Shown here piece after piece: positions 1 through 64,000 of a DNA stretch of 64,000 nucleotides; position 1 is the stretch's first letter, and the number at the start of each line of letters is the position of its first letter. Source of the DNA: Proteiniphilum sp. (GTDB taxonomy: Bacteria > Bacteroidota > Bacteroidia > Bacteroidales > Dysgonomonadaceae); assembly GCA_018433945.1 (NCBI GenBank), contig JAHDQF010000022.1, positions 38,156-102,155 on the forward strand. The letters run 5' to 3'. The translations under genes were made by a program, and so were the position numbers. The notes beneath the pieces are model-generated. The model ran no database searches and was not told the DNA's origin. It saw only the letters and a list, made by a program, of their open reading frames with translations.

Positions 1-32
1 ACCCCGGAAGCCTTTCAACGGGCTTACGGGGT
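1..32. terminator. hairpin, possible bidirectional terminator
   Basis: ACCCCG at 1-6 pairs with CGGGGT at 27-32 and AAGCC at 8-12 pairs with GGCTT at 21-25, with one mismatch between and an 8-base loop. No clear T-run follows on the plus strand. It sits about 45 bases beyond the stop of the minus-strand gene that ends at 79, so it could end that transcript or one entering from outside the window. Confidence 0.5.
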
Positions 33-78
33 TTCAATCAGAGCGGATCAACCTTTTAGGTTGAAGAAGCATGCCTGG

Positions 79-552
79 TTAGTTTGTGCGTGGAGTGTTC
101 CGGTTCATACCGCGTCCTCCCGAATTGCGTCTTCCTCGCATTTCTCGCATCTGCTCGTTACGATACGTTTTCCACTGTTCCATTTTTTCCTTACCGATAA
201 TTTTTTCCAGTTCGGCATCGTTTTCGGCAAGTGCTTTACTACGCATTTCCATCATTTCGGCACGACGTGCTTCGCGGTCTTGCGTCATCTCTGCTCTTTT
301 TTCCTGCTGCTGGGCGATCTGTTCTTTACGTTTTGCATCCTGTTGCTCAAACAGCGCTTCCACTTTTGCTTTTTGCTCGTCAGACAATTCGAGTTGCTTG
401 GCCATATTCTCGGCCCGATCCTTTGCCGTCCATCTCATTTCAGTAGGCATACGCCTGCTGTCCTGTTTTTTGTTTTTCGTACTGTCTTGAGCAGAAAGCG
501 AGAAGCTCAGACTGAAAACGGCAACCAGTGCCATCAATGCTACTTTTCTCAT
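79..552 (-). CDS. exported Lys/Glu/Arg-rich protein, DUF4890/Spy-like
   Basis: This is a 157-residue protein. It starts with a signal peptide (MRKVALMALVAVFSLSFSLS then AQ), so it should be periplasmic. The mature part is almost entirely charged alpha-helix (residues ~40-130, rich in K, E, R, Q, M), with an ELSDEQKAKVEALF stretch like the LTxxQ repeats of Spy/CpxP chaperones. The tail is Arg/Gly/Asn-rich. The ATG at 552 is preferred over a further upstream frame start because that would place about 30 non-signal residues before the signal peptide and run into the promoter at 600-607. Function is unknown; a stress-related periplasmic chaperone is only an analogy. Confidence 0.75.
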   Translation of the reverse strand: MRKVALMALVAVFSLSFSLSAQDSTKNKKQDSRRMPTEMRWTAKDRAENMAKQLELSDEQKAKVEALFEQQDAKRKEQIAQQQEKRAEMTQDREARRAEMMEMRSKALAENDAELEKIIGKEKMEQWKTYRNEQMREMRGRRNSGGRGMNRNTPRTN

Positions 553-599
553 ATGAAATAATTTTAAAGAGTGAATAAAAAATACATTCATTAGACGAT

Positions 600-607
600 C
601 AAAGGTA
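600..607 (-). promoter_or_regulatory. -7 element (TACCTTTG)
   Basis: The plus strand reads CAAAGGTA, which is TACCTTTG on the minus strand and matches the Bacteroidetes -7 consensus TAnnTTTG. It lies 48 bases upstream of the start at 552. Confidence 0.6.
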
Positions 608-917
608 GGTAAATGTTTAAAATAAAAACTCCCGGTTAACATCATTTCATGAAGTTAAGTTTCATTATTTCAGTCATCTGTCAAATTAGCAAGGGCGTTC
701 GTGCGGAGATACTCCCGCTTCGTCGATAAAAATGATTGATTGGTCTATTCCTGGATTGTTCCATTTTTTTAACTGTTTTCGGGTATTTCACTGGGACTTC
801 AAAAGTTTGGGCAATATTTGCCTGTGCAAACCGATGAGATAAGAGCTATTGACATGGGTATTCCGGGTGTGAAATCAATATCGCAATAATATTATCAGGA
901 TCTATCAGAAATTTGTG

Positions 918-925
918 TAAATTTG
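918..925 (+). promoter_or_regulatory. -7 element (TAAATTTG)
   Basis: TAAATTTG matches TAnnTTTG, 24 bases before the ATG at 949. This rules out the alternative in-frame start at 913, which lies upstream of the likely transcription start. Confidence 0.6.
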
Positions 926-948
926 CGCTGCACCCAATCAGCAAAGTC

Positions 949-1365
949 ATGGAGAAAAAATACAAAGCAGATAACGGACAGGCGAATCTTTATTGGGGAA
1001 TTGCAGCAATCATACTGCTGGGCGTTGTCATCTACAGGTTTATGCATGACGAAAGCATATGGAACTACATCCTTTATTTTGGTTTCGTCATTCTCTTTAT
1101 GATGTCTACCACAATCAAAGAATACACCATCACCACACTGAATTTTCTGGAGATACGTTACGTATTAAAACTCTTCCCTAAAAACAGGCGAATCCCCATA
1201 GGAGATATGGTCGGTTTGAAGAAGATCAAGAAAAATCAGCTGCGTATCGATAAAGTGCTTGGCTATGAGGTGTTGCTGGTAAATGCATCTGACATTGACG
1301 CGCTGATGGCAGAACTGAAAGAACGGAACCCCAGGATCATCATTGCCGGTGAGGATGAAGAGTGA
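949..1365 (+). CDS. membrane-anchored PH-like domain protein
   Basis: This is a 138-residue protein. Two adjacent hydrophobic helices (residues ~14-32 and ~38-54) precede a soluble C-terminal domain. That domain has alternating beta-strand patterning (EYTITTLNFLEIRYVL, RRIPIGDMVGLKKI, YEVLLVNASDIDALMAEL), typical of bacterial PH/YcxB-like domains facing the cytoplasm. It is monocistronic and convergent with proS. No catalytic motif is visible. The precise role is unknown. Confidence 0.7.
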   Translation: MEKKYKADNGQANLYWGIAAIILLGVVIYRFMHDESIWNYILYFGFVILFMMSTTIKEYTITTLNFLEIRYVLKLFPKNRRIPIGDMVGLKKIKKNQLRIDKVLGYEVLLVNASDIDALMAELKERNPRIIIAGEDEE

Positions 1366-1450
1366 TTTCTGCTGATGCAACACAAATCTGTTGAAAAGCG
1401 GTCAGAAGAACCCAGCGATGCTTGATTGTTGCCATCTGCCAGGAGGGAAT

Positions 1451-2932
1451 TTAATATGCCCTGGCGAAGATCACCCGTTGTGGAGAAGGTTTGCCGGTCA
1501 CCATGCACCTTCCGGGGCTCTTATCCCCTTCCATGGGTATGCAACGGATGGTGGCCTTGGTTTCGTTCTTGATCAGCTCTTCGGTTTCGGGTGTGCCATC
1601 CCAGTGGCAGAGCAGGAAGCCACCTTTTTCGATCTCCACCTTAAACTCTTCGTAGCTGTTCACCTCACGGGTCTGTGAAGTGCGGAAGCTGGCCGCCTTG
1701 CGATAGATGTTCTGCTGGATTTCTTCCAGCAGTGCTTTTATGTGTTGTTCGATGCCATCGCAGGAGAGGGTCTCTTTGGTCAGCGTATCGCGACGTGCCA
1801 CCTCCACGGTGTTGTTCTCCAGGTCGCGTCCACCCATGGCGAGCCGCACCGGCACCCCCTTCAGTTCATACTCAGAGAACTTCCAACCCGGCTTCTTGTT
1901 GTCAGAATTGTCGTAACGGACAGAGATGCCCAGATCTTTCAATCCCTTCACGATGCCAGCTACTTTCTCGTTGATCTGCTGCAGTTGTTCCTCATTTTTG
2001 TAGATGGGGATAATCACCACCTGATAAGGGGCCAGCTTCGGGGGTAGCACCAGGCCATTGTCGTCGGAGTGGGACATGATCAGCGCACCCATCAGGCGGG
2101 TTGAGACGCCCCAGGAGGTAGCCCACACGTAATCGCGGTTCCCATTTTTGTCGGTGAACTGTACGTCGAACGCTTTGGCGAAGTTCTGTCCCAGGAAGTG
2201 AGAGGTGCCCGACTGCAATGCCTTGCCATCCTGCATCATCGCCTCAATGGTGTAGGTGTCGAGGGCGCCGGCAAACCGTTCTGACTCCGACTTATGTCCC
2301 TTGATCACCGGCATCGCCATATATTGCTCCGCGAAGTCAGCATAGACATTGATCATCTTCTCTGCTTCTGCTATCGCTTCCTCTTGTGTGGCGTGGGCGG
2401 TGTGTCCCTCCTGCCAGAGGAATTCGGTCGTACGGAGAAAGAGACGCGTACGCATCTCCCAGCGCACCACGTTGGCCCACTGGTTGATCAGCAGCGGCAG
2501 GTCGCGGTACGACTGAATCCAGTTCTTATAGGTGCTCCAGATAATGGTCTCAGAGGTAGGGCGTACGATCAGTTCCTCCTCCAACTTCGCTTCGGGATCT
2601 ACGATCAACCCACTGCCGTTTGGGCCGTTTTTCAGGCGGTAGTGGGTTACCACGGCACACTCCTTGGCAAAACCCTCCACATGATCTGCCTCACGGCTCA
2701 GGTAGGACTTGGGTATGAAGAGCGGGAAGTAGGCATTCTCATGTCCGGTCTCTTTGAACATGTCATCCAACTGGCGCTGCATTTTCTCCCAGATCGCGAA
2801 ACCATATGGTTTGATCACCATGCAGCCGCGTACAGCTGAGTTCTCTGCCAAATCGGCTTTTGTCACTATGTCGAGGTACCACTGAGAATAATCCTTGCTG
2901 CGGGGCGTGAGCTCCTTCAATTCTTTAGCCAT
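1451..2932 (-). CDS. proS: prolyl-tRNA synthetase
   Basis: This 493-residue class II synthetase charges tRNA-Pro with proline in the cytoplasm. The length and the sequence [16 protein letters not shown] fit the eukaryote/archaeon-like ProRS form common in Bacteroidetes, without the large editing insertion of the E. coli type. Motif 2 (VVRWEMRT then [16 protein letters not shown]) and an anticodon-binding domain beginning near [11 protein letters not shown] are visible. The start at 2932 ([17 protein letters not shown]) is chosen because the upstream in-frame extension crosses the -7 element at 2967-2974. It is convergent with the PH-like gene. Confidence 0.96.
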
Positions 2933-2966
2933 TATCGTGAAAATTCTGTTATCATAATTGCGGCTG

Positions 2967-2974
2967 CAAAGATA
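2967..2974 (-). promoter_or_regulatory. -7 element of proS (TATCTTTG)
   Basis: The plus strand reads CAAAGATA, a perfect TAnnTTTG on the minus strand, 35 bases upstream of the proS ATG. Confidence 0.6.
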
Positions 2975-3086
2975 AGAAAAATTTGGGAATTGGGACAGGA
3001 ATGTATGCGCTTCTACTGTCTCCATTGCTGAAGTGAGCCTGCTCGATTTTAGATTGCTGACTTTTTACACATCACTGTTTCCCATA

Positions 3087-5636
3087 TCAAAAGATCTCCT
3101 GCATATGTGTGATCCTCACCGCTGTTTTGTTGTCTGCTTTCAGCTCCGGTGAACGGATGATGATGGTACGCTGCTCACCCGGCAGAAGGTCGATGAAGTT
3201 ATCGCTGAAGCGTGCCCCCTGGATCGGTATCTCCAGGAAGAGGTCTTTAGCCAGCCGTGGAGAGGTGAGCGTTATCCGGTATTCACCGTCGGCATACTGC
3301 ATGGTGCTTCTGACGGTAGTCTGTGGCAGCTTCAGCTTGTTGGGCCAGTAAAAGAAATGATCCTTGCGGGAGATCACCTTCCCCTCACTATCAGTGAGAT
3401 AGGCGTGTATCAGGGTGTGTGTTTTCTCCTCTTCCCTCAACAGGTCGGAGAGGGGATAGCTCTTCACAATGGTGCTGCTATTGGCCGTGGCATTCACTTT
3501 CTCCCGAAACGCTTTCCGTGTGCCCGCCGTGAAATCAATCACCTGCACCGTGAGGGTCAGTTCATTTCGGTCGTTGAGGTAGTCCGACAGGGTGTAGTAG
3601 TGCAACATCCCATCTTTCTCTTCCACGCCAAGTGCCAGAGGAGCCAGTACGTCACGCATCCGGTAGTGTTGCGCCTTCCAGTTGCCGTAGTAGTCGATGC
3701 TTGACCAGGAGACCACCGGCCAGTCGTCGTTGATCTGCCAGTAGAGTGCTCCCATGCAATAGGGCCTACCACGGCGCATCGCCTCCACCGACTCCTCCAT
3801 GCCATTGCCCTGCATCACCAGCCCCACATAGACGAAATCCTCAAAGCTCTTCGGTTCGGGGTAGTACATCTCCATGTATTTCTTGATGAGGGAGTTGCCG
3901 GTGGATGCTTTCTGATGTACCTGCATCACCTCGCTCTCCAGTGCCCATTGCTCCTGGGGTGCGAAAGAACGGATGGTTTTCATTTCGGGGAACGACTGAA
4001 AGCCAAACTCACTGGCAAAGCGGGGTAACCGGCCGGCCATCGCCTCAAAGGGGAGGTGTCCGTACCAGAGTCCCCAGTCATGTACGTCGCTTGAAGCGAA
4101 CTTCTCCGGGTTGCCCCAGTTGGCGTCGTAGGGTGAGCCATGGATATAACTGCGGGTACCATCCAGCTCCTCCACCAATGAGGGCAGCAGATCACGAAAA
4201 GTCTGGTCATATTTCTCGAACCATGTTTTCATCAATTCAGCCGGATACATCTTCTCCCAGCCCCAGTGTTGCAGGGCTTCATCAATCTCGTTGTTGCCGC
4301 ACCAGAAAGCAAGTGATGGATGATTGCGCAATCGTTTGATGTTGTAGATTGCCTCCTCCCGCACGTTGGAGAGGAAAGCATCATCGGAGGGATAGGGTGT
4401 GCAGGCAAAGATGAAATCCTGCCAAACCAGGATGCCCCGTTCGTCAGCCTGCCGGTAAAATTCCTCATTCTCGTAGATGCCGCCGCCCCAGACACGGACA
4501 AAGTTCATGTTGGCATCTGTAATCTGTTCGAAGAGTCTCTCATAATAGGCTTCATTCTGTTGTGTGGTGAAGATCTCTCCCGGGATGTAGTTGGCCCCCT
4601 TGGCAAAGAGCGGGATGCCGTTCACCTCGAAGTAGAAGGAGCGCCCATGTTGATCTTTTTCCTGCACCAGACGTACGGAACGCAGTCCCGTACGCACCTT
4701 TTTCTCTGTGATCAGCCGGTCGCCATGGTGGAGGGTGATGAAGAAGTCGTATAGATGCTGCTCACCCCAGTTCACCGGCATCCAGCGCTGTGGATCAGTG
4801 ACAGTAGATGGAAAAGAGAGTTGATTGATGCCTCTTGTAAGAATGACACTTTTCTTTTTAGTTGACAGCACCTTCCCGTTCAAGGCATAACCATAGGTAA
4901 GTGTAACCTCTCCCTCACTGAGAGCGTTGATAGCTATCTGATGTTCGATCTCTGCTTTCTCCTCTGTCACTGACAGCTGCTTTACATGGTAATCCTCAAT
5001 ACGGGCATCGTTGAAGAAATGGAGGGATATTGGTTTCCAGATCCCCATTTGTACGATGCGGATGCCCCAGTCCCACCCGAAGTGGTAGGGAGCCTTGCGG
5101 CTGTAGATGCTCAGCTTCTCCTCACGGTGGTCGTTACCTGCCGGGTATTCGTAACCGTAGGTGGCACGGGCTGGCATCATGGTCTCGATGGGGGAGTAAA
5201 AACGGATATAGAGGCTGTTCTTCCCCTCTTTCAGGAGGTTTTTCACCGCAACTTCATGGCCGATGAACATGTTCTGCGACCGAAGGATGCGGGAGCCGTT
5301 GAGGAAGACGTCGGCATGGGTGTCTAATCCTTCGAAAAGGAGTAGCGCCTCATGGTGTTGCAGTTGTGCAGCGGTGACATTGAATGTTTTCTTGAAATCC
5401 CAGTTTTCATTTTCCACCCATTGCAGCTGTTCTTCGTTGGTGCCATAGAAGGGATCCGGTAGCAGGCCGTGGCGTACCAGGTCGCGCTGTACCGAGCCAG
5501 GCACTTCGGCGTCGTACCACTCATCGCTGTTCATCCGGGCAAACTGCCAGCCGTTGTTCAGGGTGATGGTTTCGCTTTGCTGTGCTGTTGACAGCAGGGG
5601 GAGGAGGGTTAAGAGCATGGTGAGGATTCTTCGCAT
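3087..5636 (-). CDS. exported GH2 beta-mannosidase
   Basis: This 849-residue glycoside hydrolase family 2 enzyme is predicted to remove terminal beta-mannose from mannans or N-glycans in the periplasm. It has a signal peptide (MRRILTMLLTLLPLLSTAQ). Next come a jelly-roll sugar-binding domain (~20-190), an Ig-like domain, and a TIM barrel from about 330. The acid/base Glu is in WCGNNE (about E450) and the nucleophile in RFASEFGFQ (about E543). The FGWDWGIR motif is typical of mannosidases rather than galactosidases. The start at 5636 is chosen because the longer frame start is beyond the -7 element at 5664-5671. It stands alone, without SusC/D partners. Confidence 0.9.
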   Translation of the reverse strand: MRRILTMLLTLLPLLSTAQQSETITLNNGWQFARMNSDEWYDAEVPGSVQRDLVRHGLLPDPFYGTNEEQLQWVENENWDFKKTFNVTAAQLQHHEALLLFEGLDTHADVFLNGSRILRSQNMFIGHEVAVKNLLKEGKNSLYIRFYSPIETMMPARATYGYEYPAGNDHREEKLSIYSRKAPYHFGWDWGIRIVQMGIWKPISLHFFNDARIEDYHVKQLSVTEEKAEIEHQIAINALSEGEVTLTYGYALNGKVLSTKKKSVILTRGINQLSFPSTVTDPQRWMPVNWGEQHLYDFFITLHHGDRLITEKKVRTGLRSVRLVQEKDQHGRSFYFEVNGIPLFAKGANYIPGEIFTTQQNEAYYERLFEQITDANMNFVRVWGGGIYENEEFYRQADERGILVWQDFIFACTPYPSDDAFLSNVREEAIYNIKRLRNHPSLAFWCGNNEIDEALQHWGWEKMYPAELMKTWFEKYDQTFRDLLPSLVEELDGTRSYIHGSPYDANWGNPEKFASSDVHDWGLWYGHLPFEAMAGRLPRFASEFGFQSFPEMKTIRSFAPQEQWALESEVMQVHQKASTGNSLIKKYMEMYYPEPKSFEDFVYVGLVMQGNGMEESVEAMRRGRPYCMGALYWQINDDWPVVSWSSIDYYGNWKAQHYRMRDVLAPLALGVEEKDGMLHYYTLSDYLNDRNELTLTVQVIDFTAGTRKAFREKVNATANSSTIVKSYPLSDLLREEEKTHTLIHAYLTDSEGKVISRKDHFFYWPNKLKLPQTTVRSTMQYADGEYRITLTSPRLAKDLFLEIPIQGARFSDNFIDLLPGEQRTIIIRSPELKADNKTAVRITHMQEIF

Positions 5637-5663
5637 AATAATCTGACTGAAATAAATAAGACA

Positions 5664-5671
5664 CAAATGTA
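5664..5671 (-). promoter_or_regulatory. -7 element of the mannosidase gene (TACATTTG)
   Basis: The plus strand reads CAAATGTA, which is TACATTTG on the minus strand, 28 bases before the start codon. Confidence 0.6.
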
Positions 5672-5760
5672 GCGATTCCATTCCGTATCTGCAACTGCAA
5701 ATGAAGAGAAAGAGACCATCACTTTTTCAGCGGCTGGTATCCTTTTTTGATGGAAAATTG

Positions 5761-5768
5761 TACATTTG
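5761..5768 (+). promoter_or_regulatory. -7 element of the RSH gene (TACATTTG)
   Basis: TACATTTG matches TAnnTTTG, 22 bases before the ATG at 5790. It overlaps a TTG at 5766, which therefore cannot be the start codon. Confidence 0.65.
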
Positions 5769-5789
5769 CATTGTCATAACAAGCAAGTG

Positions 5790-7994
5790 ATGCCCATGTC
5801 CGACAACCGCTCCTTTGAACGCCGCGAATTCCTGCTACTCTATCGCAGGCTCTACTCTTTTTTGCGTGATGCGTGGGAGCGTGAGAAGGTTTTGCGACTC
5901 AGGGAGATGGTACGAAGCTCCCTGCAGCAGGCGGATACAGACGATGAAGATGCATTCTTCCAACTGATTGCGAAGATGCGCACCGCGCTGATCGCAGTCG
6001 ACGAGATCGGGCTCCGACAGCCAACAGTAGCCGCCGTGCTGCTCCATCATACAGCAGTTGCCGGGCAGTATCAGCTGGAGGATATCGGTCAACTGTTTGG
6101 TGATGAGGTAGAGGTGATTCTGCGAGGACTAAAGAAGATCAGCCGCTTCAGCGACAAGCGCACGGCAGTGGAGTCGGAGAACTACATGAAGCTGTTGCTC
6201 TCCATGGCTGAAGATATTCGTGTGGTATTTATAATGATTGCCAGGCAGTTGCAGTTGATGCGTGACGCAAAGAATGCGGATCGCTCACGCCAGCTCGATC
6301 TGGCTGTAGAGAGCTCCTATCTCTATGCTCCCCTGGCACATCGTCTGGGTCTTTATGCCATCAAGTCGGAGCTGGAGGATCTCTCCCTCAAGTATACCGA
6401 CCGGGAGTCGTATGATTATGTGGCAAAGAAGCTGAACGAGACCAAGCGCTCCCGCGAGCAGTATATCCGGGCGTTCATTGAGCCGGTAGAGGAGCGGCTC
6501 TCGAAAACAGGCTTGAAGTTTGATATCAAGGGACGTACCAAGTCGATACACTCCATCCTCAACAAGCTGAAGAAACAGAAGATTGAGTTTGAGAATATCT
6601 ACGACCTGTTTGCCATCCGTGTGATCCTGGATGCACCCCCCGATCAGGAGAAGGCGCAGTGCTGGCAGGTCTACTCGGTGATCACCGACATGTACCAGCC
6701 CAATCCCAGGCGGCTGAAGGACTGGCTCTCCATCCCCAAGAGCAATGGCTACGAATCGCTCCATATCACCGTGATGGGACCCGATTCCCGTTGGGTGGAG
6801 GTGCAGATCAGAAGCCGCCGCATGGATGAGATCGCTGAACGGGGGCTGGCGGCCCATTGGAAGTACAAAGGGGTAAAAGAGGAGTCGACACTTGACAGCT
6901 GGCTATCTTCGCTGCGTGAATCGCTTGAGGACAAGGAGGCCAACCTGAGCCAGAAGCTGGCTGATTTCAAGCTGGATCTCTATGAAGAGGAGATCTTTGT
7001 CTTTACACCCAAAGGTGACCTCTACAAATTACCCAGGGGAGCCAGCGTGCTCGACTTTGCCTTTGCCATTCATTCGAAGCTGGGCGCATCCTGCATCTCG
7101 GGCAGGGTCAACGGCAAGAATGTACCCATCAAGCATCAGCTGAAGAGCGGTGACCAGGTAGAGGTCATCACCTCGGCACATCAGACACCCAAGCAGGACT
7201 GGCTCAACTTTGTGGTTACCTCGCGGGCACGCACCAAGATTCGGCAGCTGCTCAAAGAGGAAGCAGGCAAGCAGGTGGATATTGCCAAGGAGACCCTCTC
7301 GCGGCGGATGAAGAACCGTAAGATCGATGTAGATGATTCACACCTGATGCAGCTGATCAAGAAGCTGAAATACAAGACTGTTACTGATTTCTACGCCGAT
7401 ATTGCAGCAGAGAAGCTGGATATCAACTGGGTGATCGATTCTTACCTGGAGATGGAAAACAGAGAGAGCGAGAGCCGTGAGGCTGCTCAGCAGGTGAGTG
7501 CCGGCCAGTTTACCCTGAAAACCGAACCCCGTGAGAGCCACAGTGGTGATGAACTGGTCATCGATCAGAATCTTACAGGGGTGGACTATAAGCTTGCCAG
7601 ATGTTGCAATCCCATCTTTGGTGATGAGATCTTCGGCTTTGTCTCCTCCCAGGGAATCAAGATCCACCGGGTGAACTGTCCCAATGCGCAGGATCTCTTC
7701 TCCCGTTTTGGCTATCGTGTGCTTAAGGCTCGCTGGTCCGGCAGTACCGGCAGTTCCAACTATACCATTGTGTTAAGGGTGATCGGCAACGACCAGATCA
7801 ATATTGTGGCCAACCTGATGTCGATCATCTCAAAGGAGGAGGGGGTACAGATGCGTGCCATCTCCATTGATTCCAATGATGGCCTTTTTCAGGGAAACAT
7901 CTCGGTGATGCTGGCCAACACTTCAATGTTGGAGCAGCTTATCAGGAAGCTGAAAGCGGTGAAAGGGGTGAAGTCGGTAACCCGTCTCAATTAA
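5790..7994 (+). CDS. RelA/SpoT homolog, probably synthetase-only
   Basis: This 734-residue RSH enzyme should make (p)ppGpp. The N-terminal HD hydrolase domain is degenerate. The usual HDxxED motif reads HHTAVAG (residues ~86-92), and the usual LADRLHNMR segment reads IARQLQLMR (~150-158), so metal ligands are lost. The synthetase domain (~247-362) looks intact, with RLKD at ~308-311, IPKSNGYESLH, and the catalytic Glu in VEVQIR (~E337). TGS (~402-462) and C-terminal ACT (~660-734) domains follow. Bacteroidetes often carry one RSH with and one without hydrolase activity; this would be the second kind. The stop codon overlaps that of convergent folK in a shared TTAA. Confidence 0.9.
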   Translation: MPMSDNRSFERREFLLLYRRLYSFLRDAWEREKVLRLREMVRSSLQQADTDDEDAFFQLIAKMRTALIAVDEIGLRQPTVAAVLLHHTAVAGQYQLEDIGQLFGDEVEVILRGLKKISRFSDKRTAVESENYMKLLLSMAEDIRVVFIMIARQLQLMRDAKNADRSRQLDLAVESSYLYAPLAHRLGLYAIKSELEDLSLKYTDRESYDYVAKKLNETKRSREQYIRAFIEPVEERLSKTGLKFDIKGRTKSIHSILNKLKKQKIEFENIYDLFAIRVILDAPPDQEKAQCWQVYSVITDMYQPNPRRLKDWLSIPKSNGYESLHITVMGPDSRWVEVQIRSRRMDEIAERGLAAHWKYKGVKEESTLDSWLSSLRESLEDKEANLSQKLADFKLDLYEEEIFVFTPKGDLYKLPRGASVLDFAFAIHSKLGASCISGRVNGKNVPIKHQLKSGDQVEVITSAHQTPKQDWLNFVVTSRARTKIRQLLKEEAGKQVDIAKETLSRRMKNRKIDVDDSHLMQLIKKLKYKTVTDFYADIAAEKLDINWVIDSYLEMENRESESREAAQQVSAGQFTLKTEPRESHSGDELVIDQNLTGVDYKLARCCNPIFGDEIFGFVSSQGIKIHRVNCPNAQDLFSRFGYRVLKARWSGSTGSSNYTIVLRVIGNDQINIVANLMSIISKEEGVQMRAISIDSNDGLFQGNISVMLANTSMLEQLIRKLKAVKGVKSVTRLN

Positions 7995-8371
7995 AGTGAT
8001 TGGCTCTCTAGGTCGGGGAGCAGTTGTTGTACATACTCCCGCTGAAAATCAGCGGGACGGAGAATCTCATCATTGTAACGAATCAGGTCGATGTCTATGA
8101 CTACCTTCCCCAGGTACTTATCACGCGGCGAACGTCCTACAGCTCGTTCGGTCTGTTTGATTTTTTCAATCACCTCCTCCGGCAAGAGATCCGTTTCAGC
8201 AATTGCCAGCACATTCCGAAAAAGAAAGGAGTAACGATCATCATCCGGTTCCGACAAGACCGACTGACTGAAGAGAATGCCCGGGAAGAGTCGCGTCAGC
8301 ATGCGTTGGGCTTTGTCAATATTGGTCTTTGAGAATGTGTTTGATCCTATGCTTAATAAAATTGTGCTCAT
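7991..8371 (-). CDS. folK: HPPK-like 6-hydroxymethyl-dihydropterin pyrophosphokinase
   Basis: This 126-residue protein is predicted to transfer pyrophosphate from ATP to 6-hydroxymethyl-7,8-dihydropterin in folate synthesis. The N-terminus ILLSIGSNTFSKTNIDKA matches the HPPK GSN opening. The signature segment GRSPRDKYLGKVVIDIDLIRY contains the two metal-binding Asp residues (DID) and the Arg/Lys cluster. It is shorter than E. coli FolK (159 residues), so the call could be an HPPK-fold relative. The start at 8371 is chosen because the -7 element lies just upstream at 8389-8396. Confidence 0.8.
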   Translation of the reverse strand: MSTILLSIGSNTFSKTNIDKAQRMLTRLFPGILFSQSVLSEPDDDRYSFLFRNVLAIAETDLLPEEVIEKIKQTERAVGRSPRDKYLGKVVIDIDLIRYNDEILRPADFQREYVQQLLPDLESQSL

Positions 8372-8388
8372 AATGTTAAATTGAGCGA

Positions 8389-8396
8389 CAAATATA
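8389..8396 (-). promoter_or_regulatory. -7 element of folK (TATATTTG)
   Basis: The plus strand reads CAAATATA, which is TATATTTG on the minus strand, 18 bases before the folK ATG. It is back to back with the promoter at 8438-8445. Confidence 0.6.
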
Positions 8397-8437
8397 CACA
8401 TTTTTGATGAAAATGATCGGCTAAAATCGAAATCTAT

Positions 8438-8445
8438 TATCTTTG
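8438..8445 (+). promoter_or_regulatory. -7 element of the NfeD gene (TATCTTTG)
   Basis: TATCTTTG matches TAnnTTTG and lies 22 bases before the ATG at 8467. Confidence 0.6.
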
Positions 8446-8466
8446 TTCCATTATAACTATTAAAAA

Positions 8467-9855
8467 ATGAAAAATCTACAGGGCGCACTGCTGCTTTTTT
8501 TTTCAATTCTATTCAGCAACCTCACGGCTCAGGATGAGACACCTCTGATCTACCGGATCAATATTCGTGAAAACATCGGGAGTAACAGTTGGATCTATCT
8601 GCAGAACGGTTTGCATGAGGCCGCGCAAAAAGAAGCGCATGTCGTATTGTTGCATATGAACACATATGGGGGAGGGGTGCTGGAGGCCGATTCGATGCGC
8701 AGCGCCATCCTCAACTACCCGCTGCCTGTATATGTCTTCATCGACAACAATGCTGCATCGGCGGGAGCGCTGATCGCCATTGCCTGTGACAGCATCTACA
8801 TGCGTAAAAGTGCCTCTATTGGTGCGGCCACGGTTGTGGAGGGAGGAACCGGGGCTGCAGCACCCGACAAGTACCAGTCATATATGCGTGGAATCATGCG
8901 CGCAACGGCCGAGAGCCATGGTAAAATCGAAACAACCGTTGATGGCGAAAAGGTTCAACGGTGGCGACGTGATCCCTTGATTGCGGAGGCGATGGTGGAT
9001 GAACAGGTTGTCGTACCCGGGTTTGCCGACTCCACGCAGATCCTTACCCTCACGGCCTCACAGGCGATGGAGCTGGGCTATTGTGAGGGCACCGCCGAGA
9101 GCCTCCACGAGTTGATTGTAACCCGGCTGGGGATAAGCAACTACCGGCTGGAGACCTATAACCCCACCTTTTACGATCAGGTGAAAGGATTCCTCACCAG
9201 TGGTGTGGTACAGGCATTGCTGATCATGTTAATTATCGGCGGAATCTATTTTGAGTTGCAATCGCCCGGGATGGGGTTTCCAACAGCTGTTGCCATTACG
9301 GCTGCGATACTTTATTTCGCACCGCTTTATCTCACGGGTTACGCTCAGAACTGGGAGGTATTGATTTTTGTCTTGGGGTTGATATTCATTGTGTTTGAAC
9401 TTTTTGTTTTTCCCGGATTCGGCATCCCCGGGATCACCGGCGTTGTGCTTATCTTCTCCTCCCTGGTGTTGGCCCTGTTGGGAAACATTCGCTTCAGCTT
9501 CGATGGGGTTCTCCCAATCCAGCTTTTCAGAGCTGTGATGATCGTACTGGGGGGTATGGGGTTGGGGGTGACCCTGATCATCTATCTTACAAGTAAAATC
9601 GGAAAACCGGGAATGTTGAATAAGGCAGCCCTGCATGCCGATGAGGAGGGTTTTGTTTCGGTGCCGATGGAACCACTGCAGCTGGTCGGTAAAACTGCTG
9701 TTGCAGCTACCAACCTCCGGCCATCAGGCAAGATCTTGCTGGAGGGAGCATACTACGATGCTATCTCCCTGAAAGGGTTCATAGAGAAAGGGGAGGAGGT
9801 GGTGGTGAAACGATATGAGAACTTCCAGCTTTACGTGATGCGCAAAGAGAGCTGA
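8467..9855 (+). CDS. NfeD-family membrane serine protease (ClpP-like)
   Basis: This is a 462-residue protein. It begins with a signal peptide (ending near SNLTAQ), followed by a ClpP/crotonase-fold protease domain (~25-215). The nucleophile Ser98 sits in DNNAASAGALIA, with a glycine-rich strand NTYGGGVLEADS. A Lys in the DKYQSYM segment (about K135) may complete the Ser/Lys dyad. Four or five transmembrane helices follow (~235-380), and the last ~75 residues form the OB-fold NfeD domain. Homologs associate with stomatin-like (SPFH) partners and membrane quality control; no such partner is in this window. A strong terminator follows. Confidence 0.88.
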   Translation: MKNLQGALLLFFSILFSNLTAQDETPLIYRINIRENIGSNSWIYLQNGLHEAAQKEAHVVLLHMNTYGGGVLEADSMRSAILNYPLPVYVFIDNNAASAGALIAIACDSIYMRKSASIGAATVVEGGTGAAAPDKYQSYMRGIMRATAESHGKIETTVDGEKVQRWRRDPLIAEAMVDEQVVVPGFADSTQILTLTASQAMELGYCEGTAESLHELIVTRLGISNYRLETYNPTFYDQVKGFLTSGVVQALLIMLIIGGIYFELQSPGMGFPTAVAITAAILYFAPLYLTGYAQNWEVLIFVLGLIFIVFELFVFPGFGIPGITGVVLIFSSLVLALLGNIRFSFDGVLPIQLFRAVMIVLGGMGLGVTLIIYLTSKIGKPGMLNKAALHADEEGFVSVPMEPLQLVGKTAVAATNLRPSGKILLEGAYYDAISLKGFIEKGEEVVVKRYENFQLYVMRKES

Positions 9856-9877
9856 TGCAACCCCTCCAGAATGAATT

Positions 9878-9902
9878 AATCCTGAGACAGCGTCTCAGGA
9901 TT
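9878..9902. terminator. rho-independent terminator after the NfeD gene
   Basis: An 11-bp perfect stem (9878-9888 with 9892-9902) has a 3-base loop and is followed by TTTT on the plus strand. It also lies 35 bases beyond the stop of the convergent minus-strand gene, so it may serve both. Confidence 0.8.
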
Positions 9903-9936
9903 TTGTTCGTGGTGCGATGGTGATCTCAGGCAGCAC

Positions 9937-10221
9937 TTAGTTATAAAGTGCCATCTCCTCTTCGCTATATGCTTTCTTCTTGAAGAAGCTAAAGAGAAGA
10001 TAGGGGATGAACAACAGAATGATTGCCCAGATGAGGTTGCCCAGCTTACTCCCTTTTTTCATGTTGTTGATGAAGATATAACCCAGCATACCCTCCACGA
10101 CCAATAACAACCCGATGATCAGATTGGTATTGTTTGTTGTGCCCATCAGGAAGGGTATCACCAACACAACAACGCCAATGAGCATTACAACCACTCCGAT
10201 GTATTTTGCAAATTCTTTCAT
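9937..10221 (-). CDS. small membrane protein with three helices
   Basis: This is a 94-residue protein. It has three hydrophobic segments (about residues 6-28, 33-50 and 61-79) and a charged C-terminus (KKKAYSEEEMALYN). The ATG at 10221 is preferred because upstream codons are in a region with no methionine start and hydrophobic, non-conserved-looking residues. I do not recognise the family. It is alone on the minus strand between nfeD and plsC. Confidence 0.6.
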   Translation of the reverse strand: MKEFAKYIGVVVMLIGVVVLVIPFLMGTTNNTNLIIGLLLVVEGMLGYIFINNMKKGSKLGNLIWAIILLFIPYLLFSFFKKKAYSEEEMALYN

Positions 10222-10354
10222 GTGTATAATAATTTTGATTTTGATTTCGTGACGCAAATAAACACAAAAAACGACAAACAAGGAAATAATTTGGCAGAAA
10301 AAACGGATCCATCGCTTAAAAAAGGAGTTTTGTTGCAAAAAAACAGCTATCCAG

Positions 10355-10372
10355 TCTGAGAGATCTCTCAGA
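10355..10372. promoter_or_regulatory. 18-bp perfect palindrome at the plsC promoter
   Basis: TCTGAGAGATCTCTCAGA is a perfect 18-bp inverted repeat ending 5 bases before the -7 element at 10378-10385. It therefore covers the spacer and -33 area. It could be an operator for a dimeric regulator, or a hairpin ending upstream transcription, since T-rich sequence follows. Confidence 0.5.
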
Positions 10373-10377
10373 TTGTT

Positions 10378-10385
10378 TATTTTTG
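10378..10385 (+). promoter_or_regulatory. -7 element of plsC (TATTTTTG)
   Basis: TATTTTTG matches TAnnTTTG, 30 bases before the GTG start at 10416. Confidence 0.6.
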
Positions 10386-10415
10386 TAGATTGTTTATCCC
10401 TCCAATCTGAAAGCA

Positions 10416-11147
10416 GTGAAGAAAATTGCCCTGTTTTTCTATCAATGGATCATTTTCATACCATTGTTCCTGTTGATTACCCTTCTTACCGCCTTAACGG
10501 TAATGGTGATGGCTCCGCTTTTCGGTAGCCGTTTTTGGGGATATTATCCCCCTCACATCTGGTCCAGAATCACCTGTTATCTCTCACTCTGCCGGGTGAA
10601 GAGCTCAGGACATGAGAAGCTTGATCCCAAACAGTCGTATATATTTGTTGCCAACCATCAGGGTGCCTTCGACATTTTTCTGCTATATGGTTTCCTGAAT
10701 CAGAACATCAAATGGGTTCAGAAACAGAGTCTGCGAAAGATCCCTTTTGTGGGGTTCGCTTCTGAGAAAGCAGGTCATGTGTTTGTTGACAACTCAACAG
10801 CTGCTGCCCGTGCAGCTACCATTGAAAGGGCAAAAGCCCAGATCACCAATGGAGTCTCCATGGTGATCTTTCCTGAGGGTGCACGCACCCTCACTGGCAA
10901 GATGGGTCGCTTCAAGCGCGGTGCCTATTACATAGCCCGTGATTTGCAGTTGCCGCTGGTGCCCCTGACCATCAATGGATCATACGATGTGTTAAGGCGT
11001 CACAGCCGGTTGATCAGACCGGGAAAGCTAGAGCTGGTGATTCATGATCCCATACCAACAGCATCGCTATCCGACGAGGATTTGGCGATGTTGATTGATC
11101 GCTCGAAAGAGATCATACACGCTTCTTTGTGGGAGAAATATCAGTAG
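10416..11147 (+). CDS. plsC: 1-acyl-sn-glycerol-3-phosphate acyltransferase
   Basis: This 243-residue PlsC/LPLAT-family enzyme acylates lysophosphatidate to phosphatidate in the inner membrane. There is an N-terminal membrane helix (~8-35). The catalytic HX4D motif is in ANHQGAFDIF, the glycerol-phosphate-binding motif reads FPEGARTL, and a third block reads PLVPLTING. The start codon is GTG; the encoded N-terminus (MKKIALFFYQW) matches the usual family start, and the promoter spacing supports it. It is monocistronic. Its product feeds CdsA, encoded at 14.1 kb. Confidence 0.93.
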   Translation: MKKIALFFYQWIIFIPLFLLITLLTALTVMVMAPLFGSRFWGYYPPHIWSRITCYLSLCRVKSSGHEKLDPKQSYIFVANHQGAFDIFLLYGFLNQNIKWVQKQSLRKIPFVGFASEKAGHVFVDNSTAAARAATIERAKAQITNGVSMVIFPEGARTLTGKMGRFKRGAYYIARDLQLPLVPLTINGSYDVLRRHSRLIRPGKLELVIHDPIPTASLSDEDLAMLIDRSKEIIHASLWEKYQ

Positions 11148-11167
11148 GGTAGGTGATTAAAAAGAAA

Positions 11168-11236
11168 TGGTTGTCTCACGACAACCAATCTTCATTGTTA
11201 ACCTTAAATCTAATACCATGAAAAACACGTAACAAA
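11168..11236 (+). other. hairpin plus truncated leader-like sequence
   Basis: A perfect 8-bp hairpin (TGGTTGTC at 11168-11175 with GACAACCA at 11180-11187) is followed by AACCTTAAATCTAATACC and then ATG AAA AAC ACG TAA. This looks like the 5' leader and first codons of a gene whose body is gone. The hairpin may also end the plsC transcript. Similar leaders seem familiar from Bacteroidales envelope-protein genes, but I could not check this. Confidence 0.35.
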
Positions 11237-11397
11237 AGTACAAGCATCACGGCAGATCTCCAAAGATTCAGTAAGAAAAAAATGGCTTTTTAAATATATT
11301 TAGTGTTTTAACCTTTTCAACGGATCAAATGTTCTGTTCGTTTGCGTTTGTTTGCATATTTTGGGGAAGAAATAATCACAGCTTTTCCCTTTTGGTC

Positions 11398-12387
11398 TCA
11401 ATCGTAGATCCTGTTGGCAAAAAAATTGAGTAACCCCCAGTTGAAGCGGTACCAGCGCCTGGTTGCCCGCTGTTTTCCACCGAACTGCAGTAGGAAGCGC
11501 GATCGACCGGTGTTTTTGTGCAGGAAACTCACATCCATGAAGTCGAAGTAGTGAAAACCCTCCTCTTCCGATCGTTTCATGGCGGAATAGAGGGTGAAGA
11601 TGGTGGGGTAGAGTGATTTGTAACGTTTCGATTTGCCCCAGTAATAGAGGCAATAGACGACACTGTTTCTCTTTTCAAAGCCTAGGATGGCTCCACCGAT
11701 GATTTTTCCCTGATAGCGGGTGAGCAGGATCTTTCCTTTTCCTTTTTTCACGTAGTGATGGAAGAAGTTTTCGAAATAGGCGTAGGGAGGAAAACGACGT
11801 CTGATCTTTTTCTGGTTGGTGTTCCTGATGAGTTTGTATATTTCAGGCAGATCATCTTCCGACAGCAACTCCTCCATGCGTACCCCTTTTTTTATGGCTC
11901 TGTTAACCTGGTTTTTACGAGATGGAGAAAGTTGCTCCCAGATCTTTCTTTTTCGTTGCAATGAGTTGCAGATGTTGATCCATTTCACTGAAAAAAATTG
12001 ATTTTCGCGGAATCCCTTGTATCCGAAGATGGCATTGCCCAGGTTCTCATATCGTATGAGAAATACCTTGTGTTTCACCTCCTGTACCAGATGGGTGATC
12101 AGTAAATCAAACAGTTCGATCTGGGGTAGGTTCTTCCCGAAGAAGGAGGGTGCTTGAGAGATGATGCATCGTCTGAAGAGTGAATTGTGCAGCAACCGGT
12201 TTTTGCGGACGATGATGGCGAAGAGTGCTGCAACAGGTCTCTCATCGTTAAAAGCAACCAACATCAGAGGGCGGTAGGCAGGGATATGGGCATACCAGTC
12301 GAAACAGGAGGGACTATGGAAGAACTTATTTTCTTCAAGCGGTGGCAAATCCTCTTTGTGATGGTATGTTTTTACGCTGAAAGCCAT
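11398..12387 (-). CDS. GNAT/FemAB-like acyltransferase
   Basis: This 329-residue protein resembles the CelD/FemAB branch of the GNAT superfamily, i.e. two tandem acetyltransferase-like folds. The C-terminal half holds the recognisable GNAT core (GKILLTRYQGKIIGGAILGF, then VVYCLYYWGKS and FHYFDFMDVS). It is Lys/Arg-rich with no signal peptide, hence cytoplasmic. The ATG at 12387 is used; a TTG three codons upstream is possible. The donor and acceptor are unknown; cell-surface polysaccharide modification is a common role for relatives. A second FemAB-like gene lies at 24.2 kb. Confidence 0.7.
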   Translation of the reverse strand: MAFSVKTYHHKEDLPPLEENKFFHSPSCFDWYAHIPAYRPLMLVAFNDERPVAALFAIIVRKNRLLHNSLFRRCIISQAPSFFGKNLPQIELFDLLITHLVQEVKHKVFLIRYENLGNAIFGYKGFRENQFFSVKWINICNSLQRKRKIWEQLSPSRKNQVNRAIKKGVRMEELLSEDDLPEIYKLIRNTNQKKIRRRFPPYAYFENFFHHYVKKGKGKILLTRYQGKIIGGAILGFEKRNSVVYCLYYWGKSKRYKSLYPTIFTLYSAMKRSEEEGFHYFDFMDVSFLHKNTGRSRFLLQFGGKQRATRRWYRFNWGLLNFFANRIYD

Positions 12388-12419
12388 GCAGAACAATGGT
12401 CGTTAAAAAACATTTTCTA

Positions 12420-12427
12420 CAAATGTA
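12420..12427 (-). promoter_or_regulatory. -7 element (TACATTTG)
   Basis: The plus strand reads CAAATGTA, a -7 match on the minus strand, 33 bases upstream of the acyltransferase start. Confidence 0.55.
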
Positions 12428-12574
12428 CTAAAAAAAATGAAAAGAACAGTAATTTTGATCTCCCTGACAGGTCATTCGTCGGCCGTCATTTCATCCAACG
12501 GAGATGTTCATTTTTTTTTCTTTAAAAAAAAGCTCTTTTACCTCCAATCGGGCAGCTGTTCCTGTTTTATTTCG

Positions 12575-12582
12575 TAATTTTG
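12575..12582 (+). promoter_or_regulatory. -7 element of galE (TAATTTTG)
   Basis: TAATTTTG matches TAnnTTTG, 53 bases upstream of the galE ATG. A T9/A8 homopolymer pair lies just upstream (about 12511-12530). Confidence 0.55.
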
Positions 12583-12634
12583 TATCAGAGCAGAAGCATG
12601 AATCAAGATCCTACAACATCAAACAAAATATTTT

Positions 12635-13666
12635 ATGGCAAAGAAAATTCTTGTAACAGGCGGAACGGGGTATATCGGTTCCCATACCGTTGTTGAACTG
12701 CAGCAGGCAGGGTATGAAGTGGTCATCATCGATAATCTATCCAACTCGAATGCCGATGTATTGGAAGGTATCACCCGTATCACCGGTAAGCGCCCACTCT
12801 TCGACAAGCTGGATTGTAAAGATATGGATGCACTCAAAGCACTCTTCCGGAAACACCATTTCGATGGAATCATCCATTTCGCCGCCAGTAAGGCGGTGGG
12901 GGAGTCGGTTCAGAAACCGCTGCTCTATTACCGCAACAACCTGGTATCGCTCATCAACCTGCTGGAACTGATGCCTGAACACAATGTGAAAGGTATGGTC
13001 TTCTCATCCTCCTGTACCGTTTACGGGGAGCCAGACAGCAACCCCATCGATGAGAATGCACCCATTAAGCCTGCAGCATCACCCTATGGAAACACCAAGC
13101 AGATCAACGAAGAGATCATTCGGGATTTCATCCACTCGGGTGCGCCGGTAATGAGCATTATCCTGCGTTATTTCAATCCGATCGGAGCCCATCCCTCTGC
13201 CGAGATCGGTGAACTGCCACTGGGGGTGCCACAGAATCTGGTGCCCTACATCACCCAGACCGGCATCGGCATACGAGAACAGCTGAGTGTCTTTGGAAAC
13301 GACTATAATACACCCGATGGCTCCTGTATCCGTGACTTCATCAATGTGGTGGATCTGGCCAAAGCGCATGTGAAGGCCATTGAACGGATGCTCAACAATC
13401 AATCGGATGAGCCGGTGGAGATCTTCAATCTGGGTACCGGTACCGGCCTTTCGGTACTGGAGCTGATTGCGCTCTTTGAAAAAGTATCCGGCAAACCGCT
13501 CAATTATAAGATTGTGGGACGTCGTGAGGGCGACATTGAACAGATCTGGGCGAACCCCGGCAAAGCGAACAAAGTATTGGGTTGGAAAGCGGAGATCTCG
13601 GTAGAAGATACCATGGCTTCAGCCTGGAAGTGGCAGCTGCGGCTGCGCGAGAAAGGGGTGATGTAA
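12635..13666 (+). CDS. galE: UDP-glucose 4-epimerase
   Basis: This 343-residue extended short-chain dehydrogenase interconverts UDP-glucose and UDP-galactose with tightly bound NAD. The Rossmann motif GGTGYIGSHT is at residues 9-18. The catalytic SSSCTVYG segment is at ~124-131, and the YxxxK pair is Y151/K155 in SPYGNTK. The length matches E. coli GalE (338). It is monocistronic, with its own promoter and a strong terminator. It would supply galactose for surface polysaccharides and use of galactosides. Confidence 0.95.
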   Translation: MAKKILVTGGTGYIGSHTVVELQQAGYEVVIIDNLSNSNADVLEGITRITGKRPLFDKLDCKDMDALKALFRKHHFDGIIHFAASKAVGESVQKPLLYYRNNLVSLINLLELMPEHNVKGMVFSSSCTVYGEPDSNPIDENAPIKPAASPYGNTKQINEEIIRDFIHSGAPVMSIILRYFNPIGAHPSAEIGELPLGVPQNLVPYITQTGIGIREQLSVFGNDYNTPDGSCIRDFINVVDLAKAHVKAIERMLNNQSDEPVEIFNLGTGTGLSVLELIALFEKVSGKPLNYKIVGRREGDIEQIWANPGKANKVLGWKAEISVEDTMASAWKWQLRLREKGVM

Positions 13667-13700
13667 CGCACAAATCTTGTTATCTCACACACAAAAAAAA

Positions 13701-13729
13701 GTCCGGGTTCAATGCCCGGACCTTTTTTT
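13701..13729. terminator. rho-independent terminator after galE
   Basis: GTCCGGG at 13701-13707 pairs with CCCGGAC at 13715-13721 and is followed by seven T. A run of eight A precedes it, so it can also end the convergent transcript from 13996. Confidence 0.9.
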
Positions 13730-13750
13730 CTCTCTCCATATTGTTTCGGG

Positions 13751-13996
13751 TCAGAAATAATATTCGATCACAAGGTAGTACACCTCGTCCCCATTTTGAG
13801 ACTTTTCAATCTCAATTTTATTCTCCCTGGCCAGCCAGCCTATGGCAGTGTAAATCTCTTTTTCTGTCAAACCGGATGCTTCTCGCAGTTCAGCGATGTT
13901 CCATCTCTGGTTGTTGTTCAACAGATTCCAGATAATGCCCGCATTGGTTCCAATCAGTTTTTTGTACATATCGATAACTTCTTTAGGTTTGCTCAC
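13751..13996 (-). CDS. winged-helix protein, DUF2582 type
   Basis: This 81-residue protein consists of one winged helix-turn-helix domain: helix GIIWNLLNN, recognition region WNIAELREASGLTEKEIYTAIGWLARENKI, then a beta-wing EIEKSQNGDEVYYLVIEYYF. It resembles the small DUF2582 winged-helix proteins of Bacteroidetes. DNA binding is likely from the fold, but the targets are unknown. It is monocistronic and shares a terminator with galE. Confidence 0.75.
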   Translation of the reverse strand: MSKPKEVIDMYKKLIGTNAGIIWNLLNNNQRWNIAELREASGLTEKEIYTAIGWLARENKIEIEKSQNGDEVYYLVIEYYF

Positions 13997-14090
13997 TGTT
14001 GGTTTTCAGGTTTGCAGATAAGTGCCCATCCTTTATCCTAAAAACACCTGATCGATGACGTTTGTTCGCAGGAAAAGAGGAAAAAAGCGG

Positions 14091-14930
14091 TTAAATCAAA
14101 AAGAGGATCAGGTAGAGGTAAGCTGCCGGTATCGCCACCAAAAGGCTGTCAATACGGTCCAGGATGCCACCGTGACCTGGGATCAGGGTGCCAGCATCTT
14201 TTACCGAGTAGGTACGCTTGATGAGTGACTCAAAGAGATCGCCCACCGTGCCAAAGAGAGCAACCACCATGGCAAACCCCATCCAGTGGAGGGATGAGAA
14301 TTCCGGGAAGAAGTGGGCGAACAGGAGTGATGAAAGCATCGTGAATAAGATGCCGGCGATAAATCCCTCTACCGATTTCTTGGGAGAGATATGAGAGATG
14401 AGCTTGTGTTTGCCGGTGAGCGTACCAATAAAGTAGGCAGCGGTATCATTGATCCAGATAAAAACAAAGAGGGCCAGCAAGGGTGTCCAGTCATACCCGC
14501 CGGCTGTAATTCTGTCTTGATAGGAATAGGAGAGCACCATCAACAGGCTTAGCGGCATGGTGATATACATTTGTCCGAAGACGGAGTAGATGATGCCATG
14601 CAGGACGTCCTGCCGCCGGATGAGGATGGCTGAAGCAAAGAGGATGAGCAGATAAACCAGGACAAATATTGGCAGTGCCAGATAAGATAATCTTTCCAGG
14701 AAGAGAAAAACCGAAAGAAAGAGGAGCAGGCCGTGTATGATGTTGAAGATCTTGCTGATGGCATGTGAGGTGTCTTTCTCTACCATGCGGTAGAACTCAA
14801 ACAGGCCCAGTGCAAGGATGATCCCGAAGACCGCCAGAAAAGAGAAGCGTCCCCCGAGTACCCCCAGGAGGATCACCAGGATATAGATGACGCCTGTTCC
14901 TGCACGAGTGAGTAAATTTTTAAGATTCAA
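14091..14930 (-). CDS. cdsA: phosphatidate cytidylyltransferase
   Basis: This 279-residue integral membrane enzyme makes CDP-diacylglycerol from phosphatidate and CTP. About seven or eight hydrophobic helices are followed by the family signature in KRTYSVKDAGTLIPGHGG with ILDRIDS near the C-terminus. The start codon is TTG at 14930. An in-frame stop lies immediately upstream, and MNLKNLLTR matches the usual family N-terminus. It is 36 bases downstream of the DUF5606 gene and probably cotranscribed with it. Confidence 0.93.
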   Translation of the reverse strand: MNLKNLLTRAGTGVIYILVILLGVLGGRFSFLAVFGIILALGLFEFYRMVEKDTSHAISKIFNIIHGLLLFLSVFLFLERLSYLALPIFVLVYLLILFASAILIRRQDVLHGIIYSVFGQMYITMPLSLLMVLSYSYQDRITAGGYDWTPLLALFVFIWINDTAAYFIGTLTGKHKLISHISPKKSVEGFIAGILFTMLSSLLFAHFFPEFSSLHWMGFAMVVALFGTVGDLFESLIKRTYSVKDAGTLIPGHGGILDRIDSLLVAIPAAYLYLILFLI

Positions 14931-14966
14931 TTAGCCAGTGTTTAGATGAACGGGTAAAGATAGCAG

Positions 14967-15431
14967 TTATTCGCCATCATCTGTAATTTCTTTATGCTCT
15001 TCTTCGGTTGAGGGTGACTCGGGTACTGCATCTTCGGTACTCTCCTCCTCTTCCAGGTCGATCTGGTTTTCCATCAGAATGTTATACCAGGTGATGATTT
15101 TTTTCACATCAGAAGCGTAGACACTCTCCCGGTTGTAATCGGGGAGCACCTCTCTCAGGTATGCAAACAGTTCACTGCCAGATGCTTTGGCCCCAACCGA
15201 TGCCTTGCCACCATTTTCTTTCTCTTTCATCCGTTTCAGGACCTCTCGCAAAGGGGTATCACCTTCGTTGGTATAGATGGATACATCGCTCAACGCCACC
15301 ACCTTTTCGTGCAGATAGACCGGCAGTCGCTTGCCGTCGCCAAGTGATTCAACAATGTTCAGATTTTTTCCGGTGGAGATGAGCTTATAGAGACCGGGAC
15401 GGCCGGTAACCGATAATATCTTGGATAACAT
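14967..15431 (-). CDS. DUF5606-family protein
   Basis: This 154-residue cytoplasmic protein is of a type found in Bacteroidetes. The conserved N-terminal half (MLSKILSVTGRPGLYKLIS, then RLPVYLHEKVVALSDVSIYT) has the look of a small beta-barrel, followed by a helical segment (SELFAYLREVLPDYNRESV, then DVKKIITWYNIL). The last 30 residues are very acidic (EEEESTEDAVPE and so on). No function is known. It is first in a two-gene operon with cdsA and has a -7 element 47 bases upstream. Confidence 0.8.
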   Translation of the reverse strand: MLSKILSVTGRPGLYKLISTGKNLNIVESLGDGKRLPVYLHEKVVALSDVSIYTNEGDTPLREVLKRMKEKENGGKASVGAKASGSELFAYLREVLPDYNRESVYASDVKKIITWYNILMENQIDLEEEESTEDAVPESPSTEEEHKEITDDGE

Positions 15432-15477
15432 AACAGCGTGATTTGCAATTTAAATTCTGATTTGTTTTTTCAAGGTG

Positions 15478-15485
15478 CAAAAGTA
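15478..15485 (-). promoter_or_regulatory. -7 element of the DUF5606-cdsA operon (TACTTTTG)
   Basis: The plus strand reads CAAAAGTA, which is TACTTTTG on the minus strand, 47 bases upstream of 15431. Confidence 0.55.
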
Positions 15486-15570
15486 CGCAGACTCTCCCAT
15501 ATTCGCAACTTTTCATGCAAAATGTGCTGTTTTTTTCGATGAGTGTTGCCGTTGTCACCAAAAAATAGGT

Positions 15571-15578
15571 TATTTTTG
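15571..15578 (+). promoter_or_regulatory. -7 element (TATTTTTG)
   Basis: TATTTTTG matches TAnnTTTG. It lies only 2 bases before an ATG at 15581, so translation should start at the next ATG, 15611. Confidence 0.6.
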
Positions 15579-15610
15579 TAATGATATTCATCCGTAAACC
15601 AAAAACGATC

Positions 15611-16801
15611 ATGTACCGATTGATCACCATGTTCGCGCTTACAGCTACACTGTTGGCTTCCTGCAGCGGCAATCGTTCGGGCGACCGCACAGCAGGGGCG
15701 TCGGCCTCTTTGGCCGGTTCCAGCAATACTGTAGACAGTATCAGATTATTCCTTGCGGTGGGCACCTACACCTCTGACAATGGCAGCAGGGGGATCTACC
15801 TCTATCGATTTGATACCCTGACCGGGAAGAGTGACTCGGTGAGCATGGTGGAAGTGACCAACCCTTCTTATCTCACGTTTAGTCCCGATGAGCAATATCT
15901 CTATGCTGTTGGGGAGAACGATGAAGAACAGGGTGCCGTGCATGCATTTTCTTTTGACAAGGGAAGTGGTACATTAAAGCAGATAAACTCGCAGGCGACG
16001 GGTGGTGGTGGCCCTTGTTACATCACGATCGATGCCAAGGGACGCAATGTGCATACTGCCAATTATGGAGGGGGGAGCATCTCCTCCTTCCAGGTAAATG
16101 ATGACGGCAGCCTGTCACCTTTGGTCTCCCTTATTCGCTTCAGAGGATCAGGTCCCGACAGCTTGCGGCAACAACAGCCTCATCTGCACTGTGTGGCCTA
16201 TTCTCCCGACGGTGGCTCACTCTTTGCCGCCGATCTGGGAAGCGATAAACTTTATCGTTTCCCGGTCCAGGAGACACCTTTTCAGGGGCAGCCGGTGATT
16301 CAGGAGAGTGGCATGACAGAAATAGTGACGCCGCCAGGTACGGGGCCACGTCATTTTACTTTCCACCCCGATGGAGGCAGGTATCTCTACCTGTTGGGTG
16401 AGTTGTCGGGAGAGGTGCTGGTCTATGAGCATCATTGGGGTGAGTTGGAGCAGAGACAGGTCATTGCAGCCGATACAGTGGGAGCGCGCGGCAGTGCCGA
16501 TATCCATGTCTCGCCCGATGGACGTTTCCTCTATGCCTCCAACCGGTTGCAGGCGGATGGCATTGGCATCTTTGCGATCGATCCCGGTAACGGGACACTC
16601 ACCAAAGTGGGGTACCAACTCACGGCCAGACATCCCCGTAACTTTGTGATCACCCCCAATGGCAACTATCTGCTGGTTGCCAGCAGGGATGAAAACAGGA
16701 TACAGGTTTTTTCTGTGGATCAAAGCAGTGGCCTGCTTACCGATACCGGTCAGGATATCTTTTTGAGTAAGCCGGTCTGTCTGAAGTTTGCAAATGGTTG
16801 A
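15611..16801 (+). CDS. lactonase-family lipoprotein (6-phosphogluconolactonase-like)
   Basis: This 396-residue seven-bladed beta-propeller is of the YbhE/Pgl lactonase type. Repeated propeller blades carry SPDEQYLYAVGEN, SPDGGSLFAADL and SPDGRFLYASNR, and there is the family block GTGPRHFTFHPDG. Unlike the cytoplasmic enzyme it starts with a lipoprotein signal (TATLLAS then Cys at about residue 18). It should therefore be anchored in the envelope, which argues against a role in the cytoplasmic pentose-phosphate pathway. The true lactone substrate is unknown. It is convergent with metA. Confidence 0.85.
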   Translation: MYRLITMFALTATLLASCSGNRSGDRTAGASASLAGSSNTVDSIRLFLAVGTYTSDNGSRGIYLYRFDTLTGKSDSVSMVEVTNPSYLTFSPDEQYLYAVGENDEEQGAVHAFSFDKGSGTLKQINSQATGGGGPCYITIDAKGRNVHTANYGGGSISSFQVNDDGSLSPLVSLIRFRGSGPDSLRQQQPHLHCVAYSPDGGSLFAADLGSDKLYRFPVQETPFQGQPVIQESGMTEIVTPPGTGPRHFTFHPDGGRYLYLLGELSGEVLVYEHHWGELEQRQVIAADTVGARGSADIHVSPDGRFLYASNRLQADGIGIFAIDPGNGTLTKVGYQLTARHPRNFVITPNGNYLLVASRDENRIQVFSVDQSSGLLTDTGQDIFLSKPVCLKFANG

Positions 16802-16844
16802 TTCTGTTCAGAATGATTGGCAATCTCGCTTAACGGCTCTTCTC

Positions 16845-17780
16845 CTATAGATCTCCCAGATTTGCGATCTCTTCGAAATTGAAGGGGGTGGCCTGATAGA
16901 CGAAGTAGTTCAGCCAGTTGATGTATAGCAGGTTGGCATGAGAGCGCCACTGAACAAGAGGCGGCTGCGTTGGGTCGTTATCTCTGTAGTAATTCAGAGG
17001 GATCGACACAGAATCCATCCCTTTCTCCTTATCCCGCAAATATTCGTTGTGCAGGGTGAGGGGAGCGTATTCTGAGTGGCCGGTCACATAAAACTCCCGT
17101 CCACCGCGGGAGGAGACAATATATACACCTGCCTCTTCCGACTCGGAGAGGATTGTCAGCGCTGCATGCTGTTTGATCTCTTCAGCCAGGAGGGTTGTGT
17201 GACGGCTGTGAGGAGCATAAAACTCATCATCGAATCCCCTGAACAGCGGAAAAGAGGGATCGGTGATCGTGTGTCTGAAAACGCCGAACAGTTTTTTCTC
17301 AAGCGGGTATTTGTTGATGCCGTAAAAATGGTGCAGTGCCGCCTGCGCCCCCCAACAGATGTAGAAGGTGGAGGTGACATGGGTGCGTGCCCAGTCGAAG
17401 ATGCGGGTAATCTCTTCCCAATAGGTTACCTCACGGAAGGGAAGCATCTCGACCGGTGCACCGGTGATGATCATGCCGTCGAAGTAACGGTTTTTCACCT
17501 TGTTGAAAGTGGTATAGAACGACATCAGGTGTTCAATCGGGGTGTTTTTGGGTGTGTGGGTGGATAGCCCCAGAAACTCAATCTCCACCTGCAGGGGTGA
17601 GTTGGAGAGCAGCCGTATCAGATCAGTCTCGGTGGTGATCTTGAGTGGCATGAGGTTCAACACCAGTATTTTCAATGGACGGATATCCTGCGTGGAGGCG
17701 CGCAGATCGTCCATCACGAAAATGTGCTCTTTTTTCAGTATCTCAATCGCTGGGAGATTTTCTGGCAAATTGACAGGCAT
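16845..17780 (-). CDS. metA: homoserine O-acyltransferase, predicted acetyl-CoA type
   Basis: This 311-residue MetA-family enzyme acylates L-homoserine in methionine synthesis. Catalytic Cys142 is in YICWGAQ, and His235 and Glu237 are in TGHSEYAP. Residue 111 is Glu (ITGAPVE); in this family Glu111 goes with acetyl-CoA use and Gly111 with succinyl-CoA, so an acetyltransferase is predicted despite the MetA fold. The start at 17780 is chosen over a longer frame that would run into the heptad repeat region. Candidate -7 elements (CAAACTTA at 17866-17873, CAAACCTA at 17895-17902 on the plus strand) lie inside that repeat. Confidence 0.93.
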   Translation of the reverse strand: MPVNLPENLPAIEILKKEHIFVMDDLRASTQDIRPLKILVLNLMPLKITTETDLIRLLSNSPLQVEIEFLGLSTHTPKNTPIEHLMSFYTTFNKVKNRYFDGMIITGAPVEMLPFREVTYWEEITRIFDWARTHVTSTFYICWGAQAALHHFYGINKYPLEKKLFGVFRHTITDPSFPLFRGFDDEFYAPHSRHTTLLAEEIKQHAALTILSESEEAGVYIVSSRGGREFYVTGHSEYAPLTLHNEYLRDKEKGMDSVSIPLNYYRDNDPTQPPLVQWRSHANLLYINWLNYFVYQATPFNFEEIANLGDL

Positions 17781-17819
17781 GATTGATATGTGTTTGTTTA
17801 CGAGTCGGATTAAGTGATA

Positions 17820-17902
17820 TTGGTTTTTGGTTCCTCGTTGGTTCTGGATCCTGGTCCCCAAACCTCAAACTTACGAACCATGAACCGCGAACGTCAAACC
17901 TA
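17820..17902. repeat. degenerate heptad array F (metA leader)
   Basis: The sequence reads with a 7-base period: CCAAACC, TCAAACT, TACGAAC, CATGAAC, CGCGAAC, GTCAAAC and so on, with diverged units before it. It fills the gap between the pyrI stop and the metA start. Two CAAAnnTA words (minus-strand -7 elements) are embedded in it. Confidence 0.6.
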
Positions 17903-18355
17903 GATCAATTCAATCTCCTCTTTCCTGATCTTCAGCTCACAGTAGTGGCACTGCAGCTCCACCATCTCCTTGTCGATCACATGAAACCGGGTCTTCATCG
18001 GTTCGTTGTTGGTGATGCACTTTGGGTTGTTGCAGCGGACGATCTCGATGATCTCGTCGGGCAGCACCACTTTCTTCTTCTCCACCACCTCAAAATTGCG
18101 GATGATGTTGAGGTTCACGTTGGGTGCCACCAGGGCAATCCGGTTGATCTCATCCTCACGGAAGAATTTGTCGGAGACCTTGATGATGCCTTTAGATCCC
18201 ATCTTGCTGCTTTTGAGGTTGTTGCCTATGGTGACGCGGTGGTTCAGTTTTTGCAGATGCAAGAGCGATACCACCTTGAAGACTGCCGACGTGGGGATAT
18301 GATCGATCGCTGTACCGTTTTCAAGAGCGGCAACCTGCAATTCTTTTCTCATCAT
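17900..18355 (-). CDS. pyrI: aspartate carbamoyltransferase regulatory subunit
   Basis: This 151-residue regulatory chain binds nucleotide effectors and joins PyrB trimers. The N-terminal allosteric domain starts [18 protein letters not shown]. The C-terminal zinc domain has Cys108, Cys113, Cys136 and Cys139 (RCNNPKC and QCHYC). Two adjacent ATG codons (18355, 18352) are equally possible starts. It follows pyrB by 20 bases and is surely cotranscribed. Confidence 0.96.
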
Positions 18356-18375
18356 TTATTCTTTCAATTAAAGGG

Positions 18376-19293
18376 TTATTCTACCTCAATGCCCAGCAGG
18401 TCGCAGATCACCGCCTGACGGACATACATGCCGTTTTTTGCCTGCTGGAAATAGTAGGCCTTGGGATTGTCATCCACATCCTGACTGATCTCTTTCACCC
18501 GCGGCAGCGGATGAAGCACCTTCAGGTTTTCTTTGGAATTGTTCAGCATATCGTTATGCAGCACATACACGTTCTTCACTTTCTCATACTCCATCAGATC
18601 GGTAAACCGCTCTTTCTGTACACGGGTCATGTAAAGAATATCGGAGCCGTTGATTGCATCGGAAGAGAACTCCGTATATTCGCGGTAGGGAATACCTTTC
18701 TTGTCGCAGAATGCCTTGTACTTGTCAGGAATAGCCAGCTCCTCAGGGGCTACGAAGTGAAAGGAGGAGTTGAAATGGGAGAGCCCCTGGATGAGGGAGT
18801 GTACCGCACGGCCATATTTGAGGTCGCCCACCACCGTGATGGCCAGGTTCTCCAGAGTGCCCTGTGTCTCGTAGATGGTGAACAGGTCGAGCAGGGTCTG
18901 CGTAGGATGCTGGTTGGAGCCGTCGCCGGCATTGATCACCGGCACGGGTGAGATCTCGGAGGCATAGCGTGCCGACCCCTCCAGGTGGTGACGCATGATG
19001 ATCAGATCGGCATAGTTGCTGACCATCATAATCGTATCTTTCAGCGACTCCCCCTTGGTGGAGCTGCTGGTAGCTGCATCGGAGAAGCCGATGATGCGCC
19101 CACTGAGCCTGTTGACCGCGGTTTCGAAACTCAGGCGGGTGCGTGTGGAGGGTTCGAAGAAAAGCGTGGCGCACACTTTTCCCTGCAACAGATCACGGTT
19201 CGTCTTCTCCTTGAATCGGGCGGCGGTTTGCAGGATGCGTAAAATATCTTCCTCGCTGTAATCGCCGATATTTACCAGGCTTTTAGGACTCAT
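18376..19293 (-). CDS. pyrB: aspartate carbamoyltransferase catalytic subunit
   Basis: This 305-residue enzyme condenses carbamoyl phosphate and aspartate in pyrimidine synthesis. The carbamoyl-phosphate loop [11 protein letters not shown], the [12 protein letters not shown] segment and the HPLPR loop near residue 265 are all intact. The start at 19293 ([18 protein letters not shown]) is used because the longer in-frame extension overlaps the preceding gene. It lies 55 bases downstream of the saccharopine-dehydrogenase-like gene and may share its transcript. Confidence 0.97.
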
Positions 19294-19348
19294 GGGTGCA
19301 ATTTTTTCAAGAAATGAGTTGTGAATAGAAAAAAATAGAAAAAACGCA

Positions 19349-20551
19349 TCAGACCTCCAGATCCACGTCAAACAGCTCATGCCAGGGCAGTCCCTGCTTG
19401 TTGAGCTGCTCCATGAACGGGTCGGGATCGAATTCCTCCACATTATAGACCCCCGGTTTCTTCCAAAGCCCCTTCATGAACATCATTCCGCCGATGGTGG
19501 CCGGTACGCCGGTGGTGTAGCTGACACCCTGGGCGCCTGTCTCCTTGTAGGCGTCCTCGTGACTGCAGTTGTTGTAGATGTAGTAGGTGCGTTCTTTACC
19601 ATCCTTGATGCCACGGATGCGGCAACCGATGGAGGTCTGCCCGGTGTAGTTCTCGCCCAGCTCTCCTGGGTCGGGCAGCACCGCCTTCAGGAACTGGAGG
19701 GGCACAATCTTCTGACCGTTGTACTCCACCTCATCGATGCGAGCCATGCCGATGTTCTGAATCACCCTGAGGTGAGTCAGGTACTCCTGTCCGAAAGTCA
19801 TCCAGAAGCGGGCACGCTTGAGGGTGGGAAAGTTCTTCACCAGCGATTCCAGCTCCTCGTGGAAGATCACGTATGACTCCTTGGGACCGATCTCAGGGTA
19901 GGTGAGCGGCTTGTGGATCTCGTGTGGTTCGGTTTCCACCCACTCTCCGTTCTCCCAGTATTTGCCTTTCTGGGTCACCTCACGGATGTTGATCTCCGGG
20001 TTGAAGTTGGTGGCGAACGCCTTGCCATGATCACCCGCGTTGCAGTCGACGATGTCGAGGTAGTGGATCTCATCGAAGTGATGCTTCGCTGCATAGGCGG
20101 TAAAGATGCTGGTTACCCCGGGATCAAATCCGCAACCGAGGATCGCTGTCAGGCCCGCTTTCTCAAACTTGTCACGGTAAGCCCACTGCCATTTGTACTC
20201 AAACCGGGCCTCATCCTTCGGCTCATAGTTGGCAGTGTCCAGATAGTTCACTCCCGCCTCAAGGCAGGCATCCATGATGGTCAGATCCTGGTAGGGAAGC
20301 GCCACGTTGATCACCAACTCCGGTTTGAAATCATTCATCAGCGATACCAGCTCCGGCACTTTGTCGGCATCTACCCTGGCGGTTTCAATGGTGATGCCCG
20401 TACGCCGTTTCACATCCTCCGCGATAGCGTCACACTTGCTTTTGGTGCGGCTGGCGAGCAGGATACCGGTGAAGAGGTCACTGTTCTGTGCCACCTTGTT
20501 GGCTACCACTGTGCCGACACCGCCGGCGCCAATGATCAATACTTTTCCCAT
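19349..20551 (-). CDS. carboxynorspermidine/carboxyspermidine dehydrogenase
   Basis: This 400-residue saccharopine-dehydrogenase-fold oxidoreductase has an N-terminal Rossmann motif ([19 protein letters not shown]) and the block [16 protein letters not shown]. Length and sequence fit the CASDH family, which reductively couples aspartate semialdehyde with a diamine in the alternative spermidine pathway of Bacteroidetes and Vibrio. The decarboxylase partner is not in this window. A related lysine-pathway dehydrogenase is the alternative. It has its own -7 element at 20674-20681. Confidence 0.82.
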
Positions 20552-20673
20552 AGATATAATGTTTTAATTTTGTTGATGATACAATCGTTGTATGATGTTG
20601 TCATTGCCAGGTGTCTGCAGGTTTACAGGGTACACCCGGAGTGCCCGTTTGGGACCCTTCGCACAACTTTTGC

Positions 20674-20681
20674 AAATATAC
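20674..20681 (-). promoter_or_regulatory. -7 element (TATATTTG)
   Basis: The plus strand reads CAAATATA, a minus-strand -7 match about 120 bases upstream of 20551. The leader would be long. Confidence 0.5.
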
Positions 20682-20751
20682 GATGATTCCCGTAAATGGC
20701 ACCGATTTCTCCCGTAAAAAAAGGAAGTTTTGAAGCGAGGATGCAATTTGC

Positions 20752-20759
20752 TATATTTG
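20752..20759 (+). promoter_or_regulatory. -7 element of the MscS gene with -33 TTTTG
   Basis: TATATTTG matches the -7 consensus, and TTTTG ends 19 bases upstream at 20733, the usual Bacteroidetes -33/-7 spacing. The ATG is at 20800. Confidence 0.65.
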
Positions 20760-20799
20760 TCTTTTATTTGAGAATCTACATAAAAAAACAACCACAAAA

Positions 20800-22095
20800 A
20801 TGAACGAAGAGAAGATTGAACAGATCTCCCGCTCCACCAATGCCATCAGTGAATGGAGCATCCAACTTCTGACCAACGCTGGTATACCCGAGAACTGGGT
20901 GAAATATATCAACCTGCTGCTGATGTTGCTGGTGGTGGTACTCCTGGTTTTCATGGTACAATATCTCACCCGTCGCATTCTGAATGGTGCACTGAACCGT
21001 GCGGCAACGATCACCGGCATCGAGTTCCTGCAGCATCTCTTGGAGCGCCGCTTTCCCCATTACCTGGCGATGATCATTCCCTTCAGCCTGGTGAAAGGGT
21101 CGATCCCCATTATCTTCGATCTCTTTCCGCGAGTCATGGTGATGGCTGACAAGCTGGTGGATATCTTCTTGATATTCTACGTGATATGGCTGGTATCCTC
21201 GGTGGTTAACGCTTTTACCGACACCCTTCGCAGTCGCCCCAGCCTGGCCGACAAACCGCTGGACAGTTATGTGCAGGTGGTGAAGATCATCCTCTACTGC
21301 ATTGGGGCCATCATTCTCTTCTCCATCCTCACCGGAAAGAATCCGGGTGTGATCCTTGGGGGACTGGGTGCTGCATCGGCTATCCTGATGCTGGTCTTCA
21401 AGGATACCATCCTTGGACTGGTGGCCAGCATGCAGGTGACGGCCAACGACATGGTGCGGATTGGCGACTGGATCACCGTGCCCAAATATGGTGCGGATGG
21501 GGATGTGATCCAGATCACCCTCACCACGGTCAAGATCCGTAACTTCGACAAGACCATCACCACCATACCGCCCTACTCGCTGGTGTCCGATTCGTTCCAG
21601 AACTGGCGGGGCATGGTGGAAGCTGGCGGCCGGCGAGTGAAACGGAGTGTCTATGTAAAGCAGTCCACCATTCGTTTCCTGAATGATGAGGAGGTGAAAG
21701 AGATGCAGAAAATTCAAGCGGTGGCCCAATACATTGCCACACGGAGCAGAGAGATTGCAGCGTACAATGAGTCGACCGGTGCAGATAAATCACTGGCAGT
21801 GAACGGCAGGAACCTTACCAACATGGGACTTTTCCGCGAGTATATCAAGCACTATCTGCGTCATCATCCCGATGTACACAAGGAGATGCTCCTGTTGGTA
21901 CGTCAAATGCAACCCACCTCCAAAGGGCTTCCGTTAGAGCTCTACTTCTTCACTGCCACCACCGAGTGGGAAAGATATGAGGACATCACCTCCGATGTGT
22001 TTGACCATGTGACCGCTGCAGCCAGCTATTTTGCACTTGAGCTTTATGAGGATATCTCCAATCCGGTTATCACAGCAGGTCATAAGCCGGAATAG
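20800..22095 (+). CDS. MscS-family mechanosensitive channel, YbdG-like
   Basis: This is a 431-residue protein. About five hydrophobic helices lie in the first 200 residues, and the pore-lining helix is GGLGAASAILMLVFKDTILGLVASMQ (~180-205). The MscS beta domain follows (VRIGDWITVPKYGADGDV, then TTVKIRNFDKTITTIP). The FKDTILG motif and the large C-terminal domain fit the YbdG/MscM branch. Role: release of solutes upon hypo-osmotic shock. A 317-residue open frame on the opposite strand is a coding shadow. Confidence 0.9.
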   Translation: MNEEKIEQISRSTNAISEWSIQLLTNAGIPENWVKYINLLLMLLVVVLLVFMVQYLTRRILNGALNRAATITGIEFLQHLLERRFPHYLAMIIPFSLVKGSIPIIFDLFPRVMVMADKLVDIFLIFYVIWLVSSVVNAFTDTLRSRPSLADKPLDSYVQVVKIILYCIGAIILFSILTGKNPGVILGGLGAASAILMLVFKDTILGLVASMQVTANDMVRIGDWITVPKYGADGDVIQITLTTVKIRNFDKTITTIPPYSLVSDSFQNWRGMVEAGGRRVKRSVYVKQSTIRFLNDEEVKEMQKIQAVAQYIATRSREIAAYNESTGADKSLAVNGRNLTNMGLFREYIKHYLRHHPDVHKEMLLLVRQMQPTSKGLPLELYFFTATTEWERYEDITSDVFDHVTAAASYFALELYEDISNPVITAGHKPE

Positions 22096-22168
22096 CATGC
22101 TATTTCTTTACCTGCTTCTTGCAGAAAGTGAAAAGCAGATAAAAAGAGGATATTTAAAAATAAATTTT

Positions 22169-22176
22169 TATCTTTG
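22169..22176 (+). promoter_or_regulatory. -7 element (TATCTTTG)
   Basis: TATCTTTG matches TAnnTTTG, 113 bases before the ATG at 22289. Confidence 0.5.
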
Positions 22177-22288
22177 TGCAGTAAACCAATTTATTTTGTC
22201 TGAATTTAAGAATTTTTAGATAAGAGCATGGTTGTCAATCTGTATGAGTGATACTGACCACTTCCATACTCCAACTGATTTACATTTT

Positions 22289-23371
22289 ATGAGCAGAATT
22301 TACAGCGTATTTACTGGTACCGGAAGCTATGTCCCGACCAGACAGGTAAAAAACGAAGCCTTTCTTGATAACGAGTTTTACGAATCTTTCGGGGTGAAGA
22401 TCGCTACTCCCAATGAGGAGATCGTACGGAAATTTGAGGAGATCACCACTATCTCCGAGCGTCGTTATGCCGAGGATCATGAGGTGACCTCCGATCTGGC
22501 ACTGATTGCTGCACAACGGGCGATAGAAGCTGCCGGGGTGGATAAGGAAGAGCTTGATTACATCATCTTTGCCCACAATTTTGGTGAGACGCTGGCGGAC
22601 AACATGCGGATGGATGTGGTGCCGTCGTTGGCCTCTCGTCTGAAACATAAGCTGGGCATTGCCAACCCCGCTGCGGTTGCTTATGATATCCTGTTCGGTT
22701 GTCCCGGTTGGGTGCAGGCGGTGATCCAGGCCGATTACTACATTCGCTCCGGTGATGCGAAAAAGGTGTTAGTGGTGGGTGCCGATATCCTGTCGCGGGT
22801 GGCCGACCCGCATGACCGCGACAGCATGATCTATGCCGACGGTGCCGGAGCGGCTATCATGGAGGGACGCGAGAGTGACACCCCCCTTGGTATTCTGGGA
22901 CACAACTCACGCAGTGATGCACTCGACTATGTGCAGATGTTGCGGATGGATTATTCCTATAATCCCGAGCTGGCGAAGAAGAAAGATTATTATCTGAAGA
23001 TGCAGGGGCGCCGTCTCTACCAGTATGCGCTGGAGAACGTGCCGAAGACCATCAAGGATGGGCTGGACAAGTTACAGCTTTCCATCACCGAGATCCGCAA
23101 GGTGTTGCTGCATCAGGCCAACGGCAAGATGGATGATGCCATCCTGAAGCGGTTGTTCAAACTTTACAACCTGAAAGAGGTGCCTGAGAGCATCATGCCG
23201 ATGACCATCTCCTGGCTTGGCAACTCATCGGTGGCCACTGTGCCTACGCTGCTGGACCTGATCACCCGTCAGGAGATGGATGGTCATGATCTGAAGTGTG
23301 GTGACATCATCATCCTCGCTTCCGTAGGGGCTGGCATGAACATCAACAGCATCGTCTACAAGATTCCCTGA
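22289..23371 (+). CDS. 3-oxoacyl-ACP synthase III family protein
   Basis: This 360-residue thiolase-fold condensing enzyme has the KAS III triad: Cys138 (DILFGCPGWVQ), His275 (LLHQANGK) and Asn312 (SWLGNSSVAT). It is longer than typical FabH (~320), with an N-terminal extension block around FYESFGVKIATPNEEI, so it may be a specialised homolog rather than the housekeeping FabH. No acyl carrier protein or other fatty-acid gene is adjacent. The start at 22289 (MSRIYSVFTGTGSYVP) fits the family N-terminus. Its terminator is inside the 3' end of the next gene. Confidence 0.85.
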   Translation: MSRIYSVFTGTGSYVPTRQVKNEAFLDNEFYESFGVKIATPNEEIVRKFEEITTISERRYAEDHEVTSDLALIAAQRAIEAAGVDKEELDYIIFAHNFGETLADNMRMDVVPSLASRLKHKLGIANPAAVAYDILFGCPGWVQAVIQADYYIRSGDAKKVLVVGADILSRVADPHDRDSMIYADGAGAAIMEGRESDTPLGILGHNSRSDALDYVQMLRMDYSYNPELAKKKDYYLKMQGRRLYQYALENVPKTIKDGLDKLQLSITEIRKVLLHQANGKMDDAILKRLFKLYNLKEVPESIMPMTISWLGNSSVATVPTLLDLITRQEMDGHDLKCGDIIILASVGAGMNINSIVYKIP

Positions 23372-23398
23372 GCAGCTTTCAACAACCTGATCGTTTTT

Positions 23399-24025
23399 TT
23401 ACAACCGCTCTACCAACAGGTGGAGCGGTTTTCTTATCTTGGGCTGGTGTGCCAACCTGTCTTCTGTGGCATCGCGATAGCCGAGGGTGAGCATCAGCAC
23501 CGCCTCCTCCTCCTCTTCGTTGAGCTCAAGGAGATGGTTGAGTGCTTTAGGGTTGAAACCCTCTATGGGAGTGGCATCAATGCCCAGCAGTGCCGCTGCA
23601 AAGGTCGCATATCCCAGAGCCAGGTAGGTCTGATGGATGGTCCAGCTGAAGGTGTTGATGGCGGGATCATTGATCACGTTGTGTATCTTCTTCCGGTAAC
23701 TCTCTATCTGTTCATCGTTGGCATTTCTGACGCGTTTGAACTCCCTTAGGAATCCTTCCAGATAGTTTTCGTCCAGTCGTTTTTTTGCTTTGAAGATCAG
23801 CAGGTGGGAGCATTGTTGCAGCACCACCTGGGGACAGGATTGCTCGTAGATCTGCGTTATCAGTTCCCTGTTTTCGGTAACGATCACCCGGTAGGGTTGC
23901 AGACCGTATGATGAGGGAGTCAAACGAATAGCTTCCAGAATGGTCTCTAGCTCTTTCTCCGAGATCTTTTCACCTGTCATTCGTTTGGTGGCATATCGCC
24001 AGTTCAGTGAATCAATGAGGTTCAT
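23399..24025 (-). CDS. nitroreductase-family NAD(P)H oxidoreductase
   Basis: This is a 208-residue flavoprotein. The FMN-binding N-terminus (LNWRYATKRMTGEKI, then RLTPSSYGLQPYRVIV) and the C-terminal block EAVLMLTLGYRDATED are typical of NfsB-like enzymes. It likely reduces quinones, nitro compounds or other small electrophiles in the cytoplasm. The physiological substrate is unknown. Its last coding bases (23403-23430) double as the terminator hairpin of the convergent KAS III gene. Confidence 0.9.
   Translation of the reverse strand: MNLIDSLNWRYATKRMTGEKISEKELETILEAIRLTPSSYGLQPYRVIVTENRELITQIYEQSCPQVVLQQCSHLLIFKAKKRLDENYLEGFLREFKRVRNANDEQIESYRKKIHNVINDPAINTFSWTIHQTYLALGYATFAAALLGIDATPIEGFNPKALNHLLELNEEEEEAVLMLTLGYRDATEDRLAHQPKIRKPLHLLVERL
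23403..23435 (+). terminator. terminator of the KAS III gene, inside a coding region
   Basis: AACCGCTC at 23403-23410 pairs with GAGCGGTT at 23423-23430, and ACC/GGT continue the stem inward to an AACA loop. TTTTCTT ends it on the plus strand. The hairpin occupies the last codons of the minus-strand nitroreductase gene. Confidence 0.75.
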
Positions 24026-24152
24026 AATAGTGTACCAAGTGAAATGGATATATCAGTCCGAATTGAGTTTAATTAGCCTGATCATATAGGGACTGATTTG
24101 AAAAACCTAAAACAGACAGGAATCGAAAAGGTTTACTGTTTAACGTTTCTTG

Positions 24153-25277
24153 TCAGACCAGGTGATACCCCTGGCTATGCATCTCCGAAGCCCGGAAGAG
24201 GGCATACATTTCATCATTCAACGGGTAGTCCCAGCAACCGAGGCTATGATGGATCTCGCCGCCGAAACCGGACTTGAACTTGTAGAGGCCATACATGGGG
24301 TGATGGGGATCTGGGTTGGGTGAGATGCCAAACATATCATACTCGGTACAACCCGCTTCCTGCGACTGGCAGATGGCTTCCCATTGCAGGGCATATGGTG
24401 CCATCAGGTTGCGCTGTTCCGTGGAGGATGCACCGTAAAGGTATGACCCCCTGTTTTGTGTGATCACAAGGAACATGGCTGCCAGTGCTTTCCCCTCTTT
24501 CTCTGCCACCAACAGTCGCACATCGGCCGGTGAGCGGGTGTCATCGGCACGTGTGGTGAGTACTGCTTCGAAATATCTCTTGTTGTTGAGCAGAAGATGG
24601 TTCCGTTCGGCTGTCTCGCGATAGAGCGCATACCAGATATCCATCCCCTCCATCTCCATCGTATGCACTGTTACGCCTTTGCGGCGTGCCAGTCCTATGT
24701 TATAGCGGGTCTTCGGTTTCATCTTTTTCAGCAGGATCTCCCTGTCGAGCTTCAGATCCAGATAGATGGTGTGCGAAGGGAGTATGTTGGTAGCTGCTTT
24801 CTGAAAGTTCCACTGTTGCGTGTTGTAGTTGAAGCGAAACTCCTGGGATGATTGTTCCGGTTCACCTCTCCAGAAGCCATTCTCATCGAAATGATCCTTC
24901 TCTTTTGCCCAGTAAGACTCCCAACAGAGATCGTATCGGATCATGATGCAGCTATTCGGCAGGTAGGAGCGGAGCGACTCCGACAGCTCCTCCAGGAACA
25001 TTCCCTGAAATTCATCGGCAGGTTCCAACTCGGGGCCGTAGGGAACATAGGCTATACAATGATCGCGGTCGATCTGCCGGAGAATGATCAACAGATCCGA
25101 TTGTATCATCTTCCACTCACCGGCTACTCCCTGTAGGGCTGAAGTGTCGGCAGCAAAATTGACGGCCATGGTGCCAGCCCCCAGTGATGATTTCACTTCG
25201 GACCAGAATGCCGTCTGTTGTAAAATGGGTGTGGCGTAAAGCTCATCTGTCATCTTGGGACGAATGTTCGTTAACAT
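24153..25277 (-). CDS. FemAB-family aminoacyltransferase-like protein
   Basis: This 374-residue protein has two GNAT-like domains in the FemAB/FemX arrangement. Recognisable parts are LKKMKPKTRYNIGLARRKGV (~200-220), LVAEKEGKALAAMFLVI, GSYLYGASSTEQRNLMAPYALQWEAI and the C-terminal GLYKFKSGFGG block. The family adds amino acids to lipid-linked peptidoglycan precursors. Its position beside a murein-salvage cluster is suggestive but it has its own promoter. The start at 25277 gives a leader of about 15 bases. Confidence 0.8.
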   Translation of the reverse strand: MLTNIRPKMTDELYATPILQQTAFWSEVKSSLGAGTMAVNFAADTSALQGVAGEWKMIQSDLLIILRQIDRDHCIAYVPYGPELEPADEFQGMFLEELSESLRSYLPNSCIMIRYDLCWESYWAKEKDHFDENGFWRGEPEQSSQEFRFNYNTQQWNFQKAATNILPSHTIYLDLKLDREILLKKMKPKTRYNIGLARRKGVTVHTMEMEGMDIWYALYRETAERNHLLLNNKRYFEAVLTTRADDTRSPADVRLLVAEKEGKALAAMFLVITQNRGSYLYGASSTEQRNLMAPYALQWEAICQSQEAGCTEYDMFGISPNPDPHHPMYGLYKFKSGFGGEIHHSLGCWDYPLNDEMYALFRASEMHSQGYHLV

Positions 25278-25298
25278 ACCTTCTGCATTTTAGAACTG

Positions 25299-25306
25299 CA
25301 AAGGTA
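25299..25306 (-). promoter_or_regulatory. -7 element of the FemAB-like gene (TACCTTTG)
   Basis: The plus strand reads CAAAGGTA, a minus-strand -7 match 22 bases before the start at 25277. Confidence 0.6.
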
Positions 25307-25370
25307 GCCAATCCTGCCCGATAATAAAAACCGATCCGTGGTGCATCGGAACGGACAGGGCAGAGTGGGA

Positions 25371-25402
25371 TCACCTCCTTACTCACCGATCTCAGGAGGT
25401 GA
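25371..25402. terminator. hairpin after the murein-salvage genes
   Basis: TCACCTCCT at 25371-25379 pairs perfectly with AGGAGGTGA at 25394-25402 (9 bp, 14-base loop). It lies 43 bases past the stop at 25445 and before the next promoter, so it probably ends the island's transcript, although no T-run follows. One arm happens to equal the 16S anti-Shine-Dalgarno sequence. Confidence 0.5.
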
Positions 25403-25444
25403 ATGCAAACGGTATCAGCAGTAGCGCTCCATAAACAAAAGGGG

Positions 25445-25786
25445 TCAGAACTGATCCGGCTCAGTCTTTGCAGCAGTGGCCGTGATGCTTCGGAAATCGC
25501 TGTCGAAGTGGGAGAGTAGCATCTCGATCAGTTTTGCATGAAAGGTGGTATAGAGTTTTGTGGTGATGTGCTTCCGGTCTTTACGCTTCAGCAAGCCAAA
25601 GCGCAGTTCGTTCTCATCCACCCATATCTGGGGCTTAAAGAAGGCTTCATTTCGCCACAGCAGAGCCCCATAGGTGAGTCGGCCGTCGCTCGTGCGGTTC
25701 CATTTGTCCGCTTTCTTATTGTCTATCGCCTCATAAATCTTGTCGAGCAGTAGATCCGGGTGGTCAGTTTTTATGATGATTGCCAT
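25445..25786 (-). CDS. conserved small protein of unknown function
   Basis: This is a 113-residue soluble protein with no signal peptide. It is mixed alpha/beta, with an N-terminal helix (DLLLDKIYEAIDNKKADKW), strands around RLTYGALLW and FKPQIWVDENELRFGLLKR, and a C-terminal helix (TTFHAKLIEMLLSHFDSDF). I do not recognise the family. It is 5 bases from murQ and so is the last gene of the murein-salvage operon. Confidence 0.7.
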   Translation of the reverse strand: MAIIIKTDHPDLLLDKIYEAIDNKKADKWNRTSDGRLTYGALLWRNEAFFKPQIWVDENELRFGLLKRKDRKHITTKLYTTFHAKLIEMLLSHFDSDFRSITATAAKTEPDQF

Positions 25787-25791
25787 ATTCT

Positions 25792-26616
25792 TTATGCTTC
25801 TTTTTCGTTTTTGTATTGTTCAATAGCCTTTTTCACAGAACCATGCAGCAGCAGCAGGTTCTTTGCCTGCTCATAATTTAACGAGAGCTCTTCGGCAATC
25901 ATTCGGGTACCCCTGTCCACCAGCTTTTGGTTGGTGAGCTGCATGTTGACCATCCGGTTGCCTTTTACCCTGCCCAGCTTGATCATGGTGGCGGTGGTGA
26001 TCATGTTGAGAACCATCTTCTGTGCCGTGCCTGATTTCATGCGGGTACTGCCAGTCACATATTCTGGCCCCACCACCGGCTCAATTTTTATTGCTGCCTC
26101 AGCTGCCACCGGCGAGTCGGGGTTGCAACTGATTGCGGCTGTGAGGATCCCTTTCTCACGGGCATGGCGGAGTGCGCCAATCACATAGGGGGTGGTGCCG
26201 GAAGCGGCGATACCCACCAGCACATCATCCTTCCCGATTTTATGCCTCATCAGATCCTCCCATCCCTTTTCGTAATCATCCTCAGCGTGTTCCACCGCGT
26301 TACGCAGGGCGACGTCACCTCCCGCAATCAGGCCGATCACGTAGCTGCCCGGCATGCCGAAGGTGGGTGGTATCTCCGAGGCATCCAGCACACCCAACCG
26401 TCCGCTGGTGCCGGCACCAATGTAAAAGAGTCGTCCACCACGACGCATTCGCTCTACGATGCCGGTGACCAGACGTTCAATGTCGGGGATGGTCTTCTTT
26501 ACAGCCAGAGCCACCTTTTGGTCCTCGGCATTGATTTCGGTCAGGATCTCCCGCACCGTTTTTTTCTCCAGGTCGTTGTAGCGTGATTCCTGTTCGGTGA
26601 TCTTGATAAATGTCAT
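25792..26616 (-). CDS. murQ: N-acetylmuramic acid 6-phosphate etherase
   Basis: This 274-residue SIS-domain enzyme cleaves the lactyl ether of MurNAc-6-phosphate, giving GlcNAc-6-phosphate and D-lactate. The family signature GRLFYIGAGTSGRLGVLDASE is at about residues 60-80, followed by ASGTTPYVIGAL and GSTRMKSGTAQKMVLNMI. It is somewhat shorter than the E. coli enzyme (298). It follows the sugar kinase gene by 20 bases, matching the substrate order of the pathway. Confidence 0.96.
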   Translation of the reverse strand: MTFIKITEQESRYNDLEKKTVREILTEINAEDQKVALAVKKTIPDIERLVTGIVERMRRGGRLFYIGAGTSGRLGVLDASEIPPTFGMPGSYVIGLIAGGDVALRNAVEHAEDDYEKGWEDLMRHKIGKDDVLVGIAASGTTPYVIGALRHAREKGILTAAISCNPDSPVAAEAAIKIEPVVGPEYVTGSTRMKSGTAQKMVLNMITTATMIKLGRVKGNRMVNMQLTNQKLVDRGTRMIAEELSLNYEQAKNLLLLHGSVKKAIEQYKNEKEA

Positions 26617-26636
26617 TTCGATGTATGATATGGGAT

Positions 26637-27491
26637 TTATTTGTAATAATTGATCAATCCGGGCATGGGAGATTGTTCAATTTGTCCAAGGGTTATTCCT
26701 TTTGTTGTGGCAACCTTTCTCAGGATATCCGCGAAATGCCAGGCGATGGATCCCACAAAATGGACTTTCTGTTCCTGGTAGTCATACTGCATCACATTTC
26801 GTTCAAAAAAATCGGAGAAGCCGCTGTATACGATCCTGTAGATGCTATCGTCAGCAATGTAGCTGAGCAGGAAAGGGGCGAGGCTGGCCAGGAATCGGCT
26901 GGGGAAAGGCTGACGGTATACCTTGTCGATGATGAGGGCAGGAGTGAGGTGATACTCCTCCAGCATTTTTTCTTTTAATCCCAGTGTGAGTTGGTTCTTC
27001 AGGGCATCACCCACCAGCTGTTTGCCCAAGGCAGCACCGCTACCCTCATCACCCAATATAAAACCCAGTGGCGAAACATGAGAGATGATCTCACTGCCAC
27101 TCCATTCACAGGAGTTACTGCCTGTACCCAGTATGCAGGCAATGCCTGCTGCGTCACCGCACAGGCTGTGTGCTGCAGCAACCAGGTCGCTGTAAACATG
27201 GATGGATTCAATTGGAAACGAACTGTAGAGAGCCTTTTCAACGAGATGGCTTTTATCGGGAGTACAGCCGCTGCCGTAGAAGTGGATCGAATGGATCTCA
27301 CGCTCTTTCAGATAAGGCCAGACCTGTAGTTTGATCTCCTCAGCGATCTCCTCTTCCGTTTGATATACCGGACTGATCCCTTTCCCATAAAAGCGCTGTA
27401 GGATCTCTCCATCACCTGTCAGGCACCACTCGGTCTTGGTCGCGCCACTGTCGGCAATCAGGTTGTTTCCCTTTGTTGTTTGATGAATCAT
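26637..27491 (-). CDS. BadF/BcrA-family amino-sugar kinase, MurK-like
   Basis: This 284-residue ASKHA-fold kinase has phosphate-1 loop LIADSGATKTEWCL at the N-terminus and the phosphate-2/adenosine region ACILGTGSNSCEWSG, then FILGDEGSGAALGKQL. Family members phosphorylate GlcNAc and/or MurNAc with ATP. Because the next gene is murQ, which needs MurNAc-6-phosphate, a MurNAc kinase (MurK) role is inferred. GlcNAc kinase is the alternative. It is cytoplasmic. Confidence 0.85.
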   Translation of the reverse strand: MIHQTTKGNNLIADSGATKTEWCLTGDGEILQRFYGKGISPVYQTEEEIAEEIKLQVWPYLKEREIHSIHFYGSGCTPDKSHLVEKALYSSFPIESIHVYSDLVAAAHSLCGDAAGIACILGTGSNSCEWSGSEIISHVSPLGFILGDEGSGAALGKQLVGDALKNQLTLGLKEKMLEEYHLTPALIIDKVYRQPFPSRFLASLAPFLLSYIADDSIYRIVYSGFSDFFERNVMQYDYQEQKVHFVGSIAWHFADILRKVATTKGITLGQIEQSPMPGLINYYK

Positions 27492-27529
27492 GGATCTCGC
27501 TTTATTGTTCTATAAACCAATAACCGGCT

Positions 27530-28702
27530 CTATAGTTTGATAAAAATATTTTTTTTGTAGAGAATATAGCCGAACAGCCAGCAAACGGTGATAAACAGGA
27601 GTGCATAGAGCAGCGATCCGAAATAATTCCCTGCCCAGGGTTGAAGCAACACTTCGTAAGCAAATCCTTTGACGGAAATTGTCTCTCCCTTCCAGTTAAA
27701 CCGGATGTTCGATACCAGGTTGGCCAAAACGCCTGCAAACACGTACACGATCAGCGGGTTCACCCCGAAGGCGTGGAAAAAGCGGCTCCATTTCTCTTTT
27801 TGATGGATATCGATGATCCAGATTAGCAGTCCCAGCAACTGTGCCGCAAATCCGGTGGTCACCAGTACAAACGTAGGGCTCCATATTTTCTTGTTGATGG
27901 GGCATCCGTATTGCAGCAGCAAGCCGGAGAAAGCCAGTACTGTGCCCCATATCAGCAGTTTCTCCACCCGCGTGTGGTTGTCTTTGTGCTCCACGATCAG
28001 CTTGCCGAAGAGAAAGCCGATGAGTACATGGGCAATGGAAGGGATGGTGCTGAGGAGCCCTTCGGGGTCAAAGGCAATGCGCACCCCTTCCGGTGTGGTG
28101 TCTTTGTACATATGGGAAGCTCCCAAAACTGCTCTATCGACCACCGCGATGATATTCGCTTCCGACATTTCGAATCCCTTCCCGAAGCGAAGGATCAGAT
28201 AATAACCCACCAATAGGATGCCAATCACCCAAGACAGCAGTTTGTTTTTCACCAGGACTGCGATCAGCGCGGCAAAGCCGTAGGCCAGTGCCAGCCGTTG
28301 CAGTACCCCGAGGATGCGGAGGGTATCGAAATGGGTAGCCGCCACACCGAATGGTTCCCCCGAAGCAAGTCCCCCCGTCAGTTGTCCAAACCATCCCAGT
28401 GCCAGTCCGATCACGAAGATCAGGATGGTGCGGCGTACAATTTTCCAGACGGCTGCCTTGGAGGGTTCAAAGTTGAATTTCCGCAGCGACAGGAAGGTGG
28501 AGACCCCCATGATAAACATGAAGAAGGGGAAGACCAGGTCGGTAGGTGTGAGCCCGTGCCAGTGAGCGTGTCTGAGCGGTGCATAGGCGTAGCTCCATGA
28601 ACCGGGATTATTGACCATGATCATGCCGGCAATGGTGATGCCGCGAAGGATGTCGAGCGACAGGAGCCGATTGCTTTGTCGGGTAGTTGGAATTTCATTC
28701 AT
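27530..28702 (-). CDS. DUF5009/NagX-type multi-pass membrane protein, MurT-like
   Basis: This 390-residue protein has about ten hydrophobic helices and the conserved N-terminus RLLSLDILRGITIAGMIMVNN with PTDLVFPFFMFIMGVS, as in the heparan-alpha-glucosaminide acetyltransferase/NagX family. Related proteins occur in GlcNAc and MurNAc utilisation clusters; in Tannerella forsythia a MurNAc uptake protein (MurT) is reported beside murK and murQ, and I believe it is of this type. Here the same trio is present, so a MurNAc transport or modification role is inferred. Confidence 0.8.
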   Translation of the reverse strand: MNEIPTTRQSNRLLSLDILRGITIAGMIMVNNPGSWSYAYAPLRHAHWHGLTPTDLVFPFFMFIMGVSTFLSLRKFNFEPSKAAVWKIVRRTILIFVIGLALGWFGQLTGGLASGEPFGVAATHFDTLRILGVLQRLALAYGFAALIAVLVKNKLLSWVIGILLVGYYLILRFGKGFEMSEANIIAVVDRAVLGASHMYKDTTPEGVRIAFDPEGLLSTIPSIAHVLIGFLFGKLIVEHKDNHTRVEKLLIWGTVLAFSGLLLQYGCPINKKIWSPTFVLVTTGFAAQLLGLLIWIIDIHQKEKWSRFFHAFGVNPLIVYVFAGVLANLVSNIRFNWKGETISVKGFAYEVLLQPWAGNYFGSLLYALLFITVCWLFGYILYKKNIFIKL

Positions 28703-28781
28703 AGATCTTCATTCATATAACTGCTTCATTTTTGGCATGTTCGTCAGTAACCGCGATATTCAAAAAAATCTCATGATCGAT

Positions 28782-30050
28782 TCAGCGGTAAAGATAATAC
28801 TTCCTGCTCAATTTCCTGAATGGTTCCTCGTCTTTCGTCCAGTAAGGTCGGATGTCTTCGAAGCGGTGGTTTTCGGAAAAACGGAGCCGGATGGAATCTG
28901 ACCCGCATACCTTGTCGAACATCTCGAACCGGTTCTTCGGCGCGTGATCGAATACTTTATGTTCCGGGTAAAGTTCTGCTGCGACCTCCATCATATGGAA
29001 CTGGATATCGGAGAGACGAGCCTTCCGGAAATCGGTCAAGTAGATCTGCACTCCCCGGTAGTTCTTTCCCTGTCCCACTGAATAGTAGGGCTTGACGTGG
29101 AGGGGGCGGAATGTGACGCCGGGAAGATTTTTCGTGTTCAGCGCTTTGGCAAACTCTTCTGCGTTTATCCATTCGGCCGCGAACATCTCGAAGGGAAGGG
29201 TGTATCCCACACCGATGGAGAGATACCCCAGCTCTCCCAGGATTCCTGAAACAGGATAGAAATAGGCCGAGTGTGCAAAGGGAATATGGGGAGAGGTGGG
29301 AACCCAGGGAAGGCCGGTCTCATCGAAGTGCATCTTCCGGCGCCACTTTTTCATTTTCACCACCGTCAGCTTGCAGGGTTGCGGAATCATCTGTTCTCCG
29401 TTGATCATCTCTGCCAGCTCGCCACAGGTGAGGCCGTATATATAGGGGATCTTCAGTTGACTGACGAAGGAGAAGAACCCTTCTTCCACCAGATTGCCCT
29501 CCACTTTTTCACCGCCCAGCGGATTGGGACGGTCCAGCACCACGAACTCGATATTATTTTCTGCTGCCGCCTGCATAGCCAGGTATAGGGTAGAAATGTA
29601 AGTATAGGAGCGGCAGCCGATATCCTGGATATCGTAGACCAGCACATCAACTCCCTCCAGCATCTCTTTGGTGGGCTTCCGCGTTGCGCCGTAAAGAGAA
29701 TAGACAGGTATGCCGGTATTGAAATCTTTGAAGTCGGACACCTTGTCACCGGCATGTACATCTCCGCGCACCCCGTGCTCAGGGCCGTACAGTGCCACGA
29801 GCTGCACACCGGGTGACTCGTGCACGATGTCGATGGTCGACTTCAGATTGTTGTCCACTCCCGTGGGGTTGGTGATTAATCCGACCCGTTTCCCCTGCAG
29901 TATCTTAAAATTTGATTCTTTCAGCACTTCGATTCCGGTCTTCACCTTAATTTCCTGTGCAAAAGCGGTTGTGGTGAAGATCAGTCCACCGATCATCATG
30001 GCGAAAAGCCATCCTGATTGGCGCGACGTTGGCATGTTTGTTTTCATCAT
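28782..30050 (-). CDS. NamZ-type exo-beta-N-acetylmuramidase (DUF1343)
   Basis: This 422-residue exported protein has signal peptide residues ~14-32 (LFAMMIGGLIFTTTAFA then Q). Conserved DUF1343 blocks are KRVGLITNPTGVD, VALYGPEHGVRGDVHAGDKV, VYDIQDIGCRSYTYISTLYL and VVLDRPNPLGG. The NamZ family releases MurNAc from the non-reducing ends of peptidoglycan fragments, providing the substrate for the kinase and MurQ encoded downstream. It acts in the periplasm. Two adjacent ATG codons (30050, 30047) are possible starts. Confidence 0.9.
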   Translation of the reverse strand: MMKTNMPTSRQSGWLFAMMIGGLIFTTTAFAQEIKVKTGIEVLKESNFKILQGKRVGLITNPTGVDNNLKSTIDIVHESPGVQLVALYGPEHGVRGDVHAGDKVSDFKDFNTGIPVYSLYGATRKPTKEMLEGVDVLVYDIQDIGCRSYTYISTLYLAMQAAAENNIEFVVLDRPNPLGGEKVEGNLVEEGFFSFVSQLKIPYIYGLTCGELAEMINGEQMIPQPCKLTVVKMKKWRRKMHFDETGLPWVPTSPHIPFAHSAYFYPVSGILGELGYLSIGVGYTLPFEMFAAEWINAEEFAKALNTKNLPGVTFRPLHVKPYYSVGQGKNYRGVQIYLTDFRKARLSDIQFHMMEVAAELYPEHKVFDHAPKNRFEMFDKVCGSDSIRLRFSENHRFEDIRPYWTKDEEPFRKLSRKYYLYR

Positions 30051-30160
30051 CCTGATTTTTAATCTTAATGTGGTTTAATTTTCCGATCCTCAGGTCGGAA
30101 ACAACTCATAAAGCCTGTTTGATACTTCGGGGCTATAGAAACAAGTTTTGTATGCAATGC

Positions 30161-30318
30161 ATTCAGCTAAATATGAGCCCTATAGATGTTTTGTGGGGAT
30201 ACCCATCGATGAAACAGGCGTTATCTGATAAGCTGTTTGAGCGAAGCAAGTTCTTATCAGATAGCCTGTGAATCGAAAATGGGTCACAAAACATTGTCAG
30301 TCGAATATTTAGCTGAAT
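30161..30318. repeat. 158-bp imperfect palindrome, MITE-like
   Basis: The ends ATTCAGCTAAATAT (30161-30174) and ATATTTAGCTGAAT (30305-30318) are perfect inverted copies. Inside, in nested order, ATGTTTTGTG, ACCCAT, ACAGGC and TATCTGATAAG each recur as reverse complements on the other arm. The whole could fold into one long hairpin. No transposase is present. It fits a miniature inverted-repeat element inserted between the ampG-like gene and namZ, or a structured RNA. Confidence 0.6.
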
Positions 30319-30326
30319 ATTAAGTT

Positions 30327-31604
30327 TTACCGTTTTTTGGATCTGCCAAAGTCGGGATCTATCTTCATAAAGGGTATCAGCAGCAACGTGGGGATCGTGA
30401 AGAGCATGATCAGAATAAAGAAATGTTCGTATCCCAGTTGTTCCTGAATCCACCCTGCTGCCATGCCCGGGAGCATCATTCCCAGTGCCATGAAGCCGGT
30501 GCAGATGGAGTAGTGCGCTGTTTTGTGCTCTCCCTGTGAGAAATAGATCAGATAGAGCATGTATGCCGTAAATCCGAAGCCATAGCCAAACTGTTCAAAA
30601 GCTACCGCCACATTCACCCAAATGATGTTTTCGGGTTGATAAAATGCAAGGAGAAGGTATGCCGCATTGGGCAGGGTGATGGTCAGCGCCATGGGCCAGA
30701 GCCAGTATTTCAACCCATTGCGTGAGGCTACGATACCCCCAATGATCCCTCCAAGGGTGAGGGCAACCACACCCACGGTACCATAGGTGATGCCCACTTC
30801 CGAGGTGCTTAGTCCCAATCCGCCCACCGCAGGGCTGTCGAGTAAAAACGGCGATGCCAGTTTGACGAGCATTGCTTCGGCCAGCCGGTACAGCAACATG
30901 AAAGCAATGGCCAGTCCGATTCCTTTTTTCGTGAAGAAAGATTTGAAGGTATTGCCAAATTCAGTCAGCACCTCCTGGGGTTTGCTGGCTGACTTTCCGG
31001 TATCAGCGTGCGGGTAGGGCAGCACAAAACGGTGATAGACAAAAAATGCAAGGAAAAGGCCTGCCAGAATAAAGAAGGTGAGGCTCCAGGCATAAGGGAT
31101 TTTGCCAGTCGTTTTTTCCAGGAATCCTGCCAGTATCACGAGTAATCCCTGGCCGGTGATTGAGGCAAGGCGATAGAAAGTGCTGCGGATACCCACGAAG
31201 AAGGACTGTTGCGAATCGTCCAGCGCGAGCATGTAAAAGCCGTCGGCTGCAATGTCGTGGGTAGCGGAGCTGAAGGCCATGAGCCAGAAAAAAGCCAGCG
31301 ATGCCTGCAGGAAGAACGGCGTGGGGAGGGTAAAGGCCACACCCGCCAGTCCGGCGCCAATCAGCAGTTGCATGGAGACAATCCACCATCGTTTGGTTTT
31401 CAGGATATCCACAAACGGGCTCCAGAGAGGTTTGATGACCCAGGGGAGGTATAACCAGCTTGTGTAGAGGGCTATCTCCGTATTGGAGAGCCCGAGACGT
31501 TTGTACATGATCACCGAAACGGTCATTACGGCCACATAGGGCAGTCCCTCGGCGAAGTAGAGGGTGGGTATCCAGCTCCACGGGGAGCGTGTTGATTGAT
31601 TCAT
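30327..31604 (-). CDS. AmpG-like MFS permease
   Basis: This 425-residue major facilitator has about twelve membrane helices. The N-terminus SWIPTLYFAEGLPYVAVMTVSV and LYLPWVIKPLWSPFVD are characteristic of AmpG, which imports anhydro-muropeptides from the periplasm. The motif SSATHDIAADGFYMLAL also fits. In this gene set it should carry murein fragments into the cytoplasm. It overlaps nothing and starts 12 bases after the SpoIID-like gene. Confidence 0.88.
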   Translation of the reverse strand: MNQSTRSPWSWIPTLYFAEGLPYVAVMTVSVIMYKRLGLSNTEIALYTSWLYLPWVIKPLWSPFVDILKTKRWWIVSMQLLIGAGLAGVAFTLPTPFFLQASLAFFWLMAFSSATHDIAADGFYMLALDDSQQSFFVGIRSTFYRLASITGQGLLVILAGFLEKTTGKIPYAWSLTFFILAGLFLAFFVYHRFVLPYPHADTGKSASKPQEVLTEFGNTFKSFFTKKGIGLAIAFMLLYRLAEAMLVKLASPFLLDSPAVGGLGLSTSEVGITYGTVGVVALTLGGIIGGIVASRNGLKYWLWPMALTITLPNAAYLLLAFYQPENIIWVNVAVAFEQFGYGFGFTAYMLYLIYFSQGEHKTAHYSICTGFMALGMMLPGMAAGWIQEQLGYEHFFILIMLFTIPTLLLIPFMKIDPDFGRSKKR

Positions 31605-31616
31605 TTGTATGGTGTT

Positions 31617-32930
31617 TTAATATTTCTTGTCGATCTGCGACCCGGGGAAGTAATGATGCAGTATCTCTTCATAGCGGTACCCCTTCTCCGCCATCATGGC
31701 CGCGCCGATCTGGCAGAGACCTACGCCGTGTCCCCAGCCCGCACCGGTGATCGTAAACTGCTGCGGTATCCCCTCGTCGTTCTCCTCGCCGGCATCCACC
31801 ACGAAGGCGGAGCTGTAGAGGTGGGAGGGGGAGAGGGTACGCCTGATCTCCAGCTCTTTGCCGATGGTCATCACCCGTTTTGTGCCGATGATCCTGAGGC
31901 GGATGATACGGCCCGAGGTGCCCCGTGCGAGAGGTTCCAGTGCGATGATCTCACCATAATCGATGCCGGAGCGCTCCCGGATGAGGCTGGACAGCTCCTC
32001 CTGCGAATAGACAACCTTCCAGCGGTAGAAATCGGCTGTCTCCTGGTCGTAGTCGTTCAGCACCTGCCGGAGGATGCCGGCGTCCTGTGTGTTGCAGAAA
32101 GCGGGGGGTGAGGAGCGGATCCATTCATCGGCGTTCTCTTCCACGGTGAGGTCGGGCAGGGGAGCATCACCAATGTAATCTGCCTTCCCCTGCAGGTAGG
32201 GATGTGCGATGGGTTCCCACACATTCTCAAAAGTCTCCATCATGCCGCCGCAACATTTCGAGAAACGGGCATCACAGATAGTGCCCTCGTAGGAGATCAC
32301 CCTCCCACGAGTTTCATCGATTACCCTGTTTACCAGCGCGGTTGTTTGACGGGTGATGCCCTGGTAGCGCTGGCAGTGGTCGTCGGCGCATACATCGAAC
32401 CGGGCATGATCCTCCCGGGCGTACCAGCGGACGATCTCGGTGGGTGATTCAAACGAGGTCTGATAGTCACCGGCCGTATCCTTGTTCTTTTGTATCTGCG
32501 CCAGCAACCAGCTGCGGGATATCACGGCATGTGCCTTCAGCAGCGCTTCGGAGCTGGTGGCACTCATCTCGGAAGAGATGACACTTCTGAGATAATCCTC
32601 CAAGGAGACGATGTTGATGGCGGTGATGCCGCCCTTCTCCACGATGAACTTCAATCCTCCCTGAAAACGCTGGTTCTCCCTGCGTTCCCAGTGGAAGTGG
32701 AGGCCGATGATCACATCCTTCAACTCGAATGAGTCCCGGTGCAAATCATCCGTCTCGAACGTGATTTCCTCCTGTTTCTCACCGTTGAAAAGGATTTTAC
32801 CTTCCGAATGCTCCACCCTGTAATTGCCCGGGGCAACCTCTTTTCCTTTGAGTCTGTAAGGGGTGAGCAGCGAAAAACTGATTGCAGGCTGCTCCGAAAT
32901 AATACCGACCTGTATCCGTGGTTCGTTCAT
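31617..32930 (-). CDS. SpoIID/LytB-domain protein
   Basis: This is a 437-residue protein. The SpoIID core is clear: LEDYLRSVISSEMSATSSEALLKAHAVISRSWLLA (given here in parts: EDYLRSVISSEM, EALLKAHAVISRSW), a Cys-containing DARFSKCCGGMMETFENVW block, and the C-terminal GAGWGHGVGLCQIGAAMMA. The family are murein lytic transglycosylases or amidase enhancers. Unusually no signal peptide is seen at the N-terminus (MNEPRIQVGIIS), so either it acts on imported fragments in the cytoplasm or export is non-classical. It lies 12 bases from the AmpG-like gene. Confidence 0.87.
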   Translation of the reverse strand: MNEPRIQVGIISEQPAISFSLLTPYRLKGKEVAPGNYRVEHSEGKILFNGEKQEEITFETDDLHRDSFELKDVIIGLHFHWERRENQRFQGGLKFIVEKGGITAINIVSLEDYLRSVISSEMSATSSEALLKAHAVISRSWLLAQIQKNKDTAGDYQTSFESPTEIVRWYAREDHARFDVCADDHCQRYQGITRQTTALVNRVIDETRGRVISYEGTICDARFSKCCGGMMETFENVWEPIAHPYLQGKADYIGDAPLPDLTVEENADEWIRSSPPAFCNTQDAGILRQVLNDYDQETADFYRWKVVYSQEELSSLIRERSGIDYGEIIALEPLARGTSGRIIRLRIIGTKRVMTIGKELEIRRTLSPSHLYSSAFVVDAGEENDEGIPQQFTITGAGWGHGVGLCQIGAAMMAEKGYRYEEILHHYFPGSQIDKKY

Positions 32931-32991
32931 TTTATTTGCATTTGTTCCGGGTTTGATGTTAGGGGTGTCTTTTAAAAATTGAGTTTGCGCA

Positions 32992-34449
32992 TTATTTCTT
33001 CATTTTGATGCGTGCCTGCAGCTCCCAGGTTCTGATGCTGTCTTTGTAGAAGTTGAGGCCGTTCATCTTCACGATATCGAGCGAGGCGTCGCTATTGTCT
33101 TCCCAGCGGCGGCAGAGATACAGTACATCGTAAATACGTCCTATCTGATAACGACGCGAGATGTTCAGCCCGAGGGCATAATCCTCGCCGTAGCTGGTGT
33201 TGGGCACCTTGATCTCGCGCAGTACGGGCGTGTAGAAGGCGCGGGGTGCACCCAGTCCGTTGATGCGCAGCGCATTGTTCCTCCCGTTATCGGGTGTCCA
33301 CTCCCGGTGGTCGATGATACCCGGTGGAATCATCTCCATATCGAAGTTGGTCATCTGATAGGTTCCCACCACCATGGCACAGTTCTGTGCATAGAAGGCA
33401 TCGACGATCTTTTGCAGTGTGTCTTCGCCGCTGTAGATGTCGTCGCTGTCGAGCTGCACGGCGAACTTCCCGCATTGGGGGTGATGCACTGCCATGTTCC
33501 AGCAGCCGCCGATGCCCAGGTCGTCTCTCTCCGGAACGATATGGATCAGTCGTTCGTCATTTTTGAACTCCGCGATAAACTCCGTGGTACCGTCGGTAGA
33601 GTGATTATCCACCACGATCAGGTTGAAGGGGAAACTGGTTTTCTGACGCAGGACGGAAGAGATGGCATCCCGGATGGTCTTGATACGGTTGCGCACCGGG
33701 ATGATCACCGATGCTTCGTAGGTGAAGTCACCCTTATCGAACGCAATGGGTTCGAAAGTGGGTTCCAGCCAGGCGCCCACATCCTTCAGATGCTGTGTGC
33801 AGGCCTGCTCCATCTCGAGCTGCACCTGCCGGTTTTTGGGATCGACATAGTCGAATATTTTCTGTCCCGAGGCACGGGTATCTTCCTCTATCTCGGTGTA
33901 GAGGTACTCGTTGATATGCACGAGGGGGTTCTTCTGCGACACCTTGAGCCTGAGGTCGTAGAGGCCGGCAAACGTGAAGTTTTCGCTTTTCATCCTCCCG
34001 GCTGCTTTCTTCAGTGCCTTCGCATTGTAGAGGAGCAGTGAGCCGAAATTGAAGTCATCGCGCAGGCTACCCTCCTGATAGCCGATCACCGGATGGTTTG
34101 TCTTCACGCCGTTGCTGATGGCGTAGTAATCGGCATAGACCATGCCGGCCTGCGTATCTTCCGCGATACGGATCATCCGTTCCAGTGCGAAGTAACCGGG
34201 TCTCAGCACGGTGGGCTTCTGATAGATGAGCGTATAGTCGGCATTCGATTTCTGTGCGATCTTCTTTACCGTGGCGCTGCTATGGAGCGTGTCGATGGTG
34301 ATGTTTTTGCACCCTTTGATCGTTTCTCCGCTATCTTCGGGAGTAAGCAAATAGATCTTGTCTATCGACTCCGATTGTCTGAGCTCTTCCACCGTTTTTC
34401 TGGCCTGCTCCGGTTCCGAGAAAAGGATAAATGCGTTTATTTTTTTCAT
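32992..34449 (-). CDS. glycosyltransferase family 2, two GT-A-like domains
   Basis: This is a 485-residue protein. The second half (~245-400) is a clear GT2 domain: EASVIIPVRNRIKTIRDAISS, LIVVDNHSTDGT and QLDSDDIYSGEDT (the metal-binding DxD). The first ~230 residues also show a nucleotide-sugar-like alpha/beta pattern (FILFSEPEQARKTVEELRQ, AGMVYADYYAISNG) and may be a second, diverged GT-A domain. No signal or membrane segment is seen. It sits in the murein-salvage island 61 bases upstream of the SpoIID-like gene; its acceptor is unknown. Confidence 0.82.
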   Translation of the reverse strand: MKKINAFILFSEPEQARKTVEELRQSESIDKIYLLTPEDSGETIKGCKNITIDTLHSSATVKKIAQKSNADYTLIYQKPTVLRPGYFALERMIRIAEDTQAGMVYADYYAISNGVKTNHPVIGYQEGSLRDDFNFGSLLLYNAKALKKAAGRMKSENFTFAGLYDLRLKVSQKNPLVHINEYLYTEIEEDTRASGQKIFDYVDPKNRQVQLEMEQACTQHLKDVGAWLEPTFEPIAFDKGDFTYEASVIIPVRNRIKTIRDAISSVLRQKTSFPFNLIVVDNHSTDGTTEFIAEFKNDERLIHIVPERDDLGIGGCWNMAVHHPQCGKFAVQLDSDDIYSGEDTLQKIVDAFYAQNCAMVVGTYQMTNFDMEMIPPGIIDHREWTPDNGRNNALRINGLGAPRAFYTPVLREIKVPNTSYGEDYALGLNISRRYQIGRIYDVLYLCRRWEDNSDASLDIVKMNGLNFYKDSIRTWELQARIKMKK

Positions 34450-34546
34450 ACGATAATATTTTATTCTTTTACATTAAGGTCGTATGGAACTCGCGATTAT
34501 CATTTTCCTGTGTGTAATGATGTTCATGCTCGTTTCATACTTTTTT

Positions 34547-34623
34547 TAGCTCTTAGCTTTTAGCTCTTAGCTTTCAGCTTACAACTTACTGCTTACTGCT
34601 TATAGCTTATCGCTTACAGCTTA
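34547..34623. repeat. degenerate heptad array A
   Basis: About eleven units of exactly 7 bases on the plus strand: TCTTAGC, TTTTAGC, TCTTAGC, TTTCAGC, TTACAAC, TTACTGC, TTACTGC, TTATAGC, TTATCGC, TTACAGC, TTATTTC. It fills the gap between the glycosyltransferase start and the amidase gene, and the amidase stop codon lies in its last unit. Confidence 0.8.
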
Positions 34624-37600
34624 TTTCTCCCATGTTTCCAAAATATTTTTCACCAGCCTGTTCCGGTTCTCCTGACCTTTGATGGCCTCAATGGGAAAGC
34701 CCAGGATGCAGCTGTTGTACTTCTCTCCCTGATAGAGGACGCCGGCACTCAGGTTGTTCTCCGTATAGCGGAAGATGGTGAAAGCCTTCTCATCGGCAGG
34801 CTCTATGGCATCGGGATGCTCCACCACGTAGCTTTCGCTGTTCAGTTCATTGTAGTAGCTGTATTTACCCTGAATGGCGGGAAAAGGAGAGGGTACGGCT
34901 TTAATTTGACCGGTAACGGCACCGTTGTTGTTGCGCCATTTATATTTCAGTGTCTCCTGCGCCCACTCCCGGTCCTCTTTTACAGCGTAGCGGTTGTCCC
35001 ATAGGTCGGTACCGACAAACGCACCGCTGACGATGATGTTGCCACCGTTGTAGCAAAAGGTTGTAATCGCCTCCTGCTCTTTTTGGGTAAATGTCTTGAA
35101 GCGGGGCGGTTTTGCTCCCCTGGCTACGCTCCATTCCCGTTGTTTGCCCAGGATCCAGTCAACAGTCTGATAATCGGACAGGTTCACCAGTCCACTCTCC
35201 ACGGCCGATGCTGCGCAGGAGACAAATGAGTAGCCTGTTTCCGCAAAAGCCTGCCCATGTGCCATGGGATAGTCAAAGCTGTTTCCGGCAATCCGCATTG
35301 TCTCATAATTGGCGTTGCTGTCGCCAAATCCCGAAGCGTCATCGTCCATCCAGGGGATGAGGCGTCTAAATTCGTTTTGTTGACCGATAAAATGATGATC
35401 GGCGATGTAAGGCACGCCATTATCGACACTTCCCAAGAATCCGGCGATGCTGTCATCAGAGGCAGTGAAACTAAATGGAGCGGAAACCCTGGTGAATCCG
35501 TTCACGATCAACACTTCTCCCTTTTGGTCTGATTTCCTGCAGAGCGAGAGGGTCTCTGAGGGAAAGCTTTTCCCCCCTTCGTTCATGGCCTCTACCCGGA
35601 AGCTGTAAAGGCTGTCTTTTTGAATTTTTGATTTAAAGCTGTTGTGTTCCACCCTCACGCCATTATCGAAACCGCCCCCGTTGATGCGGGTGTAGACAAT
35701 ATATTGTGTGGGAGCAGCAGAGGGTTCCGAGGGATCGGGCACTGGCTGCCACGAGAGCAGTGCTTCCGTCTCACCGGTGAAACGTGCGGAGAAGTCCTTC
35801 ACCGGCAATGGTTGCACCACATAAGGTCGGTTATATTGGGTGGCAAGAAACTTGAGCATCCCTTTGTAAACGGAACGGCTTACCGTGAAGCGGAAAGTGG
35901 GATCCAGGCCGTAGCGCATGTCGGCGAAGTTCTGGTGGGAGAGCAGCTCCAGCAGCATGGTAGGTACGTTGGGCATCCGCGCTTCGGCATAGGAGCGGTT
36001 CCAGAGTTGGCGGCGTGTCCATTCCGGTTCAAATTGGCGACGAATGTCGCTGACCACCTCCTCCATGACCAGTTCGGAGAGGTCACGCGACGCCCATCTC
36101 GATTTTCCGCTCTCGAAGCGCTGTTTGTTGAAATGGGTCATGTAGATGCCGAGCGTGCCGACGATGGTATCGCCCCAGAAAGTTCCCGCGTCGGAGTGGA
36201 ATGCAAAGGCCATATCCAGTGGAATATTGAGTCCCTTCTCCCTGGGTAGTGCTGAAGATCCTCCCGCCAGCCAGTTGACCCATGCGCCGCGGGAAGCGTA
36301 GTCGTCGGTATAATCGTTTTTACCCTCAGTGCGGATGTAAACCGAATCGGGCACCCCTGCCCACTGCATCCAGTAGCGGGCACCTTCGGTGTAGCGGGGG
36401 TAACCGCTTATTTCGGGGGCGTAGTTTATTTTCGTCGCAAGCGTCTCTTGCTGTACCAGGCTGTCGGAACTTTTCACGTTCTCCTTCTCAAAGCCCTTTG
36501 GGTGGGGCATCCGGGCGATATTTCCCATACCGCCGCCGATTTTTACTGCATCGGCGGTGACAATTTTTCCGCGACGTTGACTTTTGTTGGAGAGGGTGAT
36601 TTTATGGGAAGTTCCCTCCTCAAAATCGAAATAGCCGAGAAAGATCCAGGTGCCGCCCCCCATCTGCTGGTTGACCCTGAAATCGGTTTTGCCACCGGCA
36701 TGATACACGGTGTAGTGTGCGTCGTCGCTGCTGTTCTTCAGGGTCTGGTAGGAGACATAGATCCCATATTTTCCTTTTTCAGGAATATCAGGGTACCATT
36801 CGGCGAAGCTCTCCCGGTCGCGGGTGACGGTTTTGACCTGTCGCGTCGTACCCATCCGGAAAGGATTTTCACCGTCGAGGTAAACCTCTTTTGGGTGGGC
36901 AAAGCCAGGATACGGGGATGTTCTCCATTGCTCTTTTCCGTTTTCCTCCCTGTAGTCAGACCTATCATCGTTGTCAACAATCACCTCCCGCCTGTTGTAA
37001 TCCCTTTCCCGGGGCAGCAACACGTTGGCACCGGCATTCTCCAGCATCGGTACCAGGAAGGGCACCACATAACTCTGTGTGTACAGGTCTTCCACCGTCT
37101 GAAAAAGACGGGCGCGCTGCCATTCCCACCGTCCCAGTTTCTGTTCGTAGTACCATCCATGGCTCTGCCAGAGGGCGATGTGATTGTTTTGCAGTCCTTC
37201 GCTGAAATTTCCGGCGGGAGACGATAAATTGGCGACCAGCGGGGTTTTCACCTTGTGGGCAATCACCCGGTTTTTATCCTTTTGCGTTGTGCGGAAATAA
37301 TTGGGGATCAGGTGACTGATTTCCACGCCGTCGGAGATGACGCTGATCCGGTATTTTTTTTGTGTGACGGGAAGGTGATACCGAACGCTGTCGTAGATTT
37401 GAAATACGGTGTTTTCCCGCATCGGGAGGTACGACAGTGAAAGATTGGTATAAAATTCGATACTCTTTTTCCGTTCATTCAGTGCGATGCTGTCCACTTT
37501 CACCTTACCGGGACGGAGCAGGACCTCCTGATAGATGTTGGTCAATGATTCGTTGAGTTTAAATTTCAGAGAATCCTCTTGAAGATCTTGGGAAAAAGAT

Positions 37601-37629
37601 GGATAGGAGGCAGTCAAAATGATTGCCAT
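34621..37629 (-). CDS. exported N-acetylmuramoyl-L-alanine amidase-like protein with golvesin and FnIII domains
   Basis: This is a 1002-residue protein as read. Parts of an Amidase_3-like fold are split: ALWQSHGWYYEQKLGRWEWQ (His near residue 155) and FLVPMLENAGANVLLPRERD, then after an insertion DMAFAFHSDAG (second His) and LLELLSHQNFADMRYGLDPTF. The insertion (~230-370) looks like a golvesin C-terminal beta-domain. An FnIII domain (~610-700) and a ThuA/GATase-like C-terminal part follow. The first codons give a signal peptide lacking its basic start. ATG 37648 would supply one but is separated by a T11 run that is out of frame. Some databases call relatives xanthan lyase. Confidence 0.75.
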   Translation of the reverse strand: MAIILTASYPSFSQDLQEDSLKFKLNESLTNIYQEVLLRPGKVKVDSIALNERKKSIEFYTNLSLSYLPMRENTVFQIYDSVRYHLPVTQKKYRISVISDGVEISHLIPNYFRTTQKDKNRVIAHKVKTPLVANLSSPAGNFSEGLQNNHIALWQSHGWYYEQKLGRWEWQRARLFQTVEDLYTQSYVVPFLVPMLENAGANVLLPRERDYNRREVIVDNDDRSDYREENGKEQWRTSPYPGFAHPKEVYLDGENPFRMGTTRQVKTVTRDRESFAEWYPDIPEKGKYGIYVSYQTLKNSSDDAHYTVYHAGGKTDFRVNQQMGGGTWIFLGYFDFEEGTSHKITLSNKSQRRGKIVTADAVKIGGGMGNIARMPHPKGFEKENVKSSDSLVQQETLATKINYAPEISGYPRYTEGARYWMQWAGVPDSVYIRTEGKNDYTDDYASRGAWVNWLAGGSSALPREKGLNIPLDMAFAFHSDAGTFWGDTIVGTLGIYMTHFNKQRFESGKSRWASRDLSELVMEEVVSDIRRQFEPEWTRRQLWNRSYAEARMPNVPTMLLELLSHQNFADMRYGLDPTFRFTVSRSVYKGMLKFLATQYNRPYVVQPLPVKDFSARFTGETEALLSWQPVPDPSEPSAAPTQYIVYTRINGGGFDNGVRVEHNSFKSKIQKDSLYSFRVEAMNEGGKSFPSETLSLCRKSDQKGEVLIVNGFTRVSAPFSFTASDDSIAGFLGSVDNGVPYIADHHFIGQQNEFRRLIPWMDDDASGFGDSNANYETMRIAGNSFDYPMAHGQAFAETGYSFVSCAASAVESGLVNLSDYQTVDWILGKQREWSVARGAKPPRFKTFTQKEQEAITTFCYNGGNIIVSGAFVGTDLWDNRYAVKEDREWAQETLKYKWRNNNGAVTGQIKAVPSPFPAIQGKYSYYNELNSESYVVEHPDAIEPADEKAFTIFRYTENNLSAGVLYQGEKYNSCILGFPIEAIKGQENRNRLVKNILETWEK

Positions 37630-37640
37630 AAAAAAAAAAA
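37630..37640. repeat. A11/T11 homopolymer at the amidase 5' end
   Basis: Eleven A on the plus strand (T on the coding strand) lie between ATG 37648 and ATG 37629. With ten or thirteen T the two would be in one frame and encode MKNFFFMAIILTASYPSFS, an excellent signal peptide. Confidence 0.85.
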
Positions 37641-37681
37641 TTCTTCATTAGATGCTCGCTTTAAATTTTTTCCAATTTTCA

Positions 37682-37689
37682 CAAAATTA
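37682..37689 (-). promoter_or_regulatory. -7 element of the amidase gene (TAATTTTG)
   Basis: The plus strand reads CAAAATTA, a minus-strand -7 match 34 bases before ATG 37648. Confidence 0.55.
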
Positions 37690-37797
37690 GGAAAAATGAT
37701 TGGATAACTCCAATCTTTCCATAGTACTTTGCAAAAATGCCATATTATTAAAATTCCTTTTTAAAAGGGTTGTATAAAAGTTGTATTTTCTTTTCTG

Positions 37798-37947
37798 CTA
37801 CACCGGATTTGCCAACTGTGTCTGTTTTTCTTCGTCGAACCCTATTTTACGTGCATAGGCAAAAAGCTCTTGATAATAGGCATGATAAAAGTCTGCGAAA
37901 GATTTTTCATCACCTGCTAAGAATCTTTTCCATGCCTCTTCGCCCAT
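37798..37947 (-). pseudogene. N-terminal remnant of an ECF sigma factor
   Basis: This 49-codon frame starts MGEEAWKRFLAGDEKSFADF and continues with YHAYYQELFAYARKIGFDEE before a TAG. It matches the start of sigma region 2 of Bacteroidetes ECF sigma factors. The rest of region 2 and all of region 4 are absent on either side. It begins 11 bases past the folA stop. It is a decayed gene fragment in the 308-base gap between folA and the amidase gene; the remainder of the gap shows only the promoter at 37682. Confidence 0.65.
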
Positions 37948-37957
37948 TGCTGAATGA

Positions 37958-38467
37958 CTATTTTTTCGTGTAGGTTAAAAAAGAATATGCATAGGGGTGT
38001 TTCTCGTCGGCCTCATGCGGCTCTTTTTCAATTAGTTTCCATTCTGAGGTATTGATTCCCGGGAAGAAGGTATCCGCATCGCTGAATGTGTGATGGATGC
38101 GGGTGATATAGAGCTGATCTGCCAGGGAGAGGGTAGTGCGGTACAACATTCCCCCTCCGATCACGAAAATCTTTTCACCTTCTTTGTAGTGAGTGAGTGC
38201 TTCTTCTACCGACCGGACGACGATGCAGCCGGGATAATTCTCCGCATGATCGGAGGTTATCACGATGTTGGTGCGGTTGGGCAATGCCCCCTTCGGCAAT
38301 GATTCATAGGTCTTCCGGCCCATGATCACGGTGTGTCCCGTGGTGATCTGTTTAAAGCGCTTCAGATCGTTGGGCAGATGACAAAGCAGGTCGCCTCCGC
38401 GTCCGATGGCATTCTGCTCATCAAGCGCAACGATGAGCGCAATATGGGTGCTGTGCGCTTCTCTCAT
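37958..38467 (-). CDS. folA: dihydrofolate reductase
   Basis: This 169-residue NADPH-dependent enzyme regenerates tetrahydrofolate. It shows [27 protein letters not shown] near the N-terminus (read as [15 protein letters not shown] then [13 protein letters not shown]), the NADPH segment [12 protein letters not shown], and ERIFVIGG-like [11 protein letters not shown]. The start ATG overlaps the thyA stop as ATGA, so translation is coupled with thyA. The pairing is logical, since ThyA produces dihydrofolate. Confidence 0.96.
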
Positions 38468-39258
38468 ATCGATACAGCTCCTTTGATATGTGGATGGGGA
38501 TCATAGCCGATCAGTTCGAAATCCTCGTAGCGGAATCCGAAGATATCCTTCACATCGGGGTTGATCTTCATCTCAGGCAAGGGGCGTGGCTCGCGTGAGA
38601 GTTGCAGTTTCACCTGCTCCAGATGGTTCAGGTAGATATGTGCGTCGCCGAAGGTGTGCACGAAATCGCCCTCCTGCAGACCTGTCACCTGGGCCATCAT
38701 TTTCAGTAGCAAGGCATAGGAAGCGATATTGAAAGGCACACCCAGGAAAATATCGGCGCTGCGTTGGTAGAGCTGCAGGCTCAGCTTCCCGCTGGCCACA
38801 TAAAACTGAAAAAAAGCATGACAGGGTGGGAGGTTCATATTGGGAATATCGGCCACATTCCACGAGCTGACGATGATGCGGCGTGAATCGGGATTCGTTT
38901 TGAGGGTGTTGACCACCTGAGATATCTGGTCGATATGCCCCCCGTTGTAGTCGGGCCATGAGCGCCACTGATAACCATAAATATGTCCGAGATCTCCCTC
39001 TTCGTCCGCCCATTCGTCCCATATCCTTACGCCATTGTCGTTCAAATATTTAATATTTGTATCTCCTTTCAGAAACCAGAGCAGTTCGTGTATGATCGAT
39101 TTCAGATGGAGTTTTTTGGTGGTGAGCACGGGAAAGCCGTCACTCATCCTATACCGGCTCTGGTGGCCGAAAATGCTGATTGTTCCCGTTCCGGTGCGAT
39201 CCTCTTTTTGCACCCCCTCATCGAGCACCCGTTGCAATAAATCGAGATATTGTTTCAT
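38464..39258 (-). CDS. thyA: thymidylate synthase
   Basis: This 264-residue enzyme methylates dUMP to dTMP using methylene-tetrahydrofolate. The length equals E. coli ThyA, and the catalytic Cys146 is in [11 protein letters not shown]. It also has [28 protein letters not shown] and the C-terminal AVSI-like end GAVSI. It is first gene of a thyA-folA operon. Its leader (from the -7 element at 39352-39359) contains heptad array B. Confidence 0.98.
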
Positions 39259-39271
39259 GATTTTTTATTTT

Positions 39272-39337
39272 AGCTATAAGCTATAAGCTATAAGCTATAA
39301 GCTATAAGCTGTAAGCAATAAGCCATAAACCATAAGC
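39272..39337. repeat. heptad array B in the thyA leader
   Basis: About ten tandem 7-base units on the plus strand: TAAGCTA four times nearly perfect, then TAAGCTG, TAAGCAA, TAAGCCA, TAAACCA, TAAGCAT. It lies between the thyA start (39258) and the minus-strand -7 element (39352-39359), so it should be transcribed as leader RNA. Confidence 0.85.
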
Positions 39338-39351
39338 ATTCAGTTATCAGA

Positions 39352-39359
39352 CAAAAATA
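39352..39359 (-). promoter_or_regulatory. -7 element of thyA-folA (TATTTTTG)
   Basis: The plus strand reads CAAAAATA, a minus-strand -7 match. The predicted transcript starts upstream of heptad array B. Confidence 0.55.
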
Positions 39360-39531
39360 ACGTTTTTTTTGCTCAGGACAAGTGAATATTGAAAACTATA
39401 AGAAAATGGATGCACGAAGCAGGCTTTTCTACCCTTAGTGTTAAAACTTTTCTTCCTTTTTATTGTTTTATTGAAATAAAAGTTTTTTTACGTCAGAAAG
39501 GCAAGGATATAAACTTCAAAAAAATAAAAGT

Positions 39532-40008
39532 ATGAAAAAGAAATTTTTTTTATTCAGTCTCTCTACACTATTGGTACTCTTTCTCGGATACGGATGCTCT
39601 GATGATGATTTCTTATCAGATCGTGAAATACAGGAAATGATTGATAATTCACTGAATGGTCAATGGCAGATTATCCCAATCGATATAGCGGGTTCTGATT
39701 GGCAATGGTTTGAAAACGATTATGAAGGATATTACTTGGCAACAGTGGATCTTCCCGAATTAACCGATTATATTTTTGACGACGGAGCAGCGCACGCTTA
39801 TTATTATTTTGATGAAAATAGAAAAACAGCATTGCCCTATGTTAAGACCACAATAGCGGATAATGGAATTCCATTTACAGAAACATATAGTTGTGATTTT
39901 GAATTGGGAAATCCGTCAACTGTCACATTTTACCTGGAAGCTTCAGATGGAGGAAAATATGATGGTAATCCTCCTGCAGCGAAATTTACGGTTTTATTAA
40001 TTTACTAA
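39532..40008 (+). CDS. putative lipoprotein of unknown function
   Basis: This 158-residue protein has a lipoprotein signal (FLFSLSTLLVLFLGYG then Cys22). The mature part is acidic and beta-rich with many Tyr and Asp residues (NDYEGYYLATVDLPELTDYI, AHAYYYFDENRKTALPY) and ends in a strand AKFTVLLIY. No known family is recognised. The base composition is clearly more A+T-rich than the neighbours, which suggests recent acquisition. It ends one base before the folC stop on the other strand. Confidence 0.7.
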   Translation: MKKKFFLFSLSTLLVLFLGYGCSDDDFLSDREIQEMIDNSLNGQWQIIPIDIAGSDWQWFENDYEGYYLATVDLPELTDYIFDDGAAHAYYYFDENRKTALPYVKTTIADNGIPFTETYSCDFELGNPSTVTFYLEASDGGKYDGNPPAAKFTVLLIY

Positions 40009-41295
40009 TCAGATAAATAACGGCAGCGCATCTGCCACCACGAAGGAACTGCCGCCGATGAAGATGCAATCATTTTCATCGGCGTTTTTTATGGCTTCCG
40101 CCACAGCTTCCGCCACGCTCCCGAAAGATTCTCCATGTAGTCCATGAAAGGCTGCCTGCTCCTGAAGCAAATGCTCATCCAGTGCCCGTTCCACCGATGC
40201 ACGGGTAAAGTAATACCGACACGCTTTGGGCAGCAGGGACAACACACTTTCTGTATCTTTGTCGTTCGCCATTCCAAACACCAGATGAAGCCGGTTGTAT
40301 TGCTCTGCCTTCAGTTGTTCCATCACATCGTGCAGCCCATGTGCGTTGTGTGCGATGTCGCAGATGATCCTGGGTCTCTCCTGCAACAGTTGCCAGCGTC
40401 CCTGCAGGCCGGTTAGGGAGATTACCTGCGAGAATCCCTGGTATACCGCATTGTGTGGAATCGTAAATCCCTGTTCCATCAGTAACCTTGTTGCAGTGAG
40501 CACGGTACGTGTATTCTTTTTCTGTGCGAATCCACCCAGTTCGCCAATTATTACTGGGTATTCGCGGGTATGATAAATCCATTTGGAACCCTTTCTCACC
40601 GCGGAAAGATCGTTGACTTCCTCCTCCGCAAAACGGATGGGTGCATTCAAGGCCGCAGCCTTGTTGCGAAACAGCTGCTCCACCTCCTTCTCACCTTTCT
40701 CACCAATCACCACCGGTACTCCCGGCTTGATGATGCCTGCCTTTTCTACCGCAATTTGTGGGAGGGTGTCACCCAGAAACTTCATATGATCGAAGCCGAT
40801 GTTGGTGATGATGCTCAATACCGGAGTAATGATGTTGGTGCTGTCGAGCCGCCCCCCCAGGCCTACTTCAATCACGGCCACATCTACCTCCTGTTCGGCA
40901 AACCAGAGAAAAGCCATCTCCATGGTCAGCTCAAAGAAGGAGGGCATGACCGGCTCAAACTGATCTTTGTATTTTTCCACAAAGTCCACCACAAAATCTT
41001 TCTCAATCATTGCACCGTTCACGCGTATTCGCTCGCGGAAGTCGATCAGATGAGGTGAGGTGTAGAGGCCTGTTTTGTAACCAGCAGTCTGCAGAATGGC
41101 TGCCAGCAGGTGAGAGGTGGATCCCTTGCCGTTTGTGCCGGCCACATGGATGGTCCCATAGTGCCGGTGGGGGTGTCCGAAGATACGGTCGAGGGCCAGG
41201 CTGTTGCTCAGTCCCACCTTGTAAGCGCGCTCCCCGATGCGTTGGTATTCCGGCATCTGGCTGTAGAGATAATCGAGTGTCTCTTCGTAATTCAT
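40009..41295 (-). CDS. folC: bifunctional folylpolyglutamate/dihydrofolate synthase
   Basis: This 428-residue Mur-ligase-fold enzyme adds glutamate to folates. The ATP loop HVAGTNGKGSTSHLLAAIL is at ~50-68, followed by LYTSPHLIDFRERIRVNG, VGLGGRLDSTNI and ICDIAHNAHG. Convergent with the lipoprotein gene, its stop abuts that stop. It has its own promoter, whose -7 element is also the T-run of the upstream gene's terminator. Confidence 0.95.
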   Translation of the reverse strand: MNYEETLDYLYSQMPEYQRIGERAYKVGLSNSLALDRIFGHPHRHYGTIHVAGTNGKGSTSHLLAAILQTAGYKTGLYTSPHLIDFRERIRVNGAMIEKDFVVDFVEKYKDQFEPVMPSFFELTMEMAFLWFAEQEVDVAVIEVGLGGRLDSTNIITPVLSIITNIGFDHMKFLGDTLPQIAVEKAGIIKPGVPVVIGEKGEKEVEQLFRNKAAALNAPIRFAEEEVNDLSAVRKGSKWIYHTREYPVIIGELGGFAQKKNTRTVLTATRLLMEQGFTIPHNAVYQGFSQVISLTGLQGRWQLLQERPRIICDIAHNAHGLHDVMEQLKAEQYNRLHLVFGMANDKDTESVLSLLPKACRYYFTRASVERALDEHLLQEQAAFHGLHGESFGSVAEAVAEAIKNADENDCIFIGGSSFVVADALPLFI

Positions 41296-41324
41296 AAGTG
41301 ATGCGATGATATGTTTGGTGGGTA

Positions 41325-41332
41325 CAAAAATA
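41325..41332 (-). promoter_or_regulatory. -7 element of folC (TATTTTTG), overlapping a terminator tail
   Basis: The plus strand reads CAAAAATA. On the minus strand TATTTTTG directly follows the hairpin at 41332-41358 and lies 30 bases before the folC ATG. Confidence 0.6.
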
Positions 41333-41358
41333 AGCGTTTCGGAGTTACCGAAACGCTT
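41332..41358 (-). terminator. rho-independent terminator of the purE-DPP III operon
   Basis: An 11-bp perfect stem (AAGCGTTTCGG with CCGAAACGCTT) and a 5-base loop are followed on the minus strand by ATTTTTG. It lies 24 bases past the stop at 41383. Confidence 0.85.
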
Positions 41359-41382
41359 GTTTGAAAAAGATTTGCATGAAGT

Positions 41383-43443
41383 TTAGTTTTTCAGCGGCAG
41401 TACCGAGTATTGCCGGGAGTAGCGTAGCTGCTGATCCACGTAGTTCTCATCATAGGAGATGGTCACATCGGTTACTTTTCCGTTCTCATCGGTCACCAGC
41501 TTATAGACAGGGTTCACGAATCCTTTATAGGGAGCGATATTCAACGCCTCGTAACGGGCCAGCACCTCTTTATGCAGTTCCGGGTCCACTTTTACGCCGT
41601 AGCTTTCCACCAACTGTTTGCCGGCTTCGAAGTCGCCTTCCGACTTGATCCGTTGTACCTCTGCCAGCAGTTCGCCGAAGAGCGCGCGCAGCTTCTCGTA
41701 GTCATTGACCACCACGTAGGTCTTGCCATCCCGTTGTGTCAGTTCCACCACCTTTTCATCGCTGCCCTTTTCAATTACCCAGCGGGAGATCAGTGCCCTG
41801 TTGCGCATATGGGCCTGTTCAATATCCTTTCCCGGTTGGATGCGTGTGAGCTGTGTCATGGCCCCATTCATGATGTAGGAGTAGTATTCCGCCTTATAGG
41901 CTTCGTTATCGGGAAGCAGTCCCAGTTCCACCAGCTTCGGGTCGGCCAGGTAATAGAGTGCGAACAGGTCGGCACGCGTCTCCTCCAACGGAGAGCCATA
42001 GGCCTGCAGCACATCGGAGCTCACACCGGGGAGCAGCTTACCGGAGCCGTGCCCCAGGCATTCGTGCAGGTCGGTATGGAGATTACCGGTGAGCGTACCA
42101 TATTTTTTAGATCGTTCCCGTTCGGTGTCGCTCCACATGAACTCTTCCTTGAAGCCGTTACCTTCGGCTGCCTTGTCATAGGCGTATGTGATGTTATCGA
42201 TGGTGACCGATTTGGAACCATGGTCGCGGCGAATCCAGTCTGAGTTCGGCAGGTTGATGCCGATGGGTGTGGCCGGGTAGCAGTCGCCCCCCAGGATGGC
42301 TGCCGTGATCACCTTGGCCGATACCCCTTTCACCTCCTCTTTCTTGAAGCGATCGTCGATGGGTGAGTGGTCTTCGAACCACTGTGCGTTCTCGCTGATG
42401 ACCCGGGTGCGTTCCGAAGCTTCGATGCTCTTGAAGTTGACCATTGCTTCCCAGCTGCCTTTCAGTCCGAGCGGGTCGGTATAGGTCTCGATGAAGCCGT
42501 TGATGAAGTCAACGCGCGAGGTGGTGTCGGTCACCCACTTCACCGAGTAGTCGTCGAATGTTTTCAGGTCGCCACTACGGTAGTAGTCGATCAGCAGGTT
42601 GATCACCTCTTTCTGGTGGTCGTTTTCGGCGACGGCTGCCGCTTTCTCCAACCACCCGATGATCCGTTCGATCGCCTTGTCGTACATGCCATCCAGCTTC
42701 CACACCTGTTCAGCTACCTTGCCCTCGATCTTTTTCACCTTGCTGTTCAGGCCGTAGGAGACCGGCGTCTCGTCGGCAGGGTCCTTCATCGCGTTGTAGA
42801 ACGCTTCCACCTCCTGCTGGGTCACCCCCTCGTAGAAGTTCACCGCCGAGGTCTGTACGATATCCGTTCCCGGTGTCTGGTTCATCCGTTTGGGCATCAC
42901 TGCCGGATCGAACATCACCGGCAGAATCTCCTGGAGGGTCTCATCGGCCGCCATCCCATCACGGAATGGCATCCGTCCCGGGTCGACACTCTTCACAAGC
43001 TTCACAAAGTAATCCTGTGAAAACTGTGGCATGATCTTGTCTTCCGAGTAGTGGTGGTGGATGCCGTTGGCCATCCAGATCTGTTTCAGATAGGTCTCGA
43101 ACTGCTTCCACTCTTCGGACGATTTGTCGCCCATGTAGTTCTCGTACACCCCTTCGCAGACGCGACGGATGGTGAGGTTGTAGCGGTTGTGCTGGTCCCA
43201 GAGGATGTCGCGTCCTTCCAGGGCAGCCTGTGACAGGTAATAGATCAGCTCTTTCTGCTGAAGAGAGAGGCTGTTGAACCCCGGTACAGGATAACGCAGA
43301 ATTTCGATGTCGGCAAAACGGTCAACCTTGTATTCAAAAGTAGCGTCGATGCCGTCGTCAACCGGTTCACTGCCGGCCTGTTTACCCTGGGTGCAGGCTC
43401 CCAGCAGGATGAGTGATGTAAACATGTAGATGACTTTCTTCAT
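41383..43443 (-). CDS. dipeptidyl peptidase III (M49), lipoprotein
   Basis: This 686-residue zinc peptidase removes dipeptides from peptide N-termini. The zinc motif is HECLGH (residues 460-465), the variant found in Bacteroides DPP III, with the third ligand in PLEETRADLFALYYL (about E487/E488). A lipoprotein signal (MKKVIYMFTSLILLGAC) suggests it is anchored in the envelope, unlike the cytoplasmic human enzyme. It starts 2 bases after purE, so the two are cotranscribed. Confidence 0.93.
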   Translation of the reverse strand: MKKVIYMFTSLILLGACTQGKQAGSEPVDDGIDATFEYKVDRFADIEILRYPVPGFNSLSLQQKELIYYLSQAALEGRDILWDQHNRYNLTIRRVCEGVYENYMGDKSSEEWKQFETYLKQIWMANGIHHHYSEDKIMPQFSQDYFVKLVKSVDPGRMPFRDGMAADETLQEILPVMFDPAVMPKRMNQTPGTDIVQTSAVNFYEGVTQQEVEAFYNAMKDPADETPVSYGLNSKVKKIEGKVAEQVWKLDGMYDKAIERIIGWLEKAAAVAENDHQKEVINLLIDYYRSGDLKTFDDYSVKWVTDTTSRVDFINGFIETYTDPLGLKGSWEAMVNFKSIEASERTRVISENAQWFEDHSPIDDRFKKEEVKGVSAKVITAAILGGDCYPATPIGINLPNSDWIRRDHGSKSVTIDNITYAYDKAAEGNGFKEEFMWSDTERERSKKYGTLTGNLHTDLHECLGHGSGKLLPGVSSDVLQAYGSPLEETRADLFALYYLADPKLVELGLLPDNEAYKAEYYSYIMNGAMTQLTRIQPGKDIEQAHMRNRALISRWVIEKGSDEKVVELTQRDGKTYVVVNDYEKLRALFGELLAEVQRIKSEGDFEAGKQLVESYGVKVDPELHKEVLARYEALNIAPYKGFVNPVYKLVTDENGKVTDVTISYDENYVDQQLRYSRQYSVLPLKN

Positions 43444-43445
43444 AA

Positions 43446-43952
43446 TCAGTTTGTTTTATACTTGTAGGTCACACCCGCCAGCTCTTCGTTGGCCTGGGTG
43501 ATCTTCTTTTTGAGGCTCTCCTTATAAGCTGCCAGCTTCATTTGTGCCGTATCGTCGCCGGTGGCGATCATCTGCAGGGCAAGGATGGCTGCATTGAGTG
43601 CGCCATTGATGCCAACAGTTGCCACCGGAATACCTGGAGGCATCTGCACGATGGACAGTAGTGCATCGAGGCCATCGAGAGAGGCTTTGATCGGTACACC
43701 AATCACCGGCAGGGTGGTCATTGAGGCAATCACTCCCGGCAGGTGTGCGGCCATGCCGGCAGCGGCGATGATCAACTTGATGCCCCTCTCTCTTGCTCCT
43801 TTGGCAAACCGCTCCACCTCTTCGGGTGTGCGGTGTGCCGAGAGGGCATTCATCTCAAAGGGGATCTCCATCTCGTTGAGAAACTGAGCTGCTTTTTCCA
43901 TGACGGGCAGATCGGACGTACTGCCCATGATGATGCTTATCGATGGTTTCAT
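43446..43952 (-). CDS. purE: N5-carboxyaminoimidazole ribonucleotide mutase
   Basis: This 168-residue class I PurE rearranges N5-CAIR to CAIR in purine synthesis. It shows IIMGSTSDLPVMEKAAQFL at the N-terminus, LSAHRTPEEVERF, and AAAGMAAHLPGVIASMTTLP. No purK is adjacent. It is first in a two-gene operon with the DPP III gene and is insulated from gcvH by a terminator. Confidence 0.96.
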   Translation of the reverse strand: MKPSISIIMGSTSDLPVMEKAAQFLNEMEIPFEMNALSAHRTPEEVERFAKGARERGIKLIIAAAGMAAHLPGVIASMTTLPVIGVPIKASLDGLDALLSIVQMPPGIPVATVGINGALNAAILALQMIATGDDTAQMKLAAYKESLKKKITQANEELAGVTYKYKTN

Positions 43953-43983
43953 AACTGTTTTTAAGTGAATGAATGATTAAAAA

Positions 43984-44011
43984 GGGAATCGCTTCTCCAT
44001 AAGTGATTCCC
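43984..44011 (-). terminator. rho-independent terminator of gcvH
   Basis: GGGAATCGCTT at 43984-43994 pairs with AAGTGATTCCC at 44001-44011 (one G-T pair). On the minus strand it is followed by TTTTTAATC. It lies 18 bases past the gcvH stop. Confidence 0.85.
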
Positions 44012-44028
44012 TGCAGGATATCGTATGC

Positions 44029-44409
44029 TTACTTGCCCGTGAATTCCTTGTAGGCAGAGGCCGTCATCAGCTGATCCATTTCCGCAGGATCTTTCACGGC
44101 TACACGGATGATCCATCCCTCACCGAAAGGGTCGCGGTTCACCAGCTCCGGGGCGTCATCCAACCTGGCATTTACCTCCAGAACCTTACCTGAAAGCGGC
44201 ATGATCAGGTCGGAAACGGTTTTTACCGCTTCAATACTGCCAAAGACCTCGCCTTGCGACAGGTTTTCGCCCTGGCTGGTCACATCCACATAGACAATCT
44301 CACCCAGTTCATCCTGCGCAAAATCGGTGATGCCCACATAGGCTTCACCGCCCTCCAGTCGCACCCATTCATGGTCGGAGGAATACTTTACATTTTCGGG
44401 AAAATTCAT
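44029..44409 (-). CDS. gcvH: glycine cleavage system H protein
   Basis: This 126-residue lipoyl carrier shuttles the aminomethyl group between the P, T and L proteins. Lipoyl-lysine is K63 in [25 protein letters not shown] and [18 protein letters not shown] are typical. No gcvP or gcvT is in the window. It lies 90 bases downstream of the PAP2-like gene and may be part of an rpoN-PAP2-gcvH transcript. Confidence 0.97.
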
Positions 44410-44499
44410 AGCAATCGTTATTTTTTTAGGAATGTTGTTTTGATCGGGTAAATGTAATACAATATTTTATAATGTCAAAAAGAGATGGAACGATTTATA

Positions 44500-45114
44500 T
44501 CAGATCACCGTTCCTCCCCAGACAAAGAGGAACGAAACCAAAAAGCCAAGCAGGAATCCGGCTATCACCTGGTACAGCGTATGTCGCCGCAGGATGAGCC
44601 TTGAGGTTCCTATCAGACCCGCAATGATAAATAATCCCATAAACATGTAATAGGGATTGGACTGCTCCACGAAATAGCTTACAGCCATGGCTCCGCCAAT
44701 AAGTCCCCCCATACCGAACATGTGGGCGCTGATTTTCCAGGTGAGCGTGATCAGGATGGCAATCACCATGATCGCTACCGAGGCGGCCATAATCATCAGA
44801 AACCATGTCGGCATCCCCATTCTGGAGTAGTAGACAATCATCGCTGAATAGGAGATGAGTGTGATAAGGTAGGGGAATATTCGTTCTCTCCGTATCTTCA
44901 GCGATAGGTCAGAAATGATTCGTAAACGGTAAAGCATGTAGATGAGCAGTCCCGGGATTGCAAATGAGAAAAGCAGCACCGGCAGGAGAATTTGCCAGAA
45001 TAGAGGGCGGTAGATCGTGCCGAAGTAGGTGTATAGAAAAAGGAGCATCACCCCGTAGGTGGGCATCAGCAAGGGTTGGAATATGGTGGAGATGATATGA
45101 GCAATCGTTTTCAT
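44500..45114 (-). CDS. PAP2-like membrane protein
   Basis: This 204-residue protein has about six membrane helices. The central ISAHMFGMGGLIGG and the C-terminal SRLILRRHTLYQVIAGFLLG resemble the PSGH and SR-x5-H motifs of PAP2 phosphatases, though the first motif is weakened (ISAH). It might dephosphorylate a lipid phosphate in the membrane; activity is uncertain because of the altered motifs. It is 48 bases downstream of rpoN. Confidence 0.72.
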   Translation of the reverse strand: MKTIAHIISTIFQPLLMPTYGVMLLFLYTYFGTIYRPLFWQILLPVLLFSFAIPGLLIYMLYRLRIISDLSLKIRRERIFPYLITLISYSAMIVYYSRMGMPTWFLMIMAASVAIMVIAILITLTWKISAHMFGMGGLIGGAMAVSYFVEQSNPYYMFMGLFIIAGLIGTSRLILRRHTLYQVIAGFLLGFLVSFLFVWGGTVI

Positions 45115-45157
45115 CCTGATGGGGTTCCTTTCAATGGGGTTCCTTTTGATAAACCCA

Positions 45158-45165
45158 CAAAGTTA
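45158..45165 (-). promoter_or_regulatory. -7 candidate overlapping the rpoN stop (TAACTTTG)
   Basis: The plus strand reads CAAAGTTA, a minus-strand -7 match 43 bases before the PAP2-like start. A near-perfect direct repeat (GGGGTTCCTTT twice, 45121-45145) lies between. Confidence 0.45.
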
Positions 45166-46614
45166 CATTTTTTTTCTCAAACGGGAGACAGGGATATTCA
45201 GTTGTTCCCGGTATTTTGCAACGGTACGACGGGCGATCAGGTACCCTTTTTCGTTGAGGATCCGCGTAAGCTGGTCGTCGGTCAACGGTCGCTTAGGATT
45301 TTCACCTTCGATGCTATCCTTTAGAATCATCTTCACTTCTCGAGATGAAATATCCTCACCCTCTGAGGTTTGCATCGCTTCTGAGAAGAAATACTTCAGC
45401 GGGTAGATGCCGTTGTTGGTTTGCACATATTTGCTGTTGCTCACCCGTGAAACTGTAGAGATATCGAACCCGGTCCTTTCGGCCACATCTTTGAGCACCA
45501 TCGGCTTGAGTTGTGATTCATCTTCGTTCAGGAAAAAGTCATACTGCAGGTTCACGATCGCCTCCATGGTACGCAGCAGGGTGTTTTGCCTTTGCTTCAC
45601 AGCATCGATAAACCATTTAGCCGAATCAACCTTCTGCTTCATGAACAACATCGCCTGTTTATCGTCGGACGACATGCTCTCCCGGTTTTCCTGGTACCCT
45701 TTTAGCATCTCATAGAAGCTGTTGTTCACTTTCAGGTTTGGAATATTGCTGTTGTTGAGGTGGATGGTCACCTGTCCGTTGTATGTGTCGACCAGGAAGT
45801 CGGGGGTGATATTGTTCATGGCTGTTTGCAGAGTGCCTCCCACGGCGTTGCCCGGTTTGGGATTGAGTGAGGTGATCTCTTCAATTGCATTCCGGAGATC
45901 ATCGGGTGTGATGTTCATCTGTTGGATGATTTTATCGAAATGCTTCCGGGAGAACGCTTCAAAATAATCGGTCAGGATGGCTTCCGCCAGTTTCACAGGT
46001 GCGGATGGCTCTTTCCGGGCCAGCTGCAGCAGTAGGCACTCCTGCAGATTGCGTGCTCCCACCCCAGCCGGATCCAACTCCTGTATCTCGTATAAGAGGT
46101 CTTCAAGTTGCAGAGGAGTCACCTCCAGTTGTTGCTGAAAGAGCAGATCGTCGGCGATGGCCTGCAGTTCACGCTGAAGGTAGCCATTTTCATCCAGGTT
46201 ACCGATGATATAGGTGGCGATGGTATGGCGACGTTCATCCAGATTGAGCAGGCTGAGTTGCTCCAGGAGAGAGTCGATCAGCGACTGGTCGTCGTAGTAG
46301 CTGATTTCGGCGAAACCCTGTTCGTTTGTACGATCTCTCTGACCGATGTGGTAGTCGGGGATATCCTCATCTGAGATGTAGTCGCCAAGCATGATCTCAT
46401 CCTGTGTGATCTCATCTTCTTTCTCCTGTTCATTTTCATCGGGATCGTTCAACGGCTCATCGTTGCCGGTCTCCAGAGCCGGATTATCCTCCACCTCCTG
46501 CTTGATACGGTCTTCTACCTCTACGGTGTTCAGTTCCACCAGCTTGATCACCTGCATCTGCAGAGGAGAAAGCCGCTGAGTCTGTTTCAGTTCCTGTTGC
46601 TGTTTGAGCGCCAT
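45163..46614 (-). CDS. rpoN: RNA polymerase sigma-54 factor
   Basis: This is a 483-residue protein. The Gln-rich region I (LKQQQELKQTQRLSPLQMQVIKL given in parts: LKQQQELKQTQRLS, PLQMQVIKLVELN) contacts activators. An acidic region II follows (~50-100), then the core-binding domain and the RpoN box ARRTVAKYREQLNIP close to the C-terminus. It directs transcription from -24/-12 promoters, which need AAA+ activators; none is in the window. It has its own -7 element. Confidence 0.97.
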   Translation of the reverse strand: MALKQQQELKQTQRLSPLQMQVIKLVELNTVEVEDRIKQEVEDNPALETGNDEPLNDPDENEQEKEDEITQDEIMLGDYISDEDIPDYHIGQRDRTNEQGFAEISYYDDQSLIDSLLEQLSLLNLDERRHTIATYIIGNLDENGYLQRELQAIADDLLFQQQLEVTPLQLEDLLYEIQELDPAGVGARNLQECLLLQLARKEPSAPVKLAEAILTDYFEAFSRKHFDKIIQQMNITPDDLRNAIEEITSLNPKPGNAVGGTLQTAMNNITPDFLVDTYNGQVTIHLNNSNIPNLKVNNSFYEMLKGYQENRESMSSDDKQAMLFMKQKVDSAKWFIDAVKQRQNTLLRTMEAIVNLQYDFFLNEDESQLKPMVLKDVAERTGFDISTVSRVSNSKYVQTNNGIYPLKYFFSEAMQTSEGEDISSREVKMILKDSIEGENPKRPLTDDQLTRILNEKGYLIARRTVAKYREQLNIPVSRLRKKM

Positions 46615-46636
46615 ATTTGATGGGATATTTTGGAAG

Positions 46637-46644
46637 CAAAGATA
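46637..46644 (-). promoter_or_regulatory. -7 element of rpoN (TATCTTTG)
   Basis: The plus strand reads CAAAGATA, a minus-strand -7 match 23 bases before the rpoN ATG. Confidence 0.6.
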
Positions 46645-46749
46645 GAGATTTCTCTTCCAAAAAACAATCCTCTGTGTGCCTCGCGAAACAGAATATGCGA
46701 TAGAGAGGATTAAAATAGGGCTGCTTTATTCAGATTTAAAACTTTTTCT

Positions 46750-46757
46750 TACCTTTG
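46750..46757 (+). promoter_or_regulatory. -7 element (TACCTTTG)
   Basis: TACCTTTG matches TAnnTTTG, 22 bases before the ATG at 46779. Confidence 0.6.
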
Positions 46758-46778
46758 AATCACTAAACAGAGATCGCA

Positions 46779-47336
46779 ATGATATTCAAATTTCTTATTC
46801 TTTCCGATGAAGTGGAGGACTTCAAAAGAGAAATAACCATTGATGCAGATGCCACATTCCTGGAGCTTTACAGGGCGATTGTTGATTGCACCGGTTTCAG
46901 TGATCGTGAGATGGCCTCTTTCTTCTTGTGCGACAGCAAATGGCGTAAGGAGAAGGAGATCACCCTTGTGGAGATGGATACCTATTCCGATGAAGATTCT
47001 TTCATCATGGAGGAGTGTGTATTGAGTGATTTTCTGGAAGATGAGAAGCAGAAGATGATGTTTGTGTTTGATTACCTCACCGAAAGAGCACTTTATATAG
47101 AACTTTCAGAAATCATTCCCGGCAAGAGCCAGGATAAACCGCGCTGTACCCTCTCCGAAGGCGAAGCTCCCAGACAACAGATGACCCCAGAAGAGATTGG
47201 GACAGAATCTTCGTCGATCGATTTGGGTGAATCTTTCTACGGCGATGAGAGTTTTGACCTGGAGGAGCTGGATAAAGAAGGCTTTGAAGGATTGGATACC
47301 TTCACCACTGATCAGGGTGAAAATGATCTTCACTGA
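46779..47336 (+). CDS. pRiA4b ORF-3-like protein
   Basis: This 185-residue cytoplasmic protein resembles the pRiA4b ORF-3/IS1096 passenger TnpR-like family: FKFLILSDEVEDFKREITID, ATFLELYRAIVDCTGF and a KMMFVFDYLTERALYIEL segment. The C-terminal ~70 residues are acidic and probably disordered. Despite the family name there is no mobile element here; this copy is a stable neighbour of miaA, 12 bases apart. Function unknown. Confidence 0.75.
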   Translation: MIFKFLILSDEVEDFKREITIDADATFLELYRAIVDCTGFSDREMASFFLCDSKWRKEKEITLVEMDTYSDEDSFIMEECVLSDFLEDEKQKMMFVFDYLTERALYIELSEIIPGKSQDKPRCTLSEGEAPRQQMTPEEIGTESSSIDLGESFYGDESFDLEELDKEGFEGLDTFTTDQGENDLH

Positions 47337-47348
47337 CAGCGCTTCATC

Positions 47349-48260
47349 ATGAAAACCCTGCTCGTGCTCCTTGGTCCCACGGGCGTGGGAAAGACCGAAT
47401 GGAGCATCCGGCTGGCATCCGCACTGCAGGTTCCGATCCTATCGGCTGACTCACGACAGGTCTATCGTGGCATGCAGATCGCTACGGCAGCACCCACTGC
47501 TGATCAATTGCAGCGTGTGCCCCATTATTTTGTAGGGAGCTTGTCACCTGAAACCTATTACAGTGCCAGCAGCTATGAGCAGGATGTGCTCTCGTTGCTG
47601 GAAGAGCTCTTTGAGCACCACCGGGTGGTGATTCTCTCAGGTGGTTCCATGATGTATATTGATGCGATCTGCAAGGGGATGGATGAGCTGCCTATCGTGG
47701 ATGAGTCGCTGCGTCATGAACTACAGGAGCTTTACCAACGGGAAGGGCTTGATCCCATCCGTCGACAGCTGAAATTGCTTGATCCGGTTTTTTACGGACA
47801 GGTGGATCTGAAGAATCCTCAGCGGTTGATTCATGCGCTGGAGATCTGTCTGATGGCAGGTAAGCCCTACTCCTCATTGCGTACCAATCCCGAAAGAGAG
47901 AGACCATTCCGCATCCTGAAGATCGGGTTCACCCGTGATCGGCCGGAGCTCTATGACCGCATCAACCAACGGGTGGAGAAGATGCTGGAGGAGGGTCTGC
48001 TGGAGGAGGCAAGCAGCTTTTACCCGCTGCGTCATCTCAATGCGCTCAACACAGTAGGCTACAAGGAGCTGTTTCGTTATTTCGACGGGGAGTGGTCACT
48101 GGAGAAGGCCATTGAAAAGATCAAGCAGCACACCCGCAACTATGCACGCAAGCAGCTTACCTGGTTCAAAAAGGATAAGGAGATTCACTGGATCAATCTC
48201 TCTGAGCAGGAGAGGGATGTGATGGCGGAGGTGATGCAATTGCTGGAACAGTCGCGATGA
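47349..48260 (+). CDS. miaA: tRNA dimethylallyltransferase
   Basis: This 303-residue enzyme prenylates A37 of tRNAs that read UNN codons. The P-loop GPTGVGKT is at residues 9-16. [21 protein letters not shown] and the [14 protein letters not shown] segment are typical. The C-terminal part [20 protein letters not shown] and [14 protein letters not shown] confirms the family. It is second gene after the pRiA4b-like gene, in front of two tRNA-Asn genes. Confidence 0.96.
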
Positions 48261-48340
48261 ACATCTCCATTCCTTTGCGGAGCTTTTTATTTTAGCATAA
48301 CTTTTCCCCGGCACTTGTTGGATAATTGGGATAAATGTGC

Positions 48341-48348
48341 TAATTTTG
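48341..48348 (+). promoter_or_regulatory. -7 element of the tRNA-Asn genes (TAATTTTG)
   Basis: TAATTTTG matches TAnnTTTG, and a TTG at 48318-48320 sits 20 bases upstream as a possible -33 element. The first tRNA starts at 48377. Confidence 0.6.
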
Positions 48349-48376
48349 CGTCACCTTTCAGAGAGAGAAATAAAAT

Positions 48377-48450
48377 TCTTCAGTAGCTCAGTCGGTTAGA
48401 GCATCTGACTGTTAATCAGAGGGTCGTTGGTTCAAGTCCAACCTGAAGAG
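48377..48450 (+). tRNA. tRNA-Asn (GTT)
   Basis: This is a 74-base cloverleaf: acceptor TCTTCAG/CTGAAGA, D stem GCTC/GAGC, anticodon stem TCTGA/TCAGA with loop CTGTTAA (anticodon GTT at 48411-48413), T stem GTTGG/CCAAC with loop TTCAAGT, and discriminator G. CCA is not encoded. Confidence 0.97.
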
Positions 48451-48482
48451 CAGAGAGGTACAGTTTTCAAGGGTGAATAAAT

Positions 48483-48556
48483 TCTTCAGTAGCTCAGTCG
48501 GTTAGAGCATCTGACTGTTAATCAGAGGGTCGTTGGTTCGAGTCCAACCTGAAGAG
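48483..48556 (+). tRNA. tRNA-Asn (GTT), second copy
   Basis: It is identical to the first copy except for one base in the T loop (TTCGAGT instead of TTCAAGT). It lies 32 bases downstream and is probably in the same transcript, followed by a terminator. Confidence 0.97.
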
Positions 48557-48560
48557 CAGA

Positions 48561-48585
48561 AAACGGGTCTGATGACTCGTTTTTT
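48561..48585 (+). terminator. terminator of the tRNA-Asn transcript
   Basis: AAACGGGTC at 48561-48569 pairs with GACTCGTTT at 48574-48582 (one G-T pair, TGAT loop), with T continuing to 48585. Confidence 0.8.
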
Positions 48586-48598
48586 ATACCTGGAAAAT

Positions 48599-48733
48599 CT
48601 AATCTTTATCAACAAATAATTTCCGATGCTTATATTTTTTATCATTGTCTGCCAATACCTTGGCAGCATCATAGGTTTTATGAGCTGATTCGAGCCTGTA
48701 TTTCACATATTCATTTCGTTCTTCATTAGTCAT
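48599..48733 (-). pseudogene. remnant of a HEPN-domain protein
   Basis: This 44-codon frame reads MTNEERNEYVKYRLESAHKT then YDAAKVLADN, which is the usual first helix pair of small HEPN proteins (partners of MNT nucleotidyltransferases). It then jumps to a short charged tail (DKKYKHRKLFVDKD). The NRLYYA-type core is missing, so an internal deletion is likely. An upstream minus-strand frame stops across its ATG, as in MNT-HEPN pairs, but I could not identify that frame. Confidence 0.5.
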
Positions 48734-49026
48734 ATCCGGATTCCTTCCCGAGAAACATCATGAAAAATTCTTCCCATATTTCGAAATTATTCACCACTAA
48801 AATTTCTTAGGTCTTCCCTGAGGTAGAAAATAATGAAATGGTGAAGTCCGGCACTAGAATGATTCCGCATTTTAACAAAAGACAGATGAAAGAAGTGTTG
48901 TTGGAAGTTCATTTTGAAAATAATATCACTTAACTTTGGAGGTGATAAATCCCGATAAAAATAGTAATTGTCGATGATGGTTTTTCTGAGATGAAATTGT
49001 CATCCGGTGATTAATTTTTGTAGTAA

Positions 49027-49164
49027 ATGAATAATATATTGATTGCTGCTTGCACCCATGCGGCAACCAAGACAATGGAAGCTCGCATCAATATGTCGGT
49101 GGAAATGGTTCAAAACATTGTTGAATTTTATGAAGGAACATATCCGGTGTCACGGGTTAACTGA
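49027..49164 (+). pseudogene. C-terminal remnant of a D-2-hydroxyacid dehydrogenase
   Basis: These 45 codons, with THAATKTMEARINMSVEMVQ, NIVEFYEGTYP and VSRVN at the end, resemble the last helix and tail of the D-isomer 2-hydroxyacid dehydrogenase family (usual form PHIAxxTxEAR...N...GxxPxxxVN). The NAD-binding domain is missing. The short frame just upstream (KIVIVDDGFSEMK) could be the same gene's N-terminus, with most of the gene deleted between. It ends just before the AlkD-like gene. Confidence 0.45.
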
Positions 49165-49176
49165 CTTGTGTTATTT

Positions 49177-49884
49177 ATGACGGCAGAAAAAATAAAACAA
49201 CAGCTCATTACTTTTGGAAATCCCGAAAAAGCAGCGCATTCGAAACGTTTCTTCAAAACCGGAAAAGGGCAATATGGCGAAGGAGACCGGTTTATTGGAT
49301 GTACCGTTCCGGAAACGCGGAGTGTGGCCCGGGTTCATTATCATACGTCATTCACGGAATTGAAAAAACTGCTGAGTGATGAATTGCATGAGTGTCGTCT
49401 TTGCGCACTGATGATCCTGGTGGCTCAGTTTCAGAAAGCTGATGAATTGAAACGCAGTGAGATCGTAGATTTTTATCTGGGTCACACCAGTCGTATCAAC
49501 AATTGGGATCTGGTGGATTATTCGAGTTATCAAATTATTGGAGAATGGCTGAAAAACAAAGAAGATCGCTCGTTGTTATACACACTGGCACAAAGCAGTC
49601 TGTTATGGGAACAACGCATAGCGATGGTATCGACAATGGCTTTCATCCGGAATAACGATTTTGCGGACACCATACACTTGTCGGAGTTATTCCTGACGCA
49701 CAGGCACGACCTGATGCAAAAAGCCTGCGGCTGGATGCTGCGAGAGGTAGGCAAGCGCGATGAAGCGGTGCTGGCCAGCTTTCTGGAGCGCTTTCACCAA
49801 GTAATGCCTCGCACAATGCTGCGTTATGCCATAGAACGGCTTGCGCCTGAAAAGAAAGGTTACTACATGCAGCGCCCCAAATAA
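49177..49884 (+). CDS. DNA alkylation repair protein, AlkD-like
   Basis: This 235-residue all-helical HEAT-repeat protein is of the AlkD family of DNA glycosylases for bulky or charged alkyl adducts. Family blocks are YGEGDRFIGCTVPETRSVAR, RLCALMILVAQF, INNWDLVDYSSYQIIGEWL and WEQRIAMVSTMAFIR. The ATG at 49177 is used; a GTG at 49168 is possible. It follows the graveyard region and ends 9 bases before the M16 peptidase gene. Confidence 0.88.
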   Translation: MTAEKIKQQLITFGNPEKAAHSKRFFKTGKGQYGEGDRFIGCTVPETRSVARVHYHTSFTELKKLLSDELHECRLCALMILVAQFQKADELKRSEIVDFYLGHTSRINNWDLVDYSSYQIIGEWLKNKEDRSLLYTLAQSSLLWEQRIAMVSTMAFIRNNDFADTIHLSELFLTHRHDLMQKACGWMLREVGKRDEAVLASFLERFHQVMPRTMLRYAIERLAPEKKGYYMQRPK

Positions 49885-49893
49885 ACTTTGAAG

Positions 49894-51111
49894 ATGATTC
49901 ATACACATACCTTGTCAAACGGATTGCGTGTCATTCACCGTGATGCCTTATCCGAAATATCCCATTGCGGCATTGTGGTCAACAGCGGTTCGCGCGATGA
50001 GTACCCCGAAGAGGCCGGCATGGCACATTTTGTGGAGCACATGCTCTTCAAGGGTACCCGCAGGCGGCGGGCTCATCATATCGCCGGTCGGATGGAGCGT
50101 GTGGGGGGCGAGCTCAATGCCTACACCACCAAGGAGGAGACATTTTATTATGCCACTTTCCTGGGTGAATATTTCCCCCGTGCTGTAGAGCTTCTGGCAG
50201 ATATGCTGTTTCAGTCGGAGTTCTCACCCCTGCTGATCGATCGTGAACGGGAGGTGGTTCTCGACGAGATCAACTCCTATCGTGATGCTCCCTCGGAGCT
50301 GATCTTTGATGATTTTGAGAACATGGTTTTTGCCGGGCATGAGCTGGGACACTATATCCTGGGCGTTCCTGAAACGCTGAACCTGTTCACGCGTGATCAG
50401 ATCTTACGCTTTATTGAGCGTCAGTACCATCCCTCACGGATGGTGTTCTTCTCCACCGGCAGGATCCCTTTCCCAAAGGTGGTAAAACTGTTGGAGAGAT
50501 ACTTCTCTGTTGCACCGCCGACGGTGGAAGTGAATAAGAGAGTTGCGCCCTCACCTTCCTATCTGCCGCGGAAAGAACTACTCCAGAAGAACACGTCGCA
50601 GAGCCATGTGATGGTTGGAATACCTGCCCTTTCGATGCACCATCCGCAGCGATATGCGCTGCTTTTGCTGAACAACATATTGGGTGGAGACAGTCTCAAC
50701 AGTCGCCTCAATGCCTCTCTGCGGGAGAAACATGGGTTGGTTTACCATGTGGAGTCAAATGTGACCCTCTATAGTGACACCGGTCTGTTTGCCATCTATT
50801 TTGCAGGCGACCCGCAACAGCGCGAGCGTAGCATCCGGCTTGTGAGGAAGGAGATCAGCCGCCTGCTGGAGAAGGAGCTGACGCCCATGCAGCTCAACCT
50901 GGCGAAACGACAGTGGAAAGGACAACTGGGCATTGCCGCCGGGCAGATTGAAAACTACACCCTGTCCATGGCGAAACAGTTCCTGCACACCGGTCGCAAT
51001 CTCTCGTTGGAGGAGGTGTTCGCCCGTATTGATGCGATCACTGCCGCCGAGATACATGCCACATCGCGCAATCTGTTTGGTAAAGAGCTATATGAGCTCT
51101 CCTATCTATGA
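49894..51111 (+). CDS. M16 zinc peptidase (insulinase/PqqL family)
   Basis: This 405-residue protein has the inverted zinc motif HFVEH (H45, E48, H49) in EAGMAHFVEHMLFKGT. The third ligand Glu is in REREVVLDEINSYRD, and the C-terminal domain has NNILGGDSLNSRLNASLREKHGLVY (in parts ILGGDSLNSRLNASLREK). No signal peptide is seen, so it is probably cytoplasmic, like the processing-peptidase-like M16B members. The first frame codon (TTG 49888) is not preferred over the ATG. Confidence 0.92.
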   Translation: MIHTHTLSNGLRVIHRDALSEISHCGIVVNSGSRDEYPEEAGMAHFVEHMLFKGTRRRRAHHIAGRMERVGGELNAYTTKEETFYYATFLGEYFPRAVELLADMLFQSEFSPLLIDREREVVLDEINSYRDAPSELIFDDFENMVFAGHELGHYILGVPETLNLFTRDQILRFIERQYHPSRMVFFSTGRIPFPKVVKLLERYFSVAPPTVEVNKRVAPSPSYLPRKELLQKNTSQSHVMVGIPALSMHHPQRYALLLLNNILGGDSLNSRLNASLREKHGLVYHVESNVTLYSDTGLFAIYFAGDPQQRERSIRLVRKEISRLLEKELTPMQLNLAKRQWKGQLGIAAGQIENYTLSMAKQFLHTGRNLSLEEVFARIDAITAAEIHATSRNLFGKELYELSYL

Positions 51112-51247
51112 ATCTCCATTTTCTCGTTTTTTTATATAATGATTGCTGCCGAACAATTTGATTTAGTAACTGTTCTATGAGTAGTTTGGAAGTAACCATC
51201 TTCGAAACCTACAATCAATCGAGAAAATTAACTTAATGAATGAGATT

Positions 51248-51868
51248 ATGAACAAAATGAGATTAATAGCAGTAGTTGCTTTCCTTGCCGTGGTTACGGC
51301 AGTCAGCGCGCAGGTGAGTCTGGGCATCAAGGGAGGAATGAACTTGTCGAATCTGGTATATGACGATGAAGTGGATGATAAGAACCCGAAGATCGGTTTC
51401 AACATCGGACTGGCAGCAGATGTCGATTTTGCACCTAACGTAGCCTTGCAGACCGGATTGTTCTTCAGTACCAAAGGATCTAAATTAGTGGTGGATGAAA
51501 TCGATGCCGAATTTACTGAAAATCTGATGTACCTGCAGCTTCCTGTGCACATTGCTTATAAGGTAGATGTCACTCCTGGTACGCGGGTGGTATTTCATGC
51601 CGGTCCTTATGCCGCCTATGGCGTGGGAGGAAGCAGGGAAGCCAAAGTAGGTAACCTTAGCGGCGAATGGGATGTAGACGACATATTTGGAGATGCCAAT
51701 GGTCAGTACAAACCTTTTGATGCCGGCCTGGGACTCGGTGTAGGTGCTGAGTTTGGTGCTTTCCTGGTAGATTTAGGATGGGACATGGGTCTGGTCGACA
51801 TCTCCAACTGGGATAATGGCAATGTGAAAAACCAGAACGCATATCTTTCAGTCGGCTACAAATTCTAA
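51248..51868 (+). CDS. outer-membrane beta-barrel protein
   Basis: This is a 206-residue protein with a signal peptide (MRLIAVVAFLAVVTAVSA then Q). It is a PorT/OMP_b-brl type barrel with alternating strands (VSLGIKGGMNLSNLVYDDE, ALQTGLFFSTKGSKLVV, GAEFGAFLVDLGWDMGLVDI) and ends in a strand terminated by Phe (LSVGYKF), as needed for BAM insertion. ATG codons at 51236, 51248 and 51257 are all possible starts. It is followed by a strong terminator. Confidence 0.87.
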   Translation: MNKMRLIAVVAFLAVVTAVSAQVSLGIKGGMNLSNLVYDDEVDDKNPKIGFNIGLAADVDFAPNVALQTGLFFSTKGSKLVVDEIDAEFTENLMYLQLPVHIAYKVDVTPGTRVVFHAGPYAAYGVGGSREAKVGNLSGEWDVDDIFGDANGQYKPFDAGLGLGVGAEFGAFLVDLGWDMGLVDISNWDNGNVKNQNAYLSVGYKF

Positions 51869-51890
51869 CCGGCTGTTATAGAGATTCAGA

Positions 51891-51920
51891 ACCCTGCAAT
51901 TGAAGTTGCAGGGTTTTTTT
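51891..51920 (+). terminator. rho-independent terminator after the barrel protein gene
   Basis: ACCCTGCAA at 51891-51899 pairs with TTGCAGGGT at 51906-51914 and is followed by a run of T to 51920. Confidence 0.9.
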
Positions 51921-51973
51921 CATTTTTAGATCAGTGATTTGCTCAAAAGATAGGGTATCCATTGGAATTTTTC

Positions 51974-51981
51974 TATTTTTG
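51974..51981 (+). promoter_or_regulatory. -7 element of the PBP4 gene (TATTTTTG)
   Basis: TATTTTTG matches TAnnTTTG, 26 bases before the ATG at 52007. It lies after the first in-frame start (51962), excluding that start. Confidence 0.6.
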
Positions 51982-52006
51982 TAGAATAAGAAAAAAGGTT
52001 CATCCA

Positions 52007-53482
52007 ATGAAACGAGCATTTAAACTGTTTACACCCATGTTGATGACTAAAAGAAATATGCTGATTCTCTCGCTCTTTCTGGTATCCAGTTCCCTGCCGG
52101 CCCAGTCCCCTTTGGAACGATTTATTGCTCATCCCGCCCTGACACATGCTTCGGTGGGTATTTCCGTGGTGGATATGGCAACAGGAAGTTCTGTGGTGGC
52201 ATACGATGCGGAGAAATCCCTTACGCCCGCATCGGTATTGAAACTGATTACCACAGCCACCGCACTGGAAACATTGGGAGAAAACTATCGTTACAAAACC
52301 GATATTGCGATCGATGCCGATGATCCCTCCCGCATCCTGGTGATCGGGTCGGGTGATCCCACCCTGGGAAGTGAAGCCTTTGATGATCATCCTGATGCTT
52401 TTTTCGTCACTGTGGCCGATGTCCTCCGGAAAGCATTGCCTCATGACAGGGAGTATTCCATCTACGTGGTGGATGACCTGTTTGGGTATAACGGTGTCTC
52501 GCCCGAGTGGACCTGGATCGATATGGGGAACTATTACGCTGCGGGTGCTTACGGTATCAGCATCTTCGACAACAGTTACAAACTCATCTTTGATACTACC
52601 GACAGAAACAGCTGTCCGAAGATCCTGCGTACTGAACCTGAGATGCAACAGCTCACTTTCCGGAATGAGCTGACGCTGAACACCACTGGTCGAGACAACG
52701 GTTACATCTATGGTGCACCTTTCTCGAATGAGAGATTTCTGAGGGGCGATATCCCCGGAGGAAGAAGGGAGTTTGGTATCAAGGGAGATATTCCCGATCC
52801 GGGTTTGATGTTGGGTGAGACGCTGGCTGGGTATCTCTCCCGTGCGGGATTGAAGATCGGCAACGTGGAAACGGCGCGGGTGGACTATCTTTCCAAAAAT
52901 TGCCACAGAGACACCTCTGATCGTACCCGGGTTGGAAAGGTGCTTTGCACGCATGTTTCACGCCCCCTGAAAGAGATCATCCGTGAGGTGAATGTGGAGA
53001 GCAACAATCACTATGCCGAACACCTGATCCGCACCCTCGGGAGGAAGCAGAAAAGTAATATTTACGAAGATGCGCTGGAGGCCGGTGTGACGTATGTGGG
53101 TGATTTCTGGAAAAGCAAGGATATCACAACCACTTCGTTGCAGATGTATGACGGCAGCGGCCTGGCACCACAAAACGCGGTGAGCCCGCAACTGCTGACC
53201 GATCTGCTGGTTTATATGTACACCCGGAGTAGTTACGCATCCCTCTTCTTCGATTCTCTGCCAAAAGCGGGGCAGGAGGGGACGCTCAAATCATTTCTGA
53301 GAAATACAAAGCTGAGCGGCAAAATAGCCGCCAAAAGTGGCAGCATTGGCGGAGTACAGTGCTACGCAGGGTATCTGATCGACCGCAACAAAAGATATGC
53401 CTTTACAGTGATGGTGAATAAATTCAGTGGCACCCGGCCACAGGTGAGGAGTGCCATTGAACTGTTACTGCTGGGATTGTAG
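52007..53482 (+). CDS. dacB: D-alanyl-D-alanine carboxypeptidase/endopeptidase (PBP4)
   Basis: This 491-residue serine peptidase trims or opens peptidoglycan cross-links in the periplasm. Signal peptide is around MLILSLFLVSSSLPAQ. The active-site SxxK is TPASVLKLIT (Ser76), the SxN motif is in VESNNHYAEHL, and the KTG-type motif is KSGSIGG (KSG). The insertion between SxxK and SxN is typical of class C low-molecular-weight PBPs. Convergent with the FKBP gene, 2 bases apart. Confidence 0.94.
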   Translation: MKRAFKLFTPMLMTKRNMLILSLFLVSSSLPAQSPLERFIAHPALTHASVGISVVDMATGSSVVAYDAEKSLTPASVLKLITTATALETLGENYRYKTDIAIDADDPSRILVIGSGDPTLGSEAFDDHPDAFFVTVADVLRKALPHDREYSIYVVDDLFGYNGVSPEWTWIDMGNYYAAGAYGISIFDNSYKLIFDTTDRNSCPKILRTEPEMQQLTFRNELTLNTTGRDNGYIYGAPFSNERFLRGDIPGGRREFGIKGDIPDPGLMLGETLAGYLSRAGLKIGNVETARVDYLSKNCHRDTSDRTRVGKVLCTHVSRPLKEIIREVNVESNNHYAEHLIRTLGRKQKSNIYEDALEAGVTYVGDFWKSKDITTTSLQMYDGSGLAPQNAVSPQLLTDLLVYMYTRSSYASLFFDSLPKAGQEGTLKSFLRNTKLSGKIAAKSGSIGGVQCYAGYLIDRNKRYAFTVMVNKFSGTRPQVRSAIELLLLGL

Positions 53483-53484
53483 TT

Positions 53485-54027
53485 TTATTGCTCCACTATA
53501 GCCACCAGTTCAATTTCAAAAACCAAGGTGGTGTAACCCTGTATATTTCCGGATCCTGATTCTCCGTATCCCAGCTTCCAGGGAATCCATACTTCCCACT
53601 TGGCACCCACCTGCATATGTTGCAGAGCGGTGGAGAAACCATCCACAACGCCGCTTACGGGAAGTGTTCTGGGAATGTTGTTGTTGCTGGTTGTATCAAA
53701 AATCACTTTATTGTAAATAATGTTTCCTTTGTCATCGGTATAGGTATCGGGCTCTGACCAGATATTCTTATACCAGCCGGTATAGAGCACCTTCACCTGG
53801 TCGGTAAAATAGGGCGTTGCACCATCACCCTGCTGGATCTCTTTGACCATGATAAAACCCTTTCCGGATTGGGAATTTATTTTCGTGTATTCCGGGTTGG
53901 CAGCTATAGAAGCGAATTGCGCCTCGTTATCCAGTTTCCACTTGTCGTCGAACGTTTCCGTTTCGTCGCATGCAGTAAACAGGATGGCCATGCACACAGC
54001 AGTGAGTAAGGACAGACGTAATCTCAT
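53485..54027 (-). CDS. FKBP-type peptidyl-prolyl isomerase lipoprotein
   Basis: This is a 180-residue protein. It has a lipoprotein signal (LLTAVCMAILFTAC) and an FKBP domain from ~70 on (YFTDQVKVLYTGWYKN, VIFDTTS, VSGVVDGFSTALQHMQVGAKWEVWIP (given as VDGFSTALQHMQVG), LGYGESG, TLVFEIELVAI). Similar lipoproteins (GldI-like) occur in Bacteroidetes. It lies in the envelope and assists folding. It is 4 bases downstream of glyS and likely cotranscribed. Confidence 0.9.
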   Translation of the reverse strand: MRLRLSLLTAVCMAILFTACDETETFDDKWKLDNEAQFASIAANPEYTKINSQSGKGFIMVKEIQQGDGATPYFTDQVKVLYTGWYKNIWSEPDTYTDDKGNIIYNKVIFDTTSNNNIPRTLPVSGVVDGFSTALQHMQVGAKWEVWIPWKLGYGESGSGNIQGYTTLVFEIELVAIVEQ

Positions 54028-54031
54028 TATT

Positions 54032-55579
54032 TTATCTTGTTAGTTGTTTCAGTAAATATTTCAAATCAGTTTTTTCAGCAATCACCTGTTGCAGTGAGTC
54101 GATGGTCACCCTCTCCTGTGCCATCGTATCGCGGTAACGGATGGTGACGGTGTTGTCCTCGAGCGTCTGGTGGTCGATGGTGGCACAGAAAGGAGTGCCG
54201 ATGGCATCCTGACGGCGGTAGCGCTTGCCGATGCTGTCTTTCTCATCATACTGGCAGGCGAAGCTGAACTTCAGTTCATTCATGATCTCACGCGCTTTCC
54301 CGGGCAGTCCGTCTTTCCTTACCAGTGGCAGGATGGCAAGCTTCACCGGGGCCAGGGCAGGGGGGAGTTTCAACAGTGCCCGAACCTCTCCTCCTTCCAG
54401 TGTTTCCTCACAATAAGTGGCCGCCAGGATAGAGAGAAACATCCTGTCCACGCCGATGGAAGTCTCCACCACGTAGGGTATGTAGGATCTGTTCTGCTCC
54501 GGATCGAAGTATTGCAGTTTCTTGCCGGAATATTTCTCATGCTGGCTCAGGTCGAAGTCGGTCCGTGAATGTATCCCTTCCACCTCCTTGAAGCCGAACG
54601 GCATCTCAAACTCAATGTCGCTTGCGGCATTGGCATAGTGCGCGAGCTTGTCGTGATCATGAAAACGGTACTTCTCCGCCCCGAAGCCGAGAGCCTGGTG
54701 CCACTTCATGCGAAATGCCTTCCAGTGCTCGAACCACTTCAGCTCCTCACCCGGCGACACGAAAAACTGCATCTCCATCTGTTCGAACTCCCGCATGCGG
54801 AAGATGAACTGACGGGCGACAATCTCGTTGCGGAAGGCTTTGCCGATCTGGGCGATGCCGAACGGGATCTTCAAACGGCTGGTCTTCTGCACATTGAGGA
54901 AGTTGACGAAGATGCCCTGTGCCGTCTCGGGGCGGAGGAACACCTTCATGGCGCCGTCGGCCGTGGAGCCCATCTCGGTGGAGAACATCAGGTTGAACTG
55001 ACGCACCTCGGTCCAGTTGCGGGTACCGCTGATGGGGCAAACGATCTCACAGTCGATGATGATCTGCCGCAGCTCCTCCAGGTTGTTGTCGTTCAATGCT
55101 TTTGTAAAACGGGCATGGATCTCATCCCGCTTCTGCCGGGTTTCCAGCACGCGGGGATTGGTCTCCCGGAACATCTGCTCGTCGAAGCTCTCGCCAAATC
55201 GCCTGGCCGCCTTCTGTACCTCTTTCTCTATCTTTTCGTCATACTTCGCAAGGTGCTCCTCGATGAGTACATCGGCGCGGTAACGCTTTTTGCTGTCTTT
55301 GTTGTCGATGAGCGGGTCGTTGAAGGCATCCACATGTCCCGATGCCTTCCATACGGTGGGGTGCATGAAGATGGCGGAATCTAATCCCACCACGTTCTCG
55401 TGCAGCAGCACCATGCTGTCCCACCAGTATTTCTTGATGTTGTTTTTGAGTTCCACGCCCATTTGACCGTAGTCATACACGGCAGCCAGCCCGTCATAGA
55501 TCTCGCTCGAAGGGAATACATACCCGTACTCTTTACAATGTGATACCAGTTTCTTGAAAACCTCTTCCTGTTGTGCCAT
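54032..55579 (-). CDS. glyS: glycyl-tRNA synthetase (alpha2/GRS1 type)
   Basis: This 515-residue class II synthetase is a single-chain dimer type like the eukaryotic and archaeal enzyme. Motif 2 is seen in IGKAFRNEIVARQFIFRMREFEQMEMQFF (in parts FRNEIVARQFIFRMREFEQ, MEMQFFVSPG) and motif 3 in ETSIGVDRMFLSILAA. PETAQGIFVNFLN is characteristic. Anticodon domain at ~400-515. The start at 55579 is ATG (MAQQEEVFKKLVSHCKEYGY); a TTG two codons upstream is less likely. Followed by the FKBP gene. Confidence 0.96.
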   Translation of the reverse strand: MAQQEEVFKKLVSHCKEYGYVFPSSEIYDGLAAVYDYGQMGVELKNNIKKYWWDSMVLLHENVVGLDSAIFMHPTVWKASGHVDAFNDPLIDNKDSKKRYRADVLIEEHLAKYDEKIEKEVQKAARRFGESFDEQMFRETNPRVLETRQKRDEIHARFTKALNDNNLEELRQIIIDCEIVCPISGTRNWTEVRQFNLMFSTEMGSTADGAMKVFLRPETAQGIFVNFLNVQKTSRLKIPFGIAQIGKAFRNEIVARQFIFRMREFEQMEMQFFVSPGEELKWFEHWKAFRMKWHQALGFGAEKYRFHDHDKLAHYANAASDIEFEMPFGFKEVEGIHSRTDFDLSQHEKYSGKKLQYFDPEQNRSYIPYVVETSIGVDRMFLSILAATYCEETLEGGEVRALLKLPPALAPVKLAILPLVRKDGLPGKAREIMNELKFSFACQYDEKDSIGKRYRRQDAIGTPFCATIDHQTLEDNTVTIRYRDTMAQERVTIDSLQQVIAEKTDLKYLLKQLTR

Positions 55580-55764
55580 ATTCAATTTGGGGGATCATGC
55601 TGTCTGCGCTTTTTCAGCACTCGGCAGCATGCATTTGTTTCTGATTGCTCTCTGTTCACTATTTACAACCTGCAAAGTAAACGGTTTTTTTCGGAATTTT
55701 GGGCACCAAAATGCTTAAAGATAAATAATGATGCCATTTTGAGGCCGGCATCAGGGAAAAATTG

Positions 55765-55772
55765 TATTTTTG
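55765..55772 (+). promoter_or_regulatory. -7 element of the flippase gene (TATTTTTG)
   Basis: TATTTTTG matches TAnnTTTG. It overlaps an in-frame TTG (55770) and leaves a leader of about 35 bases to the ATG at 55815. Confidence 0.6.
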
Positions 55773-55814
55773 CACCTTACACACACAATTCGACACACAA
55801 AGAATAGGAGAGAG

Positions 55815-57308
55815 ATGGCAGGTGGAATGAGATCGTTGGCAAAGGAGACCTTTTTCTATGGATTGGGCAGCGTGTTACCCAGGCTCCTGAGCTGGTTCCT
55901 CTCCCTCTACTGGGCGTTCGCCCTGCCCCGGGTGGATGATATCGGCGTGCTGACCAACTTTTACGCCTGGGTAGCCCTGTTGCAGGTGATCCTCACCTAT
56001 GGCATGGAGACCGGTTTCTTCCGCTTTGCCAACAAGGAGTCAGATCCTACCAGGGTCTTCTCCACTGCCTTTATCAGCATCCTCTCTTCCACACTCCTCT
56101 TTTTGGTATTGTCACTCCTCTTCCTGAAACCGGCGGCTTTTGCACTGGGCGGCAGTGAGATGAAACCGCATTACCTGCTGCTGATGGTGCTGATCCTCTG
56201 CTTCGATGTGGTAGGCGCTATCCCCTTTGCCAACCTGCGCTTCAAGAAAAGGCCCATCCGATTCGCTGCCATCAAGCTGGTCAACGTGGGGTTGACCATC
56301 CTGATCAACCTCTTCTTCTTCCTGGTTTGCCCCCTCCTGCAGGAGCGGTTTCCCGATGCTTTTGCATGGTTCAACCTGAGCCGGGGTGTCGATTACATCC
56401 TGATCGCCAACCTCACCGCTTCGGTGGTGCAGCTACTGATGGTCTCCTCTGAGCTGAGGATCCGTTTCACTTTCGATAAATCGTTGCTGAACAGGATGTT
56501 ACGTTACTCCTTTCCGATACTGATCCTGGGTATCGCCGGCATCCTCAACCAGACGGTGGACAAGATCCTCTTCCCCTGGTTCTATCCAGACAAGGCGAAT
56601 GCATTCCGGGAGCTGGGCATCTACGGACAGAACTTCAAGATCGCCATCATCATGGTGATGTTCACCCAGTCGTTCCGATACGCCTTCGAACCTTTTATCT
56701 TTGCACGTAACAGGGAGGCTGCCGGCGATCGTCAGTCATTCAGTGACGCCACCCGCTATTTCATTCTCTTCGGGTTGCTGATTTTCCTCTTGACTACCGG
56801 TTACATCGATATCATCAAGTTCCTGATTCCGGTAGCCTACCACGAGGGACTCAAGGTGGTGCCGATCGTACTGCTTGGCGAACTCTTCTTCGGCGTCTAT
56901 TTCAACCTGTCGCTCTGGTACAAGCTCACCGACCAGACCCGCTGGGGCGCCTACATGTCGATCTTTGGCTTTCTGATCACCCTGCTGATCAATATCCTCT
57001 TTATCCCCCGCTTCGGGTATATGGCGTGCGCCTGGGCATCGTTTATCGCTAACCTGGCGATGATGATCCTCTCCTACGGACTGGGACAGAAGCATTATCC
57101 CATCCCCTATAACCTCCGTTCGGCCGCTCTCTTCTTTCTGCTTACGATCGTCCTATATGCAGGCATCAGGGTGAGCTACCTCCAGCTGGAGAGTCTCCCG
57201 CTGCGATTGCTTGTCTCTACGCTGCTGGTGGCGGTTTATCTCGTTGTGATGATAAAGAGAGAGTTGCCGCTGAAACAATGGCCTTTCATCGGTAAATACT
57301 TTACATAA
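55815..57308 (+). CDS. polysaccharide (oligosaccharide-lipid) flippase
   Basis: This 497-residue MATE/MOP-superfamily protein has about 14 membrane helices: LSWFLSLYWAFALPRVDDIG, WVALLQVILTYGMETGFFRFA, PILILGIAGILNQTVDKILF and others. It probably flips lipid-linked sugars across the inner membrane. The ETGFFRFA and GQNFKIAIIM motifs fit Wzx-like flippases. An AGGAGAGAG stretch before the ATG is one of few Shine-Dalgarno-like sites here. No sugar-transferase cluster is adjacent. Confidence 0.87.
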   Translation: MAGGMRSLAKETFFYGLGSVLPRLLSWFLSLYWAFALPRVDDIGVLTNFYAWVALLQVILTYGMETGFFRFANKESDPTRVFSTAFISILSSTLLFLVLSLLFLKPAAFALGGSEMKPHYLLLMVLILCFDVVGAIPFANLRFKKRPIRFAAIKLVNVGLTILINLFFFLVCPLLQERFPDAFAWFNLSRGVDYILIANLTASVVQLLMVSSELRIRFTFDKSLLNRMLRYSFPILILGIAGILNQTVDKILFPWFYPDKANAFRELGIYGQNFKIAIIMVMFTQSFRYAFEPFIFARNREAAGDRQSFSDATRYFILFGLLIFLLTTGYIDIIKFLIPVAYHEGLKVVPIVLLGELFFGVYFNLSLWYKLTDQTRWGAYMSIFGFLITLLINILFIPRFGYMACAWASFIANLAMMILSYGLGQKHYPIPYNLRSAALFFLLTIVLYAGIRVSYLQLESLPLRLLVSTLLVAVYLVVMIKRELPLKQWPFIGKYFT

Positions 57309-57342
57309 TTATAAAAATGAATCAATGACAATTAATAATCAA

Positions 57343-57377
57343 AGCTTACAGCCTATGGCTAACAGCTTACAGCTAAA
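57343..57377. repeat. heptad array C upstream of the S46 peptidase gene
   Basis: Five 7-base units on the plus strand: AGCTTAC, AGCCTAT, GGCTAAC, AGCTTAC, AGCTAAA. It lies between the flippase stop and the ATG at 57385. An in-frame extension upstream would translate the repeat, so the later start is preferred. Confidence 0.75.
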
Positions 57378-57384
57378 CAAACTT

Positions 57385-59511
57385 ATGAAGAAACTTTTTT
57401 TGTCGATCACAATTTTATTTGTGGCATTCACGGCGAGAGCCGATGAAGGAATGTGGCTCCTGAAAGAGCTTAACCGTGAGAATATCGCCCGCATGCAGGA
57501 GTTGGGGTTCACTTTTCCTGCTGATCAACTTTACAGTGAAGAGAATCCCTCACTGAAAGATGCAGTTGTAATTTTTGGCGGTGGATGTACCGGCGTGGCG
57601 GTATCGGGCGAGGGCCTGATCTTCACCAATCATCACTGCGGCTATGGTGCCATCCAGCAGCTGAGTTCCGTGGAGCATGACTACCTGCGCGACGGCTTTG
57701 TAGCTGCCTCTCAGGCGGACGAGCTCAATGCTGACGGACTGACGGTCTCATTTCTCCGGTCGATGGAGGATGTGACAGACCGTATCGTGCCCCATGTGCC
57801 GCAGGTGATGAGCGAGATACAGCGTGAGCTGGCCATCGACTCTATTTCCAACGAACTGATCAGCGAATATGAGAGTGATCCTTTTACACGTGCACGTGTG
57901 GTACCTTTCTTTGCACGCAACAAATATTATGTGGTTCTTTACGATGTTTTCCGTGATGTGCGTCTGGTGGTAGCCCCCCCCTCTTCGGTGGGTAAGTTTG
58001 GCGGTGATACAGACAACTGGATGTGGCCACGCCATACGGGTGACTTCTCCCTGTTCCGTGTCTATGCCAACAAGGAGAACAAACCGGCCAACTACAGTGC
58101 CGGGAATGTGCCCTACCAGCCCAGGTATGTGGTTCCTGTTTCGTTGGCGGGGGTGAACAAAGGAGATTATGCGATGACCGTGGGCTACCCCGGAAGCACA
58201 CAGCGATACCTCTCTTCCTGGGGCATCCGCCAGCGCATGGAGTCAGAGAACAAGCCACGCATCGAGGTGCGGGGTGCCAAGCAGAAGATTTGGTGGGATG
58301 CCATGACGCAGAACGATACCATCCGCATCAAGTATGCCAGCAAGTATGCCGGTAGCTCCAACTACTGGAAAAATTCAATGGGGATGAATGAGGCGTTGAC
58401 CCGCCTGGAGGTGCTACCGGAGAAAGAGACGCTGGAAGCCAGGCTTGCTGAATGGATCAAAAACAATCCGGAACAGAGGCAAAAGTATGACAGTACACTG
58501 ATCACCCTGAGAGATGCTTATACCACTTCCAATGAGATGGCACGTTATACCACCTACTTCCTGGAAACCTTCAACAACGGCATCGAACTGATCAGATTTG
58601 CCAACACCATCCTTCGTTTCGACAATGACGGCACGGAAGAGGAGAAAAAGGCATTCATCAACGACCGCCTCATCGAATCTTACAAGAATTATGAGCCGGC
58701 ACTGGACAAAAAAGTGCTGCCGGTGCTGATGAAGCTTTACGCTGAGCGGGTGCCCAGTGAATATCTTCCCGACATCTATCAAAAAATTGACTCTCTCTTT
58801 GAGGGAGATTATGAGCAGTATGCCGATTGGTTGTTTGCCAACTCTCAGTTCACCTCACTCGAGAAGCTGCTGGAGCTGTTAAAAAACGCGGATACCCAGG
58901 AGCTTATAAAAGATCCTGCCATGGAGCTGGCTTTGTCCACAACCGATATGGGGTACGAGCTGTCGGGGCAGATGATGCCTTATTACGAACAGATCCTGCG
59001 TGCAGAACGCGAATTCATGGCTGCCCTGATGGAGATGGAGAGCGACCGCACCTTTTACCCCGATGCCAATTTCACGCAGCGGATGAGCTATGGCACCATA
59101 GAGGGATACTGGCCACGTGATGCAGTATGGTACGACTACTACACCACCTCTGAGGGGATCCTTGAGAAACAGAAGCCTGGCGATCCCGAGTTCAACGTGC
59201 AGGAAGAGATCCTCGATTTGATCCGTAACGGTGAGTTTGGGCCCTATGATGACAACGAAGGGGTGATGCGTGTCAACTTCCTTTCCACCAATGACATCAC
59301 CGGTGGAAACTCTGGCAGTCCGGTGCTGAATGGCAATGCCGAGCTGATTGGGCTCGCTTTCGATGGTAACTGGGAGTCGCTGAGCGGCGATATCCTCTTC
59401 GAGCCGGAGATGCAGCGCACCATCAGCGTCGATATCCGCTATGTGCTCTTTGTCATCGACAAGGTGATGGGTGCTTCCCATATTCTGGAAGAGCTGACGA
59501 TCGACAAATAA
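57385..59511 (+). CDS. S46 dipeptidyl peptidase, predicted DPP7 type
   Basis: This 708-residue exported serine peptidase releases dipeptides from peptide N-termini in the periplasm. Signal peptide: MKKLFLSITILFVAFTARA. Chymotrypsin-fold triad: His in IFTNHHCGYGA, Asp in FGGDTDNWMWPRHTGD, Ser in TGGNSGSPVLNG. Eighteen residues after the Ser is Gly (LAFDGNWE). In Porphyromonas gingivalis this site is Gly in DPP7 (hydrophobic P1) and Arg in DPP11 (Asp/Glu P1). So DPP7-like specificity is predicted. Confidence 0.93.
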   Translation: MKKLFLSITILFVAFTARADEGMWLLKELNRENIARMQELGFTFPADQLYSEENPSLKDAVVIFGGGCTGVAVSGEGLIFTNHHCGYGAIQQLSSVEHDYLRDGFVAASQADELNADGLTVSFLRSMEDVTDRIVPHVPQVMSEIQRELAIDSISNELISEYESDPFTRARVVPFFARNKYYVVLYDVFRDVRLVVAPPSSVGKFGGDTDNWMWPRHTGDFSLFRVYANKENKPANYSAGNVPYQPRYVVPVSLAGVNKGDYAMTVGYPGSTQRYLSSWGIRQRMESENKPRIEVRGAKQKIWWDAMTQNDTIRIKYASKYAGSSNYWKNSMGMNEALTRLEVLPEKETLEARLAEWIKNNPEQRQKYDSTLITLRDAYTTSNEMARYTTYFLETFNNGIELIRFANTILRFDNDGTEEEKKAFINDRLIESYKNYEPALDKKVLPVLMKLYAERVPSEYLPDIYQKIDSLFEGDYEQYADWLFANSQFTSLEKLLELLKNADTQELIKDPAMELALSTTDMGYELSGQMMPYYEQILRAEREFMAALMEMESDRTFYPDANFTQRMSYGTIEGYWPRDAVWYDYYTTSEGILEKQKPGDPEFNVQEEILDLIRNGEFGPYDDNEGVMRVNFLSTNDITGGNSGSPVLNGNAELIGLAFDGNWESLSGDILFEPEMQRTISVDIRYVLFVIDKVMGASHILEELTIDK

Positions 59512-59550
59512 AGCACAAAGATGGCAGGAGGAAGATGCCCCTCTGAAACA

Positions 59551-59592
59551 GATGAACCCCTCATTGGCTTTTAGGCCGGTGAGGGGTTCATC
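59551..59592. terminator. long hairpin between the S46 gene and mgsA
   Basis: GATGAACCCCTC at 59551-59562 pairs with GAGGGGTTCATC at 59581-59592, and the stem goes on inward for six more pairs with G-T wobbles. No T-run follows on either strand, but its position between convergent genes fits a shared terminator. Confidence 0.65.
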
Positions 59593-59610
59593 ATTCAGAA
59601 GAGGTGCGGG

Positions 59611-60069
59611 TCAGAAACCCATCAGATCCCGGTCAAATTTCTCATACCGGGGAGGGGAGGGCACGTAGCTCTCATCATCCCACAGGTTGCTGGTGATCAT
59701 CAGGTCGGCACTGTACCGGTTGCAGGCAATGGGTATGTTGTGCAACCGGCATTGCCGGAGCAGCATCATGATATCAGCCTCATGTGGTTGCGGGTTGAGG
59801 TCGTCAATCAGAAACACCGCCAGGTCGATCTCCTTTCGAACCACCATTGCAGCGATCTCTGCATCACCACCCATGGGGCCGGAGTTCATGATGGTAATCT
59901 CGGGATTCACTCCCTGGTTGTTGAGGGCATCCCTTACCAGGCGGCCGGTGGTACCGGTGCAGACCAGGTGATGCTCCGACAGGAAGTCGGAGTTGTAGAT
60001 CACCCATTCCACCATGTCGGCTTTGCGCTGATCATGTGCCACAAGCGCTATCGTCAGTTTTCTTCTCAT
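59611..60069 (-). CDS. mgsA: methylglyoxal synthase
   Basis: This 152-residue enzyme converts dihydroxyacetone phosphate to methylglyoxal and phosphate, a bypass of lower glycolysis. The phosphate-binding CTGTTGRLV, the catalytic Asp69 in SGPMGGDAEIA, and His96/Asp99 in PQPHEADIMML are present. The length equals that of E. coli MgsA. Its leader carries heptad array D, in which a minus-strand -7 candidate (60134-60141) is embedded. Confidence 0.96.
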   Translation of the reverse strand: MRRKLTIALVAHDQRKADMVEWVIYNSDFLSEHHLVCTGTTGRLVRDALNNQGVNPEITIMNSGPMGGDAEIAAMVVRKEIDLAVFLIDDLNPQPHEADIMMLLRQCRLHNIPIACNRYSADLMITSNLWDDESYVPSPPRYEKFDRDLMGF

Positions 60070-60089
60070 AATATATTGTTAAAGATTTT

Positions 60090-60145
60090 AGTTATCTCAG
60101 CTCTCAGCTCTCAGCTTTGAACCATGAACTTTACAAACTTACAAA
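60090..60145. repeat. heptad array D (mgsA leader)
   Basis: 7-base units on the plus strand: GTTATCT, CAGCTCT, CAGCTCT, CAGCTTT, GAACCAT, GAACTTT, ACAAACT, TACAAAT. CAAACTTA at 60134-60141 is TAAGTTTG on the minus strand, a -7 match reading toward mgsA. Confidence 0.75.
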
Positions 60146-61897
60146 TTATATCCCCAGTTCCTGCCGGATGGCATTGATCTTATTATTGGCTTCCTCCTCA
60201 GCCTGAGCCAGCTCTTCACGGCTTCGTGCAGATCCTTTCACTTCGATGTAGAACTTGATTTTAGGTTCTGTACCGGATGGACGGATCGACAGTTTCGTGC
60301 CTTCTTCGGTGAAATATTGCAGCACGTTGGAGGTGGTAGGCATCTCCAGAGCTACCTGCTCGTTGCGAATGAAATCGATTGCTTCGAGCCGCGCAAAGTC
60401 TTTGATGAGTGTTACGGGTGAGCTTCCAAGCGTCTCCATGGGATTGCTTCGGAACTTTTTCATCATCGCTTCTATCTCGTCTGCGCCCTCCTTGCCCGTG
60501 CGTACAAGTGAGATCCCCACCTCCTTGGAGTATCCATACTCCAGATAGATATCCTCCAGCAACTGATACATGCTCTTGCCCTTGTCTTTTGCCCAGGCAG
60601 CAATCTCTGCAAACAGAGTACAGGCAGAAACCGAGTCCTTGTCACGGACAAAGTCGCCCGCCAGGAAGCCGTAGCTCTCCTCACCGCCACCGATGTACTT
60701 TTTCACTCCCTCATTCTTGCGGATGATGTCGGCAATCCATTTGAATCCGGTATAACAGTCGAAGAGCTCGATTCCTTTTTTATCGGCGATCGCTCTCACC
60801 AGCTCGGTGGTGACAATGGTTTTCACCACATACTCTTTTCCGGTGAGGAGCCCCAGCTCTTCACGACGGGTCATGATATAATAAAGGTAGATCAGCATGG
60901 TCTGGTTCCCGTTCACCAGGATGAAGTTACCCTCATTGTCGCGGATAGCAGTGCCAATGCGGTCGCCATCAGGGTCGGTGGCCATCACCAACTCAGCATC
61001 TGTTGCGATCGCCTTTTTGATGGCCAGGTCGAGGGCTGCCGGCTCTTCCGGGTTGGGGGAGATCACCGTGGGGAAGTCGCCGCTGATCACATCCTGTTCC
61101 GGTACCCGGATGATGTTGGTGAAACCTATCGCTTTCAGCGCATCAGGCACCAGGGTAATGCTGGTACCATGAATGGGGGTATAGACCATCTTGATGTCAT
61201 GGTGACGGACTATCGCCTCGGGTGAGAGCACCAGCTTCTTCACCTCCTCAATAAATGCTCTGTCCATATCCTTGCCGATGATCTCGATCAGTTCGCTGTT
61301 CCCCTCAAAATGGATCTCATCGACGGAAGAGATGCGATTTACCTCGGCAATGATGTTCTTGTCGTGTGGTGACAGCACCTGGGCGCCATCGTTCCAATAG
61401 GCCTTATAGCCGTTGTATTCCTTGGGATTGTGTGAGGCGGTGATCATGATACCACTCTGGCAACCCAGCTTACGGATGGCATATGAGACCTCTGGCGTGG
61501 GTCGCAGATCCTCAAAGAGGTAAACCTTGATGCCGTTGGCACTGAAGATGCCGGCAGCGATCTCTGCGAACCGGCGGCTGTTGTTACGACAGTCGTGGCC
61601 GATCACCACCCTGATCTCCTCCAGTCCGGGGAACTCTTTCCGCAAGTAGTTGGAGAGACCCTGGGTCGCGGCTCCTACCGTATACTTATTCATCCGGTTG
61701 CTGCCGGCACCCATGATGCCTCGCAAACCGCCTGTGCCAAATTCCAGATCCTTGTAGAAGGCGTCGATCAACGGCCTCTTGTCCTCGTTGATCAGCATCC
61801 GCTCTACCTCAGCTTTCGTTTCCACATCATAGTTTCCATTCAGCCACGACATCGCTTTGTCGGTGACCTGTGCAAGTAATGTTGCTTCTTCTTCCAT
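60146..61897 (-). CDS. phosphoglucomutase/phosphomannomutase
   Basis: This 583-residue alpha-D-phosphohexomutase interconverts hexose-1- and hexose-6-phosphates. The phosphoserine is Ser155 in MITASHNPKEYNGYK, the metal loop is DPDGDRIG (~290-300), the sugar loop is GGGEESYGF, and the phosphate-binding C-terminus is SIRPSGTEPKIKFYIE. The length fits the PGM2-like (YbbT/PgcA) branch. mgsA follows, separated by array D; array E lies in its own leader. Confidence 0.95.
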   Translation of the reverse strand: MEEEATLLAQVTDKAMSWLNGNYDVETKAEVERMLINEDKRPLIDAFYKDLEFGTGGLRGIMGAGSNRMNKYTVGAATQGLSNYLRKEFPGLEEIRVVIGHDCRNNSRRFAEIAAGIFSANGIKVYLFEDLRPTPEVSYAIRKLGCQSGIMITASHNPKEYNGYKAYWNDGAQVLSPHDKNIIAEVNRISSVDEIHFEGNSELIEIIGKDMDRAFIEEVKKLVLSPEAIVRHHDIKMVYTPIHGTSITLVPDALKAIGFTNIIRVPEQDVISGDFPTVISPNPEEPAALDLAIKKAIATDAELVMATDPDGDRIGTAIRDNEGNFILVNGNQTMLIYLYYIMTRREELGLLTGKEYVVKTIVTTELVRAIADKKGIELFDCYTGFKWIADIIRKNEGVKKYIGGGEESYGFLAGDFVRDKDSVSACTLFAEIAAWAKDKGKSMYQLLEDIYLEYGYSKEVGISLVRTGKEGADEIEAMMKKFRSNPMETLGSSPVTLIKDFARLEAIDFIRNEQVALEMPTTSNVLQYFTEEGTKLSIRPSGTEPKIKFYIEVKGSARSREELAQAEEEANNKINAIRQELGI

Positions 61898-61929
61898 TTT
61901 CTTTTATGTATGTTATGTGTCATTTTTTT

Positions 61930-61987
61930 CAGCTCTCAGCGATCTGCTTTGAACCTTAAACTTCAAACTGAATAACCTACAAACGTA
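61930..61987. repeat. heptad array E (phosphoglucomutase leader)
   Basis: 7-base periodic units on the plus strand: TCAGCTC, TCAGCGA, TCTGCTT, TGAACCT, TAAACTT, CAAACTG, AATAACC, TACAAAC. CAAACGTA at 61980-61987 is TACGTTTG on the minus strand, a -7 match whose transcript would begin with the array. Confidence 0.65.
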
Positions 61988-62019
61988 TTAACCTCACATT
62001 TCGAGCGATGAACCACTTC

Positions 62020-63663
62020 TTAATTTTCAATGGGTTGTACTTTGTATTTGTCGCCGGTCTGTTCTACGATCTTCCTGTAATATTCATTTGAATAACCTGG
62101 ACGGGAGGGGAAAGCTGGTCGTCCATATTCGTTTCGTTTGAACTGACCATTTTCCTCTTTCTTGATCACTCCGTCGATATATTTCACCATCAGGTATTCA
62201 CCCAGTTTCTTCCATTCAGCCACACCCTCATTGACCAGACTGTTGGTATAACGGGTGAGGAAATGTACCGCCTCCGGTTGTGACTTTTCATAAAGCGCGA
62301 GAACTTGCTGCTCCACTGCAGGCTGCGTTGTCCTGAACTGCTCTTCCAGTCGGGACTGCACCTTTTTCATGTCCAGACTCATGTCACTGTATCGGCTATA
62401 GACCATGTTGGAAACCCAGTTATGAATCCAGAAAGCAGAAGTCCAGGAGAAATTGAGCAGATCGCCGTTGCCCGGTGCCATCTCATGCGGCACCTCGGTG
62501 TGACCACAATAGAAGGGATAGTAGACCGTTTGAGCGGCATCATCGACACCGAACCAGAGGATACCTCCTACCGGGTCAGGAAGCCAGGAGCGCATCTGTG
62601 CCACAAAGGAGAAGCCGGTCTGTTGCGTAGCGATGGGTCGCTCGTTGCAATACTCCACCGAGTCCACTTCAAAGGTGAGGGGCGACCAGCGATAGGGTGA
62701 GTTGAATGGGCCGGCACCCACGTCGAAACGCCAGTCGAGCTCGGTACCTTCATAATGGTCGCGCATCATCTCCTGGATATCGTGTGCACTGAGTTTTCTG
62801 TCGGGCTTGATATAGAGCGGCATGGGATCGGTACTTTTGCCCTGGGCATATGAGACATATTTCCCCATCTCACTGTTCACCTTGTTAAAGAATGACCAAA
62901 CGCGTGCTTCACAGAAACGGAGCGCACCAAAGTCGATCGGTGCATAAGCCTGTGCAAAGCTGAAATCGGTATCTTCCCCTGAAAAATAGCCTTTCTCACG
63001 GGCAAATGAAATCACATCGGGTGAATAGAGGCAATTCTCCGGGTCATTGAGTGGAAACTGTTGGATACGCGCCTGGTTGGCATGAGCCGAAACACAGTCG
63101 TCCGGGATGCGCATGGCAACCCATACGGCTCCCTTGTTGCCCGCTCCCTTGCCAATCATCTCCATCACCCACACCTCATCGGGATCAGCGATCGAGAACG
63201 ATTCTCCGGAACTGTAATAACCATGTTCCTCAACCAGACCGGTCATGATGCTGATTGCTTCACGCGCAGTCCGGGCTCGTTGTAGTGTGATGTAGATGAG
63301 ACTGCCGTAGTCCATGATTCCGGTGCTGTCAACCAACTCACTGCGGCCACCAAAAGTGGTTTCACCGATGGCCAGCTGATGTTCATTCATATTGCCTATC
63401 ACATTGTATGTGCGGAAAGCCTGCGGTATCTCACCCAGGTACTTGCCGGTATCCCATTCATATACTTTTAACATCTCACCGGGGCGATATTGTTGTGCAG
63501 GCCAGTGGTATAATTCCCCGTAAAGACCATATGAATCAGCAGCATAAGAGATAAGAGTAGAGCCATCGGTTGTCGCTTTTTTCCCTACCAGCAGATTGGT
63601 ACAAGCGAAAGTGGAAATTGCATAACATCCCACCAAAAGTGTGGTTAAAAACAGTTTTCTCAT
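62020..63663 (-). CDS. C69-family dipeptidase, exported
   Basis: This is a 547-residue N-terminal-nucleophile hydrolase. A signal peptide (MRKLFLTTLLVGCYAISTFA) is followed directly by Cys21 (CTNLLVGKKATTDGSTLI), which becomes the N-terminal catalytic nucleophile after cleavage. IGNMNEHQLAIGETTFGGR and EVWVMEMIGKGAGNKGAVWVA confirm the family (PepD/U34). It degrades dipeptides in the periplasm, complementing the S46 peptidase. Confidence 0.93.
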   Translation of the reverse strand: MRKLFLTTLLVGCYAISTFACTNLLVGKKATTDGSTLISYAADSYGLYGELYHWPAQQYRPGEMLKVYEWDTGKYLGEIPQAFRTYNVIGNMNEHQLAIGETTFGGRSELVDSTGIMDYGSLIYITLQRARTAREAISIMTGLVEEHGYYSSGESFSIADPDEVWVMEMIGKGAGNKGAVWVAMRIPDDCVSAHANQARIQQFPLNDPENCLYSPDVISFAREKGYFSGEDTDFSFAQAYAPIDFGALRFCEARVWSFFNKVNSEMGKYVSYAQGKSTDPMPLYIKPDRKLSAHDIQEMMRDHYEGTELDWRFDVGAGPFNSPYRWSPLTFEVDSVEYCNERPIATQQTGFSFVAQMRSWLPDPVGGILWFGVDDAAQTVYYPFYCGHTEVPHEMAPGNGDLLNFSWTSAFWIHNWVSNMVYSRYSDMSLDMKKVQSRLEEQFRTTQPAVEQQVLALYEKSQPEAVHFLTRYTNSLVNEGVAEWKKLGEYLMVKYIDGVIKKEENGQFKRNEYGRPAFPSRPGYSNEYYRKIVEQTGDKYKVQPIEN

Positions 63664-63784
63664 TCTTTTTAAATGTGAACAATTATCAAATCAATTCTAT
63701 ACAGTGTAAAGATACTTTTTTTTGTTCAATCTGAATGCAAGGGGAGGAATATATTTTAGATATTTCCACGAAATGGATCGCATC

Positions 63785-63795
63785 AAAAAAAAAAA
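63785..63795. repeat. A11 homopolymer in the DivIC promoter
   Basis: Eleven A end three bases before the -7 element at 63799-63806 and so lie in the promoter spacer. Confidence 0.8.
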
Positions 63796-63798
63796 GTT

Positions 63799-63806
63799 TA
63801 TATTTG
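63799..63806 (+). promoter_or_regulatory. -7 element (TATATTTG)
   Basis: TATATTTG matches TAnnTTTG, 36 bases before the ATG at 63842. Confidence 0.6.
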
Positions 63807-63841
63807 CATGATGATAAAACCTGTTTAGAGTTGTTGCTGAG

Positions 63842-64000
63842 ATGAAACAATTCGCAAGTATGCTTGGCATGAAACGGTTTCTGGGGCTTACAGCCTACCA
63901 GATGGTAATCCTTGCTGTGTTGGTGGTGATGTTGTTTTTTCTGAGCGATAGCAGTGTGACAAAGAGAATTCGCTACGAAACAGAGATCCGAGATTTAGAA
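63842..64000 (+). CDS. septum formation initiator DivIC/FtsB-like protein, partial
   Basis: The first 53 codons are in the window. A membrane helix (AYQMVILAVLVVMLFFL, ~residues 18-35) follows a short cytoplasmic start, and then a coiled-coil begins (SVTKRIRYETEIRDLE). This is the arrangement of DivIC/FtsB cell-division proteins. A second in-frame ATG (MKRFLG, 63869) is a possible start. The 3' end is beyond the window. Confidence 0.7.
   Translation, partial: MKQFASMLGMKRFLGLTAYQMVILAVLVVMLFFLSDSSVTKRIRYETEIRDLE

Follow-up and report, generated by a model that had tools for sequence, protein, structure and literature searches.

Degenerate heptad arrays in the intergenic gaps of a Proteiniphilum genome: preferred 7-nt period, placement between co-directional genes, and turnover between relatives

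The analyzed window is a 64,000-nt stretch of a Proteiniphilum draft genome (2.31 Mb in 92 contigs, 92% complete; hereafter, the focal genome). At six sites it contains arrays of consecutive 7-base units that drift in sequence, and five of the six sit between co-directional genes (Table 1). The 57343 site falls within the longest ORF (57325-59511); the Dpp7 model begins at residue 21 of this ORF, and therefore the start listed in Table 1 is the likely one. By eye, the succession of units at 61930-61987 resembles that at 60090-60145. The dispersed element adjoining the array at 34546 has an array nearby in 2 of 20 copies examined. The relative G020 contains eight matches to it that span about 95-115 bases, along with shorter ones. 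By eye, the element extends to a plausible start codon in three of five copies inspected (L370, L371, and L374). An Rfam search of 34430-34640 gave no match at the gathering score, the best of four (up to E 10) having E 1.1.

Table 1. Heptad arrays and other elements of the window
Feature	Coordinates	Strand	Description
FopS match (paralogous Bacteroidetes sRNA family, RF04319)	11157-11228	-	79.8 bits (gathering 56)
Degenerate heptad array	17820-17902	-	Units on + strand TTGGTTC-type, then GAACC-type; lag-7 score 13, p 0.0003; flanked by pyrI-like gene (17900-18355) and metA-like gene
Dispersed element, ~100 bp	34440-34546	-	29 matches in focal genome
Heptad array	34546-34623	-	TAAGCNR units, then AGAGCTA-type; lag-7 score 45, p 0.0003; upstream 1002-aa ORF (34621-37629) terminates at the first TAA of the array
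Heptad array	39272-39337	-	thyA 5' leader, GCTTATA on transcribed strand; order -7 element, array, start codon 39258; lag-7 score 47, p 0.0003; TRF 9.4 copies of AGCTATA, score 97
thyA promoter motif AAAAAAAACGTTATTTTTG	39352-39370	-	Followed by leader of 93 nt
thyA	downstream of 39272-39337 array	-	Assigned by NCBIfam
Tandem pair of tRNA-Asn genes	48377-48557
Weak heptad array	57343-57377	+	AGCTTAC vocabulary; lag-7 score 9, p 0.011; 7 nt upstream of likely start 57385 of dpp7-like gene
Heptad array	60090-60145	-	Lag-7 score 18, p 0.0003; between stop of 60146-61897 and start of mgsA-like gene (59611-60069)
Weak heptad array	61930-61987	-	Lag-7 score 10, p 0.004; leader of phosphohexomutase-like gene 60146-61897

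Each site, extended by 10 bases on either side, was compared with 3000 first-order Markov shuffles. Lag-7 periodicity exceeded the shuffles at all six, with p values that are uncorrected for the sites having been picked beforehand by a sequence-only reading of the window. By strength of signal, 34547 and 39272 rank as strong, 60090 and 17820 as fair, and 57343 and 61930 as weak. TRF reported a period of 7 or a multiple of it at 34544-34624, 39272-39337, 57343-57376, and 60095-60116, while 17820-17902 and 61930-61987 are absent from its output for the window. Thus, the six 7-bp-periodic sites proposed by that reading hold up against shuffling, with the qualification that two are weak and two are missed by TRF. 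A scan of the 40 window gaps (6.1 kb, score at least 11) found three lag-7 segments against a shuffled mean of 0.05.

The promoter-leader case is provided by thyA, which was found in 33 of 39 genomes of the genus but not in the relative G027. Among the 30 loci compared, 24 leaders contain a strict promoter motif, an A-run followed by TTATTTTTG or near. A lag-7 array lies downstream of this motif in 7 of the 24, and none was observed in the 200 bp upstream of it (0/24). In the focal genome the array directly follows the conserved -7 element, confirming its proposed position between this element and the start codon. Array-bearing leaders are 52-378 nt long; the array-free ones measure 28-33 nt in 7 of 17 cases and 50-188 nt in the others. 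The units differ: GCTTATA in the focal genome, AGTTCTA in the 313-bp array of G010, TTCTT-type in G015, G021, and G007, and GCTGANN in G017 and G034. The nearest named thyA relatives, with very near records excluded, are from Coprobacter, Paludibacter, and Dysgonomonas. Arrays in the thyA regions of named Paludibacteraceae, Dysgonomonas, Muribaculaceae, Bacteroidaceae, and Pedobacter records suggest that the habit extends beyond the genus. A pattern of four TAAGCNN units is patchy, occurring in 10 of 120 genomes searched as relatives.

In the focal genome, a 21-base TAAGCTA pattern with at most three mismatches has 71 matches per strand (overlapping matches counted apart), and its reversal has none. 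The preference for 7 was also observed in 48 stretches of this genome chosen without regard to arrays (556 kb, of which 54 kb is intergenic), where lag 7 yielded nine intergenic segments versus one shuffled and three coding. The other high intergenic lags were 14 (8), 21 (8), 28 (5), and 11 (6). The intergenic-only placement claimed from the sequence is thus nearly, though not wholly, true. A wider census covered gaps from the focal genome, two genus members sampled deeper, 27 thyA loci of the genus, and 80 named thyA loci; 146 arrays were called, versus 9 in one shuffled set. Period 7 accounts for 76 of them (one of nine in the shuffled set), followed by 8 (19), 11 (8), 22 (7), and 23 (5), while periods 6, 9, 10, and 12 jointly account for five, with two arrays of period 9 and one of period 10. 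Seventeen focal stretches had been picked by a heptad (TAAGC) pattern; without them, periods 7, 8, and 11 comprise 51, 13, and 7 of 109 arrays. The corresponding counts in the unpicked focal stretches alone are 9, 1, and 3 of 24; these stretches lie outside the TAAGC-pattern matches listed and may be TAAGC-poor, so the true share lies in between. Gaps therefore carry a 7-bp excess over shuffled DNA, and its absence, the main refuting outcome named by the sequence-only reading, did not occur. The strict period did not stand: 7 is preferred without being a rule, and, judging by the counts of periods 7, 8, and 11, the octads and 11-mers of the same genome are the same phenomenon. Arrays of 11-bp period and ATTCGGTAGTA type occur at L135:16234-16369 and L083:2136-2192 and score also at 22. 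One of the 19 lag-7 segments of G010 (L256:1-75) starts with a poly-C run that is probably an assembly artefact.

The arrays are unevenly distributed with respect to gene direction. In pooled gaps of 60-400 bp, a length-matched set outside which the divergent thyA gap of G010 falls (the first stretch of this genome had been chosen for its thyA), arrays were found in 53 of 435 co-directional, 3 of 128 divergent, and 0 of 88 convergent gaps (Fisher 0.0006 versus divergent and 0.00005 versus convergent). Without picked stretches the counts are 33/353, 2/104, and 0/73 (Fisher 0.011 and 0.003), and in gaps of any length 62/853, 6/179, and 2/179. In the unpicked focal stretches and the window (9/156, 1/66, and 0/43) the numbers are too few for significance (p 0.29 and 0.21). 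Many arrays span from the upstream stop codon, sometimes providing it, to a few bases before the next start. Within 25 nt of a stop codon lie 23 of 31 focal arrays, versus 18.8 expected (p 0.03); here as elsewhere, genes were called as naive longest ORFs, and distances to starts are approximate. A general link to promoters, as once suggested, is not borne out: besides the predominance of co-directional gaps at the window sites, several other arrays leave hardly any room for a promoter.

Four gaps (gap1-gap4, the first two at L048) were compared across the genus in up to 30 genomes per locus. Lag-7 arrays with differing units occupy gap1 in 2 of 10 genomes, gap2 in 9 of 26, gap3 in 8 of 29, and gap4 in 14 of 25; at gap3, arrays with lag 8 occur in 11 of the 29. 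At all four gaps other species bear heptads or octads of different sequence. The gap next after gap1, array-free in the focal genome, contains no arrays in any of ten genomes and is 37-42 bp long in eight of them. At gap1, the 163 bp of the focal genome correspond to 28 bp in G020 and 23 bp in G027, with flanks 94-97% identical to the focal genome; the array is absent from G020. At gap2, the lengths are 156 bp, 128 bp, and -1, respectively, the G020 array being 28 bp, that is, four units, shorter. The simpler reading would be that the gap1 and gap2 arrays were gained rather than lost. None of six focal arrays with a gap matched in G027 has a lag-7 array there. Gap3 measures 100 bp in the focal genome and 106 bp in G027, the latter without a lag-7 array; gap4 measures 163 versus 60 bp, and two more gaps 171 versus 6 bp (the focal one additionally contains a dispersed element) and 134 versus 11 bp. 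For the L043:15357 array, the search in G027 gave no clear ortholog. This relative is 94-95% identical to the focal genome at L048 and just 79-87% at the other matched loci, and the gap differences there are therefore older. Array lengths change between species, the sole multiple-of-7 difference being the one between-species case at gap2. Because presence, length, and wording vary from relative to relative, the arrays resemble the product of vigorous copying by the genome more than they do a conserved genetic switch. Intergenic spacing in these Bacteroidota can thus shift by more than 100 bp between relatives. Period and placement persist while the unit turns over, so the three are separable, and the orthologous gaps in up to 29 genomes offer a natural experiment on why the 7-nt unit is so frequent among long repeats in bacteria.

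In most arrays, variation is confined to two or three of the seven positions. In the 27 TAAGC-type focal arrays, unit positions 1-5 are 82-95% constant and the last two are variable; neighboring units differ on average by 1.28 of 7. A few arrays, such as L265:18806-18952, are near-perfect. The two most variable positions are adjacent in 22 of 34 arrays, where chance predicts one third (p 0.0002), a result dominated by the focal TAAGC vocabulary; outside it, adjacency was counted by eye in 8 of 13 arrays, two of them via ties (p 0.035). Adjacency was therefore given no weight. Unit likeness within an array is 0.202, compared with 0.110 between arrays and 0.114 (sd 0.009) for units dealt from a common pool. 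Self-repeat at shifts of at least 14 reaches 599, versus 477 in heptad-permuted arrays (sd 18.5; 6.6 sd). Since units are alike within arrays and blocks recur beyond permutation, duplication in cis is indicated. Together with the 28-bp difference at the gap2 array, this block repetition bears out the active copying that had been proposed.

The vocabulary shared across loci is not accounted for by local slippage. With same-locus pairs and picked stretches excluded, unit likeness across loci is 0.119 for arrays within a genome and 0.087 for arrays of different genomes. In 500 label shuffles the value of 0.119 was reached once, and the mean taken per genome, 0.183, three times. An estimate that included pattern-picked focal stretches (12 of 20 in one set and 5 of 20 in another), 0.212 versus 0.083 (shuffled 0.112, sd 0.009), was inflated by them; in the same data, weighting all genomes equally gave 0.179 versus 0.111 (sd 0.034), and leaving out the focal genome gave 0.174 versus 0.095 (sd 0.030). 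Likeness across loci beyond label shuffles favors dispersal in trans, in which loci would seed or copy one another by gene conversion, template switching, or mobile-element or reverse-transcriptase activity and share a pool of units. The presence of TAAGCTG in 22 and TAAGCTA in 19 of the 27 TAAGC-type arrays points in the same direction, as do 37 array pairs with at least 24 bases in common, versus a permuted mean of 17.9 (maximum of 12 permutations, 26). Copying in trans, were it the source of the shared vocabulary, would represent a novel mode of spread for short arrays. However, we observed no long common unit order: the longest string common to two arrays, 34, is within the permuted range of 29-48, and block copying between loci was rejected on this ground. 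Moreover, the likeness within arrays shows that they are not random draws from a pool, and the TAAGC dominance in the focal genome partly reflects how stretches were selected (TAAGC-type arrays make up 23 of 26 where stretches were picked, 3 of 12 where they were not, and 2 of 3 in the window). The RAYT-type transposase (PF01797), present in 6 of 39 genus genomes, was not found in the focal genome at its 92% completeness, and dispersal by RAYT was rejected. Reverse transcriptase (PF00078) occurs in 18 of 39, the focal genome having one partial match at a contig end; it was not found in the array-bearing G006, G028, G033, and G011 or the octad-bearing G002, all incomplete drafts, and was likewise rejected as a means of dispersal. 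Overall, we consider dispersal in trans unlikely.

Another possibility is a leader element acting at the RNA level, with heptads binding a multimeric RNA-binding protein or setting ribosome access downstream, a role suggested in the literature for the TAACTGA repeats discussed below. Arrays within 25 nt of a start codon are in excess in G010 (10 of 12, 5.3 expected) and G015 (4 of 6, 1.5 expected), the thyA array follows the promoter, and all five focal arrays with both arms have TAAGC ahead of GCTTA along transcription. Against this, start proximity is not beyond chance in the focal genome (17 of 31 versus 18.8 expected) or in the named set (5 of 10 versus 5.0 expected). Both unit strands occur in sense, 15 arrays being mostly TAAGC and 8 mostly GCTTA in the transcribed direction; units are not constant among the loci of G010 or, at a given locus, among species; and ATG shows no avoidance in sense (37, versus 15 in antisense). 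Such an element is distinctly improbable. Stop codons in arrays number 412 in sense versus 279 in antisense, with equal array halves (9.5 and 9.2 per 100 nt). Provision of stop codons in all frames is not a general purpose, as the CCAGGAA-type units (L035) contain none.

Folding was evaluated for gaps of 50-250 bp with 20 shuffles each, the array-free sets being subsampled from 236 and 66. The mean z is -0.92 in 42 co-directional lag-7 gaps versus -0.95 in 90 co-directional array-free ones; 50 convergent array-free gaps have -1.82. Intercistronic hairpins of the REP or terminator type, with periodic arms by accident, would fit some arrays with inverted arms that fold well (z -4.35, -3.80, and -2.53 in 3 of 16 folded) and the arms of octad arrays, which by eye appear complementary. 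The equal means nevertheless disfavor such hairpins for the class as a whole, for which a hairpin or terminator role was rejected, and we hold this explanation to be extremely improbable. The octad arrays (L040:3389-3553, L039:1708-1767, and gap3 in the genus) have a TGATGTGA-type 5' arm and a AATCAACA-type 3' arm, and visual inspection of a nonad form in G007 suggests that its two arms vary in concert. Because orientation is mixed, folding is ordinary, and sites are not conserved, a conserved RNA function, the other suggestion made from the sequence, is not supported and is judged unlikely. At the locus of gap1 and gap2, arrays come and go between relatives that share 94-97% identity there, and array units differ by lineage.

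We favor, with a probability of roughly 0.55, expansion in cis, preferentially in 7-nt steps, within transcribed but untranslated gaps, a minisatellite-like process without conserved function at any one site. Successive tandem duplications at the site itself, preferentially of 7 nt and more rarely of 8 or 11, would create and lengthen the tracts, the copying most likely being slipped-strand synthesis or short template switching. Point change followed by re-duplication would produce drift with phase preserved. The tracts, presumably nearly neutral, would be retained mainly in transcribed untranslated DNA, that is, in co-directional gaps, probably transcribed, and in 5' leaders downstream of a promoter. 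We infer the slippage mechanism, as well as the reason for 7. Several observations stand against slippage in cis: (i) like units occur at several loci of one genome; (ii) neutral tracts are expected in convergent gaps too, yet the length-matched set has none there; (iii) a near-constant TAAGC with two varying positions is unlike uniform mutation; (iv) the rarity of periods 9 and 10, but not of 8 and 11, is unpredicted by simple slippage; and (v) the multiple-of-7 length difference is single and species-level.

A dedicated iterative synthesis activity, telomerase-like or based on guided template switching, might instead add 7-nt steps at gaps from a genome-wide unit pool. The constant pentamer would then be an alignment register and the two other positions would be loosely filled; period and register would be set by the machinery, while the unit drifts by lineage. 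We regard this as very improbable. Rounds of transposon insertion and loss that each left behind a target duplication of 7, 8, or 11 bp would produce a constant step whatever the sequence, an idea mentioned in PMC4679880. Some 5-40 cycles at dozens of sites would probably be needed, which makes this scenario scarcely credible.

The role of such arrays had been called undescribed, which was only partly right. Published cases include heptamers that precede start codons (PMC4679880) and, in Xanthomonas and Nostoc, heptamers in intergenic gaps (PMC4692102), and heptamer repeats upstream of starts and between co-directional ORFs are thus known. TAACTGA heptamers were described in marine Beggiatoaceae, cyanobacteria, and five Bacteroidetes (MacGregor 2015, PMC4679880). 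Like the arrays studied here, they are 7-base intergenic direct repeats, many of them immediately upstream of start codons, with a patchy distribution among relatives. According to the same study, some Bacteroidetes gaps hold other heptamers, and the gaps of close relatives are shorter, with no obvious repeats. That system has one fixed, mostly forward unit, whereas here the unit varies along the array, by locus, and by species, both orientations occur, and periods 8 and 11 are found. The focal units are TAAGCNR, TGGTTCY, and others rather than TAACTGA; AACTGAN units make up part of one focal array (L048) and occur in relatives such as G028 and G023. Forward orientation near the start is likewise not the pattern here, orientation being mixed and proximity restricted to G010 and G015.

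The GGGAATC and GGGGATT heptamers in gaps of Xanthomonas and Nostoc (PMC4692102) provide another parallel. In Xanthomonas, as here, the arrays are mostly between same-direction ORFs; they are under-represented between divergent ORFs, and length and sequence vary among relatives. These heptamers are G-rich and quadruplex-forming, with four units preferred, and two relatives have the same genes flanking the majority of their arrays, whereas here presence changes by relative. Units with runs of at least three G were not found in the focal unit lists, some GGGAAGA units being observed in one G010 array. The tandem 7-mers of Calothrix (cited in PMC4692102) are similar in kind and are reported to comprise three fixed units.

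Heptanucleotides were found to be over-represented among long simple sequence repeats, and polymerase slippage with a 7-nt step was proposed (Mrazek et al. 2007, as cited in PMC4679880 and PMC4692102). The arrays described here share the 7-nt preference and, as tandem 7-nt units over-represented in non-coding DNA, agree with that class, except that their copies are not near-perfect. Unlike the simple sequences counted genome-wide in that work, as cited there, they are degenerate, and some unit positions hold steadier than others. In the open-access literature searched, we found no report of arrays that combine a period preference with a unit whose drift is biased by lineage and with gains or losses from one relative to the next. 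Overall, the arrays are real and widespread, ordinary in kind and unusual in degree.
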